DNA from: Qipengyuania xiamenensis
GTDB lineage: Bacteria; Pseudomonadota; Alphaproteobacteria; Sphingomonadales; Sphingomonadaceae
Direction of reading: 5' to 3'
Assembly: GCF_019711495.1 (NCBI RefSeq)
Contig: NZ_JAIGNM010000002.1
Coordinates: 124,001-188,000, forward strand
DNA length: 64,000 bases
Shown here: positions 1-64,000 of the stretch, in pieces
Layout of the letters: each line of letters begins with the position of its first letter
How positions within the stretch are numbered: the first letter of the stretch is position 1
Translations under genes and position numbers: made by a program
The notes under the pieces: generated by a model
Database searches by the model: none
Told to the model about the DNA's origin: nothing
The model's input: only the letters and a program-made list of their open reading frames with translations

Positions 1-1777
1 CTCTTACTTGCTGCAGGAACTGATCGACCTGGTTGCGCAAGACGGAAGCCTGCGCCTCGAGCGCGTCGGCGCTGCCCAGGACCTGCGATGCGGCAGCTCC
101 GGTGGCGAGGCTGGCTTCGCGCACCTGCACGATGCTCGACGACACTTCATCGGTTGAACGCGCCGCAAGATCGATGCTGCGCGCAAGGTCCTGACCTGCG
201 ACAGACTGCTGGTCGACTGCGCTGGCGATCGAGATGGCAGTCGTTTCGAGCTGCTTGATCTGGTCACCGATCGAACGCAGCGCGTTGACGCTGGCGCCGG
301 TGGAGTTCTGCATGTTGCGGATCTGGTCTGCGACTTCCTCGGTCGCACGGCTGGTCTGCGCAGCCAGCTCCTTCACTTCGCTGGCCACGACCGCAAAGCC
401 GCGACCCGCTTCGCCGCCGCGTGCGGCCTCGATGCTGGCGTTGAGCGCAAGCAGGTTGGTGCGCTGGGCAATCGACTGGATCAGTTCGACGATCTGGCCG
501 ACCTGTTCCGCCGAAGCGGCGAGGGTGGAGATCGTCTCGTCTGCGCCTTCTGCATCGTCTGCAGCCTTGCGGGCGAGTTCTGCCGAGTGCGAGGCCTGAC
601 GGCTGATCTCGCCGATCGACATGGCGAATTCGTCCGATGCGGCCGCGGCTGCGGTGACGCCGCCTGAGGCCGTTTCCATCGACTGGCTGACAGCGCCGCT
701 CTGCTGGGTCGCCTGTTCTGCAGTCGCAGCCATGCTCGATGCAGTGGTGTTAAGCTGCGATGATGCAGCAGCAACGCCATTCACCACTTCGCCGACAGTC
801 GCTTCGAATGTTACGGCAAGGCGCTGCAACTCGGCCTTGCGCTCACCGCGCATGGCGTTCTGTTCGCTGGCCATCTCTTCGATCCGGAAAGCAGCTTCGC
901 GGAAAACATCCAGCGAACGGGCCAGATCGCCCAGTTCGTCCTTGCGCTGGAGAGCAGGGATGTGGACGTGCTTGTCGCCCTCGGCAAGCTGCTGCGAAAC
1001 GTCAGTCAGGCGGCCGACCGTCCGCGTGACGTCGCGTGCGATGATCTTGGTGGTCACGAGGATCAGGCCGATTCCTAGACCTGCCGCTGTGAAAAAGGCG
1101 ACGAAAAGCCACCCGATGACGGTGCGCGAATAGGCGTCGTGTTCGACAGCGTAGTCGATCAGGTCGGAGCGCAATTCCGTGCTCGCGTCGTTGAAGGCAT
1201 TGCCGTCAGCCACGGCTGCCAGCGAAATATCGCGCAGCTGTTCGCCGTCGGTCGCATTGCGCGAACGGTCGATGTCGCTCTCGAACGTTGTGAGCTGACC
1301 GCGGAGCGCTTCGATCGTTTCGAGATGCTCCGGCAGGTGAGTGCTCGCGATCGGTGCAAGATCATTGAGGTTGCGGCGGGCATTTTTCGCTGCCGTTCGG
1401 CCGCTCTCGAGCGCCTCGCGGTTTCCGCTCAGCGCATAGTGCTGAACCTCTACAACCGCGGTGGTCGCATTGACCTTCAGCTCGCTGGCAGACGCGATTG
1501 CGTCCGAAATTTCCATGCGATCCGAGCGCAGGTCGAGCGCCAGCCAGCCACCAATGAGGATGGACGCGAGGATCAGGACAACTGCGCCGATATTGGCGAG
1601 CGAGAGCGAACGCAGCTTCGAACCAAGCGACATGTCGGCAAAGAAGCCCAGCACGCCCTTGCGATACGCACCTTCGGAGGCATCGAACCGCGCTTCGGCT
1701 TCGAAGTCCGCGTCATGGTCTTGCAGGAGTATGGCGTTGGCCATCAGTTCGCTGGCGGCCCCGGTCGGCGCATTCAT
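1..1777 (-). CDS. methyl-accepting chemotaxis protein (3' end beyond window)
   Basis: Transmembrane chemoreceptor feeding CheA/CheW. 592 codons are visible and the frame is still open at the left edge. A cytoplasmic N-terminal stretch of about 58 residues precedes TM1 (about 59-82). A helical periplasmic region of about 135 residues follows, then TM2 (about 220-242), HAMP (about 243-296) and the signalling coiled coil. The conserved hairpin tip is clear ([20 protein letters not shown], then [11 protein letters not shown]). Its ATG overlaps the TGA of the upstream GGDEF/EAL gene (ATGA), so it is the last visible gene of the che operon. The C-terminus, where a CheR-docking pentapeptide might lie, is not in the window. 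The ligand cannot be told from the sequence. Confidence 0.93.
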
Positions 1778-3312
1778 GCTACTTTGCTTCCCTCATCTGG
1801 ACGGTCGCCTTCCTTCGCGCCGTCATTGTTCTTTGCGAGTTGTTTCGTGATTTCATCGGCGGGCATGGCCTTGAAATAGAGCCAGCCCTGCATCTGGTCG
1901 CAGCCTGCCGAGCGGACCATCGCGGCCTGCTCTTCGGTTTCCACGCCCTCTGCCGTCACATCCATTTTCATCGCCCGCGCGACGGTGATGCTGGACAGCA
2001 TCATGGCGCGGCTGCCCTCGTCTTCGCTGGCCTGTGCCACGAGGCTGCGGTCGATCTTCAGCTTCTCGAAGCGGAATTGCCGCAGGAAGCCGATCGAGGC
2101 GTATCCCGTGCCGAAATCATCGAGTGCGACGCGAACTCCGAAGCCGCGGATGAGCGCGAGGCTGCGCTCGGCAACGACAGGATCGAGCACGAGGCACGTT
2201 TCGGTGATTTCCAGCTCGAGCCGTTCGGGCTCGAAGCCCGTTTCCTCGAGGATATGGCCCAGCTGGATCGGGAATTCCGGATTGCGCAGCTGGGCGGCGG
2301 AAATGTTCACCGACAGCGTGACGCCTTCCCACTGCTGGGCATCGCAACACGCTTGTCGCAGCACCCACAAACCGATCGGATTGATCAGTCCCGATTCCTC
2401 GGCCACCGGGATGAAAGCGCTTGGTCCGATGTCCTTGCCGTCCAGGCGGTCCCAGCGAAGCAGGGCTTCGACCGCCGTGATACGCTGGCTCCGGCTGTCG
2501 AGCAGCGGCTGGTAATGCAGGTGGAACTGCCCCAGCGCGAGCGCGGCGCGAAGCTCGTCTTCCAGTTCCTTGAGCTGTTCGCGGCTGCGATCGAAGGCTT
2601 CGTTGAACCAGGTGCAACGCATCTTGCCGCCGCGCTTCGACGCATACATCGCCACGTCGGACCGGCGAAGAAGCTCGGAGGAATCGATTTCCTGTCCGGG
2701 GATGCTACGCGCAAGCCCGATGCTTGCGCCAAGTGTAAGGCGACGGTCTTCGACCTTGATGGTTTTCGACATGCGTTCGATGACCCGGCGTGATTGCCCT
2801 TCGAGCAGGGTGCCGGCGAGCTGGCCCGACATGAGCACGGCAAACTCGTCGCCGTTCAGCCGGTAGACCCGTGCTTCCTCCCCGCAGATATCGGCGATGA
2901 TCGCACCGATCTGCTTGATCGCCGCATCGCCGAGGATGTGGCCATAGTGATCGTTGACGACCTTGAAGCCGTCTACATCGACCAGAGCCAGGGCGGTCTC
3001 GTGGTCCTTGGCAAATTCGTTTTGCAGATCACGGTGCAGTGCACGGCGATTGGGCAGGCCGGTCAGCGTGTCGTTGTTCGAAAGCCTGTCCAGCGCACGA
3101 AGATGGCGAATTCCCATAAGCGAGAATGCGATGATGCTCGCGAAGAAAGCGACCAGACCACCACCGAGAACTGCATTGAGAGAAACCGTGCCGGTCCGAG
3201 GTCCGACCACGCCCAGGACCGCAGTCGTGAGAACGATGCCGGCCAGCGCGGCGAGGGGCGCAAAAATTGCGAACCGCGTTTTGCGCTGCGTCTTGTCGGA
3301 CTGAACTCGCAC
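1774..3312 (-). CDS. membrane GGDEF/EAL protein (c-di-GMP turnover)
   Basis: 512 aa. Two N-terminal membrane helices (about 15-38 and 47-68) are followed by a GGDEF domain (about 78-235) and an EAL domain (about 255-495). The GGDEF signature is degenerate (RLNGDEF, N in the first position) and no RxxD inhibitory site precedes it, so cyclase activity is uncertain. The EAL domain keeps [36 protein letters not shown] and QGW, so phosphodiesterase activity is likely. I chose GTG at 3312 because AGGAG sits 6 nt upstream; a TTG three bases earlier is the alternative. It is placed between cheR and the MCP, with a 4-bp overlap to the MCP, which ties it to chemotaxis and motility. Confidence 0.9.
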
Positions 3313-3456
3313 CAAAAACTCCTCGGCAGCCGACAGTCGTGCCGGGCTTCCAATCGCTAACGGGCATTCGCTAAAGAACGGTAAACCGAAATTTTACCTT
3401 GAAGGACAAGGCAGGCTGCGGGTCTGCGCCTTGTTCCCCTTGCGTGCCCCGGGTCC

Positions 3457-4323
3457 TCAGGCGACCTTGGAGGTCGCGCTACTGAGTATGGATGAAACAC
3501 CGCCAACGGCCTTGGGCGAGTACATCGCCGAACCACAGGCAGCCGGTTCGAATTTGTCGGTCTGGCCAACCACGGTTTCGCCCGCGCCGAGCATGAGGAG
3601 GCCATCGGGCGCCGTGGCGCTGGCGAGCCGGTCGAATGCCTGGCGGCGGGTGTCCGGATCGAAATAGAGCAGGACGTTGCGGCACAGCACGAGGTCGAAA
3701 CGGCCCGGCATCGGCGGGTAGTCGAGGATGTTCTGCTGCTCGAAACGCGTCATTTCGAGGACCTTGTCCGCGACCTTCCAGCCCTGCTTGGTTTCGGTGA
3801 AGAAATTCAGCATCTGCGCCACGGAAATGCCGCGCTGGATCTCGAACTGCGAGTAAGTGCCCGTGCGCGCCTGGGCGATCGCCTTGCCCGAAACATCTGT
3901 GCCGAGGATGTCGATCTTCCAGTCCTGCCAGCGCCCCGGCTGCTCGGCGAGCGTCATCGCAAGGCTGAGCACTTCCTGTCCGGTCGAACAGCCGGCCGAC
4001 CAGATCGAAATCCGCTTGCTGTCGGCGCGCTTGCGCTGGAGTTCGGGCAGGACCGTGTTCGCGAGCGTCGCGAAATAGGCATGGTCGCGGAAGAAATAGG
4101 TCTCGTTATTGAGCATCGCCTCGACCACGCGGGTCGCAAGCTGGTGCTCACCGGGACGTTCCAGCATGCAGGCGAGCTGGTCGACATTCTGGATGCCGAA
4201 CTCGCGGAAAAGGCCGGAAAGAGCAGTCGAGATGCGCCAGCGGCGGCTCTCGCTCAGGGTCTGTCCGGTACGCGATTCAAGCAGGTCGGCAATAATCTTG
4301 TGAGAGGCGTCTTCTACCGCCAT
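3457..4323 (-). CDS. cheR: chemotaxis protein methyltransferase CheR
   Basis: 288 aa, the usual size. It transfers methyl groups from S-adenosylmethionine to glutamates of chemoreceptors. An N-terminal helical domain with FFRDHAYF (the usual T-x-FFR region reads NNETYFFRD) is followed by the SAM-binding domain: SAGCSTGQEVLSLAM, then LGTDVSGKAIAQAR, and the CRNVLLYFD motif. The start overlaps the end of cheB by 10 bp, so the two adaptation enzymes are translationally coupled. The gap of 144 bp to the next gene (3313-3456) shows no clear terminator. Confidence 0.94.
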   Translation of the reverse strand: MAVEDASHKIIADLLESRTGQTLSESRRWRISTALSGLFREFGIQNVDQLACMLERPGEHQLATRVVEAMLNNETYFFRDHAYFATLANTVLPELQRKRADSKRISIWSAGCSTGQEVLSLAMTLAEQPGRWQDWKIDILGTDVSGKAIAQARTGTYSQFEIQRGISVAQMLNFFTETKQGWKVADKVLEMTRFEQQNILDYPPMPGRFDLVLCRNVLLYFDPDTRRQAFDRLASATAPDGLLMLGAGETVVGQTDKFEPAACGSAMYSPKAVGGVSSILSSATSKVA

Positions 4324-5408
4324 GCATCAGCTCCCACGCTGGAAAGGACTTTGTCCGCAAGCTCTGCGGGAGGAAGAACGGCAGTCGCGAGACCGCGTTC
4401 GGTGATGTCGCGCGGCATGCCCCAGACGGCGCAGCTATCCGCGTTCTGTGCGTAGACCGAACCGCCCGCATCGATGATAGCATCGGCGCCGTCGGTTCCG
4501 TCGCGGCCCATGCCCGACAGGAGGACGCCTGCGACATGGCCGTCGTAAGCTTCTGCCAGCGTTTCGAACATCGGATCGACCGATGGTGTGCAGCCGCTCT
4601 TCACCGGATTGTAGGCAAGGCCGGTGAGATAGCGCCCGGCTGTCTTGCGAACGACCATGTGGCCGTGACCCGGCGCGATGACGATCTGACCACGGCGGAT
4701 CTCGACGCCTTCATCCGCGAGAACCGCTTCGCGGTCCGATGCCATTTCCATCTGCTTGGCAAATACCGGGATGAAGCTGGCAGGCAGGTGCTGCGTGATG
4801 AGTATCGGCAGATCGAAATTCTTCGGGACCTGGCGCAGGAACAGGTTGAGCGCGTGGATACCGCCGGTCGATGCGCCGATGGCGATGACCTGCGGACGCT
4901 TACCGGCGCGGCGCTTTGCGGGTTCGGGCGCACTGCGCTTGGGCAGTTCGTGCGGAGCAAGGCCCGCAAGTGCGCGGATCTTCCCGATCAGCTGGTCGCG
5001 ATAGTCGTCATTGAAACCGCCAGGGCGCGGCTTGAGCATGGTGTCGGCGGCGCCCATGCGAAGCGCCTCGACCGTGTGCTCGGCACCTTCCGCGGTCAGC
5101 GAAGAAATCACCAGGACCTTGGTTTCCGGCGATTGCTGCTGGATCTTCGGTAGCGCTTCGAGTCCGCCCATGCCGGGCATTTCGAGGTCGAGCAGCATCA
5201 CGTCTACGCGATGGTTGCGCAACTCGTTGAGCCCGGCTTCGGCCGTGCTGGCGCTGGCGACAATATCCATGCCACCGGCACGCTGCAGCATGCGCGTGAA
5301 CACCGTGCGCACGGTCAACGAATCGTCGACCAGCATGACGCGCACGGTACCTGCGGCAGGCTTGCGTTGTGACGCCTCTGATCTGTCTGAGCGGAGCGCG
5401 GTCACCAC
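4314..5408 (-). CDS. cheB: chemotaxis response regulator protein-glutamate methylesterase CheB
   Basis: 364 aa. It removes methyl groups from chemoreceptors when phosphorylated by CheA. The receiver domain (about 23-145) has VDDS and the phospho-acceptor Asp74 in LLDLEMPGM. The methylesterase domain (about 175-360) has the catalytic Ser in GASTGG, His in TQHLP and Asp in GMGRDGTDG. A much longer open frame exists upstream, but it runs through cheY. I chose GTG at 5408 because GGAGG lies 8 nt before it; a second GTG follows directly at 5405. It starts 17 bp after cheY stops. Confidence 0.93.
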   Translation of the reverse strand: MVTALRSDRSEASQRKPAAGTVRVMLVDDSLTVRTVFTRMLQRAGGMDIVASASTAEAGLNELRNHRVDVMLLDLEMPGMGGLEALPKIQQQSPETKVLVISSLTAEGAEHTVEALRMGAADTMLKPRPGGFNDDYRDQLIGKIRALAGLAPHELPKRSAPEPAKRRAGKRPQVIAIGASTGGIHALNLFLRQVPKNFDLPILITQHLPASFIPVFAKQMEMASDREAVLADEGVEIRRGQIVIAPGHGHMVVRKTAGRYLTGLAYNPVKSGCTPSVDPMFETLAEAYDGHVAGVLLSGMGRDGTDGADAIIDAGGSVYAQNADSCAVWGMPRDITERGLATAVLPPAELADKVLSSVGADAWR

Positions 5409-5425
5409 GGCTCTGACCCTCCGGT

Positions 5426-5791
5426 TCAGGCCATGCCGACGAGCTGAAGCTTGATCTGCAGCGTTTCGTGGTCGAACGGCTTCATGACGTATTCGTCGGC
5501 ACCGGCGCTGATCGCTTCGCGGATGTGCGCAACGTCGTTTTCGGTGGTGCAGAAGACGACCTTCGGCTTGTCGCCGCCATCGCGCTGGCGCAGCTGGGTG
5601 ATGAACTCGATGCCGGTCATGACGGGCATATTCCAGTCCAGCAGCACAACGTCGGGCATGTTTTCCATGCACTTGTTGAGGCCTTCCTGGCCGTTTTCGG
5701 CTTCGTCGACCGAGAAGCCGAGAGTTTCGAGAATATGACGCGAAACCTTACGGATAACGCGCGAATCATCGACGATAAGACAGGTTTTCAT
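5426..5791 (-). CDS. cheY: chemotaxis response regulator CheY
   Basis: 121 aa, a single receiver domain. Phosphorylated by CheA, it would carry the signal to the flagellar motor. VDDS supplies the acidic pocket, Asp52 (LLDWNMPVMTG) is the acceptor, Thr82 or Thr83 (FCTTEND) the switch residue, and Lys104 (VMKPF) the conserved lysine. It lies 55 bp after cheW and 17 bp before cheB. A sink or alternative-output role cannot be excluded because no other CheY of this type is visible in the window. Confidence 0.93.
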   Translation of the reverse strand: MKTCLIVDDSRVIRKVSRHILETLGFSVDEAENGQEGLNKCMENMPDVVLLDWNMPVMTGIEFITQLRQRDGGDKPKVVFCTTENDVAHIREAISAGADEYVMKPFDHETLQIKLQLVGMA

Positions 5792-5846
5792 TGGAACGAT
5801 CCCTTCACTTGCCAGACCGTCATAACGGCAGGCGGTAACTTTTCGC

Positions 5847-6281
5847 TTAAGCTGCGGCCGCTATCGGCCCCGATACGAGTTGCGGAATATCTACGAGGAG
5901 CGCTGGACCGCCGTCGGTCTCGACCATGCCCCTGGCGGCGCGCTGCCAGCCGTCGCCGAAACCGCCCGGAACCGCGACCGGTTCGCTGCGGGCTTCGCCC
6001 ACGTCATGCGCCTCGTCGACCATAATCGCGTAGAGATGGCCTTCGACTTCCACCACGGCGGCGCGCTGGTCGCGCGACACGCAAGGCTGGTCGATGCCGA
6101 GCGCGAGCGAGCTGTCGATCACGGTCAGCGCCTGGCTACGCAATGCGGTCAGGCCGCAGATGAAGTCGGGCGTGCCGGGGATCGGGGTGATGTTTTCCAC
6201 CTCGATGACCGACTGGACGGCGACTGCGGGGATCGCCGCGCGGCGTCCGGCAATCGTGCACATCAGAAGCAATTCGTTCAT
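5847..6281 (-). CDS. cheW: chemotaxis adaptor protein CheW
   Basis: 144 aa. The scaffold protein links the chemoreceptor tips to the CheA kinase. The whole protein is one CheW-like SH3-type domain (IPAVAVQSVIEVENITPIPG, then FICGLTALRSQALTVIDSS). Its ATG overlaps the TGA of cheA (ATGA). It is shorter and more divergent than enterobacterial CheW, but position and fold signature agree. Confidence 0.88.
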   Translation of the reverse strand: MNELLLMCTIAGRRAAIPAVAVQSVIEVENITPIPGTPDFICGLTALRSQALTVIDSSLALGIDQPCVSRDQRAAVVEVEGHLYAIMVDEAHDVGEARSEPVAVPGGFGDGWQRAARGMVETDGGPALLVDIPQLVSGPIAAAA

Positions 6282-8674
6282 GCCGCCCTCCCGGTGCGGA
6301 TACGCTTGAGCGCTGCGAGCAGGCCGTCGCGGTCGTAGCGGTAGATGGTGTCGTCGCCGGACTCTTCCGGATCAGGGCGCAGACGGATGGTCTCGCGGGC
6401 GACGCCCTTGGCGCCGTCGGTATCTTCGGCGAGCGCGATGGCGAGATCTGCTTCGCCTTCGTCCTCATCGCTAGCGATCCGGTATCCTGCTGCCGAGACC
6501 AGCGGTTCGAGAATGGTGCGGGCCCATTCGCTGTCCGAAGGGATGCGGCAGGTAAGCGTGTGATCTACTTTCCGCGCTGCCTTGTAGCGCGAGAAGACCG
6601 CATGACCGTCGAGCAGCGGGATCGGCTTGCCGCCGATCAGCGTGACGCCTTCGATATTGCGGTCAGCTTCGCTGGGCACGACATCGTCGGTGACATCGGC
6701 TGCGTCGAGGACTTCACGAACGGCATAGACCAGTTCGTTCTCGCCATCAGACAGACGCAGCAGGCGGCAGCGCTCTTCGGGCAACTCGCCCGTGTCGTGG
6801 CCGGCCAGCGTCAGGATCTCGCCGTCGATGATCGCCTGGGCGCGGTCGCCCTCGATGTCGATGGCGTCGCGCGAGATCGTGTCGATGCGGCGAACCAGTT
6901 CGAGGCGAACTGCGCGGTGGCGTCCATCGAGACCTGCGAAGAGCATGACCGGAACGGCCTTCTTCGCTTCGACTTCCTTCTCGCGCTCGACCGGAGCGGC
7001 CTTGGCGCGGACGCCGCCAGCCATGCCGCGCATCTGTGCGATGCTGGGCAGGTCGATCAGCATCATCGGACGGCCATCGTCGAGCAGCGTCGTGCCGGCG
7101 TAGAGGCGCGTTTCCATGATCGCCGGTGCGATCGGCTTCACCACCACGTCCTCGTGATCGAACACGCGGTCTACGGCGAGGGCGAAGACATCGTCGCTGG
7201 CGAGGCGAACGAGGATGAGCGTCTTGCTCTCCCATTCGCAATTGTCGTTGGTCTCGCTGCCGAGCACTTCGCCAAGCGAGAGGCAGGGAACGCGCTTGTC
7301 GCGGAAAGTGACGAGGCGGCGGTCGCCGGCCTGCGCGAACTCTACATGGCTCGAGTTGCCGAAGACGATTTCCTCGACGTAGCTGCGCGGTATTGCATAG
7401 CGCTGGTCGCCCGAGCCCACTGTCAGGGCCGCGATGATCGACAGGGTCAGCGGCAGCTTGAGGTGGAAGCTGGTGCCTTCGCCCGGCTTGCTGGTCACTT
7501 CGATCGAACCGCCGACGCGCTCGATATTGGATCGCACCACGTCCATGCCGACGCCGCGACCGGAAACCGAGCTGACTTCCTCTGCGGTGGAAAGGCCCGG
7601 TTCGAAGATCAGGTTCTGCTTCTGACCTTCCGACATCGCGTCGAGTTCGGAGCGCGAGTAGAGGCCGTTGGCGAGCGCCTTTGCAGCAACCTTCTCGACA
7701 TTGATGCCGCCACCGTCATCGGTGATGACGAGGCTGATCTGGTTGCCCGACTGGCGGGCGGCGAATTTCAGCATGCCGATTTCGCGCTTGCCGTTCTTGA
7801 GGCGCTGCGCGGGCGTTTCGACACCGTGATCGATGGCGTTGCGGATGATGTGGGTCAGCGGGTCGCGGACCATTTCGATCATCTCGCGGTCGAGTTCGAC
7901 CTCGCTGCCCTCGAAGTCGACCATGACCTGCTTGCCCAGTTCGTTGGACAGGTCGCGGACGAGGCGTGGAAGCGAGGAGAAGAGATGCTCGAGGCGCTGC
8001 ATGCGCATGCGGGTGATCGAGGTGCGAACATCGGCGAGAATGGCCGAGAGGCGCTCGAAAGGGCCGTCGATGGTCGGCTGTTCACCGGCTTCGCGCAGAC
8101 GGCGGGCAAGGTCGTTGCGCGCCAGCACCATGTCGGAAACGCCCTTCATCACCTCGTCGAGCAGGTCGACGGGAAGGCGGATCGAACGCTGCACGCCCTG
8201 ACGCGGTGCGGCTTTCTGGGTGTCGCTGCCGTCGTCGGCCTTGGCAGCCTCTGCGGACCGCGTTTCGAGATCGGAGATTTCGATATCGCTCTGGACCTCG
8301 ACTTCACCATCGGGGTTGAGCGCGGCAATCAGCGCGTCGTCACCACCTTCGCCCAGATCCTCGCCCGCTTCGATCGCGTCGGTCATTTCCGAAATGCGGT
8401 CGATGATGGCGAGAACTGCGGTCACCAGGGCGCTGTCGGGTTCGCGCCGACCGGCGCGGCATTCCGCCAGCGCGTCTTCTGCCGCGTGGCTCAGCTTTTC
8501 GAGACGGGGGAAGTCGAAAAAGCCGCAATTGCCCTTCACCGTATGGACGAAGCGGAAGATGGTGTCGATTCTCGCCTTGTCGGACGGATCGGCTTCCCAT
8601 GCGACCAGTTCGCTGCCGGATTGCTCCAGCATTTCACGGGTTTCGGCGACAAAGTCGGCCAGCAGTTCATCCAT
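6278..8674 (-). CDS. cheA: chemotaxis histidine kinase CheA
   Basis: 798 aa. HPt domain with the phospho-site His44 (RFVHTVKGNC); linker without a recognisable P2 domain; dimerisation domain (about 165-230); HATPase domain with the N box HIIRNAIDHGVE and glycine boxes DDGGGIN and GRGVGMDVV; a first CheW-like domain (about 415-545). A second CheW-like segment (about 565-690) then follows, and a tail of about 100 residues that looks like a receiver without its acidic pocket. The extra C-terminal part makes it longer than a standard CheA. It is the first gene of the che operon, and a CtrA-type half-site lies 46 bp upstream of the ATG. Confidence 0.93.
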   Translation of the reverse strand: MDELLADFVAETREMLEQSGSELVAWEADPSDKARIDTIFRFVHTVKGNCGFFDFPRLEKLSHAAEDALAECRAGRREPDSALVTAVLAIIDRISEMTDAIEAGEDLGEGGDDALIAALNPDGEVEVQSDIEISDLETRSAEAAKADDGSDTQKAAPRQGVQRSIRLPVDLLDEVMKGVSDMVLARNDLARRLREAGEQPTIDGPFERLSAILADVRTSITRMRMQRLEHLFSSLPRLVRDLSNELGKQVMVDFEGSEVELDREMIEMVRDPLTHIIRNAIDHGVETPAQRLKNGKREIGMLKFAARQSGNQISLVITDDGGGINVEKVAAKALANGLYSRSELDAMSEGQKQNLIFEPGLSTAEEVSSVSGRGVGMDVVRSNIERVGGSIEVTSKPGEGTSFHLKLPLTLSIIAALTVGSGDQRYAIPRSYVEEIVFGNSSHVEFAQAGDRRLVTFRDKRVPCLSLGEVLGSETNDNCEWESKTLILVRLASDDVFALAVDRVFDHEDVVVKPIAPAIMETRLYAGTTLLDDGRPMMLIDLPSIAQMRGMAGGVRAKAAPVEREKEVEAKKAVPVMLFAGLDGRHRAVRLELVRRIDTISRDAIDIEGDRAQAIIDGEILTLAGHDTGELPEERCRLLRLSDGENELVYAVREVLDAADVTDDVVPSEADRNIEGVTLIGGKPIPLLDGHAVFSRYKAARKVDHTLTCRIPSDSEWARTILEPLVSAAGYRIASDEDEGEADLAIALAEDTDGAKGVARETIRLRPDPEESGDDTIYRYDRDGLLAALKRIRTGRAA

Positions 8675-8719
8675 CGGTCTTGGACCCCCAGTTCTCGTTA
8701 GGGTCCGCTATGGGGCAAG

Positions 8720-8727
8720 ATGGTTAA
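8720..8727 (-). promoter_or_regulatory. CtrA-type half-site TTAACCAT upstream of cheA
   Basis: On the minus strand the sequence reads TTAACCAT, the half-site motif described for CtrA in Caulobacter and relatives. It ends 46 bp before the cheA ATG and overlaps the stop codon of the MATE gene. Control of motility genes by CtrA is well established in alphaproteobacteria. Binding here is inferred from the 8-mer only. Confidence 0.45.
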
Positions 8728-10091
8728 CGTTTCGTTTGGCCTGACCCGGCGCTTTGCGGGCCACTCTTGAGGACCCACCAGACAACCAGCGCCGCCAGCG
8801 CCCCGCCGGCAAGGTTCGCGACCAGTTCGGCGCCGTAGATCGCATCGGCGCCCCAGGCGCCGCGAAGCAGCCAGCCAAACGGCAGCATGACTAGGAACAC
8901 GCGCGCCGCGCTCTGGGCGAGGGCGAAGGGCGCGCGATCGACTGCATTGAGCGCGCCATTGGCCGTGATCAGGAGGCCGAAGCCGGCATAGCCCCAGACC
9001 GAGATTTCGAGGTAGCGAGAGAACTGCGCGATCACCGCTTCATCGTCGGTGAAGAAGTCCGCGAACCAGTCGCCGAACAGGAACAGCACGAGTGCGGTCG
9101 TAATGCCGTATCCGACGCAGAAGAGACCGGCCCAGTACATCGCCCGGCGCGAGCGGTCGGCACGGTTCGCACCCCAGTTCTGCCCGACGATCGCACCGAT
9201 CGACCCGGAAAGGGCGAGCAGGGGAACGACGGCAAAGCTTTGCAGGCGGCCCGCTGCGCCAAAGCCCGCAACGGCGTCTTCGCCCTGGCTGGCAAGCAGG
9301 GCGGTGAGGACCGAAAGGCCGATGGGATTGATCGCGTTGGAGAAGGCCGCGGGTCCAGCGACGCCGATGATTGCCTTGCTTGACGCGCCCAGATCGCATT
9401 CCCGGATCAGGGTGGGGTGGATGGCTATACTCGTCCGGCGGATGAAGAAGAGTGCGACGAGGATCGCGACCAGGAATCCTGCAATCGTCGCATAGGCCGC
9501 CCCGGCGACACCGAAGCCGTCGAAGCCGAAAGCGCCCGTGATCAGGATCGGGTCGAGTATCCAGTTGACCACCGAATAGGTGATCGAGATCATGGATACG
9601 TAACGCGCTTCACCCTGCCCGCGGAGCACACCCTGCAGGCCCATCTGTGTGAGCAGCACCGGCATGCCGAGCGAATAGGGCTGCATGTAGTCGCGGATCA
9701 GCGGCAGCAGTTCGTCGCTGGCCTGCATCAGGCGGAACAGCGGATCGAGCAGGAGGAAAAGGGCGAAGCCCAGAATGACGCCGATCGTCAGGGCGAAGAC
9801 GACGCCGAAGTTCGCGCGCCGCTCGGCGCGTGCCTCGTCGCCTTCGCCAAGCGCGCGGGCAATCACCGAGTTGATACCGACCATGACACCGACGCCGAGG
9901 CTGGAGAGCGCGATGGTGATCGGAAAGATGAAGCTGACTGCGGCCAGTTCGGCCGAGCCCAGCTGGCCGATGAAGTATGCGTCGATCAGGCCGACCGACA
10001 TGATTGCCGCGACCCCGATGATCATCGGTAGCGTCTGGGTGACGAGATGGCCGCGGATGCTGCCCTTGGTCAGTTTGGCCGTCTCGCTCAT
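8724..10091 (-). CDS. MATE family efflux transporter
   Basis: 455 aa, the usual MATE length, with about 12 hydrophobic helices in two homologous halves. Such proteins export cationic drugs or metabolites against Na+ or H+. Typical features are the N-terminal GSIRGHLVTQTLPMIIGVAA and the internal repeat around KAIIGVAGPAAFSNAINPIG. The stop codon lies 50 bp from the cheA start on the same strand, so transcription could read into the che operon, but no functional link is apparent. The substrate is unknown. Confidence 0.9.
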   Translation of the reverse strand: MSETAKLTKGSIRGHLVTQTLPMIIGVAAIMSVGLIDAYFIGQLGSAELAAVSFIFPITIALSSLGVGVMVGINSVIARALGEGDEARAERRANFGVVFALTIGVILGFALFLLLDPLFRLMQASDELLPLIRDYMQPYSLGMPVLLTQMGLQGVLRGQGEARYVSMISITYSVVNWILDPILITGAFGFDGFGVAGAAYATIAGFLVAILVALFFIRRTSIAIHPTLIRECDLGASSKAIIGVAGPAAFSNAINPIGLSVLTALLASQGEDAVAGFGAAGRLQSFAVVPLLALSGSIGAIVGQNWGANRADRSRRAMYWAGLFCVGYGITTALVLFLFGDWFADFFTDDEAVIAQFSRYLEISVWGYAGFGLLITANGALNAVDRAPFALAQSAARVFLVMLPFGWLLRGAWGADAIYGAELVANLAGGALAALVVWWVLKSGPQSAGSGQTKR

Positions 10092-10213
10092 GCAAATGCG
10101 GCGCTAGCGGGGCAAGACGCGCTTGGAAAGCGTCATGTTGCTTCGTACTCCTTGCCGCACAGGGGGCGCTCGTGCGATAGAGGTTGCAAATAGAGACCCA
10201 AGGAGAGATCGCC

Positions 10214-10978
10214 ATGGCAACGCAGATGAAGCCCAAGTTCGAATGCAGCGAAGAAGAGTGGAAGGTCCGTCAGGATCTGGCCGCCTGCTATCGCATCTTC
10301 GATCACCTCGGCTGGGGCGAAAGCATCTACAACCACATCTCCGTGGCAGTGCCGGGCGAAAAGGACACATTTCTCATCAACCCCTTCGGGCTTCTCTATG
10401 ACGAAGTGACCGCATCGAACCTCGTCAAGATCGATGTCGAGGGCAACAATGTCGGCCAGTCGCAATACATGGTGAACAAGGCTGGCTTCACCCAGCATGC
10501 GCACTTCCACAAGCATCTCGGCGAGCGTGCGACCGCAATCTGTCACGTGCACACCACGGCCACCATGGCGGTGTGCAGCCACAAGGACGGGCTGGTTCCG
10601 ACCAATTTCTATGCCTGCAATTTCCAGGGCCAGATCGGCTATCACGACTTTGAAGGCGTCACGGTGCGCCCCGAAGAGGGCGAACGGCTGGTCGAGAATC
10701 TCGGCAACCATTCGATCCTCATGCTGCGCAATCATGGTCCGGTGGTGATGGACAAGACCATTCCGGGCATGTTCCTCAAGATGTGGGCATTGCAGCGCGC
10801 CTGCGAAATCCAGGTCGCCACGCTCAGCCAGGGCGAGGCGAACATCGTGCCGCAGGAAGTGGTCGATGTGCACCAGCGCGACCTTCACGTCGTGGGCGAC
10901 CAGGGCGGGGCAGGCATCTTCGATTTCGAGGCTTGGAAGCGTCGCGTGTCGAAGATCGACGACAGCTGGATGTCGTAA
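10214..10978 (+). CDS. class II aldolase/adducin family protein
   Basis: 254 aa. Class II aldolase fold with likely Zn-binding histidines in CHVHTTATM and LRNHGPVVMDK. The family includes fuculose- and rhamnulose-phosphate aldolases as well as many proteins of unknown substrate in alphaproteobacteria. I chose ATG at 10214, preceded by AAGGAG; the frame opens 30 bp earlier. It is divergent from the MATE gene and 41 bp upstream of a [2Fe-2S] protein on the same strand. Confidence 0.85.
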   Translation: MATQMKPKFECSEEEWKVRQDLAACYRIFDHLGWGESIYNHISVAVPGEKDTFLINPFGLLYDEVTASNLVKIDVEGNNVGQSQYMVNKAGFTQHAHFHKHLGERATAICHVHTTATMAVCSHKDGLVPTNFYACNFQGQIGYHDFEGVTVRPEEGERLVENLGNHSILMLRNHGPVVMDKTIPGMFLKMWALQRACEIQVATLSQGEANIVPQEVVDVHQRDLHVVGDQGGAGIFDFEAWKRRVSKIDDSWMS

Positions 10979-11019
10979 GGCCTCTCGACTTTCCAGCCGA
11001 TTGAAGCGAAAGCACCGCC

Positions 11020-11577
11020 ATGTCCCGCATGACGGTCAACGAACGTCCCATCGAATTCCTGATGGACCCGGAAACGCCCCTTCTGTGGGCGCTGCGCGAT
11101 GCTGCCAACCTTACCGGCACCAAGTTCGGCTGCGGCGAGGGTGATTGCGGCTCGTGCATCGTGCATATCGACGGCGAACCCCTTCGCAGCTGCCTCGTCA
11201 CGATCGCCGAGGCCGAAGGGCGGTTCATCACGACCATCGAGGGACTGTCGGGCGACCGGACACATCCCGTGCAGCAGGCCATGGTCGCCGAACAGGCGAT
11301 CCAGTGCGGGTTCTGTACGCCCGGTATCGTGATGGCAGCTGCCGCGCTGATCGACCGCAATCCCGGTGCAAGCGAGGCGGAAATCAAGGCAGCGATCCCC
11401 AATATCTGTCGCTGCGGAGTCTATCCGCGGCTGGTGCGGGCCATCCAGCGTGCAGGCCGCGTCGCTCGCCGTCAGGAACGCATAAGCGCAGCACCTGCGC
11501 CGGGTATCAGCGCCGAGGATGCCGCACAGGACGTCCCGGCACTGAGCGCTCCCGAAGAAGCGCCCGAACGCGAATAG
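11020..11577 (+). CDS. [2Fe-2S]-binding subunit of xanthine/aldehyde/CO dehydrogenase type
   Basis: 185 aa. It has the two Fe-S motifs of CoxS-type subunits: CGEGDCGSC with a later Cys (plant-type ferredoxin site) and CGFCTPG with CRCG (second cluster). In known enzymes it passes electrons from a molybdopterin subunit to an FAD subunit. Neither partner is encoded here: the next gene is a TonB receptor on the other strand. The last 35 or so residues are Pro/Ala/Glu-rich and extend beyond the usual family end. Confidence 0.88.
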   Translation: MSRMTVNERPIEFLMDPETPLLWALRDAANLTGTKFGCGEGDCGSCIVHIDGEPLRSCLVTIAEAEGRFITTIEGLSGDRTHPVQQAMVAEQAIQCGFCTPGIVMAAAALIDRNPGASEAEIKAAIPNICRCGVYPRLVRAIQRAGRVARRQERISAAPAPGISAEDAAQDVPALSAPEEAPERE

Positions 11578-11588
11578 CCCCAAACGCA

Positions 11589-11616
11589 AAACGGCGACCC
11601 TTTTGGGCCGCCGTTT
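11589..11616. terminator. bidirectional terminator-like hairpin
   Basis: AAACGGCG (11589-11596) pairs with CGCCGTTT (11609-11616). Inside, CCC pairs with GGG around a TTTT loop, with one A/C mismatch. It lies between the convergent [2Fe-2S] gene and the TonB receptor gene and could serve both. Confidence 0.7.
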
Positions 11617-11640
11617 CGTTTATCGGGTCCGCTGCGCGGA

Positions 11641-13731
11641 TCAGATCTCGAAGCGCACTCCGATGCGGGCGGTGAAGGGATCGCCCGGCTGGATGTTGTT
11701 GTCGCCATGCGCGCTCGGGTAATAATTCTCGTCGAGCAGGTTCTCGATGTTGAGCTGGATGCTCAGCTGTTCGCTCACCGTGTAGTAGGCGGCTGCATCG
11801 ACGCGCCAATAGCTCGGCAGGACGACATCGTTCGAGAAGCTGGCGAACTGTTCGGACTGGTGGATTACACCCAGACCGAAGCCCAGCTGTTCCGACAGGT
11901 CGAAGCGGTTCCATGCGCTGATCGAATGACGCGGCAGCTGCTGCAGGCGCTGGCCGGCGGCACCGAAGGCGTTGTCGTTGAGGAGCTCGCCGTCGAGATA
12001 GGTGTAGCCGAGATTGGCCTTCCAGAAATCTGCGACTTCGCCGACTGCGCCGAGTTCGAAGCCTTCCGCACGGCTTTCGCCGGCAAGCACGGTCAGCGTC
12101 GGATCGGTCGGGTCGACTGCGCGGATGTTGGTGCGTTCGAGGCGGAAGATCGCCGCGGTCACGAGTACCTTGTCGAGCGGGGCCCACTTGGCGCCGATCT
12201 CGTAATTGGTGAACTTCTCCGGCTCGAACTGGCTGCGGTCGGGCGAGAGGACGAGGAACTGGTCGCCCGCCTGCGGCAGGAAGCTTTCCGCATAGCTGGC
12301 ATAGATCGAGAGGTCGGGGGTCGGCTTCACGATCAGGCCGGCACGCGGGCTGAACTGTTCGTCGACCCGGTCACCCGCGACGCCGCCGATCAGGTCGAGC
12401 GTCTCGAGGTCGAAGCGATCCCAGCGCAGGCCGCCGACCAACTCGATGAATTCGCCGATCTGGAGCTGTTCCTGGGCATAGAAGGACAGGGTCTTGAGCT
12501 GGCTGTCACGCGAACGCGAGGTCGGATTGAGCGAAAACGCCGGAACGAAGATGACGTCTTCGAGAGCGGTTTCATTGGTCGTGTCGAAGCTGACGGTCTG
12601 GCGCGCGTTCTGCGTGTCCTGGCTGCTGGCCTCGACACCGAAGAGAAAGGTCGATTCCAGATCGCCGCTCTCGGCCTGCCAGATGGCATTGGCCTGGCCG
12701 ATCCAGTTGGTACGCTCGGTCGTATCGCGATAGCCGCCCAGCGAAACGGTCGTGCCGTCGGTGCCGCCCGGAACGATGTTCTGGTAGGCCTTGTCGTAAT
12801 CGGCGAACTGGAGGCTGGCATTGGCCGAAAGACCGCCGTTGAAGTCATGCTCGAGGCGAACGCGGCCGATGTGCACTTCGGCTTCGGAGAAGTTGAAATC
12901 GCGGTCGCCGAAGAAGGTGCTGTCGTAGCCGGTCAGCGGGCCACCATCGAGCGAGGGCACGCCGCGGTCGGTCACGCGCTCGTCATTGTCGTAGGTGTAG
13001 CTGGCGATCAGCGTGGTGTCAGGGCCGAGCGCTGCGGTCAGCGTGGGCGAGATGCCGATGAAGCGACCATCGTAGAAGTCGCGGTCGTTGTTGAATTCCT
13101 CATAGGTCGTGTTGAGGCGCAGCGCGAGATTGTCGGTCACCGGCTGGTTCAGGTCGGCGAGCAGTGCGAATGCACCGAAGCTGTCGACCGAGGCTTCGCC
13201 GCCGACAAATGCATCGGTCAGGTCTGCGCGTTTTGCAACACGGTTGATCGCGCCGCCACCCGCGCCGCGGCCGAAGATCAGGGCGTTGGCACCCTTGAGC
13301 ACTTCGACACGCTCGATGTTGTAGAGCGAGCGATAGTACTGCGCATCGTCGCGCAGGCCGTCGATATAGAAGTCGGCCGTGGTTTCCTGGCCGCGGATGA
13401 AGACCTCGTCGCGGTGGCCTTCGCCCGATTCCATGCTGACACCCGGGACGTAGCGCAGGGCGTCATTGAGCTGGCGGATCGACTGGTCTTCGAGCTGGTC
13501 TTCGGTGATGAAGCTGACGGCCTGGGGGACATCGATCAGCGGGGTCGGGGTCTTCGTCGCAGTCGAGCCGTCTTCATTGTCGTAGCCGTCAGCGCGCTCG
13601 CCCGTCACCACGATATCGGTAGGGAGGTAGTCTCTCTCCGGCTGTGCATCAGCGGTGAGCGTCGAAGCCGCTGCGGGGGCGGCGAGGGCAGTTCCGGAAA
13701 GCAGAATTGCGAGAGTGGCGAAGGGCCTCAT
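11641..13731 (-). CDS. TonB-dependent siderophore receptor
   Basis: 696 aa outer-membrane receptor for ferric siderophores. A signal peptide (about 1-22, ending APAAA) is followed by a plug domain (about 60-180; DVPQAVSFITEDQL, LRYVPGV, VFIRGQ, KGANALIFGRGAGGG) and a 22-strand barrel. A Fur-like box overlaps the promoter region 17-35 bp upstream of the ATG, so it is likely induced under iron starvation. No siderophore synthesis or inner-membrane transporter genes lie next to it. The ligand is unknown; ferrichrome- and catecholate-type receptors look alike at this level. Confidence 0.93.
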   Translation of the reverse strand: MRPFATLAILLSGTALAAPAAASTLTADAQPERDYLPTDIVVTGERADGYDNEDGSTATKTPTPLIDVPQAVSFITEDQLEDQSIRQLNDALRYVPGVSMESGEGHRDEVFIRGQETTADFYIDGLRDDAQYYRSLYNIERVEVLKGANALIFGRGAGGGAINRVAKRADLTDAFVGGEASVDSFGAFALLADLNQPVTDNLALRLNTTYEEFNNDRDFYDGRFIGISPTLTAALGPDTTLIASYTYDNDERVTDRGVPSLDGGPLTGYDSTFFGDRDFNFSEAEVHIGRVRLEHDFNGGLSANASLQFADYDKAYQNIVPGGTDGTTVSLGGYRDTTERTNWIGQANAIWQAESGDLESTFLFGVEASSQDTQNARQTVSFDTTNETALEDVIFVPAFSLNPTSRSRDSQLKTLSFYAQEQLQIGEFIELVGGLRWDRFDLETLDLIGGVAGDRVDEQFSPRAGLIVKPTPDLSIYASYAESFLPQAGDQFLVLSPDRSQFEPEKFTNYEIGAKWAPLDKVLVTAAIFRLERTNIRAVDPTDPTLTVLAGESRAEGFELGAVGEVADFWKANLGYTYLDGELLNDNAFGAAGQRLQQLPRHSISAWNRFDLSEQLGFGLGVIHQSEQFASFSNDVVLPSYWRVDAAAYYTVSEQLSIQLNIENLLDENYYPSAHGDNNIQPGDPFTARIGVRFEI

Positions 13732-13747
13732 ACGAATCTTTCTTATT

Positions 13748-13766
13748 GAGAATGATTATCAATTGC
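13748..13766 (-). promoter_or_regulatory. Fur box upstream of siderophore receptor
   Basis: The 19-mer GAGAATGATTATCAATTGC matches the classical Fur consensus at 14 of 19 positions by my count. It lies 17-35 bp upstream of the receptor ATG, where a bound repressor would block transcription. Confidence 0.7.
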
Positions 13767-13774
13767 TGACCCCC

Positions 13775-13801
13775 TGCTATTGAGACCTATTCGCAATAGC
13801 A
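13775..13801. repeat. 8-bp inverted repeat next to the Fur box
   Basis: TGCTATTG (13775-13782) and CAATAGCA (13794-13801) are exact inverted repeats separated by 11 bp. They lie between the Fur box and arsC. This could be a second operator or an extended Fur site (AT-rich half-sites), or chance. Confidence 0.4.
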
Positions 13802-13895
13802 ACCCTCAATCGCGATTTTCGGGATGAAAAAATCGCAAGAGCCGCTTTCACTCATCGCAACACCCGATTAGACGCACCGGCAAAGGAGACATCGA

Positions 13896-14240
13896 ATGAA
13901 GGCCACCATCTGGCACAACCCGAAGTGCGGCACGTCTCGCAAGACGCTCGCCATTCTCGAGAACCTGTCGAAGGTCGAAGTCGAGGTGATCGAATATCTC
14001 AAGGATCCGCCGAGTGCGGAGAAGCTCTCGCAGCTCTACAAGGACGCGGGCATCACGCCCAACGAAGGCCTTCGTATCCGCGGAACCGACGCTGCCGAGC
14101 GCGGCCTGCCCGATGCCGATGCGCAGACCGTGCTCGATGCCATGGCCTCCGATCCGATCCTGATCGAAAGGCCCCTGGTCGAAACCGACAAGGGCGTCCG
14201 CCTTTGCCGACCGCAGGATACGGTCCTGGAAATCCTCTAA
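13896..14240 (+). CDS. arsC: ArsC-family arsenate reductase (glutaredoxin type)
   Basis: 114 aa. Reduces arsenate to arsenite with glutaredoxin, or is a close YffB/Spx-type relative. The catalytic Cys11 is in HNPKCGTSRK. A conserved GLRIRGTDA stretch and DPILIERPLV, with the arginine typical of arsenate reductases, follow. AAGGAGA precedes the ATG. There is no arsenite pump or arsR nearby, so a housekeeping thiol role is possible. Its TAA overlaps the stop of the convergent MFS gene. Confidence 0.85.
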   Translation: MKATIWHNPKCGTSRKTLAILENLSKVEVEVIEYLKDPPSAEKLSQLYKDAGITPNEGLRIRGTDAAERGLPDADAQTVLDAMASDPILIERPLVETDKGVRLCRPQDTVLEIL

Positions 14241-15592
14241 CGCTTGTCGCGGGTAAGCTTCTTGTCCGCTTGCAAGGCCAGCCAGCCATAACCGAATACA
14301 GCGAGGCAGAGCGCCACGATAAGGCCGAAGCCGAGCCAGTCGGAGTGGTTATATAGCCAGACACCGAGCGCCGGGGCGTAGATGAAGCTCGCCCCGGCCA
14401 CCGATGCGGTGATGCCTGAGGCCTGACCTTGCTCCGCGCGGGTTACGGCCAGAGAGGTGCCCGCCGTGCTTCCCGGGCGGAACAGTCCGAACCCCAGTGA
14501 CGCAATGGCGTAGGCCAGCGCGATCGCGTGCAGATCGTCCGCAACGCCGAGATAAAGCACGCCAATTGCGGCGATCACGATCCCCGAAAGTGTTGCTGCC
14601 CGCGGACCCAGATCGAGTCGCGGTATCAGCCCCCACTGCGCCAGCAGGGTGGCGATCGCTCCGCACATCAGGACGAGCCCGATCGGCCCGGTACCTTCGG
14701 CGGGTGTCGCGCGAAGCCCGAGCCGGTCCAGCACGAGGAAGCCGATGATGCCGAGCACCATCGCCTGTGCGTGCCCGCCCAGCAGGCCGACAGTCACCCA
14801 TGGCCGCAGGCGCGGTTCGAACCAGCGCAGCTTGTGCGGCTCTACCGCCTCTTCGTCCTCGTCCTCTTCATCGCGTTCGTGTGAAGATGTCGAACCGCCC
14901 GCATAGGGCGCGTCATAGGTCTGTCCGCGTGCGGGAAACTGCGGCTCGTCGTTCGGCAGCCTGAGGCGCAGCGTGACAAGTGTCGCGAGGCCGATCAGTG
15001 CAAAGATGATGAAGGGTCCGGTCAGTCCGACAAAGGGCAGGACCATCAGCGGTGCCAATGCAGGACCGATGACCGTGCCGAGGCCGAAACTCGACGCAAT
15101 CAGTGAAAGCGCCTGCGTGCGTTCCGAGCGCGGCGTGCGGCTGGCGACATAGGCCTGCACTGCCGGCGGTGCAGCGCTCCCGAAGCCGCCATAAAGGCTG
15201 CGGGCGATCGCAAAGGCGATCAGCGCAGCCGTACCGCCAAGGACACCGACGAGGCCCAGCCACAGCGCGAGGCCGCAAAGCGCCATCGACGTGATGAAAC
15301 CGATCATGCCAAGCGCCATCATGGCCTTGCGTCCGCGACGGTCGGATCGCTCCGCCCAAAGCGGTGCGCAGATCACCCACAACAATGCCGACCAGCTATA
15401 GGCAAGGCTGATCCACACGTCGTCGATTTCGAGGGCAGTGCCGATCGAGGGCATGACCGACTGCATCGCTGTATTGCCGGCCGCAGTGGTCAACATGACT
15501 GCAAACAGGAGCGCCATGCGCCCGCGCGGGATCGCCTTGCGCGGGGGCGCAGGCGGCGCTTCGGTCAAGACTGCTGGATCACGCTCCGACAT
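14237..15592 (-). CDS. MFS transporter
   Basis: 451 aa with about 12 membrane helices. The loop after helix 2 has the family pattern (WAERSDRRGRKAMMALG). A charged cytoplasmic loop rich in Glu/Asp (about 215-235) separates the halves. It resembles drug/metabolite exporters of the TetA-like group. I chose ATG at 15592; a TTG at 15628 would add 12 residues. It is divergent from a methyltransferase gene, and a perfect 14-bp palindrome lies 94 bp from its start. The substrate is unknown. Confidence 0.88.
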   Translation of the reverse strand: MSERDPAVLTEAPPAPPRKAIPRGRMALLFAVMLTTAAGNTAMQSVMPSIGTALEIDDVWISLAYSWSALLWVICAPLWAERSDRRGRKAMMALGMIGFITSMALCGLALWLGLVGVLGGTAALIAFAIARSLYGGFGSAAPPAVQAYVASRTPRSERTQALSLIASSFGLGTVIGPALAPLMVLPFVGLTGPFIIFALIGLATLVTLRLRLPNDEPQFPARGQTYDAPYAGGSTSSHERDEEDEDEEAVEPHKLRWFEPRLRPWVTVGLLGGHAQAMVLGIIGFLVLDRLGLRATPAEGTGPIGLVLMCGAIATLLAQWGLIPRLDLGPRAATLSGIVIAAIGVLYLGVADDLHAIALAYAIASLGFGLFRPGSTAGTSLAVTRAEQGQASGITASVAGASFIYAPALGVWLYNHSDWLGFGLIVALCLAVFGYGWLALQADKKLTRDKR

Positions 15593-15685
15593 GATGCCTG
15601 CGCTAGTCCTGCTCGCACGTGCTTGCAATGGGCTGGTGGGGCTGTCAGACCTTGCTGCCTGTCTTGGGTCGCACGAGGTAAGAGA

Positions 15686-15699
15686 TTTGACCGGTCAAA
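15686..15699. promoter_or_regulatory. perfect 14-bp palindrome, probable repressor operator
   Basis: TTTGACCGGTCAAA is identical to its reverse complement. It lies in the divergent region between the MFS exporter and the methyltransferase and overlaps the most likely start codon of the latter. Symmetric TTGAC...GTCAA sites are typical of TetR-family operators. Regulator unknown. Confidence 0.5.
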
Positions 15700-16322
15700 A
15701 CGGTATTGGCGCCATCGAACGCCGCAGTTTGAAGCAGAAGGCCGCTCGCCTGTTCGGGCAGTGGGGCGTATTCTTCAAGGGCTTCCTGGAAGAGCCGCGC
15801 ATGGTCGGATCGATCATTCCGTCCTCGCGCTTCACCATCCGCAAGATGCTTGGCCGCGTGAAGTGGGACGAGTGCAAGGTGTTCCTCGAATACGGGCCCG
15901 GTGTCGGGACGTTCTGCCAGGAAGTCCTCGACCGGCTGCCCCGCGATGGCCAGCTGATCGTGATCGACACCAACCCGCTCTATATCGACTATCTCACCAA
16001 GCATTTCCGCGACAGCCGCTTCAGCGCGGTTCACGGCTCGGCTGCCGACGTCGAGGAAATCGTCAAGGCGCATGGTCACGACCATGCCGATTACGTGCTG
16101 TCCGGCCTGCCCTTCTCGACCCTGCCGGATGGCGTGGGACCTGCAATCGCTGCGGCAACCTACCGCGTGATCCGGCCGGGCGGCGCATTCCTCGTCTATC
16201 AGTTTTCCGCCAAGGCGCGCGACTATATGGCGCGCCATTTCGAGCGGATCGAGAGCGGTTTCGAAGCGCTCAACATCCTGCCGTGCCAGCTGTTCTGGGG
16301 CTGGAAAGAACCGAAGGACTGA
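15687..16322 (+). CDS. SAM-dependent methyltransferase, phospholipid N-methyltransferase-like
   Basis: About 211 aa. SAM-binding motif I is LEYGPGVGTFCQEVL, motif post-I is LIVIDTNPLY, and a later PGGAFLVYQFS follows. The N-terminal part (FLEEPRMVGSIIPSS) is typical of the PmtA-like/rRNA-dimethylase-like group that methylates phosphatidylethanolamine. The start is uncertain: no ATG is available in frame in this region. TTG at 15687 has GAGG 8 nt upstream, but it lies inside the palindrome at 15686-15699. The open frame extends back to 15438, which would cover the MFS start. Confidence 0.8.
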   Translation: MTGQNGIGAIERRSLKQKAARLFGQWGVFFKGFLEEPRMVGSIIPSSRFTIRKMLGRVKWDECKVFLEYGPGVGTFCQEVLDRLPRDGQLIVIDTNPLYIDYLTKHFRDSRFSAVHGSAADVEEIVKAHGHDHADYVLSGLPFSTLPDGVGPAIAAATYRVIRPGGAFLVYQFSAKARDYMARHFERIESGFEALNILPCQLFWGWKEPKD

Positions 16323-16325
16323 CCC

Positions 16326-17144
16326 TCAGGCTTTCGGCGCGCCGGTTTTCTGAAGCCGTACCAGCTGCATGTGGATCGCAGCCAAAAGGCAGACGATCAG
16401 CATGATGAAGAAGGCGTTCACCGCCGAGGATACGATCGTGGTCCCGAACAGCATGATCTCGGGCCCTGCGAGCGCGAAGATGAAGTTCACGATCAGCGAG
16501 AACACGGTCGACGCGATGATGAAGGCGACGAAGATCAGCGCATAGAAAGCGAAGAGGCGGAGGCTGTTGCCCTTCGTCAGCTTCCACGATCCGCCGAGCG
16601 CATTGATGGGGTTGCGAACCCCGTCGATCGCAATGATCGGCGATGTCATCGAGAGCTTGGTCAGGATGTAGATGAAGGCCACGAAAGCCGCGATTACGCC
16701 GAGAAACGCGCCGACGCTGAAGCCGATCGCGAGAGGTATGCCGATCAACAGGGTCGACACGAAAACGAGCAGCAGGCTCTGCAGGAGCTGTGCGATGAAA
16801 TAGGAGGGGAAGGATACTGCGCCGGTCGTGATCGCATCGGCCACGGTCGGTTTGTCGCGATGTCGCAGCAGGGCAAGCATGGCCAGCAGGCCGATGCCCT
16901 GGACAATGGCAACGATGAGGAACACCCACCAGTAGTTCGTGTAGACCGCCATCACGGCATCGAACATCGCGTCGGAGCCCGGATCGGCCTGCATCTGGCC
17001 GAGTTCTGCGATCTCGGGGACGAACAGCATTAGGGCTGCATAGGGCACGAAGAAGAATACGCCCGCCAGGACGACCAGCAGCGCAAAATTGTCGCGCAGC
17101 AGCCGCGATGTGTCTTTCCATGCCGTGTCGAGATCGAATTTCAT
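16326..17144 (-). CDS. polytopic membrane protein, glycerophosphodiester-phosphodiesterase membrane-domain-like
   Basis: 272 aa with about six hydrophobic segments. The pattern (short N-terminal helix [17 protein letters not shown], then paired helices) resembles the YciC/GlpQ membrane-anchor families of unknown function. I chose ATG at 17144 with AAGGGA upstream; the open frame continues into the opposite-strand lipB gene but has no support there. Divergent from lipB, convergent with the methyltransferase (3 bp apart). Function unknown. Confidence 0.75.
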
Positions 17145-17201
17145 GCCGCTTTCCCTTCTGCCCCCTTGATAAGCGCAGCTTTGATCGCCACGCAATCTTC
17201 G

Positions 17202-17873
17202 ATGACCCGGCAACTCCCCGAAAACATCGAATGGCGCACAGAAAGCGGGCAAGTGCCCTATCTCGATGCGCTGGCAGCGATGGAAGAGCGCAACCGGGCG
17301 ATCTCTGAAGATGGCGAGCGCGAACTGATCTGGTTGCTCGAGCACCCGCCGGTCTACACCGCGGGTACCAGCGCCGATGGCGCCGAGTTGCTCGATCCCC
17401 GCTTCGAGGTGGTCGAGGCCGGACGAGGCGGACGCTATACCTATCACGGGCCGGGCCAGCGCATCGGCTATGCCATGCTCGACCTGAAGGAACGCGGCCG
17501 CGATGTCCGCTGCTTCGTCCATTCGCTCGAGGGCTGGGTGATCGCCACTCTGGGCGATATCGGGGTCGAATGCTGGCGCAGCGAAGGTCGGATCGGCATC
17601 TGGACGCGCGACGTCGACGGGCGCGAGGCGAAGATCGGTGCGATCGGCGTGCGCGTGAGGCGATGGGTGACGATGCACGGTTTTTCCGTGAACCTGTCGC
17701 CCGACCTGTCCCATTTTGCCGGGATCGTGCCCTGCGGGATCGAGGAATTCGGGGTTACCAGTCTCGAAAAGCTCGGGATCACACTTGCGCCGCAGGAATT
17801 CGATGAGGCATTGAAGAACCGCGCGGGCGACTTCCTCGACGCGCTGGATAAGAAGGGTTGCGCATTGCCATGA
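17202..17873 (+). CDS. lipB: lipoyl(octanoyl) transferase LipB
   Basis: 223 aa. Transfers the octanoyl group from acyl carrier protein to lipoyl domains, the first step of lipoate assembly. Family residues are present: YTYHGPGQR, the catalytic Lys in [17 protein letters not shown] and the catalytic Cys in [10 protein letters not shown] chose ATG at 17202 ([11 protein letters not shown]), which gives the usual length. The stop overlaps the start of the following lipoprotein gene (ATGA). lipA is not in the window. Confidence 0.93.
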
Positions 17874-18196
17874 AGCGTCTCGTGAGTGTTCTGGCCGTAT
17901 CGCTGGTGCTGGCTTCCTGCGGCAAGGACGCCGCCGAGGTAGAGGAGCGCAATGCCGACAGCACCGCCCGCGGCGAAGTGCTGGGCGGAACGATCAGCGA
18001 CGACATGCTCCCGCTCGACACGGTGCAATCGCAATCGCCCCCGCGAGCAGGTCAGGATATCAGCGCTGGCGGCGAGGTAGACGAGACTTCGAGCAGCGAG
18101 CCGGATGCGCAGCCCGATCCGCAACCGCAGCCGGAACCCGAGCCTGTCGCCGAGCCGGTGTCCGATCCGGAACCCGAAACTGAAGCGTCAGACTAA
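17870..18196 (+). CDS. small lipoprotein, Pro/Glu/Asp-rich
   Basis: 108 aa. A lipobox (LASC, Cys17) follows a short hydrophobic signal. After that the protein is acidic and disordered, ending in a run of Pro/Glu/Asp repeats ([18 protein letters not shown]). It is translationally coupled to lipB by an ATGA overlap. It matches no family I recognise. Similar acidic tails occur in envelope-associated spacer proteins. Confidence 0.7.
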
Positions 18197-18206
18197 GGGG
18201 GCAGCC

Positions 18207-19076
18207 CTATCCGGTGAGCGCCTTGGCCTTGGCCAGTTCGGCCTGCCCGACATAGCGACCCCTGAAAGCGATGCGCTCGGCATCGGGGTTGAGTGCAAAC
18301 AGACCGACGATTTCGCGCGCTTCGGCGACCTCCTCCTGGCTGGGTCGGAACGCCATGTTGATGTCGGCCACCTGCGTATCGCTGATCGCGAGCATCCCTG
18401 TAAAACCGTCTGCCGCTGCCGCTTCTGCGGCGCGTTTCATGCCTTCCGGTTCCCGCAGGTTGCGGAATGGCGCTTCCAGCGCGTCGAGGCCCTGTGCATG
18501 GGCCGCCAGCAGGACCTGCGCCCGAACATGGGCGAGCGCATCGGTCCACAATCCGCCGGGGCCGCGCATCCGGCGCGCGCCGAGTGAGCGGGCAAGCGAT
18601 GCTGAATCCCACAGGAGGCCGGAAACGCGTGCGTGCAACTCGTCCGCAAACTGGCTCAGGCGCAGTGCCGATGCGGCCGATCCGCCGACCTCGGGCACGA
18701 TCCGCGTAGATCCTGTTTTCAGGCCGACGCGGCCTTCGAGCTCGTACAGCGCCGCTGCAAGTTCCTTGACCTGTTCGGGGCCGTGGCATTCGGCCAGGAC
18801 GATCCCCTCGGGGGCCCCTTCGAGGGCGGCGGCGAGGTCCTGCCGCCACTCCATCCCGACCATCGGACCCACGCGGACCCAGCGGGCGAACTTGCGCGCA
18901 GCGACCAGCTGTTCGCGGTGTGACATCAGGAAATCGCGGGCAGCAAGACGGGTCTGCTGCTTGCGCTCTTCAGGGGCCGCCCGCGCCAGGTCGACAACAA
19001 CTACATGCGCACCGGCCGTCGAGGCCTGCGTGAGGGCCTTCTCCTTGTCGGCTGGTGCGAGCAACCACGAGCGCAT
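18207..19076 (-). CDS. HpcH/HpaI aldolase / citrate lyase beta-subunit family protein
   Basis: 289 aa TIM-barrel protein of the CitE-like group, which cleaves or forms acyl-CoA thioesters such as malyl-CoA or citramalyl-CoA. RSWLLAPADKEKA opens the fold, RVGPMVGMEW contains the conserved Arg, and a metal-binding Glu is in a GIVLAECHG-type segment. ATG at 19076 is preferred because the start motif is at the N-terminus; the frame opens 60 bp earlier. The gene shares a strand with the ene-reductase but lies downstream of it. The substrate is unknown. Confidence 0.82.
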   Translation of the reverse strand: MRSWLLAPADKEKALTQASTAGAHVVVVDLARAAPEERKQQTRLAARDFLMSHREQLVAARKFARWVRVGPMVGMEWRQDLAAALEGAPEGIVLAECHGPEQVKELAAALYELEGRVGLKTGSTRIVPEVGGSAASALRLSQFADELHARVSGLLWDSASLARSLGARRMRGPGGLWTDALAHVRAQVLLAAHAQGLDALEAPFRNLREPEGMKRAAEAAAADGFTGMLAISDTQVADINMAFRPSQEEVAEAREIVGLFALNPDAERIAFRGRYVGQAELAKAKALTG

Positions 19077-19122
19077 GCGAACGATTCTCCGGGCGGGTGT
19101 CCGACAGCGCCTTTCGCGCGAA

Positions 19123-20235
19123 TCACCCGGCGGCAATATCGCTCGTCTTGGTTAGCATCGGGTAATCGATATACCCCTCCGGACCCGGCAGGTACCAGCT
19201 TTGCGGAACGTTTACATTGGGTTGCAGCTCTGCGCCGATGCGAAAACGGTCGGGCAGATCGGGGTTCGAGATGAAATCGCGGCCCCAGCTCACTGCATCG
19301 CAGCGTCCCGCCTCGATGTCGGCCACAGCCTGTTCGGGCGAATAATCGCTGTTGAGGACGAGGGTGCCCGAATAGAGCTGGCGGATCAGCGGGCTCTGCT
19401 TGGGCACTTCGGTCGCTCCGAATGTGCCGTCCGGACCCGGTTCGCGCAGTTCGAGGAAAGCAAGGCCCAGCTCTTCGACCACCTTGGCGGCAGCGCCGAA
19501 GGTCGCGGGCGGATCGCTATCGTCGCAGCCCTGCGTCTCGCCATTGGGGGACAGGCGTACGCCAACGCGGTCCGCGCCCCAGACATCGACCAGCGCAGTG
19601 AGCACTTCGCGAAGGAAGCGCGTGCGATTTTCGGGGCTGCCGCCATATTCGTCTTCGCGCAGGTTGGTGCTGTCACGCAGGAACTGGTCGACGAGATAGC
19701 CATTGGCGCCGTGTAGTTGCACGCCGTCGAAACCGGCCTTTTTCGCATTCTCGGCAGCATGGCGGTAATCGGCCACGACGCGCGCGATCTCGTCCTTCGA
19801 AAGCTCGCGTGACTGTTCGTAATCCTTGCGGCCCTCGAACGTATGTGCATGGCCCGGAGCCTTGGTGGCGCTCGCCGAAACCGGCGGATTGCCGCCGAGG
19901 AAGTCGGGATGCACGAGCCGGCCCATGTGCCACATCTGCAAGACGATCTTTCCGCCTTCCTCGTGCACGGCATCGGTAACCAGCTTCCAGCCTTCGACCT
20001 GTTCATCGCTCCAGATGCCCGGAGCTGCAGGCCAGCCGAGACCCTCGACGCTGATGCCGGTGGCTTCGGAAATGATGAGGCCCGCACCGGCTCGCTGGCG
20101 GTAATAGGTCGCCATCATCTCGTTCGGGATCGAGCCGGGCTGGGTCGAACGACCACGCGTGAGCGGAGCCATGAATATGCGGTTCTTCGCCTCGATGGCG
20201 CCAAACTTGAGCGGATCGAACAGTTTTTCGTGCAT
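19123..20235 (-). CDS. old yellow enzyme family alkene reductase (NemA-like)
   Basis: 370 aa FMN-dependent ene-reductase that reduces activated C=C bonds and nitro or maleimide compounds with NADPH. Family signatures are APLTRGRSTQPG, the substrate-binding LHGANGYLVDQFL and the late SWGRDFISNPDLP. I chose ATG at 20235 with AAGGAC 11 nt upstream. It is divergent from the EamA transporter by 55 bp. Confidence 0.93.
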   Translation of the reverse strand: MHEKLFDPLKFGAIEAKNRIFMAPLTRGRSTQPGSIPNEMMATYYRQRAGAGLIISEATGISVEGLGWPAAPGIWSDEQVEGWKLVTDAVHEEGGKIVLQMWHMGRLVHPDFLGGNPPVSASATKAPGHAHTFEGRKDYEQSRELSKDEIARVVADYRHAAENAKKAGFDGVQLHGANGYLVDQFLRDSTNLREDEYGGSPENRTRFLREVLTALVDVWGADRVGVRLSPNGETQGCDDSDPPATFGAAAKVVEELGLAFLELREPGPDGTFGATEVPKQSPLIRQLYSGTLVLNSDYSPEQAVADIEAGRCDAVSWGRDFISNPDLPDRFRIGAELQPNVNVPQSWYLPGPEGYIDYPMLTKTSDIAAG

Positions 20236-20290
20236 TGCGGCGAAGTCCTTTTTGGATGTCCTTGTGTGCGACAAGAGCTAGGGGGCGGTC

Positions 20291-21208
20291 ATGGGAGAGA
20301 CAAGCGCCACGGCTGACAAGAATGGCTTTCAGGCCAGTGCATGGCACTTTGCCGCGCTGATTGCCGGCAATGTCGCACTGGCGCTGGGCCCGTGGCTCGT
20401 ACGCCTTGCGGACACGGGGCCGGTTTCCGCCGCCTTCTGGCGGCTCTTCCTGCCCATACCGCTGATCGCCTTCCTCGCGTGGCGCGGGAGGTCGCCCGGG
20501 AAGATCGACTGGCGGCTGGCGCTGCTGGTGATGGCGGCGGGCGTGTTCTTCTCGCTCGACCTTGCCAGCTGGCACATCGGGATCGAACAGACCCGTCTTG
20601 GCAATGCCGTTCTCTTCGGTAATTCCGGCAGCGTGATCCTGATGGTCTGGGGTCTTATCGCGCTGCGCCGTGCACCATCGTGGCGCGAAGGTGGCGGAGT
20701 GCTGGCGGCGATGGTCGGAGCGGCCATCCTCCTCGGACGTAGTCTCGAGATCTCGACGACTACCTTCATCGGCGATCTCTTCTGCCTTTTCGCAGGCGTC
20801 TGTTACGCCTTCTACCTCTTGCCGGCCCAGCGCGCCCGTGCGGTGCTGGGCCAGTGGAGCGTCCTGCTGCTGGTGAGCCTTGCGGCCTCGCCCCTGTTGC
20901 TCGGCATGGCCGTGTTCGCAGGCGAGCCGGTGTGGCCGGGCGAAGCGGGCTGGACGCCCGTGCTGCTGCTCGCCCTGAGCAGCCAGATCATCGGTCAGGG
21001 CCTGCTGGTCTACTCGCTGCGCCACTTCCCGCCGCTGATCATCGGCATGGCACTGCTGACCCAGCCGGCGGTGGCGGCGACTATCGGATGGTTGGTCTTC
21101 GGCGAGCTGCTGGTGCCGCTCGACATCCTTGGGATGGTGCTGGTCGGTACGGCGCTGATCCTTGCCCGCAGCAGCCCTCCGAGAGTGCAGCCGCGGCCGG
21201 AAGGCTGA
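20291..21208 (+). CDS. EamA/DMT family transporter
   Basis: 305 aa with ten predicted helices in two EamA repeats (about 20-150 and 165-295). Members export metabolites or amino acids. FLAWRGRSPGKIDW marks the loop and FGELLVPLDILGMVLVGTAL the end of the second repeat. The stop directly abuts the stop of the convergent DUF2254 gene. The substrate is unknown. Confidence 0.87.
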   Translation: MGETSATADKNGFQASAWHFAALIAGNVALALGPWLVRLADTGPVSAAFWRLFLPIPLIAFLAWRGRSPGKIDWRLALLVMAAGVFFSLDLASWHIGIEQTRLGNAVLFGNSGSVILMVWGLIALRRAPSWREGGGVLAAMVGAAILLGRSLEISTTTFIGDLFCLFAGVCYAFYLLPAQRARAVLGQWSVLLLVSLAASPLLLGMAVFAGEPVWPGEAGWTPVLLLALSSQIIGQGLLVYSLRHFPPLIIGMALLTQPAVAATIGWLVFGELLVPLDILGMVLVGTALILARSSPPRVQPRPEG

Positions 21209-22525
21209 CTACCAGAATTCCCGGTTGAACTCGACGTGGTGCGCCTCGAACTGCTCAAGATCGGGGCCTTTCAGGCTCAGGCGGGCCTGAGCGGCAAGCT
21301 TGTCGGCTTCGTCCTTGAGGATCTTCTGCCTGCGCTCGTCCTTGATCGGCCCGGCAGCCTTCGCGAGCGTATCGAGCATGACTTCCGCGGCGATCGGCGA
21401 GGTGGCGACCGCGCTTCGGATCGCGCCGAAACCGCGCTTCACATAGTGATCGAAGTTGTCGGGAAGCGGAATGACCGGGCAGTCCTCCGCGTCCTCGCCG
21501 CAGATGTCCTTGCGCAAATCGCGCCGTCCGATTTCCGAAGTCGACGCGCCGAGCCAGTGCAAGGCCGTGATCGCGGTGAAAGGATCGTTGATACCAGGCG
21601 AAAGCGCCCGCAGCCCGATCTCTACCAGCTCGTCGAGAAGGAACTGCGGGTCCTGCTCGGGCGTGCGCGTCGATCCGAGAGTGAAACAGTCGCGCACCCG
21701 CTTCTCGATGTTTTCAGGGTCGCAGCCCTCGATCTCCATGAAGGGCATATCGCGGTGGACGAAGTCGCCCGTGCGGACCTTGAGGGAGAAGGTGCAGCCG
21801 CAATCGCGTGCGACGTCTTCCAAATCTTCGAAGTCGATCAGCTGGACATAGCCGGTCTTCCAGGCCGTCAGCGGTTTTCCGCCCCTGGGTTCGATCGCAT
21901 CGGAAAACTCGTCCTCGACAGGGTAGGTTTCGCGGATGGCATCGAGCAGACGGCGGCCGATCCCCTCCAGCACCTTGTTGATGCGGATGGATGACGGGAT
22001 GTGATTGAGGAAGAAAACGAGCACCGCAACGCAGAACGCCATGAGCAGGTAGGCAACCAGCAGCGATAGCTGCGGGGTGAATCCGGGGAGGGCGGTGGCG
22101 ACGGCGTCTCCGCCGGTCGCGGGCGTCTCGTCTTCCGCACGCACTGCGCGCAGCACGATGAGCGCATAGACGAAGCTGCCGATGAAGGTGGCGAGACTGA
22201 TCTGGTTGCCCCGATCCTCCATGAAGTTGGTCAGGAGGCGCGGGCCGTAATTTCCGCTGGCATAGGCGACCGCGGCAATCGTGATGGAGAAGACGGTCGA
22301 GGCAACGCCGATCATGCTGCCGGCCATCACCGTGAGCATGTCCGCCGCCCCCTTGGGACGCGACGGCACGATCCATTCGACATCGTTCAGGAATTCGGCA
22401 AAGCCGGAGCGGTCGAGCCACACCATGACCGAGGCGAGCACAGCGGCAAGAAGCGAGAAAAGCGCCGGATAGAACCAGTAATTGGCGTTCAGGCGCGCCC
22501 AGAAAAATCGCAATTCCGCTGTCAT
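21209..22525 (-). CDS. DUF2254 membrane protein
   Basis: 438 aa. Four N-terminal helices (about 15-160) with the family stretch GVASTVFSITIAAVAYASGN are followed by a soluble C-terminal domain of about 270 residues. The family is common in alphaproteobacteria and has no assigned function. Stop-to-stop contact with the EamA gene. Confidence 0.85.
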   Translation of the reverse strand: MTAELRFFWARLNANYWFYPALFSLLAAVLASVMVWLDRSGFAEFLNDVEWIVPSRPKGAADMLTVMAGSMIGVASTVFSITIAAVAYASGNYGPRLLTNFMEDRGNQISLATFIGSFVYALIVLRAVRAEDETPATGGDAVATALPGFTPQLSLLVAYLLMAFCVAVLVFFLNHIPSSIRINKVLEGIGRRLLDAIRETYPVEDEFSDAIEPRGGKPLTAWKTGYVQLIDFEDLEDVARDCGCTFSLKVRTGDFVHRDMPFMEIEGCDPENIEKRVRDCFTLGSTRTPEQDPQFLLDELVEIGLRALSPGINDPFTAITALHWLGASTSEIGRRDLRKDICGEDAEDCPVIPLPDNFDHYVKRGFGAIRSAVATSPIAAEVMLDTLAKAAGPIKDERRQKILKDEADKLAAQARLSLKGPDLEQFEAHHVEFNREFW

Positions 22526-22559
22526 GAATGCCTAAACGCGCTTCCCGCCAAAGGGTTGC

Positions 22560-23024
22560 CTAGTTCGGCGCATGCGGCTGGTTCTGTGCTTGCTCCTGCT
22601 GCATTTGCGCATAGCTTTCACGCAGCACCTCCGCGATCTCGGCTAGCGAGATCGTGAAGACCCCACCATTCGCTTCGCGCCACATTGCAACACCTTCGCT
22701 GTGGTCCGGAAAATCCCGGTCACTCGACACGATCGATGTGACGCTCATGTCGAGAGTTTCCCGTGACACGGGGAGATGCTGGACCACATCATTTCCCGGG
22801 ATCGACGAATAGTTCACGCCGATCATGGAGATGTGAAATACCTCCATCGAAGCTTCGTCAGGGCCAATGAATTCAATAGCCTGGATCTTGATCAAGGCGC
22901 CGGTGTCGGCCGGAGCGGTTTGAAACGCCCAAATCTGTCCGACTTCGTACTCTCCGCCCTCATCGGCAGCCAGCGGGCCGGCGAAAACGAACAGGAGAAG
23001 AAACGCACAAAGCTGGCGCATCAT
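22560..23024 (-). CDS. exported protein of unknown function
   Basis: 154 aa. A signal peptide (about 1-20, ending GPLAA) is followed by a small beta-rich domain (YEVGQIWAFQT, IKIQAIEFIG). The tail is Gln-rich. Translationally coupled to nadA (ATGA overlap at 23021-23024), although no role in NAD synthesis is apparent. I do not recognise the family. Confidence 0.7.
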   Translation of the reverse strand: MMRQLCAFLLLFVFAGPLAADEGGEYEVGQIWAFQTAPADTGALIKIQAIEFIGPDEASMEVFHISMIGVNYSSIPGNDVVQHLPVSRETLDMSVTSIVSSDRDFPDHSEGVAMWREANGGVFTISLAEIAEVLRESYAQMQQEQAQNQPHAPN

Positions 23025-24007
23025 ACCTTGCCCAGATCACCCTTGCCGATGGTGCCGCTGGCCATTTCGAGCATGCGGTCGAGGCTCTGCTTGGCCTTGA
23101 GGCGCAGGCCTTCCTCGATCTCGATGCGCGGCTCCAGCGTGTCGAGGCACTTGTAGAGCTTCTCCAGCGTGTTGAGCGCCATGTAGGGGCAGATATTGCA
23201 GCTGCAGTTACCGTCCGCACCGGGCGCGCCGATGAAGGTCTTTTCAGGCAGTGCCTTTTCCATCTGGTGGATGATGTGCGGCTCGGTCGCGACGATCAGC
23301 GTATCGCCCTCGAAAGTCTGCGCGAACTGGAGGATGCCGCTGGTCGAGCCGACATAATCGGCATGCTCGACGATGGTCGGCGGGCATTCGGGGTGCGCGG
23401 CGACAGGGGCATCGGGATGCTTCGCCTTGAGCTTGAGCAATTCGGTTTCGCTGAAGGCTTCGTGGACGATGCAGACACCCGGCCACAGCAGCATGTCGCG
23501 GCCGAACTTGCGGCTCATGTAGCTGCCCAGATGACGGTCGGGGCCGAAGATGATCTTCTGGTCTTCGGGGATCTGGCTGATGATGGTTTCGGCGCTGGAA
23601 GAGGTGACGATGATGTCGCTGAGCGCCTTCACCTCGGTCGAGCAGTTGATGTAGGTCAACGCGATATGGTCGGGGTGCTTTTCGCGGAAAGCCTTGAACT
23701 TTTCGGGCGGGCAGCTGTCTTCGAGGCTGCAGCCTGCATCCATGTCGGGCAGGACCACGATCTTCTCAGGGCTGAGGATTTTCGCAGTGTCGGCCATGAA
23801 TTTCACGCCGCAAAAGGCGATCACATCGGCATCTGTTTCCGCCGCCTTGCGCGACAGTTCGAGGCTGTCGCCGACGAAGTCCGCCAGATCCTGGATCTGC
23901 GGGCTCTGGTAATAATGCGCGAGGATGATCGCGTTCTTTTCCTTGCGGAGGCGATCGATCTCGGCGAGCAGGTCGTCGCCTGTCGGAAGGCTGGTTTCGG
24001 CGGTCAT
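23021..24007 (-). CDS. nadA: quinolinate synthase NadA
   Basis: 328 aa. Condenses iminoaspartate with dihydroxyacetone phosphate to quinolinate in NAD synthesis, using one [4Fe-4S] cluster. Three regions with the expected cysteines are present: AGCSLEDSC (about 92-99), AAHPECPP (about 204-210) and the C-terminal CSCNICPYM. AHYYQSPQIQDLADFVGDSL is the N-terminal signature. nadB and nadC are not adjacent. Confidence 0.95.
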   Translation of the reverse strand: MTAETSLPTGDDLLAEIDRLRKEKNAIILAHYYQSPQIQDLADFVGDSLELSRKAAETDADVIAFCGVKFMADTAKILSPEKIVVLPDMDAGCSLEDSCPPEKFKAFREKHPDHIALTYINCSTEVKALSDIIVTSSSAETIISQIPEDQKIIFGPDRHLGSYMSRKFGRDMLLWPGVCIVHEAFSETELLKLKAKHPDAPVAAHPECPPTIVEHADYVGSTSGILQFAQTFEGDTLIVATEPHIIHQMEKALPEKTFIGAPGADGNCSCNICPYMALNTLEKLYKCLDTLEPRIEIEEGLRLKAKQSLDRMLEMASGTIGKGDLGKV

Positions 24008-24090
24008 GGTTCGTGTCCCGTCTGAATTGCTTTGAGGCGCTTATAGACGGAACGAGCCGGCTGGCGAGGGGGTTCCTTCCCCGATCCGAC

Positions 24091-24867
24091 TTACATGGTG
24101 AAGCCGGGCGGCAGGAAGGCCTCCATCGGACGCTCGGCCCCCGGAGTACCGGCAATGACCTGCTCGGTAATGCCCATGCCGAACGATGTGTGAGCGATGG
24201 CGACCGAAATCGCGAAGACCGCAATATAGAGGCCCAGACCCCACCAATAGGCTGGATGCACGCGGCCCTGGCTGCGCTTGTCCGCGATCATGCCGATCGC
24301 CGGGAAGATCATCGTGCACAGAGTCGTGATGAGCCAGGCGTTGGGGATCATCAGCGGTAGCGGAAGCAGGCGGCCGAGCCCCGGACCGGTCAGGATGGCC
24401 ATGCCGCACAACATCAGCCTGCGGTGCCAGCCTGTATAGCGGCGGCGGCGCAGCGCCCAGAAGGTCAGCCCGCCGAACAGCCAGACGAGCGCGGTATTGC
24501 TCCAGAGGAACTCGCTGACGTGGAAGAAAAACGGCCCGCCCGTGCGGCGTGCGACCACGACCATGATTACCGTGCCGAAAATCACCATCAGCGGCACCCA
24601 GAGATAGGCGAGCTTGCCGAAAGTCGCGTGGAGCGACCAGTTGCCGCTCGATGCGGTGAGATGCTGGCCGCAGTAGATGCCCAGCCAACTCATGAAGATC
24701 ACGCCGTGGATGTGATAGGCGAGCGGAACGTCGAAACTCGACCGCCCCATCGCCAAGTTCACACTGAAACCGGCCACGATGATTAGCGACATGACGAAGG
24801 CCATGATCGTGAAGAAACGCGTGTTTCCGCGAATTGCATTATCCGGTGATGCGGCTGCCGTAGCCAT
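24091..24867 (-). CDS. integral membrane protein of unknown function
   Basis: 258 aa with about seven helices. Histidines sit inside or next to helices (YHIHGVIFMSW, LHATFGKLAY, GWHRRLMLC), a pattern that recalls haem-binding or cytochrome b-like membrane proteins, but I cannot assign it. ATG at 24867 has GGGGGAG 10-16 nt upstream; the open frame begins 39 bp earlier without support. No obvious operon partner. Confidence 0.65.
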   Translation of the reverse strand: MATAAASPDNAIRGNTRFFTIMAFVMSLIIVAGFSVNLAMGRSSFDVPLAYHIHGVIFMSWLGIYCGQHLTASSGNWSLHATFGKLAYLWVPLMVIFGTVIMVVVARRTGGPFFFHVSEFLWSNTALVWLFGGLTFWALRRRRYTGWHRRLMLCGMAILTGPGLGRLLPLPLMIPNAWLITTLCTMIFPAIGMIADKRSQGRVHPAYWWGLGLYIAVFAISVAIAHTSFGMGITEQVIAGTPGAERPMEAFLPPGFTM

Positions 24868-24965
24868 ACTCGTAACTCCCCCAAGAACGAGCGACCATTT
24901 TTCCATTTTCTTTTTGGGCTATTACCCCTGCCGCGCGCAGTCAATCGCCAGCATGTGGAGAAGCG

Positions 24966-25841
24966 TCAGGCTGCCTTCCAAACATCGCCGTCACGACCGG
25001 CAAGACCTCGGCGTTCGAGATCGATCAGGTGCGCAGTCACGGACATTTTCGCTGCGCCGTGCAGTTTCTCGTCGAGACCCTTGTACATCTTGGGCACGAA
25101 ATCGGCAGCCTCATGCGGGCCTTCACGCAGGTGGCGCAGGATCTGGTTTTCGCGCTGGCGGCGGTGGCCGATCATCCCGCGAACCAGCTGGCGCGGCTTG
25201 GATATCGCCTCGCCGTGGGCGGGGTAATAGACCGTGTCCTGCTCGCGGGCGTAAAGCTTTTCGAGGCTGGCCATGTAGTCGGCCATGTCGCCATCGGGCG
25301 GGACGACCACGCTGGTCGACCATCCCATGACATGGTCGCCGGTGAAGACCGCGCCGCTTTCTTCCAGCGCAAAGCACAGGTGGTTCGACACATGGCCGGG
25401 CGTTGCGACGGCGCGGAGAGTCCAGCCGGGGCCGGTCATGGCCTCGCCGTCTTCCAGCACGCGGTCGGGCTCGTATGTGCGGTCGAAACTTGCATCCGCG
25501 CGAGGCCCGCTGTCGTCGAGCACGAGCGGCGCGCAGCCGACGATGGGGGCGCCGGTACGGGCAGCTAGCGTCTTGGCAGCGGGCGAATGGTCGCGGTGGG
25601 TATGCGTGCACATGATTGCGCAGACATGCTCTTCGCCGATGGCGGCATCGAGTGCGAGCAAATGCGCCTTCTCGTCCGGACCGGGATCGATCACCGCGCA
25701 GCCATCGCCGAGACCGACGATGTAACTCTGTGTGCCCGTATAGGTATAAGGCGAGGGATTGGGAGCGAGCACGCGGCGTACCAGCGGCTCAAGCTGCATC
25801 GCTTCGCCCGTGGGCCAGGGCTTGGGGGGAATTCCTGCCAT
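24966..25841 (-). CDS. metallo-beta-lactamase fold hydrolase (LACTB2/glyoxalase II-like)
   Basis: 291 aa. The zinc motif THTHRDH and later conserved His (TPGHVSNH) and Asp (FTGDHVMG) positions are present. A C-terminal winged-helix-like region (about 215-290, LRHLREGPHEAADFV) is typical of the LACTB2-like group, which includes RNases and thioesterases. Divergent from glpK, with about 48 bp between the starts. Substrate unknown. Confidence 0.87.
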   Translation of the reverse strand: MAGIPPKPWPTGEAMQLEPLVRRVLAPNPSPYTYTGTQSYIVGLGDGCAVIDPGPDEKAHLLALDAAIGEEHVCAIMCTHTHRDHSPAAKTLAARTGAPIVGCAPLVLDDSGPRADASFDRTYEPDRVLEDGEAMTGPGWTLRAVATPGHVSNHLCFALEESGAVFTGDHVMGWSTSVVVPPDGDMADYMASLEKLYAREQDTVYYPAHGEAISKPRQLVRGMIGHRRQRENQILRHLREGPHEAADFVPKMYKGLDEKLHGAAKMSVTAHLIDLERRGLAGRDGDVWKAA

Positions 25842-25889
25842 GCCTCAAGCCTGTAGCGAATGGCGCGGCTTGTCGATAGGGAGGGACGC

Positions 25890-27353
25890 ATGGGAGAGAA
25901 AATTCTGGTCCTCGACGCGGGGACGACTTCGACGAGAGCCATGGTCTTCAGCCGCGAGGGCCGCATGGAGCGCGTCGCGCAGGAAGAGCTGACGCAGCAC
26001 TATCCGAAGCCCGGCTGGGTGGAGCACGATGCGAGCGAAATCTGGGACAAGACCTTGTCCTGCATGCGCGAGGTAGTGGGAGATGATGCGTCGTCGATTG
26101 CGGCGATCGGCATCACCAACCAGCGCGAAACGGTTGTCGCGTGGGACCGCAACACTGGCGAACCGCTTGCACGCGCCATCGTCTGGCAGGACCGTCGTAC
26201 CGCCGGTTTCTGTGCGGAACTGAAAGAGGCCGGGCACGAGGCATCGGTGCAGGAGCGCACCGGCCTCCTGCTCGATCCCTATTTCTCGGGCACGAAGATG
26301 CGCTGGATGCTCGACAATGACGATGCGGTCCGCGCTGCTGCGGAAAACGGAGCATTGGCATTCGGGACCGTCGAGAGCTGGCTCGTCTTCAAGCTTTCGG
26401 GCGGTGAGCATATCTCGGACGCGAGCAACGCCAGCCGCACGCTGCTGCTCGCGCTGGAGGGCGATCAGTTCGATGAACAGCTGTGCGAACTTTTCGGTGT
26501 GCCGAAGGCAGCCTTGCCCCGGGTGGTGGATACCCACGGCAAGCTTGCGTCAAGCGACGCGGAATGGCTGGGAAGCCAAGTCCCGATCTGCGGCCTTGTC
26601 GGCGACCAGCAGTCGGCCACCATCGGGCAGGGCTGCCTGTCCTTCGGCGAGACAAAGGCGACATACGGCACGGGCGCATTCGTCCTGACCAACAAGGGAA
26701 CCGACCTGCCACGTTCGGAGAACCGGCTGCTCGGCACCGTCCTGCACCAGGCAGGCGGAACGCGGACTTATGCGATCGAGGGCGCGTGCTTCGTCGCAGG
26801 CAGCCTGGTGCAGTATTTGCGCGACCAGTTGGGCCTGATCGGGAGCGCCTCGGAAACGGAAGATCTCGCACGGTCGATCGAGGACAGCGGCGAGGTGGTG
26901 ATCGTGCCCGCCCTTGCCGGGCTCGGCGCGCCGCATTGGAAGCCGGATGCACGCGGCGTCTTCTCAGGCCTGAGCTTTGCCAGCGGGAAAGCGCAGATCG
27001 CACGCGCGGCGCTGGAGGCAATGGCGCACCAGACGCACGACCTTGCATCCGCATTCGCAGCCGACGGAGCGCCCTGGACGAGCCTCAAGATCGATGGCGG
27101 CATGAGTGCAAACGAGTGGATGGCGCAGGACCTTGCCGACATCCTCGACCTTCCCGTCGAACGGCCCGATTTCGTGGAAACCACAGCGCTGGGTGCGGCA
27201 ATATGCGCAAGCGTGGGGGCAGGCCTCTATCCCGATCTCGGAAATGCGGCCAGCGCCATGCGCGGCGCGACGCGGACGTTTACGCCGTCGATGTCCGCGA
27301 ATGTGAGGAAGGACCGGCTTGCGCGGTACGCCCGCGCGCTTTCGGTGGCCTGA
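25890..27353 (+). CDS. glpK: glycerol kinase GlpK
   Basis: 487 aa. Phosphorylates glycerol with ATP to glycerol 3-phosphate. FGGY-family motifs are present: LVLDAGTTSTRAMVF, TNQRETVVAWD, TGLLLDPYFSGTK, IDGGMSANEWMAQ and the C-terminal ETTALGAAICA. ATG at 25890 has GGGAGGGA directly upstream. glpF, glpD and a regulator are not adjacent. The gene ends in a 20-bp palindrome shared with the convergent rcdA-like gene. Confidence 0.95.
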   Translation: MGEKILVLDAGTTSTRAMVFSREGRMERVAQEELTQHYPKPGWVEHDASEIWDKTLSCMREVVGDDASSIAAIGITNQRETVVAWDRNTGEPLARAIVWQDRRTAGFCAELKEAGHEASVQERTGLLLDPYFSGTKMRWMLDNDDAVRAAAENGALAFGTVESWLVFKLSGGEHISDASNASRTLLLALEGDQFDEQLCELFGVPKAALPRVVDTHGKLASSDAEWLGSQVPICGLVGDQQSATIGQGCLSFGETKATYGTGAFVLTNKGTDLPRSENRLLGTVLHQAGGTRTYAIEGACFVAGSLVQYLRDQLGLIGSASETEDLARSIEDSGEVVIVPALAGLGAPHWKPDARGVFSGLSFASGKAQIARAALEAMAHQTHDLASAFAADGAPWTSLKIDGGMSANEWMAQDLADILDLPVERPDFVETTALGAAICASVGAGLYPDLGNAASAMRGATRTFTPSMSANVRKDRLARYARALSVA

Positions 27354-27363
27354 TCAGGCCACC
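27344..27363. repeat. 20-bp perfect palindrome spanning two convergent stop codons
   Basis: GGTGGCCTGATCAGGCCACC is identical to its reverse complement and contains both TGA stops (27351-27353 and the complement of 27354-27356). As a result glpK and the rcdA-like gene both end in Val-Ala-stop. It can form a cruciform or a hairpin in either transcript, but with no loop and no T-tract it is a poor intrinsic terminator. Confidence 0.8.
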
Positions 27364-27824
27364 CGGAAAGCCTGCGCGATACGGCCTTGCATCGCGCTGA
27401 CGGGATCGCTTTCGGCTTCGTCGCCGGAGCGCATTTCTTCGTCGAGCCGGGCAATGCGGGCATGCAGGCGTTCGGTTTCGCGGATCAACATGCGCGTCGC
27501 CGGTTCGAGCAGTTCCATGTTCGCCGGATCGGACGGACGCTCTTCGCCGAGCGTGCCGTGGCGGCGCAGCTGCGACTTGCTTAGTTCGCCCGAGTGATAG
27601 GCGCGCTGGTTGAGCAGCCAGGCGAGCACGTGCATGACCCGGGTCGTGGTGCGCAGTCCTTCGACCGACAGGGCGATGCGTACTTCGTCGGGAGAGTTGC
27701 CGCGACTTGCCTCGTCGCGCAGGTCGAACACGGCGCGTGCCTCGTCGGCAAGCGCAAGGGCTTCGGCGTATAGGTCTTCGACGACCTGCTCGTGAATCGT
27801 ACGGTCCATGTCCATGGTGAACAT
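27354..27824 (-). CDS. rcdA: RcdA-like protein (DUF1465 family)
   Basis: 156 aa, helical. In Caulobacter RcdA is an adaptor that helps bring the cell-cycle regulator CtrA to the ClpXP protease. Family features are the SVEGLRTTTRVMHVLAWLL helix and the later ATRMLIRETERLHARIARLD helix. The start could also be Met4 or Met6. Equivalence of function outside Caulobacter is an inference, but it fits the CtrA-type boxes seen elsewhere in this window. Confidence 0.75.
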   Translation of the reverse strand: MFTMDMDRTIHEQVVEDLYAEALALADEARAVFDLRDEASRGNSPDEVRIALSVEGLRTTTRVMHVLAWLLNQRAYHSGELSKSQLRRHGTLGEERPSDPANMELLEPATRMLIRETERLHARIARLDEEMRSGDEAESDPVSAMQGRIAQAFRVA

Positions 27825-27904
27825 CGCGTTACCACTATCGATCCGCGCCGCCCACCGCCGGTTTGACCTGCGTCCCGATCCGGGACGCGCGTCCGGCGCG
27901 GCAA

Positions 27905-28114
27905 TCAGGCGATAATATCAGGGATCAGGTTGTCCTCGATCGCCGAGATGCGGTCCTTTAACTGCAGCTTGCGCTTCTTCAGACGGGCGATCTGGAGCTG
28001 GTCGACGAAGCCGCCCTCATCACCTGCCTGGGTAAGCGCAGCGATGGCGGCGTCGAGGTCGCGATGCTCGCTCCTCAGCGTTTCCAGTCGCTTGCGCAAT
28101 TCCTGTTCGTTCAC
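27905..28114 (-). CDS. DUF465 (YdcH family) small coiled-coil protein
   Basis: 69 aa. Typical family pattern with a helical hairpin and ARLKKRKLQLKDRI near the C-terminus. GTG at 28114 is chosen because AAGGA lies about 9 nt upstream; the open frame upstream (to 28396) runs against the next gene. Divergent from a second DUF465 gene. Function unknown. Confidence 0.8.
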   Translation of the reverse strand: MNEQELRKRLETLRSEHRDLDAAIAALTQAGDEGGFVDQLQIARLKKRKLQLKDRISAIEDNLIPDIIA

Positions 28115-28262
28115 CGTCGTCGTCCTTGAATCTCGCTTTATCGCATGGCCTGTGAGAGGGGCTTTGTAAATTCGCAAAGCTGTGATTTGATAGTTGGTCT
28201 GCGGCTCGTTCCGCACGGTTCGAGTCGCTTTGGGGTCGTCACACTCTGAAGGAGACGCATCG

Positions 28263-28418
28263 ATGCAATCATCCCATGTCGCCGCACTCAAGGCCAAGCA
28301 CGCAGGACTGGAAGCCCGCCTGCACGATGAACAGGCACGGCCGTCGCCCGACATTTCGATGATCCAGCAGCTTAAGAAGCAGAAGCTAAAGCTCAAGGAA
28401 GAGATCGCCGCCCACTGA
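28263..28418 (+). CDS. DUF465 (YdcH family) small protein
   Basis: 51 aa, a shorter paralogue of the neighbouring gene (LKKQKLKLKEEIAAH at the end against LKKRKLQLKDRI in the other). ATG at 28263 has GAAGGAGA upstream. A GC-rich stem-loop follows. Confidence 0.8.
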   Translation: MQSSHVAALKAKHAGLEARLHDEQARPSPDISMIQQLKKQKLKLKEEIAAH

Positions 28419-28436
28419 GGCCGGCCCTCCTAGATT

Positions 28437-28470
28437 GCGGGGCGAAAAGGATTTCCTCTCTTCGCCCCGC
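28437..28470 (+). terminator. stem-loop after DUF465 gene
   Basis: GCGGGGCGAA (28437-28446) pairs exactly with TTCGCCCCGC (28461-28470) around a 14-nt loop. No T-tract follows, so it may be an RNA-stabilising or weak termination hairpin before ptsP. Confidence 0.5.
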
Positions 28471-28506
28471 TTCCACACCCTCGCATTTTTGCTATAGCCG
28501 CTGGCC

Positions 28507-30777
28507 ATGTCAGCAGCTGCATCCGCCCGCCAGATTCTCACGCAACTGCATGAGGTCATGGCTGGCCGCCATCATGCCCAGCACAAGCTCGACCGCGTCG
28601 TCGAGATCATCGCCGACAGCCTGACGAGCGAGGTCTGCTCGATCTACCTCCTGCGCGAGGGCGAACTCGAACTGTTCGCGACCCGCGGCCTCAACCCCGA
28701 AGCGGTCCATGTCACGCGCATGGGCATCGGCGAGGGGCTGACCGGCATGATCGCCAAGAACATCGAAACGCTCAACCTGGCCGAGGCCAAGGCGCATCCC
28801 GACTTCCTCTATCGTCCCGAAACGGGCGAAGAAAAATTCCATTCATTTGCAGGGGTTCCGATCGTTTACCGCGAGCGGGCTGTCGGCGTCTTGTGCGTCC
28901 AGCATGTCGAGCCGCGACGCTACGAGGACGTCGAGATCGAGGCGCTGCAAACCACCGCGATGGTCCTGTCCGAGCTGATCGCGCACAAGGAACTCGTCGA
29001 TGACGAGGACACGATCGACCTCGACGAAGTGCCGACCGAATGCGAGGTTCTGGAAGGGCTGACGCTCGTGAAGGGGCTGGCTGCCGGGCGGGCTGTCTTC
29101 CACCAGCCGCGGGTCGAGATCGACCAGGTCGTGGCTGAAGACATCGAGGCCGAGCGCCAGCGCGTCTACCGGGCCTTCGACAAAATGCGCGACCAGATCG
29201 ACGCGATGGGCCGCGAACCGGAATTCGGGAAGGGCGGCGAACACGTCGAGGTTCTCGAGACCTACAAGATGTTCGCCTATGACGAAGGCTGGAGCCGCCG
29301 CATCAACGAGGCGATCGATAGCGGGCTGACTGCCGAGGCGGCAATCGAGCGCGTCCAGCAGCGCACCCGGATGCGCATGCGCGAAATCGACGATCCATTG
29401 CTCGCCGACCGGATGCACGATCTGGAGGACCTCTCGAACCGCCTGCTGAGGATCGTTTCCGGACAGCTCGGCACTGCGGCAACGCAGGGCCTGAGGCGCG
29501 ACACCATCCTGTTCGCGCGCAATCTGGGGCCGGCGGAACTGCTCGAATACGACCGGCGACGTCTCAAGGGCGTCGTTCTGGAAGAAGGCTCGCTCACCGC
29601 GCACGTCGTGATCGTGGCGCGGGCGATGGGCATTCCGGTGCTGGGCCGGGTCGCTCGAGTGAGGTCGCGGGTTGCGGAAGGTGACGAGGTGCTGGTCGAT
29701 GCCGACAAGGGCACCGTGACGCTTCGTCCTTCGCAGCAACTGCTCGACGCCTTCGACGCGCGCTTCACCAAGAGCCGCGAACGCGCGGCAACATATGCCG
29801 AGATGCGCGAGGTCGAGCCGTTCACGCGCGACGGCACCCGCATCACGGTCATGATCAATGCGGGCCTGCGCGACGATGTGAGCGCCCTGCAACTCACCGG
29901 CGCGGACGGGATCGGCCTCTTCCGGACCGAGTTCCAGTTCCTCGTTTCCTCCACCTTGCCGGCGCGCGAGAGGCAGATGCGTCTCTATCGCGACGTGCTC
30001 GACGCTGCCGATGGCAAGCCGGTCATTTTCCGCACCGTCGACATCGGCGGCGACAAGGCCGTTCCGTATCTCGACAATGATACCGCAGAGCGTGACGAGA
30101 ACCCGGCCATGGGCTGGCGAGCCCTGCGCCTCTCGCTCGAACGAGAGGGCCTCTTGAAGGCACAGGCCCGTGCGCTGCTCGAAGCGGCGTCCGGCAGGCA
30201 GCTTTCGGTCATGTTCCCCATGGTTTCCGAGCCTTGGGAGTTCGACGCCGCCAAGGCGATCTTCGAAGAACAGCTCGACTTCCTGCGTGAACGCCGCAAG
30301 GTTTTGCCCGAAGCGATCGAATATGGCTGCATGCTGGAAGTGCCATCGCTCGCCGAAGTGCTCGACCAACTGCTGCCGCGCCTCTCGTTCATTTCGATCG
30401 GCACGAACGACCTCACGCAATTCCTGTTCGCCGCAGACCGCGCCAATCCGAAACTGGCTGCGCGTTATGACTGGTTGAGTCCCTCGATCCTGCGTTTCCT
30501 CGCCCGGATTTCCGCCAATATGGTCGGTAGCAATGTGCGCATCGGGGTATGCGGCGAGATGGGTGGGCGTAGGCTCGAAGCACTGGCCCTCTTGGGGCTC
30601 GGCTTCACGCGTCTGTCGATAACGCCGGCAGCAGTCGGGCCGATCAAGGAACTGGTGCGCAAGGTGTACCTGCCGGACCTGACCAGCCAGATGCAGCGCT
30701 GGCTGATTTCGCCTCCTGCGGACATGCGCGCGGCGCTCACCGAATGGGCCTTGAGCAACGACATTGAAATCGAGTGA
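28507..30777 (+). CDS. ptsP: phosphoenolpyruvate-protein phosphotransferase PtsP (enzyme I-Ntr)
   Basis: 756 aa. First enzyme of the nitrogen-type PTS: it takes phosphate from PEP and passes it to NPr. An N-terminal GAF domain (about 18-165; GIGEGLTGMIAKN, FAGVPIVYRE) is followed by the PTS enzyme I swivelling domain with the phospho-His366 (GSLTAHVVIVARAMGIPVLG) and the PEP-binding barrel (GIGLFRTEFQFL, the conserved Cys in IGVCGEMGG). In relatives the GAF domain senses glutamine. ptsO and ptsN are not nearby. Confidence 0.95.
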   Translation: MSAAASARQILTQLHEVMAGRHHAQHKLDRVVEIIADSLTSEVCSIYLLREGELELFATRGLNPEAVHVTRMGIGEGLTGMIAKNIETLNLAEAKAHPDFLYRPETGEEKFHSFAGVPIVYRERAVGVLCVQHVEPRRYEDVEIEALQTTAMVLSELIAHKELVDDEDTIDLDEVPTECEVLEGLTLVKGLAAGRAVFHQPRVEIDQVVAEDIEAERQRVYRAFDKMRDQIDAMGREPEFGKGGEHVEVLETYKMFAYDEGWSRRINEAIDSGLTAEAAIERVQQRTRMRMREIDDPLLADRMHDLEDLSNRLLRIVSGQLGTAATQGLRRDTILFARNLGPAELLEYDRRRLKGVVLEEGSLTAHVVIVARAMGIPVLGRVARVRSRVAEGDEVLVDADKGTVTLRPSQQLLDAFDARFTKSRERAATYAEMREVEPFTRDGTRITVMINAGLRDDVSALQLTGADGIGLFRTEFQFLVSSTLPARERQMRLYRDVLDAADGKPVIFRTVDIGGDKAVPYLDNDTAERDENPAMGWRALRLSLEREGLLKAQARALLEAASGRQLSVMFPMVSEPWEFDAAKAIFEEQLDFLRERRKVLPEAIEYGCMLEVPSLAEVLDQLLPRLSFISIGTNDLTQFLFAADRANPKLAARYDWLSPSILRFLARISANMVGSNVRIGVCGEMGGRRLEALALLGLGFTRLSITPAAVGPIKELVRKVYLPDLTSQMQRWLISPPADMRAALTEWALSNDIEIE

Positions 30778-30920
30778 TTTTGTCGCTCATGCGGTGCGCT
30801 TCGTCGGCTTGCTGTCTGCCGCACCCATGCACGGCACTTGACAGGAATTGCTGCAACCCCTCTTTTCGCGTCCAGCCAGGGACGGGAACACCCGCGTAGG
30901 GTCATACATTCGGGAATCGC

Positions 30921-31763
30921 ATGGAAGAAGACGACGCCGTCGAAATCGAGGAAACGCGCGTGCAGCGCGTGGGTGAACGCTTGCGCGAAACGCGCGAGGC
31001 CAAGGGACTGTCGATCGAGCAGGTCGCTGCCGACACCCGCATCCCCCAGCGACACCTTTCTACGATCGAGGCCGGACAGTTCTCGGCACTCCCGTCGCGG
31101 ACCTACGCGATCGGCTTCAGCCGCACCTATGCGCGTACGCTGGGGCTCGACGAGAACGAGGTTCTCGACCAGGTCCGCGCGGAACTGGCCGAAGCCGACG
31201 GCACTCCTGCCGAACAGCCGGCGAAGTTCGAACCGGGCGATCCGGCGCGCGTCCCGGGGCGCGGCCTCGCGTGGTTTGCCGTCTTCGCCGCGATCCTTCT
31301 TTTGGGCGGCGTTTACGCCTTCTACTCCAGCTATTTCGCGCCCGGCCTCGGCCCGGCACCGCTCGAAGACCCCGCTGAACAGGTCGCCGAGGAAGCGGCA
31401 GCGGACCAGCCTGCGCAGGCTGCTGCTCCGGCCCAGCCGACCGGCGGACCGGTCGTCTTCACCAGCGAGATGGATGGCACCTGGGTGAAGTTCTACGACG
31501 CCAGCGGTACGCGCCTCTACGAAGCGCAGATGGCGGCGGGCGACAGTTACACCATACCCGCCGATGCGGATGGCCCGCAGATATGGACCGGTCGCCCTTA
31601 CGCGCTGGCAATCACGATCGGCGGACAGTCGGTGCCCAAGCTGACCGAGGAAGATACCGTCGTGCGCGACGTGGCGGTTAGTGCCGAGGCGTTGCTGGCG
31701 CGCGACACTGCTCCCGCAGCAGACCCGGCCCCCGCCGCCGACGCAAACGACACCACCACCTGA
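30921..31763 (+). CDS. RodZ-like helix-turn-helix membrane protein
   Basis: 280 aa. A Cro/C1-type HTH (about 18-75; LRETREAKGLSIEQVAADTR), a basic-to-neutral linker, one membrane helix (about 116-136) and a periplasmic domain of the DUF4115 type (about 150-250; VFTSEMDGTWVKFYDASG). RodZ links the MreB cytoskeleton to the membrane in rod-shaped cells. The C-terminus is Ala/Asp/Pro-rich. It lies in a same-strand run with cpoB-like and tilS. Confidence 0.85.
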   Translation: MEEDDAVEIEETRVQRVGERLRETREAKGLSIEQVAADTRIPQRHLSTIEAGQFSALPSRTYAIGFSRTYARTLGLDENEVLDQVRAELAEADGTPAEQPAKFEPGDPARVPGRGLAWFAVFAAILLLGGVYAFYSSYFAPGLGPAPLEDPAEQVAEEAAADQPAQAAAPAQPTGGPVVFTSEMDGTWVKFYDASGTRLYEAQMAAGDSYTIPADADGPQIWTGRPYALAITIGGQSVPKLTEEDTVVRDVAVSAEALLARDTAPAADPAPAADANDTTT

Positions 31764-31859
31764 TCCACGGCGGATAAGCAGGCTTCATCCCCTCGACAGG
31801 ATCGCGGGGGTACGGCAGATTCCGCAATAACGAAGCCCTTCAAAGGAGCATCCCGAACC

Positions 31860-32765
31860 ATGATCGCACGCAGTGCACGCGCGCTCGGCCTCGGCGGCAT
31901 CGCCCTGGCTCTCGCCGCGACTTCCATGCCCGTCGCCGCGCAAGACAATTCCGAAGCCCGGATCCGCAAGCTGGAATCCGAAGTCCGCGCCCTCCAGCGC
32001 AAGGTCTTCCCGGGTGCGGACGGCCGCTATTTCGAGCCCGAGATCAGCGCCCCCGCAACAACGCAGCCGGCAACCACCGCTGCACCCTCGACGACCGCGG
32101 TGACCGACATCCTGACCCGCCTCGATGCGCTGGAATCCCAGCTGCAGCGCCTGACCGCGCAATATGAGGTCGGCGGCAATGCCATGCGCCTGCTCGAAGA
32201 GCGGATCGAAGCGCTCGAAGCGGCCAATGCTCCGGCGCCTGCGCCCGCAAGCACGACGCGGCCTGCTGCGGTAACTCCGGCGGCAACGACGCCTGCTGCA
32301 ACCACGCCTGCAGCAGAGCGGCCCGATCCCGCGCGGCTTGCCGCGGTCCAGCAGATCACCAAACCGCAGACCGATGATCCGGGTGACGACGAATATTCCT
32401 ATGGCTTCCGCCTCTGGGATGCCGGCTTCTTCCCCGAAGCTCAGCAGCAGCTGACGCTCTTCGTCGAACGTTACCCTGACCATTCGCGCGCAACCTACGG
32501 CCGCAACCTGCTCGGCCGCGCCTATCTCGACGATGGCAAGCCGGGCGACGCCGCGCCCTGGTTCCTGCGCAACTACCAGGCCGACAAGAACGCAGCTCGC
32601 GCCGGTGACAGCCTGCTGTTCCTCGCGGAGTCGATGATTGCGCTTGATGACAAGCAGCGCGCCTGCATCGCGCTTTCCGAGTTCGGCGAGACCTACCCGG
32701 CGCTCGCGACCGGTCGCCTGCAGGGCCAGTACGCAACGGCCCGCAGCAAGGTCACCTGCAACTAA
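31860..32765 (+). CDS. CpoB/YbgF-like periplasmic TPR protein
   Basis: 301 aa. Signal peptide (about 1-27, ending PVAAQ); an N-terminal coiled coil (RIRKLESEVRALQRKV); an Ala/Thr/Pro-rich linker; a second coiled coil; and a C-terminal TPR domain (about 175-300; GFRLWDAGFFPEAQQQLTLF). CpoB acts with Tol-Pal and peptidoglycan synthases in outer-membrane constriction. tol-pal genes are not in the window, so the assignment rests on architecture. Confidence 0.75.
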   Translation: MIARSARALGLGGIALALAATSMPVAAQDNSEARIRKLESEVRALQRKVFPGADGRYFEPEISAPATTQPATTAAPSTTAVTDILTRLDALESQLQRLTAQYEVGGNAMRLLEERIEALEAANAPAPAPASTTRPAAVTPAATTPAATTPAAERPDPARLAAVQQITKPQTDDPGDDEYSYGFRLWDAGFFPEAQQQLTLFVERYPDHSRATYGRNLLGRAYLDDGKPGDAAPWFLRNYQADKNAARAGDSLLFLAESMIALDDKQRACIALSEFGETYPALATGRLQGQYATARSKVTCN

Positions 32766-32766
32766 G

Positions 32767-33753
32767 ATGGGTATCGACCCGGAACTGTTGGAGCGGTTCC
32801 GGGCCGATCTATCTGCCCTGTGGCTCGATGACGACGAGCCCGAGGCGAAGCTCGGGATCGCCCTTTCGGGTGGTCCGGACAGCCTTGCGCTTCTCCTGCT
32901 GGCCGCCTCTGCCTTGCCGGGGCGCGTAGAGGCTGCAACCGTCGATCACGGTTTGAGGGAGGAAAGCGCTGCGGAGGCTGCCCATTGTGCATCCATCTGT
33001 GCGCAGCTGGGTGTGCCTCACGCGACGCTCGCTGTGCAGCTTGCCGAGGGAAACACCCAGAGCCGCGCCCGCGAAGCCCGTTATGGTGCCCTGTCCGATT
33101 GGGCGAGAGATCGCGGGATAGATACGATCTGCACCGCGCATCACCGCGACGACCAGGTCGAAACGCTGCTCATGCGGCTCAATCGGGGGAGCGGACTGTC
33201 CGGCCTTGCCGGCGTGCGTGCTGCGGGACTTGCACCGCAGGGCGAGACTGTCGTTCTAAGGCCGCTGTTGGGCTGGAGCCGCGAGCAACTCGCTTCGATC
33301 GTTGCGGCAAGCGGCTTTTCTGCAGTCACCGACCCTTCGAATGATGACCCCGCCTACGACCGTGTGCGCATGCGCAAGGCTCTGGTGAAGGCCGACTGGC
33401 TGCAGCCCGAAGGCATCGCCCGATCCGCCCGGGTCCTCGCCGACATGGAAGACGATATTCTTGCCCTCGCGGCAGAGGATATGGAACTCGCCGGTAAGCT
33501 CAATGGCGATCGTTTCGAATATCGGCCGTTGGCGCGATCTGCCGTTTACCGCCCTTCCATCTGGGGCGAGATAATAGTCATGATCTTCGATCGTTTCGGG
33601 CGCAGTATCTCACGCAGCGATGCGGTGAGGATGGCGGAAGCACTCATGGAAGCCGAGCCGATCAACATCGGCGGTATCCACGCATCGCCGTCCGGGGATA
33701 GCGATGGACCCGTCTGGATTTTCGCGCGGGAAAATCCGCGCCGGTCCGGCTAG
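32767..33753 (+). CDS. tilS: tRNA(Ile)-lysidine synthase TilS
   Basis: 328 aa. Attaches lysine to C34 of the minor tRNA-Ile so that it reads AUA. The PP-loop motif is LSGGPDSLALLLL, followed by the HHRDDQVETLLMRL stretch characteristic of TilS. It starts one base after the stop of the cpoB-like gene. Compared with the E. coli protein the C-terminal domain is short. Its TAG overlaps the stop of the convergent eda gene. Confidence 0.93.
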   Translation: MGIDPELLERFRADLSALWLDDDEPEAKLGIALSGGPDSLALLLLAASALPGRVEAATVDHGLREESAAEAAHCASICAQLGVPHATLAVQLAEGNTQSRAREARYGALSDWARDRGIDTICTAHHRDDQVETLLMRLNRGSGLSGLAGVRAAGLAPQGETVVLRPLLGWSREQLASIVAASGFSAVTDPSNDDPAYDRVRMRKALVKADWLQPEGIARSARVLADMEDDILALAAEDMELAGKLNGDRFEYRPLARSAVYRPSIWGEIIVMIFDRFGRSISRSDAVRMAEALMEAEPINIGGIHASPSGDSDGPVWIFARENPRRSG

Positions 33754-34364
33754 TTGCCCAGCGCAGCAGCCTGACGAGCGACCTTTTCGACTTCGGCCTC
33801 GTCGACTGCACCGCGCGGCGCGACCCAGCTTCCCCCGACACACAGGACGGGGTCGAAGGCGAGCCACTCCGGCGCATTCTCCAGCGTGATCCCGCCGGTC
33901 GGGCAGAAGCGGCACTGGCCGAAGGGAGCCGCAAGCGCCTTCAGAGCCGGAAGTCCGCCAGCAGCCATCGCCGGGAAGAACTTGAAGTGAGTGAGCCCCA
34001 AGTCGAGACCGCGCATGATATCGCCTGCATTGGCGATGCCGGGGAGGAAGGGGATGCCCTCGCGGATCGCTGCCTTGCCGAGGGGTTCGGTCAGGCCGGG
34101 CGAAACGATGAATTCGCTGCCCGCATCGATTGCAGCGGCCAGTTCCTGCTGGTTGGTGACCGTACCCGCACCGACGATCGCCCCGTCGACCTGCTTCATC
34201 GCACGGATCGCGTCGAGCGCGGCGGGTGTCCGCAGCGTCACTTCGAGAACGGGCAAACCGCCTGCGACCAGCGCACGGGCGAGGGGGACGGCATGCTCCA
34301 CCTCGTCGACCACGATCACCGGGATGACCGGCGCGGTCTGCATGATGTCGGCGATAGCGGTCAT
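33750..34364 (-). CDS. eda: 2-keto-3-deoxy-6-phosphogluconate aldolase Eda
   Basis: 204 aa. Cleaves KDPG to pyruvate and glyceraldehyde 3-phosphate, the last Entner-Doudoroff step. Glu41 lies in LEVTLRTP and the Schiff-base Lys in FKFFPA; CPTGGI forms part of the phosphate site. Its ATG overlaps the glk stop (ATGA). It is the last gene of the zwf-edd-glk-eda operon. Confidence 0.95.
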   Translation of the reverse strand: MTAIADIMQTAPVIPVIVVDEVEHAVPLARALVAGGLPVLEVTLRTPAALDAIRAMKQVDGAIVGAGTVTNQQELAAAIDAGSEFIVSPGLTEPLGKAAIREGIPFLPGIANAGDIMRGLDLGLTHFKFFPAMAAGGLPALKALAAPFGQCRFCPTGGITLENAPEWLAFDPVLCVGGSWVAPRGAVDEAEVEKVARQAAALGN

Positions 34365-35332
34365 GTGTGTTCTCTTGCGAAAGCGGCAGCGGCACCGAAC
34401 AGGCCCGGCTGCGGATGGACGATGAGTTTGACAGGGATCGAGGCCATCAGCTCCTGAAAACGGCCCTTGGCCTTGAACCTTTCGGCAAAGCCCGATTTGA
34501 GCAGGGTCTCGCGAATGCGGTAGCCGAGACCGCCAGCGATCACGACGCCGCCGAAACCGCCCTGGGCCAGCGCGATATCTCCGGCAACACTACCCAGCGA
34601 CATGCAGAAGCGGTCGACAGCTGCGGCGGCGAGGCTGTCGCTGCCGTCCTGTCCGCGCGTCCAGATTGCGATATCGTCTTCCTCGGCGACGGGCTTGCCC
34701 TCCATCGCGGCGAGCGTCTGGTAGATGTCCGAAATGGCCGGGCCTGCCACCACACGCTCTACCGAGACGCGGTTATGGCGCTTGCGTAGGCGGGCGAGGA
34801 TCGCGTCGTCGATCTGGTCGAGCGGTGCGAAATCGATATGGCCGCCCTCGGTCGCGGACACGCGGTAAGTGCCGTCGGACTCGCGATAGAGATGCGCGAC
34901 GCCGAGCCCCGTGCCCGGGCCGAGCACGCTGAGCCTTCCCGTGGGTGCGAGCGGCTTGTCCGGACCGGTCAGGTGTATGAACTGGTCTTCGCCGACACGG
35001 GCAACCGCATGGGCCACGGCTTCGAAGTCATTGACGATGCAATAGTTTTCTACGCCCAGCTTTTCCTGCACCAGCGCCGGACGAATGATCCAGGGATTGT
35101 TGGTGAAACGGATGACATCGCCGCCCACGGGGCCTGCGATGGCCATCGAGACGCGCGGCGGGAGCGAACCACCCATACGGTCGCGATAATCTTCCCATGC
35201 GGTCTGGAAGCTGGCGTGATCCTTGGTGTGGATCGTTTCGGGCTCGGTGAGGCTGATCGAGCCGTCATCCGCGATCGTTGCGATGGCGAAACGGGCATGG
35301 GTTCCGCCGATGTCTACGCTTACCAGTTCCAT
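34361..35332 (-). CDS. glk: glucokinase
   Basis: 323 aa. Phosphorylates glucose with ATP. SVDIGGTHARFAI is the phosphate-binding motif, VNDFEAVAHA holds the catalytic Asp, and VLGPGTGLGVA follows. ATG at 35332 is one base after the edd stop, which fixes the start; the open frame upstream lies inside edd. Confidence 0.94.
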   Translation of the reverse strand: MELVSVDIGGTHARFAIATIADDGSISLTEPETIHTKDHASFQTAWEDYRDRMGGSLPPRVSMAIAGPVGGDVIRFTNNPWIIRPALVQEKLGVENYCIVNDFEAVAHAVARVGEDQFIHLTGPDKPLAPTGRLSVLGPGTGLGVAHLYRESDGTYRVSATEGGHIDFAPLDQIDDAILARLRKRHNRVSVERVVAGPAISDIYQTLAAMEGKPVAEEDDIAIWTRGQDGSDSLAAAAVDRFCMSLGSVAGDIALAQGGFGGVVIAGGLGYRIRETLLKSGFAERFKAKGRFQELMASIPVKLIVHPQPGLFGAAAAFAREHT

Positions 35333-35333
35333 C

Positions 35334-37148
35334 TCAGAGCCCCGCAATTGCCAGCATCGAGGACGCGCCCTGTTCGGCGCCGTCGGCGCCATGCCTGAAC
35401 ATGGCGAAGTATTCGCGGCCCATTCCGGTCTCCGCCTGAGGTTCGGGGGCGGCATCGCGGCTGTCGAGGTCCGCATCGGTCGAGAGCGTTCCGGTTTCGG
35501 CGCAGACCTTTACGATATCGCCGTCACGCAGCTTGGACAGCGGGCCGCCGCCCAGCGCTTCGGGCGTGCAATGAATGGCTGCGGGCACCTTGCCGCTCGC
35601 ACCCGACATACGGCCGTCGGTCACGAGCGCCACGCGATAGCCGCGGTCCTGCAGGACACCGAGGGCAGGAGTGAGCTTGTGCAGCTCGGGCATGCCGTTC
35701 GCGCGCGGGCCTTGATAGCGGACGACTACGACCACATCGCGGTCGAGTTCGCCCTTCTTGAAGGCTTCGTTGACGCTCGGCTGGTCCTCGAAAATGCGGC
35801 ACGGTGCCTCGATCGTCCAGCGTTCGCGCTCGACAGCGGAGGACTTGAAACAGGCGCGGCCGAGATTGCCTTCGACGAGGCGCATGCCGCCATCGGCCTG
35901 GAAGGGATCGGAGGCAGGGCGAAGCATTTCGGTATCGCCGCTCGGACCCGGATCGCGCCAGACCAGTTCGTCGCCATCCATGCCCGGTTCGCGCGAATAG
36001 GCCTCGAAGCCGCCTTCCGCGACGGTCAGGATATCCGCATGGGCAAGTCCTTCGTCGAGCAAGGTGCCGATGACATATCCCATGCCGCCGGCATCATGGA
36101 AGTGGTTCACGTCGCCCGATCCATTGGGATAGACGCGTGCGACCAGCGGGACCGCCGATGACAGGTCGGACAGGTCGGTCCAATCGAACTTGATGCCTGC
36201 AGCGCGGGCCATGGCGGGAATGTGGATCGCGTGGTTGGTCGATCCGCCGGTGGCAAGCAGGCCGATCGCCGCGTTGATGATCGCCTTTTCATCGACGACG
36301 CGGCCCAGCGGGCGGAAATCGTCGCCGTTCTTGCGGAGTTCGGCAAGCCTGTGGGTGGCCTTGCGGCTCATTTCCTGCCGCAGCTTGGCACCCGGCGGTA
36401 CGAAGGCTGCGCCCGGAATGTGGAGCCCCATCATCTCCATCATCATCTGGTTCGAATTGGCTGTGCCATAGAAAGTGCAGGTGCCGGGCGAATGGTAGCT
36501 GCCCATTTCGCTTGCCAGCAGTTCGTCGCGCCCGACCTTGCCCTCCGCATAGAGCTGGCGGGTGCGCTGCTTTTCCTTGTTCGAAATGCCGGTCCCCATC
36601 GGCCCCGACGGCACGAATACGGCGGGCAGGTGCCCGAAGCGCAGTGCGCCCATGAGAAGGCCCGGGACGATCTTGTCGCAGATGCCGAGCAGCGCGACGC
36701 CGTCATACATGGCGTGGCTGAGTGCTACGATCGTGGACAGGGCGATCGTGTCGCGGCTGAAGAGCGACAGCTCCATGCCCGCCTCACCCTGCGTCACCCC
36801 GTCGCACATGGCGGGTGTGCCGCCGGCGACCTGGACGGTAGCGCCCACTTCGCGCGCCCAGATCTTCATCCGTTCCGGATAGCGATAATAGGGCTGGTGG
36901 GCCGAAAGCATGTCGTTGTAAGCGGTCACGATGCCGAGGTTCGGCCCGCGGGCTGCCTTGATTGCTTCCTGGTCTTCCTCCGCCCCGGCGAAAGCATGGG
37001 CGAGGTTGGAGCAGGACAGCGAGTGGCGGTTGATCTGCTTGTCACCCTCGCGGTCCATCAACTCGAGATAGTCCCCGCGCGACTTGCGCGAGTTCTCGAT
37101 CACGCGCTGCGTAACGCGGTGGATGGTATCGTTCAGCGGCTTAGTCAT
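35334..37148 (-). CDS. edd: 6-phosphogluconate dehydratase Edd
   Basis: 604 aa. Dehydrates 6-phosphogluconate to KDPG. It belongs to the IlvD/Edd family with Fe-S cysteines in AMCDGVTQGEAGMELS, GICDKIVPG and PGTCTFYGTANSN. STNHAIHIPAMA is another family stretch. The start overlaps the end of zwf by 8 bp. Confidence 0.95.
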   Translation of the reverse strand: MTKPLNDTIHRVTQRVIENSRKSRGDYLELMDREGDKQINRHSLSCSNLAHAFAGAEEDQEAIKAARGPNLGIVTAYNDMLSAHQPYYRYPERMKIWAREVGATVQVAGGTPAMCDGVTQGEAGMELSLFSRDTIALSTIVALSHAMYDGVALLGICDKIVPGLLMGALRFGHLPAVFVPSGPMGTGISNKEKQRTRQLYAEGKVGRDELLASEMGSYHSPGTCTFYGTANSNQMMMEMMGLHIPGAAFVPPGAKLRQEMSRKATHRLAELRKNGDDFRPLGRVVDEKAIINAAIGLLATGGSTNHAIHIPAMARAAGIKFDWTDLSDLSSAVPLVARVYPNGSGDVNHFHDAGGMGYVIGTLLDEGLAHADILTVAEGGFEAYSREPGMDGDELVWRDPGPSGDTEMLRPASDPFQADGGMRLVEGNLGRACFKSSAVERERWTIEAPCRIFEDQPSVNEAFKKGELDRDVVVVVRYQGPRANGMPELHKLTPALGVLQDRGYRVALVTDGRMSGASGKVPAAIHCTPEALGGGPLSKLRDGDIVKVCAETGTLSTDADLDSRDAAPEPQAETGMGREYFAMFRHGADGAEQGASSMLAIAGL

Positions 37149-38589
37149 CGTGCCAGGTAACCCCGTCGCGTTCGGCCAGCGCTACTGCCGCGCTCGGCCC
37201 CCAAGTACCTGCTGCATAGGTCTTGGGCTTGATTTCGTTTTCGGCCCACAGGGCGCGGATGTGGTCGATCCAGTCCCACTGCGCTTCCACCTCGTCGCGG
37301 CGGACGAACAGCGTCTGGTCGCCGTGGATCAGGTCAAGCAGCAGGCGCTCGTAGGCGATCCGGCGCACCACGTCGGAAAAGGCATCGGGCATGGCGATGT
37401 CGAGCGGGACCGGGCGCAGGCGCAGACCGTCGCTGCCGAGGCCGGGCACTTTGGCCATCATCGAAAGCTGGATGTTTTCCTTCGGCTGGATTTCGATCAC
37501 CAACCGGTTGGGTTCGGTCTTCGCACCGCGTCCTTCGAAGATCGAATGCGGGATGCAGCGGAACTGCACGACGATCTCGGTCACGCGGCGCGGCATGCGT
37601 TTGCCGTGGCGCAGGTAGAAGGGCACACCGCGCCAGCGCCAGTTGTCGACATGGGCCTTCACCGCGACATAGGTTTCGGTGTCGCTGTCCTTGCCCAGTT
37701 CCTCGTCATAGCCGGGCACGGTCTGCCCATCGACGGCACCTGCACGATACTGGCCGGTCACGACTTCGTTCGCCTTGATCGGGCGCAGGGCGCGCAGGAC
37801 CTTTACCTTCTCGTCGCGCACTGCGGTGGCGTCGAAGCTGGTGGGCGGTTCCATCGCGACCAGTGCGAGCAGCTGGAGCATGTGGTTCTGCACCATGTCG
37901 CGCAGCGCACCGCTGTCGTCGTAATAGGCGACGCGTGATTCCAGCCCGACCGTCTCGGCCACGCTGATCTGCACATGCTCGATATAATTCGAGTTCCAGA
38001 CTGGCTCGAGCAGGATATTGGCGAAGCGCAGCGCGAGGAGGTTCTGCACCGTCTCCTTGCCAAGATAATGGTCGATCCGGAAAATGCGGTCTTCGGTAAA
38101 GGCCTTGGCCACCGCATCGTTGATCTCGCAGCTTGAGTCGAGATCGGTGCCGAGCGGCTTTTCGAGCGCGATGCGGGCATTGCCCTTGGTCAGGCCCACA
38201 CGTTCAAGGCCCGCGATCGTCGGTTCGAACAGGCTCGGTGCGGTCGACAGGAAGATGGCGAGGCCGTTGTATTCGCCGACCTCCTTGGCCAGCTCGTCAT
38301 ACCCCTCGGGCGTCGTCGCATCGACCGGGACGTAGCTCAGCCGGTTGAGGAAATCGGCCATCGGACCGCGGCGGTTCTTCGGGAGATATTTCTCCAGCGC
38401 CTCGCGGGCGAACTGGCGAAATTCCTTCGTGCTCATCTCGGAACGCGCGGTCGCGACGATGCGAAGGTTCGGATCGAGCAGGTTGTCCGCGTGAAGCGCG
38501 CAAAGCGACGGCAGGAGCATGCGCTGCGAAAGGTCGCCGGTCGCTCCGAACAGGAGCAGGCGGTCGGCGGTGAATGTCAGCTCTTGCAT
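37141..38589 (-). CDS. zwf: glucose-6-phosphate 1-dehydrogenase Zwf
   Basis: 482 aa. Oxidises glucose 6-phosphate to 6-phosphogluconolactone. LLFGATGDLSQRMLLP is the coenzyme-binding site and RIDHYLGKETVQN the substrate and active-site motif. First gene of the operon; GAAGG lies 4 nt before the ATG. The lactonase gene pgl, often between zwf and edd in sphingomonads, is absent from the operon. Confidence 0.96.
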   Translation of the reverse strand: MQELTFTADRLLLFGATGDLSQRMLLPSLCALHADNLLDPNLRIVATARSEMSTKEFRQFAREALEKYLPKNRRGPMADFLNRLSYVPVDATTPEGYDELAKEVGEYNGLAIFLSTAPSLFEPTIAGLERVGLTKGNARIALEKPLGTDLDSSCEINDAVAKAFTEDRIFRIDHYLGKETVQNLLALRFANILLEPVWNSNYIEHVQISVAETVGLESRVAYYDDSGALRDMVQNHMLQLLALVAMEPPTSFDATAVRDEKVKVLRALRPIKANEVVTGQYRAGAVDGQTVPGYDEELGKDSDTETYVAVKAHVDNWRWRGVPFYLRHGKRMPRRVTEIVVQFRCIPHSIFEGRGAKTEPNRLVIEIQPKENIQLSMMAKVPGLGSDGLRLRPVPLDIAMPDAFSDVVRRIAYERLLLDLIHGDQTLFVRRDEVEAQWDWIDHIRALWAENEIKPKTYAAGTWGPSAAVALAERDGVTWHDD

Positions 38590-38671
38590 GGTGCCTTCAT
38601 CGGCGTAGCTCTCCCTTTGATGCGTGGCCTATCAGCGCCCCGCATCATGCGCCATAGCATCGCATTCCTAT

Positions 38672-39475
38672 TCACTTGTCGAGGGTTCGCACCCGGACCG
38701 AGCTCGACTTGAAGTCGTTCGCGCCGAAGCTGGTGAGGAAGCTCACGTCTGCAGCGTCGCGGCCGATGCCGATCTTCGCGGTCTGGGCGGGGTCGGCCAT
38801 GCCGGTGGCGTCCACCAGTTGCCAGGTGCCGCCACCCGGTGTTTCGGGGTCGTTGAGGAATACCTCGGCGATCGCGTGGAAATCGGGCGGATCGACCCCG
38901 GGGGCATAGCAGGCGACGTATCGGGCCGGGATCGTACTGGCACGAGCCAGCGTCACAAGCGTATGCGCATAGTCGCGGCAAATACCGCGGCGCTCGATGA
39001 AGGTGTCGAGCGCCGTCGTGTGGATACCGGAAGCGCCGGGCACATACTGGAAGTTCTGGCGGATCCAGTCGCGAATGGCGGCAATGCGTGCACCGCCATC
39101 GGTCCCGCCGAATTCATCCTCGACGAAGGTCTGGAAGCGGTCCGCCGGGCAATAGCGGCTGTCGAACAGGTATTCGACAGCCTCGCCGGGCATTTCGTGC
39201 GGGGGCAGGCGTTTGAGGCTGGCGAGTTCGGCTAGCTGCCGCTCGGGCGATACCTCTGCCTCGTACCGGACCTCGAAATCGCCTTCGGCGCGGATCCAGA
39301 TGCGCTCGCCGATATCGTCCTGGGCCGGAACGCGGGCGCAATGGTGCGTGTCGGACAAATGCGTTTTCGAAGAAAGGATGGTCTGTTCCGGGATCGCGGC
39401 AGCTTCGAACTGCAGCAACACGTCGGTGGGTCGCGGTAAATGGAAGGCGAAGCGCGTTTCTATCCCGATAGGCAT
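38672..39475 (-). CDS. transglutaminase-like cysteine protease family protein
   Basis: 267 aa. An N-terminal beta domain of bacterial transglutaminase-like proteins (about 1-90) is followed by the catalytic core: Cys in RRGICRDYAHTLV, His in DFHAIAEVFLND and Asp in LVDATGMA. Such proteins may act as peptidases or amide-modifying enzymes; the substrate is unknown. ATG at 39475 chosen over an upstream TTG. It lies downstream of the microORF terminator on the same strand. Confidence 0.87.
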   Translation of the reverse strand: MPIGIETRFAFHLPRPTDVLLQFEAAAIPEQTILSSKTHLSDTHHCARVPAQDDIGERIWIRAEGDFEVRYEAEVSPERQLAELASLKRLPPHEMPGEAVEYLFDSRYCPADRFQTFVEDEFGGTDGGARIAAIRDWIRQNFQYVPGASGIHTTALDTFIERRGICRDYAHTLVTLARASTIPARYVACYAPGVDPPDFHAIAEVFLNDPETPGGGTWQLVDATGMADPAQTAKIGIGRDAADVSFLTSFGANDFKSSSVRVRTLDK

Positions 39476-39550
39476 GGTCCACAAACGTCACAGACAGCCT
39501 AAGGTTTCGGGGGAAGGGAAGGGTGGTCGAAAATGCTCCTTCCGGAAACG

Positions 39551-39575
39551 AAAAAGGGCCCCGCGAAGGGACCCT
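39551..39575 (-). terminator. intrinsic terminator of the microORF transcript
   Basis: On the minus strand AGGGTCCC (39575-39568) pairs with GGGGCCCT (39562-39555) with one U-G wobble and a 5-nt loop. A run of T (39554-39551) follows. It ends a transcript covering the 11-codon ORF at 39602-39637. Confidence 0.85.
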
Positions 39576-39601
39576 CTCGTATAATAAAGGCTTGTTTGGG
39601 C

Positions 39602-39637
39602 TTACTTGCCCATCAGCCAACCCCAGAAATCGAACAT
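39602..39637 (-). CDS. 11-residue putative microprotein or leader peptide
   Basis: MFDFWGWLMGK, 12 codons with TAA. A strong AGGAGG (39648-39643) lies 5 nt before the ATG. The coding stretch is followed at 27 nt by an intrinsic terminator, and GGGC/GCCC flank the stop codon as a small hairpin. The peptide is very rich in aromatic residues (two Phe, two Trp), as membrane-active or ribosome-stalling peptides can be. The unit could also be a small RNA whose Shine-Dalgarno is incidental. I know of no named family. It lies 65 bp after the CHASE2/EAL gene on the same strand. Confidence 0.55.
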   Translation of the reverse strand: MFDFWGWLMGK

Positions 39638-39642
39638 AAAGG

Positions 39643-39661
39643 CCTCCTGTTGGTTAACAGG
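39643..39661 (-). promoter_or_regulatory. hairpin overlapping the Shine-Dalgarno of the microORF
   Basis: In the minus-strand RNA CCTGTT (39661-39656), loop AACC, AACAGG (39651-39646) form a 6-bp stem whose 3' arm runs into AGGAGG (39648-39643). Opening or closing this stem could control ribosome access. The structure is predicted from base pairing only. Confidence 0.5.
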
Positions 39662-39673
39662 ATCCTTGTTTCA

Positions 39674-39705
39674 TTAACCATAACTGTTTGTAAAGCGTTA
39701 ACTAT
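39674..39705 (+). promoter_or_regulatory. pair of CtrA-like boxes upstream of the microORF
   Basis: TTAACCAT (39674-39681) and TTAACTAT (39698-39705) are direct repeats 24 bp apart on the plus strand, i.e. opposite to the microORF. They resemble CtrA half-sites. The second covers the stop codon of the CHASE2/EAL gene. Confidence 0.4.
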
Positions 39706-42044
39706 GCTTCAAGCGCATCGTCCTTACCGGAAACGTTGAATTTCAAAAGGTTAGTCAAGGAGATCGGTCGCGACAAAACGTAGCCCTGGACGTAGTGACA
39801 GCCGATTTCGTTAAGGATTTTCAGGGTTTCCGTGTCTTCGGCACCCTCTGCGACGACAGTGATTCGCGCTTCCTTACCCATCGCCACAACACTTGACGCA
39901 ATCGCCTTTGCTTTCTGGCTTTTGGCCAGGTTGGAGACGAATAGTCGGTCGATCTTCAGTTCGTCGAACGGCAGTTCGAAGAAGGTTTCGTAATTGGCCG
40001 CGCCGGTACCGAAGTCATCCATCGAAATACGGACGCCAAGAGCCTTCAGTTCATTGAGAATGGTGGAAGCCGTCGCAAGGTCGCCGATACGCGAAGTTTC
40101 TGTCACTTCCAGGATCAGGAAGCGCGGATCGAAGCCGGATGCCTGCAATGCATTGCGGACGATGCCGACGATCCGCATATCGCCGAGCAGCGTCGCGGAC
40201 ATGTTGACCGACATCGACACGGTGCGGCCGCGGAAATGCATGAGCCTTGCAGCGCTGCACGCGCTTTGCAGCACGTAGCGGGTCAGGTGCTCCATGCGTC
40301 CGGCCTTTTCGCACTGGGCGATGAAGTGCATCGGCGGAATGAAGCCGCGCGCCGGATCATGCCAGCGTACCAGTGCCTCGACACCGGTCATGGTGTTGTG
40401 CACGGTATCGATCTTGGGCTGGTAGACGCAGTAGATCTCGCCAGCTTCCATCGCCTCGTCGATGCGTGCGCGAAGCGAGATGTCCCACAGCTGGTCGAAG
40501 TGCGAGCCCGTCTCCGCGATCTTGATCGGGTTGAGGGCTTCCGAGCTTTCCTCAGCAGCCGCCAGCGCGGCGGCTAGGCGGGTCGAGGGATCGCCGTCGA
40601 GGCGCGCCACGCCGAAACTGATGCCCACATCGACCGAGGAACCGGCAACGCTGATCGGCGCGGCAAAAATCGCACGCAGACCTTCCAGGTGATCTGCCAG
40701 CGCTTCCGTATCGTCTTCCTTGGTATGCCAGCCGAGATGGTGGCCTTCGTAGAAGATCGCCAGTTCGCTGTCGGAAGCCCGCAGGCGATCGACAAGCTTG
40801 AGGATGTATTGCGAGCGGTCCTCGCGCGCGAGCGTCTTGAGAACGTGCTCGTATCCATGAATGCGGGCAACGACGATGTGACCGTGCGTGAGGTTGTTCT
40901 TGAGCGCACTGACCTCGAGCGCGCGCAGGCGCGGCAGGCCGGTCTCGTTATCGACGAGCGCAAGCCGGTCCTTGAGCTGGGCTCGCGAGCGGAACAAGCC
41001 GTACCCTACGATGAGTGCAAAGCAGTAGGACAGTTCCATGCGCACGCCGATGTGGCTGCCGAAATAAAGCGCGGTGGGCAGGCACAGGACCAGCGCCGCA
41101 TATCCGAGCTGGCGGCGCTTGCGCTTGCGAACCGCAATGATCATCGCCCCGAGAAGGAAAGCGAAGATCGTCAGGGCGCGAAGGCCTCCAACGAAGCCGG
41201 TCCGGCCGGCGCGCAGCGTTTCGGCGGCGTAGATGCTGACAAAACTTGGCGGGACGCCGTAATTGCCCGGTACCTTGATCTGGGCATCGGCAACGCTTTC
41301 GCCTTCGCCGATGATGACCGTGCGGCCGGCAAGGTTCAAATCGGAATCGCCGCGAGCGAATGCGGCAAGCTCTACCGACGCGAACTCGTCGGACGGAATC
41401 GTGTAATCGATCTGGAATTCGCCGGGCCGTGCATCGTCGATGCCGGCAAGCGACGCAGCAAGCGAAGGATAGCGGCGCCCTCCGACCGTGTGTCCGTATT
41501 CGTTCGTCCAGACGAGACCGAGCCAGTTGGTCGCACGGCGCGTGACGACGCGGTCGCTGTTCCCGGCGATCGCATCGATCGTGCGACGTGTCCTTTCGCC
41601 TGCAGTCGGCGAGCGTTCGATATGGTCCACTATCGCGGCGCGCGGGCCCAGGTCGGCGATAGCTTCCGCGAGTTGCTGATCGCTTTCGCTGGTCGATGCG
41701 CGGTCAAGCACCAGGTCGATGTAGATCTTGCCGACGCCCTGACGGTCGAGCTCTCGCAGGGTTTCGGCAAGTTCGATGCGCCGATGGTCGAGGGCGGGAT
41801 CTTCCATGTCGCCGGGAACGCCGATGAAGACGATTTCCCCGGAGGGCGAGTGGTTCGCAAGCTTGGACTGGAACAGCCAGCTGAACTGGTCGATCGGCGC
41901 AAGGAACAGGAAAAACATGAGGGCGAGCGAAACCGCACCTGCGTAGAGCAGGTGGCGCAGGCGTCCCAGCAAGCCCTTCGAAATACCGGAAGTCGGCGTT
42001 TCGCTAGGGCCGGGGCCTTGGGTAAAGGCGCTTCGGTCGTTCAT
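39702..42044 (-). CDS. CHASE2 sensor protein with degenerate GGDEF and EAL domains
   Basis: 780 aa. A first helix (about 30-50) is followed by a periplasmic CHASE2 domain (about 50-275), three further helices (about 280-350), a GGDEF-fold region that lacks the signature (at the signature position I read YEGHHLGWHTKED instead of a GGDEF), and an EAL domain (about 510-770). The EAL domain keeps GVEALVRW, EVTETSR, MDDFGTGAANYE, KIDRLFV and VQGYVLSRP, so a c-di-GMP phosphodiesterase is likely. A CtrA half-site lies about 90 bp upstream. The ligand of the CHASE2 domain is unknown. Confidence 0.9.
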   Translation of the reverse strand: MNDRSAFTQGPGPSETPTSGISKGLLGRLRHLLYAGAVSLALMFFLFLAPIDQFSWLFQSKLANHSPSGEIVFIGVPGDMEDPALDHRRIELAETLRELDRQGVGKIYIDLVLDRASTSESDQQLAEAIADLGPRAAIVDHIERSPTAGERTRRTIDAIAGNSDRVVTRRATNWLGLVWTNEYGHTVGGRRYPSLAASLAGIDDARPGEFQIDYTIPSDEFASVELAAFARGDSDLNLAGRTVIIGEGESVADAQIKVPGNYGVPPSFVSIYAAETLRAGRTGFVGGLRALTIFAFLLGAMIIAVRKRKRRQLGYAALVLCLPTALYFGSHIGVRMELSYCFALIVGYGLFRSRAQLKDRLALVDNETGLPRLRALEVSALKNNLTHGHIVVARIHGYEHVLKTLAREDRSQYILKLVDRLRASDSELAIFYEGHHLGWHTKEDDTEALADHLEGLRAIFAAPISVAGSSVDVGISFGVARLDGDPSTRLAAALAAAEESSEALNPIKIAETGSHFDQLWDISLRARIDEAMEAGEIYCVYQPKIDTVHNTMTGVEALVRWHDPARGFIPPMHFIAQCEKAGRMEHLTRYVLQSACSAARLMHFRGRTVSMSVNMSATLLGDMRIVGIVRNALQASGFDPRFLILEVTETSRIGDLATASTILNELKALGVRISMDDFGTGAANYETFFELPFDELKIDRLFVSNLAKSQKAKAIASSVVAMGKEARITVVAEGAEDTETLKILNEIGCHYVQGYVLSRPISLTNLLKFNVSGKDDALEA

Positions 42045-42132
42045 CCGAGGCGCTTATGCGCTCATTAAGTTTAAGAATGTTTTGACGCGGGCGCGATTTT
42101 TTCACGGGATGCGCCCGAAAGCTGGCCTCACA

Positions 42133-42140
42133 ATGGTTAA
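42133..42140 (-). promoter_or_regulatory. CtrA-type half-site upstream of the CHASE2/EAL gene
   Basis: The minus strand reads TTAACCAT, 89 bp upstream of the gene start at 42044. The region 42045-42291 is 247 bp without a gene; besides this box and the rimO stem-loop I see several further TTAA tetramers but nothing else I can name. Confidence 0.4.
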
Positions 42141-42252
42141 AGGCGCGGTAGGATGTTGGATTAACGGCTTGCGTCGTTTCCTTGGATTGCCGCAGAATCC
42201 GGAGGGCGATTAACCGTTTCGATTCAATCGAATGGATCGAGAGTGGTGGGGT

Positions 42253-42279
42253 GCGTCAACAGGGTTAACCTGCTGACGC
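42253..42279 (-). terminator. stem-loop downstream of rimO
   Basis: On the plus strand GCGTCAACAGG (42253-42263) pairs with CCTGCTGACGC (42269-42279) around a 5-nt loop, one position being a wobble or mismatch depending on the strand. It begins 13 bp after the rimO stop. No T-tract follows, so factor-assisted termination is more likely. Confidence 0.55.
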
Positions 42280-42291
42280 CCGGCACTTGCC

Positions 42292-43665
42292 TCAGGTGAT
42301 GACACCGAAAAGGTCGTGTTCGTCGGCGTCCTCGACCTTCACCGAAACAATTTCGCCCGCCGCGAGCGTTTCGGGCACATTGCGAAGGTAGACCGCGCCG
42401 TCGATTTCCGGTGCATCGGCCTGACTGCGGCCGGTTGCGCCGATATCGCCGTCCTCGTCGGGCTCGCCAACCTCGTCGATGATGACGGGCATGGTCTTGC
42501 CGACCTTGGCAGCGAGTTTTTCCGCGCTGATCCGCGCAGTCACTTCCATGATGCGCGCGTATCGTTCTTCCTTCACGGCCTCGGGCACGTGATCGGGCAG
42601 GGCATTGGCCTGTGCGCCCTCGACGGGTTCGAAACGGAACGCGCCGACGCGGTCGAGCTGCGCCTCTTCGAGCCAGTCGAGCAGGTACTGGAAGTCTTCC
42701 TCGGTCTCGCCGGGGAAGCCGACCACGAAACTGGAGCGGACCGCGATATCGGGGCAGATCTCGCGCCAGCCCTTGAGCCGATCGAGTACCTTGGCCTCGT
42801 TCGCGGGACGCTTCATCGCGCGCAGAACCTTGGGGCTGGCGTGCTGGAAGGGAATGTCGAGATAAGGCGTCAGCAGCCCTTCGGCCATCAGCGGGATAAC
42901 CGCATCGACATGCGGGTAGGGGTAGACATAGTGCAGCCGCACCCACGGCGGGGTGCCGCCGCCGATGTCCAGCAGGCCAAGCTCGCGGGCGAGGTCGGTC
43001 ATGTGGGCGCGGACCTCGCGGCCATTCCAGATGCGGCTCTCGTGGCGCGTGTCGACGCCATAGGCGCTCGTGTCCTGGCTGATGACGAGCAGTTCCTTCG
43101 TGCCCGCCGCGACCAGCTTTTCCGCCTCGCGCAGCACGGCATCGATCCGGCGGCTGGCGAGTTTTCCGCGCAGGTCGGGGATGATGCAGAAGGCGCAGGA
43201 GTGATTGCAGCCTTCGGAAATCTTCAGGTAACTGTAGTGGCGCGGCGTCAGCTTCACATCCGGCTGCGGAATGAGGTCGATATAGGGACCCTGGCTGGGC
43301 GGGGCATGTTCGTGGACCGCCTCGACGACCTGTTCGTACTGGTGTGCACCGGTCACTGCGAGGACCTGCGGATGCGCTGCACGGATTGCTTCTGCCTCGT
43401 CGCCCATACATCCGGTCACGATCACGCGGCCATTTTCGGAAATTGCCTCGCCGATGGCAGCCAGGCTTTCTTCCTTCGCGCTGTCGAGGAAGCCGCAGGT
43501 ATTGACCAGCACGACATCCGCGCCGGCATAGTCGGGGCTCATCGCATAGCCGTCGGCACGAAGGCGCGTAAGGATGCGTTCGCTGTCGACCAGCGCCTTG
43601 GGGCAGCCGAGGGAAACCATGCCGACCTTCTTCTGGTCGGGGATCGGGGAGGTGGAGGTGTTCAT
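42292..43665 (-). CDS. rimO: ribosomal protein S12 methylthiotransferase RimO
   Basis: 457 aa. Adds a methylthio group to an Asp of ribosomal protein S12. The N-terminal domain binds one Fe-S cluster by Cys21, Cys57 and Cys86 ([27 protein letters not shown]). The radical-SAM motif is Cys153, Cys157, Cys160 (CNHSCAFC). A TRAM domain is at the C-terminus. The [12 protein letters not shown] form separates it from MiaB. Confidence 0.95.
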
Positions 43666-43756
43666 GCCAATGTCCGTGGATTTGCGCGCGCCCCTACACG
43701 CCTTCGCGCATTTGCGCTAGCACAAGCGTGGGTCGGCTCTGGGAGGGAGAGGGCAA

Positions 43757-44167
43757 ATGAATCTTTTGGATGTGAATTGGCTGGCAGTCGTTCTTGCCGC
43801 GCTAGCCGGATTTGTCGTGGGCGGCATCTGGTACGGGCCGATCATGGGCAAGAGCTGGATGGTAGCCGTCGGGAAGACCGAAGAAGACCTGAAGAACATC
43901 AACCCGGCAAAGACGTACGGCCTGACCTTTCTTCTGGCGCTTCTGGCGAGCTGGACCTTGGCACATACATTCGCGAGCTACGCGGTCGACCTCTCTGTAA
44001 TGGTCAAGGTGCTGACTGCAGTCGGCGTCGCGGTCGGTTTCATTCTTCCTGCGCTCTGGACGAATTATCTTTTCCAAGATGCGAAGAAGCCGCTTTACTG
44101 GATCGACGGTGGATACTGGCTGTTTTTCTATATTGCGATGGGGCTGGTGCACGCTTTTCTTTCGTGA
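43757..44167 (+). CDS. DUF1761 membrane protein
   Basis: 136 aa with four helices. The N-terminal VVGGIWYGPIMGKSWM is typical of the family. GGAGGGAGAGGG precedes the ATG. Divergent from rimO by 91 bp. Function unknown. Confidence 0.8.
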   Translation: MNLLDVNWLAVVLAALAGFVVGGIWYGPIMGKSWMVAVGKTEEDLKNINPAKTYGLTFLLALLASWTLAHTFASYAVDLSVMVKVLTAVGVAVGFILPALWTNYLFQDAKKPLYWIDGGYWLFFYIAMGLVHAFLS

Positions 44168-44211
44168 TCCAGAAATGAACCGCCCGGCAAGTTTGACGCA
44201 TCACTCAATGA

Positions 44212-44235
44212 CTGCTTAGTTACTCGCTTAAGCAG
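44212..44235. repeat. 7-bp inverted repeat upstream of exported-protein pair
   Basis: CTGCTTA (44212-44218) and TAAGCAG (44229-44235), 10 bp apart, lie 19 bp before the start of the first small exported protein. It could be an operator or a weak hairpin. Confidence 0.35.
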
Positions 44236-44253
44236 CAAAGTAGGGGAACGATC

Positions 44254-44553
44254 TTGTCGAAAGCTATCTATTGCGTCGCCGCCGGAGCGCTTCTGGCCGC
44301 CACTCCGCTGGTAGCCGGCGACGACGACAAGCCCACGATGCTGCGCGCCAAGGATGCGCATCAGGCTGCCTCGATGACGCTTTCGGAAGAAAACAAGGAT
44401 GCCCGCATCTGCGTTCGGCAGAAACAGCTTGGTAGCCGGGTCCGGTTCAATCGCATCTGCATGCAGCAACACGAGTGGAAGGCTTACCTCGTATCGCTCG
44501 ATGCGATGGATGACGAATGGAACAATGCAGCCAAGGGCAAGCTTATCAAATAG
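44254..44553 (+). CDS. small exported two-cysteine protein, copy 1
   Basis: 99 aa with a TTG start preceded by AGGGGAA. A signal peptide (about 1-21) is followed by a domain with LSEENKDARICVRQKQLGSR and RICMQQHEWKAY, i.e. two cysteines about 18 residues apart that may form a disulfide. It is a close paralogue of the next gene. Related short proteins with a C...GSR...C...EW pattern are frequent in sphingomonads and have no assigned role, as far as I know. Confidence 0.75.
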   Translation: MSKAIYCVAAGALLAATPLVAGDDDKPTMLRAKDAHQAASMTLSEENKDARICVRQKQLGSRVRFNRICMQQHEWKAYLVSLDAMDDEWNNAAKGKLIK

Positions 44554-44638
44554 CGATCGAGGGTGCCGGCCTGTGCGCGTTGCCCGGCGGACACTCTTTG
44601 GGAGGCCCTGACGAGTTCCTGAAATTAGGAGATTTGCG

Positions 44639-44974
44639 ATGCTCAAACTTGGTTTTTCTGCGGCACTTGCCGTTTCGTTCCTGGCCGTTCCCGCATTTGC
44701 CGGCGATGACGAAGGTGACGATAAACCGCAGTATGTCTACGCCAAGGACGCGCATCGTGCCGCCAAGCTGAAGCTGTCGGACGAGAACAAGGATGCGCGT
44801 ATTTGTGTGCGCCAGAAACAGCTCGGCAGCCGCGTTCGCTTCCAGCGCATCTGCATGCCGCAGGAAGAATGGATCGCCTATGTCGACTCGCTCGAGGACA
44901 TGAATCGCGAGTGGAACAATGCAGGCAAGGGCCTGCCGCCCGAAACCGAATTCGTCGGTCCCGCCGGTATTTAA
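44639..44974 (+). CDS. small exported two-cysteine protein, copy 2
   Basis: 111 aa. Signal peptide (about 1-21, ending PAFAG), an acidic stretch, then the same core as copy 1 (ENKDARICVRQKQLGSRVRF, RICMPQEEWIAY, EWNNAGKG). TAGGAG lies 7 nt before the ATG. The tandem arrangement points to a local duplication. Confidence 0.78.
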   Translation: MLKLGFSAALAVSFLAVPAFAGDDEGDDKPQYVYAKDAHRAAKLKLSDENKDARICVRQKQLGSRVRFQRICMPQEEWIAYVDSLEDMNREWNNAGKGLPPETEFVGPAGI

Positions 44975-45008
44975 CCGGAATTAGTACCGCACGGCGCGGG
45001 GGCGCTCC

Positions 45009-46118
45009 TTATTTGGAGCGGCCTTCGTGCCCGTCGCCTTTTCTCTCGCCATTGGGCGTGGCGACGATCTCCACGATGATGTCGCCCTTCTGCAGGTTCT
45101 GGCATTCCTCTTCCCAGAAACCGATCGCACGACCGCCGCGATAGATGCGCAGGCCGCGCCCGCCGCTGTGCAGGTCGCTGATCGCACAGCCGCATTCGTC
45201 CTCGGTAACCTCGCGCTCGACCAGCTGGACACGGCCCGAGACGCTGGCGAGATCCGCCAGGTAATCCGCGATGTGTTCGCCCTTCGCGCTTCCGGCCAGT
45301 AGCAGGCCGGTAAAGCGCACGGGGTTGATGACATTGTTTGCGCCCGCCTGCCGGGCGAGCGATTCGTTGTCGTCCGCGCGTACCACGACACTGATCGGCA
45401 CATGGGGCGCGAGCGCGCGCACGGTCAGCGTGATCAGGATGGTCGTATCGTCGCGCCCTGCCGAAATGAGGACATTCTGGGCCTCGCTGATCCGCACGGC
45501 CTTCAGCGTTTCGTCGCGGGTCGCGTCGGCTGCCATCACGTTGCAGCCCAGCGCCTCTGCCTCGGCAAGGCGATCTTCGCTCGGGTCGATGACCACAATG
45601 CACGAGGGGTCGGTACCGCGTTCGACCAGTTCGTCGACCGCTTCGGAACCCGAAACGCCGAAGCCCAGCACCACGATATGGTCCGAGAGTTTTTCCTGGA
45701 TACGGGCCATGCGGAATTTCTCCCAGCTACGCTTGATTATGAAGTTGTAGGCGGTGCCCACGAAAATGAAGAAGACGGCGAAACGGATCGGCGTCACGAT
45801 CACAGCCTCGACCAGTCGCGCACGGTCCGAGATCGGCGCGATATCGCCGAAGCCGGTCGTGGTGATCGAGATCATGGTGAAATAGATCACGTCGAGGAAG
45901 CTGACTTCCCCGTCGAGATTGTCGACCAGACCTTCGCGGTCCCACCAGTGGACCATGACGACCACACCGATAAGGAATAGCGCAGCGCCGAGGCGGATGC
46001 CGAGATCGCCCCAGACAGGCAGTTTCACGGCGCGGCGCAACGGCTTGAAGCGCGGACCACGGTAATGTGGCTCCCCCTTCCCGGGCGCAACGCGGTCGAT
46101 CTGTTTCGGCTCTGTCAT
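45009..46118 (-). CDS. potassium channel-like protein with RCK/TrkA-N domain
   Basis: 369 aa. TM1 (about 38-60), pore loop with the selectivity filter TTTGFGDIAP, TM2 (about 108-132), then a cytoplasmic RCK domain with the nucleotide-binding VVLGFGVSGSEAVDEL and a C-terminal TrkA-C-like part. Such two-helix channels gate K+ flow in response to NAD(H), Ca2+ or other ligands. The filter reads TGFGD instead of the classical TVGYGD, which still fits a K+ pore. Monocistronic by position. Confidence 0.88.
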   Translation of the reverse strand: MTEPKQIDRVAPGKGEPHYRGPRFKPLRRAVKLPVWGDLGIRLGAALFLIGVVVMVHWWDREGLVDNLDGEVSFLDVIYFTMISITTTGFGDIAPISDRARLVEAVIVTPIRFAVFFIFVGTAYNFIIKRSWEKFRMARIQEKLSDHIVVLGFGVSGSEAVDELVERGTDPSCIVVIDPSEDRLAEAEALGCNVMAADATRDETLKAVRISEAQNVLISAGRDDTTILITLTVRALAPHVPISVVVRADDNESLARQAGANNVINPVRFTGLLLAGSAKGEHIADYLADLASVSGRVQLVEREVTEDECGCAISDLHSGGRGLRIYRGGRAIGFWEEECQNLQKGDIIVEIVATPNGERKGDGHEGRSK

Positions 46119-46161
46119 CCGGTGCCTAGGTGGCCCTGTGCAGGGGTGCGGTCAATAGCGC

Positions 46162-46926
46162 TTACTTCTCGAAACGCTCGCCCAGCGCCTGCATCGAGGC
46201 GTGATGGGTGAGGTCGAGCTGGAGCGGCGTGACCGAAACGTAACCGTCTGCAATCGCTTCCAGATCGGTGCCGTGGTCGGGAGTGTGCTCGATCGCCTGC
46301 AGGCCGAACCAGTAATACTTGAAACCGCGCGGGTCGCGGCCTTCAACCACCGTGCCGCGCGAATAGTCATGGAAGCCCTGCGCGACGGCTCGGATGCCCT
46401 TCACCTCGGCTGGGGCACGCGGCGGGAAGTTGACATTGACCAGCGTGCGCTCGGGCAGCGGCGTTTCGAGTAGCGGGCCGAGAACCTTTGCGCCCCATTC
46501 TTCGGCGGCGGAAAAGGACATGTTGTTGCCCGCATCGTCGCGGCCGATGACCTGGCTCATGGCAATCGAGGGAATGCCCGCAAGCGCGCCTTCGATCGCG
46601 GCGGAAACCGTGCCCGAATAGGTGATGTCGTCGCCGAGGTTCGCGCCGCGGTTGACGCCGGACAGGATGACGTCGGGTGCACCGTCCATCACTTGGCGGA
46701 GGCCCATGGTGACTGAATCCGTCGGCGTGCCGGTGACCGAGAAGCGGCGCTCGCCATGCTTCCTGAGGCGCACCGGCTTGGTGAGCGTGAGCGCGTGGCC
46801 CATGCCCGACTGTTCCTCGTCCGGCGCGCAGATCCAGATGTCGTCCGAGAACTGCCGCGCGATCGCTTCCAGCACTTCGAGGCCGGGGGCGAGAATGCCG
46901 TCGTCATTGGTCAGGAGGATTTTCAC
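46162..46926 (-). CDS. surE: 5'/3'-nucleotidase SurE
   Basis: 254 aa. Dephosphorylates nucleoside monophosphates in stress survival. [13 protein letters not shown] is the metal site, and [12 protein letters not shown] and [10 protein letters not shown] are conserved. The start is GTG at 46926, which overlaps the serS stop as GTGA. In many proteobacteria serS-surE is followed by pcm; here pcm is missing and the next gene is the K+ channel. Confidence 0.94.
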
Positions 46927-48203
46927 GTTTGCGGCTCCAGCTTGGTCACGCCGCCCATATAGGGGGCGAGGCATTCGGGAACGCGCACGATGCCGTCCTC
47001 TTCCTGATAGTTCTCCATCACCGCGACCAGCGTACGGCCCACGGCGAGGCCCGAGCCGTTGAGCGTGTGGACGAAGCGCGTCTTCTTCTCGCCCTCGGGC
47101 TTGTAGCGCGCATTCATCCGGCGGGCCTGGAATTCGCCCGTGTTCGAACAGGACGAGATCTCGCGATAGGCACCCTGTCCCGGCAGCCACACCTCGAGAT
47201 CGTAGGTCTTGCGCGCACCGAAGCCCATGTCGCCGACGCAGAGCAGCACCTTGCGATAAGGCAGGTCGAGCGCCTGCAGGATACCTTCGGCACAGCCCGT
47301 CATGCGCTCGTGCTCGGCTTCGCTGTCTTCGGGGCGGCAGACGCTGACCAGTTCGACCTTTTCGAACTGGTGCTGGCGGATGAAACCGCGCGTGTCCTTG
47401 CCCGCCGAACCAGCCTCGCTGCGGAAACACAGCGTGTGCGCGGTCATGCGGATGGGCTCGACGGGTTCGGGGATGATCTGGCCAGCGATTGATGCGGTCA
47501 GGGGTACTTCCGAGGTCGGCACCAGCCAGCGCCCATCAGTGGTCTGGAAGCTGTCTTCCGCAAACTTCGGCAGCTTGTCGGTGCCGTACATAGCATCGTC
47601 GTTCACGAGCACTGGCGGGTTGCACTCGGTATAGCCGTTCTCGCGCGTCTGCTTGTCGAGCATGAACTGGGCGAGCGCGCGGTGGAGGCGTGCCATGTCG
47701 CCGCGCAGGAAGGTGAAGCGCGCTCCCGAAAGCGCCGCGCCGGTCTCGAAATCCATGCCGAGTGCAGGGCCGATATCGGCGTGCTCCTTGGGCTCGAAAC
47801 CGAAGTCGCGCTTTTCGCCCCAGGTAGAGACTTCGACATTGTCGTTCTCGTCCGCGCCCTCGGGCACATCGTCCGCGGGGATATTGGGGAGGCGGGCGAG
47901 CATGTCGGTGAGCTCGGCACCCGCAGCGGCTTCCGCCTCTTCCCACTTGGGCATGCTAGCCTTGATCTCGGCGACCTCGGCCTTGAGCGCTTCGGCCTTG
48001 TCCTTGTCGCCCTGGCCCATGGCCTGCCCGATCGCCTTTGAGGCTTCGTTGCGGCGGCTCTGCGCTTCCTGCACGCGGGTCTGCGCCTCGCGCTTCTTCG
48101 CGTCGAGCGCGACGATCTGGTCTGCAACGGGCTCGCCGCCGCGCCGCTTCATGGCGGCATCGAAGGCTTCGGGATTGGCTCGGATGAAAGCGATATCGTG
48201 CAT
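46923..48203 (-). CDS. serS: seryl-tRNA synthetase SerS
   Basis: 426 aa, class II synthetase. The N-terminal tRNA-binding coiled coil (about 30-105) is followed by the catalytic core with motif 2 ([20 protein letters not shown]) and motif 3 ([16 protein letters not shown]). First gene of a pair with surE. Confidence 0.96.
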
Positions 48204-48245
48204 GGGCGGCGCTATGCCGATTGTGCGTGCGCTTTTCCAGTCAAG

Positions 48246-48281
48246 AAAAAGGGCGGCAAGCGGAGGAATCGCTTGCCGCCC
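48246..48281 (-). terminator. intrinsic terminator after the second TonB receptor
   Basis: GGGCGGCAAGCG (48251-48262) pairs exactly with CGCTTGCCGCCC (48270-48281) around a 7-nt loop. On the minus strand the T-run at 48250-48246 follows, 22-57 bp after the receptor stop. Confidence 0.88.
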
Positions 48282-48302
48282 AAGTCTTGGGTGAAGTTGG
48301 CC

Positions 48303-50639
48303 TCAGTAGTTGAAGGTTATAGTCGCGAAGACCTGCCGCGGGTTGCCGTAAAACGCGGTCAGCGTTCCCTCGGGCCCAAGCGTCGGGATCGGGAAACCGT
48401 TGGCCCCGTTCACGATCTCGCCGGTCACCGGATCGGTGGCGACGAAGGTGTAGCCGCTCGTCTTGTATTCCTTGTCGAGCAGGTTCTTGCCGTAGATGCC
48501 GAGGCTCCAGTTGCCCGAAGGTGCGGTGTAGACAGCGCTCGCATCGAGCAGGCCGTAGCCGTCCTGGTCGAGATAGGGATTGGGGATCTCGAACTGGCTC
48601 GTCTTGCTCCGGTAGGAGAAGGTCGTGCCAAGGTAGAGATCGCCTTCGCCCAGCATGGTTTCATAGCTGGCAGTGATGCTGCCGGTGAACTCGGGCGTGT
48701 TCTGGACCACGCGGAAATCGGCGACATCGGTCGGCGTGCTGCCGATGTTCGTGATGTACTCGTCGTATTCCGCGTCGATATAGCCGAGCGAACCGGACAG
48801 GTTGAACCCGCCGCTCAAGTTGGTGCGTGCTTCCAGTTCGAGACCCTTGAAGGTCGCCTTACCCGCATTGGACACGACGCCGCAGAAGGTGGGCAGGCCA
48901 CCAACGGTGCAGGCAACCGAGCCCGGGATCTGGACGTCGGTGTAATCGGCATAAAAGGCCGCAGCCGCGATGCTGACCAGACCCAGATCGCCCTTGTAGC
49001 CGAGCTCGTAGCTGTCGACTTCTTCAGGTGCGAAGCTGAGGAATGCGGCAACCTCGTCATCGGTAGGAGCGCCGGGGGTGGCTGACGGAGCGTTCGCACC
49101 GACACCGCGCGGATCGAAGCCACCACCCTTGAAGCCCTTGGAATAGCTTGCGTAGATGTTGTGGTCGGGCGTCGGCATGAAGCTGATCGAGGCACGCGGG
49201 GTGAACTTCTTGAATTCGCGACTGCCGTCGAAATCGGTGCTCGGGCCGCCGAAGGGCACGCCCGCGCCGCCGAAGATCGGCGAGCCACCGCCGAGGTAGT
49301 TCTGGCGCAGGATGTCCGCGCTCCGTTCGTCCCACGTATAGCGACCGCCTACCGACAGGCTGAACTGCTCGGTCAGGTCGAAGGTGAAGTCACCGAAGAC
49401 GGCATAGGTCTCCGTGTCGACATCGGCCCGCGTGAAAGCGGTCAGGCCGGGGAAGGTGGTGAAGATGCGAACGTCGAACAGCGTGTCGGCCTTGGCATCG
49501 AGGTAATAGAACCCGACGAGGCCCGTCAGCGCGCCGCCATCGTCCCAGAGGAGCTGGACTTCCTGGCTAAGCTGCTCGTTGAAATAGGCGCCGGGAACGT
49601 CGAGGTCGACCGCCGGAAGCGCGTCGAAATCGATCGGCGTGAAGCTGTCGTCCGTTCGCCATGCCGAAATCGAGCGCAGCGTCAGCGCATCGCTCAGTTC
49701 CAGTTCGGCATGCATCGAGACGCCGTAGCTCTCGACGTCCTGTTCCGGATCGTTGAGAGCGCCGCGCGTGTCGTAGACATTGTCGAGGACCGGTGCGCCC
49801 GAGGACAGGCCCGGGATCAGGCGATGGCCGCCGCGCGGATTGCTCTTGTCTCGGGTGTAGTCGCCCTGGATGCGGATGAAGCCGGGTTCGTCATAGCCGC
49901 CGACTTCAAGGCTCAGGCGGCCGGCCCAGATGTCCTTGTTGTAGTTTTCGAGGCCCGTGGTGAGGTTGTCACCGAAACCGCCACGCGAAAGACGTGCCAG
50001 CGAACCGCCGATACGCGCCTGGTCGCCCAGCGGCGTCGAGGCTGTGATCACGCCTTCGGCCTGGTCGTAAGTGCCGTAGGTGGCGCGGGCGCTGATCGAG
50101 GTTTCGAGCGGCAGGCGCTTCGTCACGTACTTGACCGCGCCGCCGATGGTGTTGCGGCCGTAGAGCGTACCCTGCGGTCCGCGCAGCACTTCGATCCGTT
50201 CAACGTCGTAGATGTCGAGCACTGCGGCCTGCGGTCGGTTCAGGTAGACATCATCGAGATAGATACCGACGCCCTGTTCGAAGCCCGATACAGGATCCTG
50301 CTGGCCGATGCCGCGGATAAAGGCCGACAGGGTTGAGTTCGTGGCACGGCTCGCTTCGAGGGTGACGTTCGGCACCGACTGGGCGATGTCGGTGATATCG
50401 AGTGCACCGCGCTGGGCCAGTTGTTCCCCGCCGATTGCGGTAACGGCGATCGGAACGTCGACGAGGCGTTCTTCCCTGCGACGCGCGGTCACGACGATTA
50501 CGTCGCTCTCATCGGTCTCGGCAGCGGTCGTATCCGGCTCCGTGACATCTTCCGATTGCGCGGCGGCCGGAGTGGCGAATGCCAGGGTGGCCGTGCCGGC
50601 AAGCAGCAGGGCAGACAGGTGGCGTCGTTCGAAGTGCAT
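48303..50639 (-). CDS. TonB-dependent receptor
   Basis: 778 aa outer-membrane receptor. Signal peptide (about 1-27), a TonB box-like DVIVVTARRREER, a plug domain with VPNVTLEASRATNS, IRGIGQQDP and LRGPQGTLYGRNTIGG, then the barrel, ending in an aromatic F-N-Y. It resembles the large sphingomonad group for xenobiotic, sugar or terpenoid uptake, not the siderophore group. Divergent from a TetR-type gene, with a symmetric site between them, so induction by its substrate through that regulator is likely. Ligand unknown. Confidence 0.92.
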   Translation of the reverse strand: MHFERRHLSALLLAGTATLAFATPAAAQSEDVTEPDTTAAETDESDVIVVTARRREERLVDVPIAVTAIGGEQLAQRGALDITDIAQSVPNVTLEASRATNSTLSAFIRGIGQQDPVSGFEQGVGIYLDDVYLNRPQAAVLDIYDVERIEVLRGPQGTLYGRNTIGGAVKYVTKRLPLETSISARATYGTYDQAEGVITASTPLGDQARIGGSLARLSRGGFGDNLTTGLENYNKDIWAGRLSLEVGGYDEPGFIRIQGDYTRDKSNPRGGHRLIPGLSSGAPVLDNVYDTRGALNDPEQDVESYGVSMHAELELSDALTLRSISAWRTDDSFTPIDFDALPAVDLDVPGAYFNEQLSQEVQLLWDDGGALTGLVGFYYLDAKADTLFDVRIFTTFPGLTAFTRADVDTETYAVFGDFTFDLTEQFSLSVGGRYTWDERSADILRQNYLGGGSPIFGGAGVPFGGPSTDFDGSREFKKFTPRASISFMPTPDHNIYASYSKGFKGGGFDPRGVGANAPSATPGAPTDDEVAAFLSFAPEEVDSYELGYKGDLGLVSIAAAAFYADYTDVQIPGSVACTVGGLPTFCGVVSNAGKATFKGLELEARTNLSGGFNLSGSLGYIDAEYDEYITNIGSTPTDVADFRVVQNTPEFTGSITASYETMLGEGDLYLGTTFSYRSKTSQFEIPNPYLDQDGYGLLDASAVYTAPSGNWSLGIYGKNLLDKEYKTSGYTFVATDPVTGEIVNGANGFPIPTLGPEGTLTAFYGNPRQVFATITFNY

Positions 50640-50699
50640 TTGATTTTCCCTCCCGGATTATCTCTCGCCACCTCCAATATTGAAAACTGAACCACCTTT

Positions 50700-50713
50700 C
50701 AAGTTTGAACTTG
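50700..50713. promoter_or_regulatory. inverted repeat between TonB receptor and TetR gene
   Basis: CAAGTT-TG-AACTTG, extendable with one mismatch on each side. On the receptor strand TTGAAA (possible -35) and TATTGG (weak -10) 17 bp further on place the repeat over the promoter. A TetR-type regulator encoded next door is the natural candidate to bind it. Confidence 0.5.
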
Positions 50714-50759
50714 CAATTTGCCACTGTGATCGATTAGCCAACGCCGGGAGAGGGGAAGG

Positions 50760-51374
50760 ATTATCGCTGCAAAGCCGCCTGCTGCCGCCAAGGCTCCGCG
50801 CACCGAAAGGGGGCGCAAGACGCTGCGCAAGCTGCTCGATGCGGCGGCTGGCGAATTTGGCGATCATGGTTTTCACGAGGCTTCGATCAGCTCGATAACG
50901 CGGCGCGCGGGTGTAGCCTTGGGAAGTTTCTACACATACTTCGACAGCAAGGACGCAATCTTCCGCGCGCTGGTGCAGGACATGAGCGAGGCGGTGAAGG
51001 TCGCCGCGCGCGAGGCGATCGTGCCGGACATGCAGCCGCTCGAGATCGAGCGTGCAGCGCTGCAGGCCTTCCTCGAATTCGCGGGTGAGCACAAGGAAGT
51101 CTACCGGATCATCGACGAGGCCGAATTCGTCGATCCGCTAAGCTATCGCGATCACTACGAAACCGTGGCGGCACGCATTCGCGAACGTCTGGAGGCGGGG
51201 GGCGCAAAGGGCGAATTGCGCGATGGTCTCGGCGAAATCGAAACATGGGCCCTGATGGGTATGAACGTCTTCCTCGGCCTGCGATTTGCCATCTGGCGCG
51301 AGCAGGGCGACCCCGACAGCGATGAGGTCGCGCGAGCCGCCAATGCGATGCTCGCCCGGGGTGTCGCGCGGTAG
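50760..51374 (+). CDS. TetR family transcriptional regulator, probable ATT start
   Basis: 204 aa if read from ATT. The HTH (about 10-60: LDAAAGEFGDHGF, SISSITRRAGVALGSFYTYF) is in the same frame as the rest. There is no ATG, GTG or TTG between the upstream in-frame stop (50727) and the TTG at 50919, which already lies inside the HTH. ATT at 50760 has GGAG 9 nt upstream and gives a full-length protein; an ATT at 50733 is a weaker alternative. The ligand domain (about 65-200) is typical. It likely represses the divergent TonB receptor gene. Confidence 0.8.
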   Translation: MIAAKPPAAAKAPRTERGRKTLRKLLDAAAGEFGDHGFHEASISSITRRAGVALGSFYTYFDSKDAIFRALVQDMSEAVKVAAREAIVPDMQPLEIERAALQAFLEFAGEHKEVYRIIDEAEFVDPLSYRDHYETVAARIRERLEAGGAKGELRDGLGEIETWALMGMNVFLGLRFAIWREQGDPDSDEVARAANAMLARGVAR

Positions 51375-51429
51375 CCGGACGCGGAACAGATGAGGCTCCA
51401 ACCCGTTGTTAGGGCAAAGGAGAATTCAT

Positions 51430-51687
51430 ATGATCGGTAAGGTAATCGGAGCATTCGTAGGCGACAAACTCGCCAAGCAGACCAGCGGCCTCGGCGGTGC
51501 CGGCGGCGCCGCGCTCGGCGTGGTCGCAGCATCTGTGCTTCGCCGCATGAGCCTGCCTGCAATGCTTGCTCTTGGCGCTGGCGGTTATGTCGCCAAGAAG
51601 GTTTTCGAGAAGAAGAGTTCCGAACCCAGCGGCACCACGACCGCGAGCGAGCCGGAAGGGAAGGCCAAGGCCCGCAAGGCTGCATGA
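51430..51687 (+). CDS. small Gly/Ala-rich membrane-associated protein
   Basis: 85 aa. A Gly/Ala-rich stretch (GLGGAGGAALGVVAASVL) and a second hydrophobic segment (MLALGAGGYVAKKVF) precede a charged tail. AAGGAGA lies upstream of ATG at 51430. Followed by a strong intrinsic terminator, so it forms its own unit. Function unknown. Confidence 0.7.
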   Translation: MIGKVIGAFVGDKLAKQTSGLGGAGGAALGVVAASVLRRMSLPAMLALGAGGYVAKKVFEKKSSEPSGTTTASEPEGKAKARKAA

Positions 51688-51710
51688 CCAGTCTTTCGCA
51701 TAAGCTCGAA

Positions 51711-51737
51711 GGGCCGTCCGCTTGGGCGGCCCTTTTT
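51711..51737 (+). terminator. intrinsic terminator
   Basis: GGGCCGTCC (51711-51719) pairs with GGGCGGCCC (51724-51732) with one U-G wobble and a 4-nt loop, followed by TTTTT. It ends the small membrane-protein transcript and separates it from the LOV gene. Confidence 0.92.
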
Positions 51738-51796
51738 GTATGCGTGCGTTTGCGGCAAAACTTGTGGCGCTCGGTGATTGGGATTAACTCGACTGA

Positions 51797-52342
51797 ATGA
51801 GCGCGCATTTCTCAGTCGAGGACCCGCTTGGCGGGATGAGCGACCTGTTCAGGGACAGCACGATCTCGCTTTCCCTGGCTGATTACACACAGGACGATTG
51901 CCCGCTGATCGGGATCAATGCGCGCTTCACCGAGCTTTCCGGATACACCGCCTCGGAATGCCTCGGGAGGAATTGCCGTTTCCTCCAGCCCGAAGGAGGG
52001 GCCGGCCCGGTACGCGAGAGAATGCGTGCTTTCCTGGGCGACGAAAGCATGGATCACGACCGCTTCGTCGTGCCCAATGTGCGCAAGGACGGGACGCCGT
52101 TCCTAAACCTGCTTTACATGTCGAAACTGCAGCGGGACGGGCGCACGGCGCTGATCCTCGGTTCGCAGTTCGATATCAGCAGGGTCGGCGCCTACGAAAG
52201 CGACATCTACGACCGCGCCTTGCACGAAGATTTGATCAGCCTCAAACTATTGACTGAAAAAACGAATTGGAGTCTTGTAACCAGCCTCGAGGCACTCGCT
52301 TCGAGTCATGCGATCATAGCACAGGCGAGGATCGAACCTTAG
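51797..52342 (+). CDS. short LOV-domain blue-light photoreceptor
   Basis: 181 aa. The LOV core (about 22-128) has the photoactive Cys60 in GRNCRFLQ, with N59, R61 and Q64. Further flavin contacts are present at Asn94 and Asn104 (NVRKDGTPFLN) and Gln124 (GSQFDIS). These are the residues that bind FMN and form the cysteinyl adduct in blue light. A helical tail of about 50 residues follows and no output domain is attached, so it must act through a partner. The partner is probably the hybrid kinase encoded 26 bp downstream. No clear Shine-Dalgarno is visible. Confidence 0.92.
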   Translation: MSAHFSVEDPLGGMSDLFRDSTISLSLADYTQDDCPLIGINARFTELSGYTASECLGRNCRFLQPEGGAGPVRERMRAFLGDESMDHDRFVVPNVRKDGTPFLNLLYMSKLQRDGRTALILGSQFDISRVGAYESDIYDRALHEDLISLKLLTEKTNWSLVTSLEALASSHAIIAQARIEP

Positions 52343-52368
52343 CCATTGAGTGAGGGGCAGGCGTACCT

Positions 52369-55300
52369 GTGGCCGAAAAGAATGCTGGCAAATCTACTTT
52401 TCCGATAATCGGTGTCGGAGCATCTGCTGGGGGGCTGGAAGCCTTGCGGTCGATGTTCAGCGGTTACAGCGAAGAGCTCCGCATGGCCTTCGTCGTGGTC
52501 CAACATCTCGACCCCACGCACGAATCGCTCATGGCCCAGCTGATCGAGCGCTACACCCCGATGGAGGTGAAGCAGGCAGAGGGCGGCGAGAAGATCGAGC
52601 CCAACCACATCTACGTCATCCCGCCCGGCCACGGCCTGGCCGTGGAGGACGGCGTCCTGAAACTCACCGAGTTCACCGATCCGCGCGGAATGCGGCGCCC
52701 GATCGACGACTTTTTCGAAAGCCTCGCGCGGGACCGCGACAACAATGCCGCCTGTGTCATTCTGTCGGGCACCGGCGCAGACGGCAGCAAGGGGCTGCGC
52801 CTCATCAAGGAGCGCGGTGGTATCTGCGTTGCACAGGAGCCGGAAACCGCAGCCTATGACGGCATGCCGGCTGCAGCCATCGGTACGGGACTGGTCGATA
52901 TCAAGTGCCCCCCGAGCGAGATACTCAAATACCTCGCCGACTTCTTCGAACGCGGACATCTGGTGGAAGCTGCGGAGACCGACGATGGGCGGATCGCAGA
53001 CCATGTGATCGAGCTTTGCGAGATCCTGCGCGACCGCGTCGGGCACGACTTCAGCGGGTACAAGCGCAGCACCCTCAATCGCCGCGTCGCGCGCCGCATG
53101 CAGGTGCTGGGAATCGACGAGGGCAAGGAATATGTCGATCATCTGCGTGAAAACGAGGAAGAGTGCCGCGCGCTGTTCCGCGATCTTCTGATCAACGTCA
53201 CCCAGTTCTTCCGCGATCCGAAGCATTTCGAGGTGCTGCAGGAAACGGTGATCGACAGCCTCGTGGCACAGGCGAGGGACGGGCAGGATATCCGCGTCTG
53301 GGTGCCCGGCTGTTCGAGCGGTGAGGAAGCATATTCCATTGCCATGATGTTCGCCGATTCCAGCGAGCGGCAGGGCAAGCGCCCCTATGTCCAGATATTC
53401 GCCACAGATATCGACGAGGGCATGCTTTCGATCGCCCGATCGGCGACCTATTCGTTGTCCTCATTGAAGGATATTCCCGACCGCTATCAGGAGAAATACA
53501 TCTTCGGCGGCACGGACCGCTTTTCGATTTCGCCGCGCATCAGGGACATGGTTCGCTTCAGCGAACACAACGTCGTTCGCGACCCGCCCTATTCGAAGAT
53601 CGATCTCATCAGCTGTCGCAATCTGTTGATCTATTTCAACGAAGACCTGCAGAAGCTGACCCTGCCGCTGTTCCACTTCGCTCTTGCCGAGGACGGCTTC
53701 CTTTTCCTCGGCTCGTCCGAAACGATCGGGCGTCACGACGACCTCTTCGAGACAGCGGAACAGAGTACGCGCATCTTCCGCAAGAAGAACGTGAAGGGGA
53801 ACTACACCCTGCGTCTTCCGGGAGAGATGGCCCGCACGTCCAGATTGCGGACGAGAAACCCCGAAGAGGGCGCGCCGCGCAACAATCGTCCGAACGAACT
53901 TCGGGCGCTGAAAATTCTCGCGGATCGCTACTCGCCGGTCAGCCTCCTCGTCGACCATGAAGGCATGCTCCTCGAACGCTGGGGCTCGGCGGGACGCTAC
54001 CTCGAATTTCCCGACCGCATCGAGCGCAATGTGCATGTGCCGACACTAGCGCGGCCCGGCCTGCGTGAAGTCATCTCGCCGCTTATCCGCAAGGTGAAGG
54101 AAACCGGGCGGCGAGCGGCCGCCAAGAACATCCAGATTCGTACGGACTTCGGGACCATCGAGGCTCGCATCGTTTGCGAAGAAGTCCAGTCATCGGGCTT
54201 CCTGCTGGTGATCCAGGAAACCGGTACGCTGAAGCTATCGGAAGTCGATGATTTCGACGAATTCGATCTTGAAGACGGGCAGCGCCAGTTCCTGGAAGAG
54301 GAGCTTCAGGCCACGCGGCATCGCCTACGTTCGACTGTCGAGGAACTCGAGACGACGAACGAGGAGCTGAAAAGCTCCAACGAAGAAATGATGTCGATGA
54401 ACGAGGAGCTCCAATCGACCAACGAGGAGCTCACCACCGTCAATGACGAGCTCAAGAACAAGGTCGACCAGCTCACCGTTGCCAACTCGGACCTCAAGAA
54501 CTTCTTCGACAGCACCCAGCTCGCAGTGCTCGTTGTAGATCCCGATCTCCGCCTGCGCAGCTATACCGACGAAGCACTCGATCTTTTCCCCATCGACAAG
54601 AGCTATATCGGCCAGCAGCTGGGTGAATTGCCGCACCGGCTGGCTTCCACCGAGTTCGTCAATCTCGCGCGCGAGGCTGCGGGCTCGGGCAGGCAAAGCG
54701 AGATCAGCCTGCATTCGAAGGAACTCGACACAGAGCTCATCCTGCGCGTCATCCCTTATCGCCTGCTCGATGGGGACGTCGAAGGTGCAACACTTGTCTT
54801 TACCGATGTGACCCAGGCACTGTCGCTGGAGCGCGACTTGCGCGAAGAGAGGGAGCGCCTGAGACTGGCTCTCGAGGTCGCGAAAATCGGCATCTGGGAA
54901 TACGAGCCGAAAACCGATCGTACGGTCCTCGATGAAACGGAGCGCGAGCTTCTAAACCTTTCGGACGACGATCCCGGCGATTCGATGGAGCCGATCCTCG
55001 ATCTCCTCTCGGAAGAAGACCGCAACCGTATCAATCGCGCGCTGCGTATTGCGATCGACGGCGGTGAGACATTCGACGAGACCTTCCGCCTCCCGCTACC
55101 CGATGGCGAATTCCGCTGGCTGCACGGGCTTGGCAAGCCGATCGAAATCGCTGGCGAACGCAAGTTCATCGGGGTGACTTTCGACATTACGCCGGAACGC
55201 TCGATCCTTGCCCAGCGCGATCTCATGATCCGCGAGATGAACCACCGGGTGAAGAACCTGTTCTCGGTCATCTCGGCGATGGTCAGTATTTCGTCGCGCG

Positions 55301-55791
55301 GCGCGGAAGATGTGAAGGAATTCGCGACCGCGCTTCGAGACCGCATCCATGCGCTCGGGCGCTCGCATGCCCTCACCACGCCCCGGCCCGAAGGGCGGCG
55401 GGGCGAAGTTGAGCTGAAGGACCTGGTCGAAACCGTCCTCCAGCCAAGCCGCGGTGGACAGAAGATCTCGATGCCCTCCAGCATGGTGAAGGTCGGCGAC
55501 GAGCAGCTAACTTCGCTGGCGCTTATCTTCCACGAATGGGCAACGAACTCGGCCAAGTATGGCGCCCTGTCGAGTGAGACGGGTTCGATCGCCATCGACT
55601 GGAATGTCACTGACGGCGAAATTTCGATTCAGTGGATCGAGAAGGGACCCGCTTCGGAAAGCGAAGATGTCGCAGGTTTCGGAACGCGCCTCATCGAAAC
55701 CGCTGCACGTCAGTTGCATGGCACGGCTACGGGTGAGGTTACGGAAGAAGGCTACCGGCGGACCCTCGTCTACCCGACCTCATCCCAATGA
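52369..55791 (+). CDS. CheB-CheR-PAS-PAS-HWE hybrid histidine kinase
   Basis: 1140 aa with GTG start. CheB methylesterase domain (about 11-190) with Ser19, His46 and Asp138. CheR methyltransferase domain (about 205-475) with TQFFRD, PGCSSGEEAYSIAM and SCRNLLIYF. Coiled coil (about 640-710) with repeated NEEL units. PAS region (about 710-820), second PAS (about 830-945), and a kinase domain with the phospho-His959 in REMNHRVKNLF, HEWATNSAKYGALS and the WIEKGP W-x-E motif of HWE kinases. It follows the LOV gene closely and faces a receiver gene. The PAS segments lack the LOV cysteine motif, so light sensing would come from the separate LOV protein. Confidence 0.93.
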   Translation: MAEKNAGKSTFPIIGVGASAGGLEALRSMFSGYSEELRMAFVVVQHLDPTHESLMAQLIERYTPMEVKQAEGGEKIEPNHIYVIPPGHGLAVEDGVLKLTEFTDPRGMRRPIDDFFESLARDRDNNAACVILSGTGADGSKGLRLIKERGGICVAQEPETAAYDGMPAAAIGTGLVDIKCPPSEILKYLADFFERGHLVEAAETDDGRIADHVIELCEILRDRVGHDFSGYKRSTLNRRVARRMQVLGIDEGKEYVDHLRENEEECRALFRDLLINVTQFFRDPKHFEVLQETVIDSLVAQARDGQDIRVWVPGCSSGEEAYSIAMMFADSSERQGKRPYVQIFATDIDEGMLSIARSATYSLSSLKDIPDRYQEKYIFGGTDRFSISPRIRDMVRFSEHNVVRDPPYSKIDLISCRNLLIYFNEDLQKLTLPLFHFALAEDGFLFLGSSETIGRHDDLFETAEQSTRIFRKKNVKGNYTLRLPGEMARTSRLRTRNPEEGAPRNNRPNELRALKILADRYSPVSLLVDHEGMLLERWGSAGRYLEFPDRIERNVHVPTLARPGLREVISPLIRKVKETGRRAAAKNIQIRTDFGTIEARIVCEEVQSSGFLLVIQETGTLKLSEVDDFDEFDLEDGQRQFLEEELQATRHRLRSTVEELETTNEELKSSNEEMMSMNEELQSTNEELTTVNDELKNKVDQLTVANSDLKNFFDSTQLAVLVVDPDLRLRSYTDEALDLFPIDKSYIGQQLGELPHRLASTEFVNLAREAAGSGRQSEISLHSKELDTELILRVIPYRLLDGDVEGATLVFTDVTQALSLERDLREERERLRLALEVAKIGIWEYEPKTDRTVLDETERELLNLSDDDPGDSMEPILDLLSEEDRNRINRALRIAIDGGETFDETFRLPLPDGEFRWLHGLGKPIEIAGERKFIGVTFDITPERSILAQRDLMIREMNHRVKNLFSVISAMVSISSRGAEDVKEFATALRDRIHALGRSHALTTPRPEGRRGEVELKDLVETVLQPSRGGQKISMPSSMVKVGDEQLTSLALIFHEWATNSAKYGALSSETGSIAIDWNVTDGEISIQWIEKGPASESEDVAGFGTRLIETAARQLHGTATGEVTEEGYRRTLVYPTSSQ

Positions 55792-55807
55792 GGCGATTGT
55801 CGTAGTA

Positions 55808-56158
55808 TCAGTTTAGAGCGCCGGCGATCGCCTCGGCGATCTCGTCGCGCGATGCGGGTTTGTCCAGGCGGCCACAGGAAGCGAATTCCTCGCGCAGCTC
55901 TTCGTGGTTCAGGTTTGCGCTGACGAAAACAACCGGCTTTCCATGCTCCACGATCTTGCGTGCGAGCGGCCATACGGGACTGCCTCCGACATCGATGTCG
56001 AGCAGCGCCACATCGGGAGGCGAACCGGTCTCGATGGCGGAAATCGCATCTTCGATGGTGGTGGATTCCGAATGCACCCCGTAGCCGAGATCTTCGACTG
56101 TCATGACGAGATCGAAAAGCACAAGTGCCTCGTCATCGACGATCATCACATCGGTCAT
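55808..56158 (-). CDS. single-domain response regulator
   Basis: 116 aa. Receiver fold with VDDE, phospho-acceptor Asp54 (ALLDIDVGG), Ser80 (FVSAN) and Lys100 (LDKPAS). The domain ends there, without an output domain. ATG at 56158 has AGGA next to it; the open frame upstream to 56257 lacks conserved sequence. It is convergent with the hybrid kinase gene (16 bp apart) and probably takes phosphate from it or from another HWE kinase. Confidence 0.88.
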   Translation of the reverse strand: MTDVMIVDDEALVLFDLVMTVEDLGYGVHSESTTIEDAISAIETGSPPDVALLDIDVGGSPVWPLARKIVEHGKPVVFVSANLNHEELREEFASCGRLDKPASRDEIAEAIAGALN

Positions 56159-56338
56159 TCCTGCGCGATTCCCCGGTTTATACGCTATTCGTGCGGTTCG
56201 AACGCGCGGAGTCACGAAATCGTTCCACCCGCACGTTCGCTTTTTTGGCAGGGGCAATGCGGTGCAACTGCCAGCGGTCGCGGATCGCCTTCACGCGAAC
56301 GAGGAAAGCTTCGAGGCCGTCCGATTTTGGCTGGGAGA

Positions 56339-56413
56339 TGGTGGGCGCGGCAAGGATTGAACTTGCGACCCCACCCGTGTGAAGGGTGTGCTCTACCACT
56401 GAGCTACGCGCCC
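56339..56413 (-). tRNA. tRNA-Val (anticodon CAC)
   Basis: Cloverleaf readable on the minus strand: acceptor GGGCGCG/CGCGCCC, D arm GCTC-AGTGGTA-GAGC, anticodon stem CACCC/GGGTG with loop TTCACAC (anticodon CAC), T loop TTCAATC. The CCA end is encoded (56341-56339). It reads GTG codons. Confidence 0.95.
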
Positions 56414-56484
56414 GCCCGAATGTGGCGCCAGAGCGCCGGGCAGGGGCGGGCCTTTACGCTGCGAATCGCAAGGTTGCAAGCACC

Positions 56485-58365
56485 TCAGTCGGCGAAAAAG
56501 GCCGCCAGTCGCGCGAAGAAGCCATCGACCGTGCGTGCCCCCTGTGCCCTTGCCGAAGCCGGGGCCGGGCAGGCGAGACAATAGGCCTGCGCGCCGCGCG
56601 TCGTCAGCAGTCGCTGCGCATCGTTCACGATCATTCCCGCACGAGCGCTCTCGCCTTCGGCCAGCATGGCAAAGACATCGCGGCTGCCCGATTCTTCCTC
56701 GCCCATGAGCAATTGGCGCAGGATCGTGTCGGCGGTGCTGGCCTGATCGCCGAGATAGGCTGCATGCCACTCACCGGTTCCAAGGTCCGCCTGACCGGCA
56801 ACCCAGGCGAGCGCTTCGTCCATGCCGCCATACTCGTCGACAAGGCGAAGCTGGCGCGCGGTTCCGCCATCCCACACGCGACCCTGGCCGACGGTATCCA
56901 CCTGGTCGTTCGTCATGCCGCGCGCTTCGGCAACGCGGGTGATGAAGTCGGTATAGCCGTCCTCGATCGAGGCTTGCAGGATCCGGTCCACCTCGGGCGT
57001 GAAGCCACCGATCAGGTCGGGCTGGCCCGACAGGGGGCCGGTCCGCACGCCGTCGGCGTTCACACCGATGCTGGCCGCTGCATCTTCGAAAGTGGGGAGC
57101 ACGGCAAAGATACCGATGGAGCCTGTGATCGTATCGGGCTCTGCAAAAATCCTGTCCGCAGGAGTGGACACCCAATAGCCGCCGCTCGCGGCGACATTGG
57201 CCATCGAAACCGCCACGGGGATGTCGCGCGCCTTGTGGCGCAGGATCGCGTCGCGAATTTCTTCCGAAGCAAGCACCGACCCGCCCGGGGAATCGACGCG
57301 GACCACCAGCCCTGCAAAGTCACGGTCCAGTGCCTCGTCGAGAAGGTCGGCAATACGCGTACCGCCTGCCGTGCCGGGGCCTGCCTCGCCATCGACGATC
57401 TCGCCCGCGATGGTGACGACGCCGATCGCCTTGCCATTCCTGTCCCAAGGATTGGCCTCGAGCCACGCATCGAGCGGGGTCGAGGGATAGGCGCCGGGCA
57501 GGTCGCTCCAGTCGTCTTCGCCGACAAGTTCCGCGACACGCTGGCCGAATTCCACCCGGCTGCCGAGCTTGTCGACCAGTCCTGCGCTCAGTGAGGCCGC
57601 AGCAAGGTCGCCGTTGGCGGCCTCGACCCATTCGGCGGGCGTCTTGATCACTAGGTCGAGATCGACCGCGGGACGGGCGGCCTTCACATTGGCTTGCCAT
57701 TCTTCCCACAGCGCACCGTAGAGCGCGTTCGCGTTCTCGCGCGCGGGATCGGACATGCCGGTTTCGGTATAGGGTTCGACCGCGCTCTTGTAGGTGCCGA
57801 CCTTGTAGACGCGGGCGTTGATCTTCAGCTTCTCGAGCAGGCCCGCGTAATAGAGGCGATTACCACCGGGGCCGGCCACGACCGCGCCGCCGAGCGGGTT
57901 GAGCCAGACTTCGCTGGCGTGCGCGGCGAGGAACACGCCATCATCGGCATAGGCGGTCGCGTAAGTGAGCACCGGCTTTTGCGCCGCACGCACCCGATCG
58001 AGCGCTTCGCCGATATCCTGCAGGTGCACCTGGCCTGCACCAAGGAAACCGTCGAGGTCGAGCACGACCGCGGTGATCCGGTCATCTTCCGCCGCCTTGT
58101 CGATTGCTCGCACGAGATCGCGCGCCTGGTATTCGCCGACCGGCGCCGACTGGGAAAGGAGAGCCGCGATCGGGTCGATCGGAGTACGTTCTTCGACCAC
58201 GACGCCGTCGAGCTCGAGCAGGAGAGCGCCTTCGCGCACCTGCGCGGGGCTGGGCCGTGCGGTCAGGACCGCGAACAGGGCCCAGAAGAACAGCAGCATG
58301 AAGAGCAGCACGAGGCCGTCCTTGATGCCGACCAGCAAGCGCCAGACCTTGCCTGCAAAACCCAT
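56485..58365 (-). CDS. sppA: signal peptide peptidase SppA (67K type)
   Basis: 626 aa, the long duplicated form. Membrane-bound serine protease that degrades cleaved signal peptides. A single N-terminal helix (about 14-34) is followed by an N-terminal domain with the catalytic Lys in VYKVGTYKSAVEPYTETGMS and a C-terminal domain with the nucleophile Ser in VDSPGGSVLASEEI, then the VAASGGYW stretch. Divergent from pyrB. Its C-terminal tail ends 71 bp before tRNA-Val on the same strand. Confidence 0.93.
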   Translation of the reverse strand: MGFAGKVWRLLVGIKDGLVLLFMLLFFWALFAVLTARPSPAQVREGALLLELDGVVVEERTPIDPIAALLSQSAPVGEYQARDLVRAIDKAAEDDRITAVVLDLDGFLGAGQVHLQDIGEALDRVRAAQKPVLTYATAYADDGVFLAAHASEVWLNPLGGAVVAGPGGNRLYYAGLLEKLKINARVYKVGTYKSAVEPYTETGMSDPARENANALYGALWEEWQANVKAARPAVDLDLVIKTPAEWVEAANGDLAAASLSAGLVDKLGSRVEFGQRVAELVGEDDWSDLPGAYPSTPLDAWLEANPWDRNGKAIGVVTIAGEIVDGEAGPGTAGGTRIADLLDEALDRDFAGLVVRVDSPGGSVLASEEIRDAILRHKARDIPVAVSMANVAASGGYWVSTPADRIFAEPDTITGSIGIFAVLPTFEDAAASIGVNADGVRTGPLSGQPDLIGGFTPEVDRILQASIEDGYTDFITRVAEARGMTNDQVDTVGQGRVWDGGTARQLRLVDEYGGMDEALAWVAGQADLGTGEWHAAYLGDQASTADTILRQLLMGEEESGSRDVFAMLAEGESARAGMIVNDAQRLLTTRGAQAYCLACPAPASARAQGARTVDGFFARLAAFFAD

Positions 58366-58478
58366 GAATTCTCGTCCTTTGAATGCGTACTTGCCTATTG
58401 AGGTAGGGAAGGGGAGGGCGATGTGCCACAGGAATATGCTTGAGGGTGCTAAACCACTCGACTAAGGGCGTGGCTTTA

Positions 58479-59504
58479 ATGACAAGTTCGGACACATCGC
58501 CTCACGCGGCCCGCTATCCTGCGGGTGCGCTGGCCTTCCCGCATCGCGACCTGCTGGGCATCGGCCAGCTGGAGCGACACGAAATCCTGTTCCTGCTCGA
58601 CGAGGCGGAGCAATGGGTCGCCCTCAACCGGCAGCGCACCAAGCACAGCGACGCGCTGGCCGGCCTGACGATCATCAATGCCTTTTTCGAAAACTCCACG
58701 CGCACGCTGCTGAGCTTCGAGATCGCGGGCAAGCGGCTCGGTGCCGACGTGGTCAATATGCACGCTGCACAGTCCAGCGTGAAGAAGGGCGAGACGCTGA
58801 TCGATACGGCGATCACGCTCAATGCCATGCGCGCAGACGCCATCGTGATCCGCCACGGATCGAGCGGGGCGACAGGCCTGATCGCGGACAAGGTCGACTG
58901 TCCCGTCCTTAATGCCGGCGATGGCCAGCACGAACATCCTACACAGGCATTGCTTGATGCGCTGGCGCTGCGCCATGCCCTGCGCGATCGGGGCGAGACG
59001 GCGGACGATTTCACCGGCCTCGTCATCGTGATCTGCGGCGACATCCTGCACAGCCGCGTTGCGCGTTCGAACCTGCTCTGCCTGCAGGCGCTTGGTGCGA
59101 CAGTGCGTCTCTGCGCACCGCCCGCACTTATGCCGAGCGGGATCGAGGGGATGGGCGCCGAGGTGTTCCATGACTTCGACGCCGCACTCGACGGGGCGGA
59201 TGTCGCGATGATGCTGCGCCTCCAGACCGAGCGGATGAGCGGCCAGTTCATTCCCTCGGCGCGGGAGTATCACCACCTCTATGGCCTCACGAAAGCGCGC
59301 CTCGAAAAGGCGAAATCCGATACGCTGGTCATGCACCCGGGGCCGATGAACCGTGGGGTGGAGATCGACAGCGAGGTTGCCGACATGATCGACCGTTCGA
59401 TCATCACCCGGCAGGTCGAGATGGGTGTGGCGATCCGCATGGCCTGCCTCGACGTGCTCACGCGCCGCGCTCGCGGGGTCGAGGGATGGGGAGACGTCGC
59501 ATGA
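58479..59504 (+). CDS. pyrB: aspartate carbamoyltransferase catalytic subunit PyrB
   Basis: 341 aa. Condenses carbamoyl phosphate with aspartate in pyrimidine synthesis. The carbamoyl-phosphate site is [11 protein letters not shown], and [13 protein letters not shown] and [13 protein letters not shown] are conserved. ATG at 58479 is preferred to a TTG 39 bp upstream. Its TGA overlaps the start of the pyrC-like gene (ATGA), so the two are made together. No pyrI is present, as expected for a class with PyrC-like partners. Confidence 0.95.
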
Positions 59505-60730
59505 AGCAGCATACTCCCATCACGATTACCAACGCCCGCATCGTCACGCCGGATGGCGTTCATGAAGGCTCGCTGCGCCTTGAAGATGGCAAGATCGCTG
59601 CGGTCGAGGGTGCGGTGGCGGACGAGGGGGATAACCTCGACGTACGCGGCAAGCTGGTCGCGCCCGGCCTCGTCGATCTGGGCGTTTTCGCTATCGACAA
59701 GCCGGCCTTCCATTTCGGCGGCATTACCCGCGCAGCCTTGATGCCCGACCAGTCGCCGATGCTCGACCTGCCGAGCCGGATTTCATATATTTCAAAGAGC
59801 GGGAAGCCCGATTTCTGGGTTCACCCGCTGGCCGCCGCGACGCGTGGTCTTGAAGGACGCGAAATCGCCGAGATCGCCCTGATGCGCGATGCCGGGGCGA
59901 GGGGCGTCGCAACCGGACGCCAGTGGATCGCCGATAGCGGCGTCATGCTGCGGCTGCTCCAATATGCCGCCATGCTCGACATGCCGGTCGTAACCCATGC
60001 CGAGGATGCGGCTCTCGTGGGCGAAGCCGTCGCCACGGCAGGCGAATATGCCACGCGCAGGGGCCTGCCGAGTGCACCGGCGCAGGCAGAGGCCATCGCC
60101 ATCGCGCGCGACCTCGCGCTTGCCGAGATGGCGGGAGCGCGCCTCCATTTCCGGCAGGTCACGACGCGTGCCGGCCTTGAACTGATCCGTAAGGCCAAGG
60201 CCGCGGGCCAGGAGATCACGGCAGGCGTTACGCCCGCGCATTTCATGCTGTCCGACCTTGCGACGGCTGAATTCCGTACCTTTGCGCGCCTCTCGCCCCC
60301 GCTACGCAGCGAGGACGACCGGCAAGCCGTTCGCGAAGCGATTGCCGATGGCACCATCGACGTAATCTCCAGCGGACACGATCCGCGCGGGCCCGAAGAC
60401 AAGCGACTGCCGTTCGCCGATGCCGAACCGGGCATGGCCGGCGCGGAGACGCTGCTTGCCATGACGCTCTCGCTCGTGCGCGACGAGGTCATCGACCTGC
60501 CGCGTGCCTTCGACCTCGTCAGCCGCAATCCTGCGCGCCTTCTCGGCGTCGAGGCGGGCGAGTTGAAGGCAGGCCTCGAGGCAGACATCGCGCTGATCGA
60601 TGCCGACAAGCCCTGGGTCATCCAGAGCGCGAAGATGGAAGCGAGCGCAGGCAATACGCCCTTCGATGGCCAACCCACACAGGGGAGCGTGCTCAAGCTG
60701 TGGAAGGGCGGCGTCGAAGTCGCGCTCTGA
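59501..60730 (+). CDS. dihydroorotase-like protein, probably non-catalytic (PyrC')
   Basis: 409 aa, amidohydrolase fold of type I dihydroorotase. The zinc-binding H-x-H after the first strand is missing ([10 protein letters not shown] instead of VDxHVHLR). The usual metal His in the HVST segment is replaced (LHFRQVTT), and the catalytic Asp before HAPH is lost (SSGHDPRG). In Pseudomonas such an inactive homologue is a structural partner of PyrB in a dodecamer. The overlap with pyrB supports the same role here. A catalytic pyrC must lie elsewhere. Confidence 0.85.
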
Positions 60731-60740
60731 CGCTCCGCCC

Positions 60741-60777
60741 AAAAGAAAAGCCCCTCCCGGTCGGAACCGGAAGGGGC
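60741..60777 (-). terminator. terminator between pyrC' and the TPR-SPOR gene
   Basis: GCCCCTCCCGGT (60750-60761) pairs with ACCGGAAGGGGC (60766-60777) with one mismatch and a 4-nt loop. On the minus strand TTTTCTTTT follows, so it ends the transcript of the TPR-SPOR operon. The hairpin could also slow plus-strand transcription from pyrB-pyrC'. Confidence 0.85.
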
Positions 60778-60805
60778 AAGGCTCGGTGGTATTTCTGGTT
60801 CGCGC

Positions 60806-62140
60806 TTAGCGCGCTGCGACCCTTACGGCACCGTTATCGAGCAGTGCGCCCGGCAGCGGGTTGTCCTGGGCGTAGGCGATGCAGCCGCCGCCCTTGCCCT
60901 TGACGCTGGAGCACATGGAGCGCGCCGTGTCCTTCGCATAGCCGGTGGCGGCTACGCGGAAGTAGAGGCGGCCATTGACGCGTGCGCGGCTGATCGTGCG
61001 CTCTGCATCGGCCAGCTCGGGATACATGGCCTGGAACTTGTCCCAGCCTGCCAGCGCGTCTTCCATGGTGAAGTAGGAACCGAGCTGGATGTTGTAATCA
61101 CCCTTGGCAGCCGCGAGGCGCGGTGCGGGCTTTGCGGCAGGTGCCGGTTTCGAGGCTGCAGCAGGTTTCGCAATCGGCTTGGAAACCTCATCTTCACTAT
61201 CAAGCGACGCAACCACGACCGGCTTGTCCGCTGCCGGCTGGGCCGGAACGAAACGCGGCTCGTCTGCGACCGGAACTGCAGGCGCTGCGTCGGCGAAAGT
61301 CGCCTCGGTATCGACGTCGAAGCTTTCGATTTCCTCAGCCGGTGCGGCTGCGGGAAGTTCGGCTGCGAATGCGAAATCGCTGTCCGCCTGTTCGACGTTC
61401 TCCGAAGCGAGCATGTCGACGCTCGGATTGTTGTTCAGCGCCAGCATCGTCGGCAGGCCCGGATCGTTCTGGATCTCGACGTCCAGCAGGCTCGCGATGC
61501 GGGTGCGATACTGTTCGGGGCGGGCAATTGCGCCCCATTCGGCCATGCGATCGCCGACCTTGTCGGCCGGAACGTCTTCGGCAACCATGATGCGCGCTTC
61601 GCGCCACTGGCCGCTCATCGCATAGGCATAGGCGAGGTTCTGGCGAACCTTGGGCGTGTTCTGGCCGCCGCGAAGTGCGTTGGACAGGACATGCACGCCG
61701 CGCTGCGGCTGGCCGGCGAGTGCGATGGCAAGGCCGTAGTCGGCCGGATCGATCGCGGCTTCATGGCGCTCGAGCGTGTAGATCGCGGCCGGGCGGTCGC
61801 CCATGCCGGTCTGTGCGAGCGAGAGGCTGATGACCGTGCGCGGCGAGGTGTCGCCGAGCTCGATCGCGTCCGAGAATGCCTGTGCTGCCGAAGCAAAGCG
61901 ACCTGCTTCCAGATAGGCATTGCCGAGAAGGGTGCGGGTGTAAGCATCGCGCGGGCTGGCAAGGACAGCGGCTTCCGCGTGGTCGACGGCCTTGTCGCTC
62001 TTGCCCTTCTTCAGCGCGGTTTCGGCCTTGGCGGCAGAATGCGCGGCAGTGGGCGCGACCTTGCCGGTGCAACCGGCGAGAGCGGTCGATGCAAGTGCCG
62101 TGGTGACGGCAAGCCGGATCAAGGTGTTCCTGTTGGTCAT
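60806..62140 (-). CDS. TPR and SPOR domain lipoprotein
   Basis: 444 aa. Lipobox LAGC after a signal peptide; TPR repeats (about 35-220; LLGNAYLEAGRFASAAQAF); an Ala/Pro/Asp-rich linker; and a C-terminal SPOR domain (about 355-430; YNIQLGSYFTMEDALAGWDKF) that binds denuded peptidoglycan at division sites. ATG at 62140 has GAGGGG 7 nt upstream. It is third in an operon after the ParA-like and RHH genes, with a 39-bp gap. A role in the envelope during division is likely but unproved. Confidence 0.85.
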   Translation of the reverse strand: MTNRNTLIRLAVTTALASTALAGCTGKVAPTAAHSAAKAETALKKGKSDKAVDHAEAAVLASPRDAYTRTLLGNAYLEAGRFASAAQAFSDAIELGDTSPRTVISLSLAQTGMGDRPAAIYTLERHEAAIDPADYGLAIALAGQPQRGVHVLSNALRGGQNTPKVRQNLAYAYAMSGQWREARIMVAEDVPADKVGDRMAEWGAIARPEQYRTRIASLLDVEIQNDPGLPTMLALNNNPSVDMLASENVEQADSDFAFAAELPAAAPAEEIESFDVDTEATFADAAPAVPVADEPRFVPAQPAADKPVVVASLDSEDEVSKPIAKPAAASKPAPAAKPAPRLAAAKGDYNIQLGSYFTMEDALAGWDKFQAMYPELADAERTISRARVNGRLYFRVAATGYAKDTARSMCSSVKGKGGGCIAYAQDNPLPGALLDNGAVRVAAR

Positions 62141-62179
62141 TACTTTACCCCTCAAAAGGCGATCCCACGTCCTTCAAGT

Positions 62180-62911
62180 TCAATGTGAGCGCTGCTGCAC
62201 CTGGGCAGCAAGGCTGGCGATTTCCGGCATTTCGGCCAAAAGGCCGTCAAGAGCGTCGGTCACGAGCTGCTGGGCGCTGCTTCCGCGAACGGTGCAGGCA
62301 AGACGCAGCATCAGGTGACGTTCCGGGTCGAGGCGCAGCGTGAAGGCCGCGCGCTTACCCTTGCTCGCCGCGCTGGTACGCGTGGCGGGCTTGGTCTTGT
62401 TCTTCTTGGGTGCAGCCATTGCCGAAGCTTCGAAGCGGACTTCGGTCTTCTGTTCCGGTTCGGCGATGTTGCCTTCTTCCCGGCTGGCAAGCTGGCTGGT
62501 GATCTTGTCGATCGATTCGCGGACCTGGTTCGCAGTCGGCGATTCGTCGCCCTGACGTGCGTTGATCGGGACGATGTCCGCACCCTCGGAAGGCTGCTCG
62601 TCATTGTCCTGTGCGAAATCGTTCTCTTCGACCTGCTCGACCGGACCAGCCTGGATCAGGCTCGATTCGGACAGCGAGGGTGCCTTGGGCATGATGCGGC
62701 GCGCTTCGCCCGCATCGCTTCCGGCTTCGGGGTAGGCAGGCGACGGGGCATCTTCACCCATGTCGTTCCACCCCAGGTCCTCGAGATTGGCAGCTGCCGC
62801 TACGCCGTCGACCGGGCCGAGGGCCGCGGACTGCGGACGCATGGCAGGCTTCGCGCCGCCCTTGCGTGCAAGCAGGGTCGAAGAAAGAGATGCGAAATTG
62901 GCGTCTGACAT
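62180..62911 (-). CDS. protein with C-terminal ribbon-helix-helix-like domain
   Basis: 243 aa. The first 180 residues are acidic and low-complexity. The C-terminal 60 residues (KRAAFTLRLDPERHLMLRLA, then SSAQQLVTDALDGLLAEMPE) have the strand-helix-helix pattern of CopG/ParG-type DNA-binding proteins, with FTLRLD as the strand. It sits 31 bp after a ParA-like gene. That is the order of partition cassettes with a ParG-like partner, though this is chromosomal by context. Alternatively it positions a protein cluster, not DNA. Confidence 0.65.
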   Translation of the reverse strand: MSDANFASLSSTLLARKGGAKPAMRPQSAALGPVDGVAAAANLEDLGWNDMGEDAPSPAYPEAGSDAGEARRIMPKAPSLSESSLIQAGPVEQVEENDFAQDNDEQPSEGADIVPINARQGDESPTANQVRESIDKITSQLASREEGNIAEPEQKTEVRFEASAMAAPKKNKTKPATRTSAASKGKRAAFTLRLDPERHLMLRLACTVRGSSAQQLVTDALDGLLAEMPEIASLAAQVQQRSH

Positions 62912-62942
62912 CCGGCTGGCCTCCGCCTTTCCTTAGTTGCTC

Positions 62943-63659
62943 TTACTGGGCCACCCGACGACCGAAGCCGCCGGCGGGGCGATATGCACCGGGCTGCTGC
63001 GCCTGCTGATTCGGCGCAGAGAAGACGGTGCGGCGGAACTGCTTTTCAAGCCGATCCGAAATATACTTCCAGAGAGCAGTGACCTCTGCCGACGAACGGC
63101 TTTCCGGGTCGACTTCCATCACGGTGCGGCCGTCGATCATCGAGGCTGCGAAATCGGTGCGATGGTGAAGGGTAATCGGGGCAACCGTGCCGTGCTGCGA
63201 GAGCGCGACTGCTGCTTCCGAAGTGATCTTGGCCTTGGGCGTTGCTGCGTTGACCACGAAGATCAGCGGCTTGCCGGCGCGTTCGCACAGGTCGACCGTT
63301 GCGCCAACGGCACGAAGATCGTGCGGGCTGGGGCGAGTCGGAACCACGATCAGTTCGGCGACCGAGATCACCGACTGGATAGCCATGGTGATCGCCGGCG
63401 GCGTATCGATGACCGCGAGCTTGAAACCCTGCTGGCGGAGAATCGCCAGGTCGGCTGCAAGCCGTGCGACGGTGGTCTGGGCGAAGGCGGGCAGTTCCGC
63501 CTCACGTTCGTTCCACCAGTCGGCGAGCGACCCCTGCGGGTCGATGTCGATCAGGACGACCGGGCCAGCGCCCGCTCGCTGGGCCTGAACGGCCAGATGT
63601 CCGGAGAGCGTGGTTTTACCCGATCCGCCCTTCTGCGATGCCAAAGCCAGTACACGCAA
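62943..63659 (-). CDS. ParA family ATPase
   Basis: 238 aa. Deviant Walker A ASQKGGSGKTTLSGHLA, Walker A' VLIDIDPQGSLADWW and Walker B LAVIDTPPA. Such ATPases position DNA, chemotaxis clusters or other cargo along the nucleoid. No parB or parS is visible, so this is probably not the main chromosome ParA. The gene starts the operon with the RHH and TPR-SPOR genes. Confidence 0.9.
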   Translation of the reverse strand: MRVLALASQKGGSGKTTLSGHLAVQAQRAGAGPVVLIDIDPQGSLADWWNEREAELPAFAQTTVARLAADLAILRQQGFKLAVIDTPPAITMAIQSVISVAELIVVPTRPSPHDLRAVGATVDLCERAGKPLIFVVNAATPKAKITSEAAVALSQHGTVAPITLHHRTDFAASMIDGRTVMEVDPESRSSAEVTALWKYISDRLEKQFRRTVFSAPNQQAQQPGAYRPAGGFGRRVAQ

Positions 63660-63748
63660 GGCTAGGTCCCCCTATAGCGCCTGTAACAATCATTATGCCG
63701 CTGGTGTGCGGCGGTCTCGAATTGAGGGGATCGCAGACTACCCCTAAT

Positions 63749-63767
63749 TTAAGGTTAATCCTGTTAA
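63749..63767. promoter_or_regulatory. cluster of three TTAA tetramers in divergent promoter region
   Basis: TTAA occurs at 63749, 63755 and 63764. The region 63660-63871 is otherwise without genes and lies between the ParA-like gene and the last gene. The spacing does not match the TTAA-N7-TTAA CtrA consensus, so only an AT-rich regulatory region can be claimed. Confidence 0.25.
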
Positions 63768-63871
63768 ACATTCCGCATCGCCCGGGTGGCTGCGAGATGT
63801 TAACGCACGGCCTGCTATTCCGTGGAGCAAGGCGGGACGGGTCCCGCTCCCACTTGGATCGGGGCAGACTT

Positions 63872-64000
63872 ATGACGGCGGCGGGTAAATATTTGGTGGC
63901 ATTGGGCTCTGCGGCAATCGCGGTGGTTTGCGCGGGGCCTGCGCTTGCAGACACGCGGTCCGGCGTGATCGCCTGGAATGCGGGTGATTACTCTGCCGCG
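63872..64000 (+). CDS. exported protein, N-terminal part only
   Basis: 43 codons are visible before the window ends. A signal peptide (about 1-26, ending GPALA) is followed by DTRSGVIAWNAGDYSAA, which resembles the first repeat of Sel1/TPR-type proteins. Divergent from the ParA-like gene. The rest is needed for any firm call. Confidence 0.6.
   Translation, partial: MTAAGKYLVALGSAAIAVVCAGPALADTRSGVIAWNAGDYSAA

Follow-up and report, generated by a model that had tools for sequence, protein, structure and literature searches.

A conserved short LOV-CheB-CheR-PAS-HWE kinase gene pair of Qipengyuania xiamenensis: a candidate split blue-light sensor kinase

The closest described light-responsive kinase systems are of the LovK-LovR type (Caulobacter; EL346-type), in which a fused LOV-HWE kinase is accompanied by a lone receiver. 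The original prediction for the locus analyzed here held that relatives of Erythrobacter usually carry such fused kinases, and the genome of Q. xiamenensis itself encodes an ordinary one (366 aa, L002) beside its own lone receiver. Another arrangement is represented by PmSB-LOV of Pseudomonas mendocina, a short LOV protein encoded beside a separate effector on which it acts, its partner LitR (PmlR2) (PMC9758184). According to the same 2022 paper, no partner had been identified for RsLOV, DsLOV or the short LOVs of P. putida (PMC9758184). Methylation of a kinase also has a precedent, since RsbM of Bacillus cereus methylates the S-helix of the kinase RsbK (PMC4574943). A short LOV paired with a CheB-CheR kinase has not been named in the open-access literature that we searched; subscription papers on RsLOV were outside the scope of this search, which is therefore not proof.

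The analyzed DNA (64,000 nt, referred to below as the window) originates from Q. xiamenensis (assembly GCF_019711495.1, contig NZ_JAIGNM010000002.1, positions 124,001-188,000). The features of the locus are given below in window coordinates, with the basis of each assignment in brackets.

51797..52342, + strand: short LOV photoreceptor, 181 aa (ORF, Pfam PAS_9, AlphaFold2, residue conservation)
51974-51976, + strand: codon of the LOV photoactive Cys60 (core approximately residues 14-127, helical tail 132-181)
52369..55791, + strand: CheB-CheR-PAS-coiled coil-PAS-PAS-HWE sensor kinase, 1140 aa, GTG start (ORF, Pfam, AlphaFold2)
52408..52932, + strand: CheB methylesterase domain, residues 14-188, with Ser19, His46 and Asp138 (Pfam PF01339, E 1.9e-55)
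53014..53769, + strand: CheR N-terminal and SAM-binding methyltransferase domains, residues 216-467 (Pfam PF03705, PF01739)
53896..54219, + strand: PAS-like fold in the interval between CheR and the coiled coil, residues 510-617 (AlphaFold2 secondary structure; no Pfam match, assignment inferred)
54268..54510, + strand: long signalling helix, residues 634-714, proposed methyl-acceptor (AlphaFold2, one helix; conservation; repeats)
54493..55176, + strand: PAS pair, PAS_10 at residues 709-815 and PAS_3 at 856-936, without the LOV cysteine motif (Pfam, sequence)
55234..55788, + strand: HWE kinase domains (Pfam PF07536, E 3e-15 over residues 956-1033)
55243-55245, + strand: codon of the phospho-acceptor His959 (further HWE residues: N-box Asn1060, W1089-x-E1091)
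55808..56158, - strand: single-domain receiver, 116 aa, phospho-acceptor Asp54 (ORF, Pfam Response_reg)
56201..56226, - strand: EcfG-type promoter-like site GGAAC-N17-CGTT, upstream of the receiver (pattern; class enrichment)

The locus resembles the LovK-LovR type in having a LOV sensor, an HWE kinase and an adjoining single-domain receiver; a tie to the general stress response, whose sigma factor is EcfG, is a possible further likeness. It differs in that the LOV and kinase parts, which form one chain in LovK, are separate proteins, and in that the kinase additionally contains CheB, CheR and a long helix. Scores against the blue-light kinase model NF052306 (70.8 and 110.4 bits) are far below its cut-off of 450 bits.

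The original prediction described (i) a LOV protein with the FMN-contact residues and Cys60 but no output domain, (ii) a kinase of 1140 residues, encoded 26 bp downstream, with CheB, CheR, coiled-coil, PAS and HWE parts but no LOV motif, and (iii) a convergent lone receiver. All three descriptions held at this locus: the LOV protein was confirmed by its ORF, Pfam match, conservation and structure, and the gap between the LOV stop codon and the kinase start is indeed 26 bp.

Residues C60, N59, Q64, N94, N104 and Q124 of the LOV protein, which we take to be the photoactive cysteine and the FMN contacts, are invariant in the 18 LOVs found without the aid of a motif (18/18). They are likewise kept in 84/84 members of a larger set of relatives, the GTDB part of which was retrieved by patterns including some of these motifs; three incomplete sequences (L037, L089 and L123) are left out of this count. 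Pfam, AlphaFold2 (mean pLDDT 89.9) and a structure search all indicate a LOV fold and the absence of an output domain. Among solved structures the nearest is that of RsLOV from Rhodobacter sphaeroides (PDB 4HJ3 and 7OB0; TM 0.80/0.82 for the top chain), which also ranks first when the PDB is searched by profile. Over the 50 rows of the structure search, the query-side TM values of RsLOV chains (0.70-0.80) exceed those of all other chains (0.53-0.66). The two proteins are similar in length, lack an output domain and adjoin a gene for a CheB-CheR-PAS-HWE kinase (L222 in the R. sphaeroides type), but share only 25-30% identity over the structural alignments. When profiles of the 84 LOVs and 9 RsLOV-type proteins were compared, the full-length match was in register (E 3e-43), whereas that of the tails alone was not significant (E 0.061). 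By its residues and fold the LOV protein fits the short RsLOV type of photoreceptor; FMN binding, a photocycle and a light-driven change of oligomeric state are inferred.

In the kinase, matches above the Pfam cut-off were obtained for CheB_methylest, CheR_N, CheR, PAS_10, PAS_4, PAS_3 and HWE_HK. The AlphaFold2 model (pTM 0.41, built from an alignment of 30 of the 82 kinases) is reliable only for the domains and the helix; it refines the original description by revealing three PAS-like folds (residues 510-617, 718-813 and 840-939). No NCRFLQ-type motif was found on reading the kinase sequence. Ser19, His46 and Asp138 of CheB are conserved in 81, 81 and 82 of the 82 kinases, respectively, and Arg282, Gly318, Glu319, Asp347 and Asn418 of CheR in all 82; the roles of these residues are taken to be those of the E. 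coli and Salmonella enzymes. The protein therefore has the profiles and catalytic residues of both a CheB methylesterase and a CheR methyltransferase, and their activity on glutamates of the coiled coil is inferred. It also meets the criteria for an HWE histidine kinase, namely the HWE_HK profile, phospho-acceptor histidine, N-box and W-x-E motif (H959, N1060, W1089 and E1091 in 82/82 kinases; the N-box histidine in 80/82).

Conservation of the gene adjacency had been set beforehand as a test of the predicted pairing, and this test was passed. The kinase gene adjoins the LOV gene in all 38 full-length LOV matches from 396 genomes of the order and in 78 of 80 GTDB loci distributed over several alphaproteobacterial orders, so the pairing is not due to chance. 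Among 85 distinct pairs the intergenic distance is at most 50 nt in 77, and the two genes overlap in 33. Within the family (298 genomes; kinases counted at E <= 1e-200), LOV was found in 19 genomes, the kinase in 19 and both in 17. In five Croceicoccus loci an extra gene (Crp-like in the one scanned) separates LOV from the kinase. The conserved adjacency supports the original view that sensor and kinase are separate partners, while light control, direct binding and phosphotransfer remain inferences.

A similar pairing, not foreseen in the original prediction, was observed for RsLOV-type genes, which are divergent from a CheB-CheR-HWE kinase gene in 9 of 11 genomes (with a PAS match in 7 of these 9). 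The same layout occurs in 4 of 5 genomes of the genus of R. sphaeroides, one genome being common to both sets. These pairs differ from that of the window, whose genes are co-directional, and the kinase adjoining RsLOV (L222) is only approximately 52% (CheB), 44% (CheR) and 29% (HWE) identical to the window kinase. The remaining 2 of the 11 RsLOV-type genes have another neighbour, that of L205 being dynamin-like GTPase genes. Furthermore, two kinases of the class (in genomes G198 and G005) have no LOV nearby, and a Leisingera LOV lacks a kinase ortholog, its best match lying elsewhere and being 32% identical; each partner can therefore exist alone.

The most conserved stretch of the kinase is the signalling helix, with a mean conservation of 0.86 over residues 633-700 (41 of 68 columns invariant) and 0.93 over 648-690 (33 of 43 invariant), compared with 0.78 for CheB and 0.74 for CheR. 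Within it, [ASTG]xxEExx[ASTG] repeats begin at residues 655, 662, 669, 676 and 683, and five such MCP-like EE repeats are present in 82/82 kinases, the pattern having been chosen after inspection of the window's own helix. The R. sphaeroides-type kinase has a comparable helix, so this element may mark CheB-CheR kinases generally and not LOV coupling. MCPs are present in 14 of 20 genomes carrying the pair and absent from 6; the Q. xiamenensis genome has four matches. The conserved CheB and CheR residues, the EE-repeat helix and the MCP-free genomes strengthen the original suggestion of methylation-based adaptation built into the kinase; methylation itself is unproven and remains an inference. 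The RsbK-RsbM system is comparable in that the signalling helix of a stress kinase is the target of a methyltransferase (PMC4574943). There, however, methyltransferase and kinase are distinct proteins and the enzyme has no esterase counterpart, whereas the window kinase carries both CheR and CheB in its own chain and its proposed input is a LOV protein.

The receiver is less constant, as it was not found in 22 of 87 loci, among them the five Croceicoccus loci (some of the 22 are truncated by contig ends). Asp54 and Lys100 are conserved in 65/65 receivers. Of the 65 loci having both genes, 31 carry the receiver on the kinase strand and 34 on the opposite one. The EcfG-type site occurs in 13 of the 34 opposite-strand loci (background 0.28%) and in none of the 31 same-strand receivers within 100 bp; it was also not detected in the divergent R. 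sphaeroides-type gaps (0/10) or at L002. Any link to the stress response thus covers only part of the family, since the site was not detected in these same-strand and divergent sets and no receiver was found in 22 of 87 loci. Within 100 bp of LOV genes the [CG]GTT form was found once (1/87), and the looser NNTT form in 9/87 (background 1.2%), compared with 23/34 for opposite-strand receivers; within 320 bp the CGTT form occurs at 4/99 LOVs, two of which are duplicates. It is possible, and not excluded, that the LOV gene has a weak or partial EcfG-type signal.

The reading that we favour, with moderate confidence and without direct evidence of binding, light effect or methylation, is that of a split blue-light sensor kinase, in which the LOV protein acts in trans and the signalling helix of the kinase is reversibly methylated. 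The RsLOV-type protein would bind FMN and form the cysteinyl adduct under blue light, and its shape or oligomeric state would then shift through the helical ends. It would act in trans on the CheB-CheR-PAS-HWE kinase, most likely through contact of its tail with the N-terminal half or the signalling helix, and so set the autophosphorylation of His959. The in-chain CheR and CheB may add and remove methyl groups on helix glutamates, providing adaptation to, or memory of, past light. Phosphate would be passed to PhyR, which is encoded in the Q. xiamenensis genome, and/or to the lone receiver. In that part of the family where the receiver lies on the opposite strand behind an EcfG-type site, it may be an induced feedback sink, as is LovR of Caulobacter.

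Several other explanations were considered. LOV and kinase might be partners while CheB-CheR targets chemoreceptors, so that light would alter MCP methylation and motility, with HWE signalling as a side branch. The four MCP matches of the genome, the MCPs of 14/20 pair-bearing genomes and the reported effect of RsLOV on chemotaxis genes in R. sphaeroides (PMC4335406) speak for this. It is nevertheless unlikely: 81-82 of 82 kinases retain the methylation residues even though 6/20 of the pair-bearing genomes have no MCP, which also weakens the simpler notion that CheB and CheR merely serve the MCPs of the genome, and a nearer candidate substrate, the helix, lies in the same chain. Mere co-regulation, with LOV controlling another protein and the kinase sensing something else through its PAS domains, is consistent with the non-kinase partner of the Pseudomonas short LOV, the repressor LitR (PMC9758184), with the two RsLOV-type genes lacking a kinase (L205 among them), and with the kinase's own PAS domains and the two kinases without LOV. 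We consider it improbable, as the 38/38 adjacency and a second, divergent layout with the same kind of kinase would be hard to explain.

There is also little support for the receiver as the main, CheY-like output rather than a general-stress feedback sink. Its phospho-acceptor and lysine are kept in 65/65 and it shares the kinase strand in 31/65, but a separate promoter-like site of the stress-sigma type precedes it in 13/34 opposite-strand loci, as feedback would predict; moreover, the receiver is not obligatory, given the 22/87 loci (some truncated by contig ends) in which none was found. The least likely alternative, and a very improbable one, is that LOV is a flavin redox sensor and not a light sensor. 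The flavin of LOV proteins can be sensitive to redox state, and reaction-centre genes were found in none of the 17 tested pair-bearing family genomes, so photosynthesis provides no need for light sensing. Against this stands the photoactive cysteine required for the adduct, present in 84/84 relatives and in 18/18 LOVs found without the motif. The same 0/17 count speaks against a tie of the pair to anoxygenic photosynthesis, which had been considered separately; the R. sphaeroides relative G616 does carry reaction-centre genes (1/1).

The proposed split sensor kinase differs from PmSB-LOV/LitR (PmlR2) in that the effector there is a MerR-type repressor and not a kinase. It provides a large LOV family, including the RsLOV type, with a specific, conserved candidate kinase partner that is testable in vitro. 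A bolder version, which we hold only tentatively and regard as rather more apt to fail than to stand, is that a detachable LOV drives a self-methylating kinase, i.e. a cytoplasmic, MCP-free light sensor with chemotaxis-style adaptation, and that the same design is the missing output pathway of RsLOV. If the kinase does adapt by self-methylation, sensory adaptation would be housed in a self-contained unit that lies outside the chemoreceptor array, and optogenetics would gain a naturally occurring light-controlled kinase made of two proteins.

Fusion of LOV to the kinase was not found among the loci examined. A 1341-aa open frame in L173 and L202, suspected of encoding one, proved to be an antisense frame entering the LOV gene; in both loci LOV is separate from the kinase and divergent to it.

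The short LOV protein of the window was predicted to lack an output domain and to be encoded 26 bp ahead of a 1140-residue kinase, with a convergently oriented receiver gene behind them; this part of the original prediction was upheld by the analysis of ORFs and Pfam domains. The features of the locus are as follows:

51383-51407, + strand: EcfG-type (general stress sigma factor) promoter-like site, GGAAC-N16-CGTT, before the glycine-rich ORF
51430-51687, + strand: small glycine-rich ORF, function unknown, shortly before LOV
51797-52342, + strand: LOV protein ORF, 181 residues
52369-55791, + strand: kinase ORF, 1140 residues, GTG start
55808-56158, - strand: receiver ORF, 116 residues, facing the kinase
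56201-56226, - strand: EcfG-type promoter-like site before the receiver, spacer of 17

Pfam detects a PAS domain and nothing else in the LOV protein, CheB, CheR_N, CheR, PAS_10, PAS_4, PAS_3 and HWE_HK in the kinase, and Response_reg in the receiver. The AlphaFold2 model of LOV (50 aligned LOVs) is confident (mean pLDDT 89.9); in it the LOV core is followed by a 23-residue helix (132-154), and the chain closes with a short helical segment. That of the kinase (30 aligned kinases; mean pLDDT 77.6, pTM 0.41) shows CheB and CheR followed by a PAS-like fold, then an 81-residue helix (634-714), and finally two further PAS folds ahead of the HWE kinase. The same genome encodes a fused LOV-HWE kinase of the ordinary type (L002), adjoining its own receiver, and contains nine HWE_HK matches (the window kinase counted), four methyl-accepting chemotaxis proteins (MCPs) and one general stress regulator PhyR.

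Whether the LOV and kinase genes stay adjacent in other genomes had been left as a question, and the adjacency held. A LOV-only search of the family gave a match in 19 of 298 genomes (E <= 1e-20). Seventeen of these LOV genes (that of the window counted) are located upstream of a complete kinase gene on the same strand, 13 of them directly and four (genus g37, Croceicoccus type) approximately 0.9 kb away; the remaining two are a gene truncated by a contig end and a deletion remnant. In 396 genomes of the order (up to eight candidates scored per genome), a sharp break separated 38 full-length LOV matches (E <= 2.7e-39) from the rest (E >= 2e-34). All 38 (eight from the family survey, including the window, and 30 more) adjoin a kinase gene on the same strand, and two broken copies (genomes G552 and G026) rank directly below them. 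The GTDB collection yielded 118 loci. Among the best 80, which were retained, 78 have a same-strand kinase gene (three loci are cut by contig ends and five have an extra gene between). Genera among the 78 include Palleronia, Sagittula and Paracoccus of the Rhodobacterales, Methylobacterium and Aureimonas of the Rhizobiales, and Hellea; Sphingomonadales are also present. The distinct set, after removal of 12 duplicates, comprised 87 loci including the window, 85 of them pairs. The two genes overlap in 33 of these pairs and are separated by no more than 50 nt in 77, counts that rest on script-chosen start codons. In the reverse search the kinase was found in 19 of 298 family genomes (E <= 1e-200), 17 of which also carry LOV; the two genes have therefore been gained or lost jointly, with few exceptions on each side. 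Within the 14.5-16 kb taken from the other two genomes (G198 and G005), no LOV match (E <= 1e-3) was present.

The two GTDB loci without a kinase gene, from a Leisingera and a Rhodobacteraceae MAG, have the last 120 LOV residues in common. No kinase ortholog was found in the Leisingera genome, the best match elsewhere being only 32% identical and partial. Leisingera-type LOVs of loci L074 and L075 have intact LOV residues and no kinase nearby. In the deletion remnant (locus L037 of G026, 4971-5730) the first half of LOV meets the last part of the kinase in a different frame, and the receiver frame is still open; this is a natural loss of the pair. Locus L256 of G552 carries the remnant of a broken short LOV, whose two pieces lie in different reading frames; the 7.4 kb taken there contain no kinase match. 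Five Croceicoccus loci have approximately 0.9 kb between LOV and kinase; in L026, the only one scanned, a Crp-type regulator gene (5498-6262), overlapping the LOV stop codon, lies there. No lone receiver was found near Croceicoccus loci such as L026, and the regulator is perhaps an alternative output in this genus.

The best PDB match of the LOV alignment profile is RsLOV, the short LOV of Rhodobacter sphaeroides, which is also the top Foldseek match (TM 0.80/0.82). Query-side scores are 0.70-0.80 for RsLOV chains and 0.53-0.66 for the other chains among the 50 listed rows; the LOV tail alone gave no significant profile match to the RsLOV type (E 0.061). With a PDB variant chain of RsLOV as query, matches were found in 11 of 248 genomes from the family to which a Paracoccus (G564) belongs (E <= 1e-22), and nine of these matches divergently adjoin a CheB-CheR-HWE kinase gene (PAS match in seven of the nine). 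Within the genus that gave the best match, the divergent pair occurs in four of five genomes (G616 is counted in both sets), and the fifth (locus L225) has only kinase remnants. The LOV of locus L222 is 99.4% identical to the query, from which we infer that this genome is almost certainly R. sphaeroides. Two RsLOV-type genes lack a kinase: that of L205 (8866-12700, - strand) is preceded by dynamin-type GTPase ORFs as well as a small stretch resembling roadblock, and that of L207 (about 4387-5439, + strand) by a small ORF, alike by eye, without a Pfam match. These neighbours might represent a second kind of short-LOV partner.

LOV and the kinase thus form a conserved, closely coupled gene pair whose active residues are intact and which occurs in two layouts, including the RsLOV type. 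The existence of two layouts speaks for a functional link rather than an accident, and the two proteins are very likely functional partners. The binding partners of RsLOV, DsLOV and the Pseudomonas putida short LOVs were unidentified as of 2022 (PMC9758184), and the pairing with a CheB-CheR kinase was not named in the open-access literature searched, which excluded subscription papers on RsLOV. The pair is not linked to photosynthesis: reaction-centre genes were found in none of the 17 family genomes that carry it.

The photoactive Cys60, together with N59, Q64, N94, N104 and Q124, is present in 18/18 LOVs of the family search and 84/84 of the larger set (L037, L089 and L123 left out), an agreement partly built in, since the GTDB part was found with two patterns including some of these motifs. 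The last five correspond to FMN-contact residues of LOV proteins. In the 82 complete kinases (L037, L054, L062, L074 and L123 have none or part), residues with known roles are retained: CheB S19 and H46 (81/82 each) and D138 (82/82), CheR R282, G318, E319, D347 and N418 (82/82), and HWE H959, N1060, W1089 and E1091 (82/82), with the N-box His in 80/82. Asp54 and Lys100 are kept in all 65 receivers; 22 of 87 loci, some truncated by contig ends, yielded no receiver.

The best-conserved stretch of these kinases is the helix, above both enzyme domains. On average the commonest residue has a frequency of 0.86 over residues 633-700 (41 of 68 columns invariant) and of 0.93 over the core of the repeats, delimited by eye as 648-690 (33 of 43), compared with 0.78 for CheB, 0.74 for CheR and 0.57-0.64 for the PAS regions. 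The helix contains five [ASTG]xxEExx[ASTG] repeats with seven-residue spacing in 82/82 kinases (the rest of the chain averages 1.3), a pattern selected after the helix of the window had been inspected. It resembles the inner portion of the chemoreceptor methylation consensus. At the R. sphaeroides-type locus the kinase carries six such repeats, which are therefore possibly general to CheB-CheR kinases. MCPs were sought in 20 genomes that carry the pair (19 co-directional, one divergent; a 21st, the kinase-less Leisingera, was not counted); they are present in 14 and none was found in six (G092, G119, G178, G221, G258 and G564), where the methylation domains therefore cannot act on chemoreceptors. 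A precedent for helix methylation is RsbK-RsbM of Bacillus cereus, in which RsbK is a stress kinase and the methyltransferase RsbM methylates one of its signalling helices (PMC4574943). Self-methylation of our kinase is inferred, and we consider the case for it evenly balanced.

In the proposed mechanism, LOV would act in trans on the kinase under light, and phosphate would pass to PhyR and the receiver. We lean towards direct control of kinase activity by light, the in-trans action being inferred; an output via the general stress response is as plausible as not. The Sphingopyxis general stress promoter is GGAAC-N16-CGTT, with a flexible -10 box (PMC7083833). The site GGAAC-N15-18-[CG]GTT occurs within 100 bp upstream of 13/34 opposite-strand receivers (background 0.28%), 0/31 same-strand receivers and 1/87 LOVs; the remnant L037 and L063 (receiver upstream of LOV) are counted among the 34 and also among the 13. 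The looser NNTT form occurs at 23/34, 0/31 and 9/87, respectively (background 1.2%), and GGAAC alone within 100 bp of 25/34 opposite-strand receivers (background 10%). These counts are not independent, because the loci are related, yet the spacers vary and two matches (Hellea L063 and Sagittula L081) fall outside the Erythrobacter group. LovR of Caulobacter behaves as a stress-induced feedback receiver. By analogy, the promoter-like sites suggest that in this part of the family the general stress response induces the opposite-strand receiver, which would feed back on the kinase.

An MCP gene is located at or near the start of the window (113-604, - strand), with a second MCP gene just outside the window (G000:C2:122715-123203). 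A terminator-like hairpin, identified by eye at about 51710-51739, separates the glycine-rich ORF from LOV.
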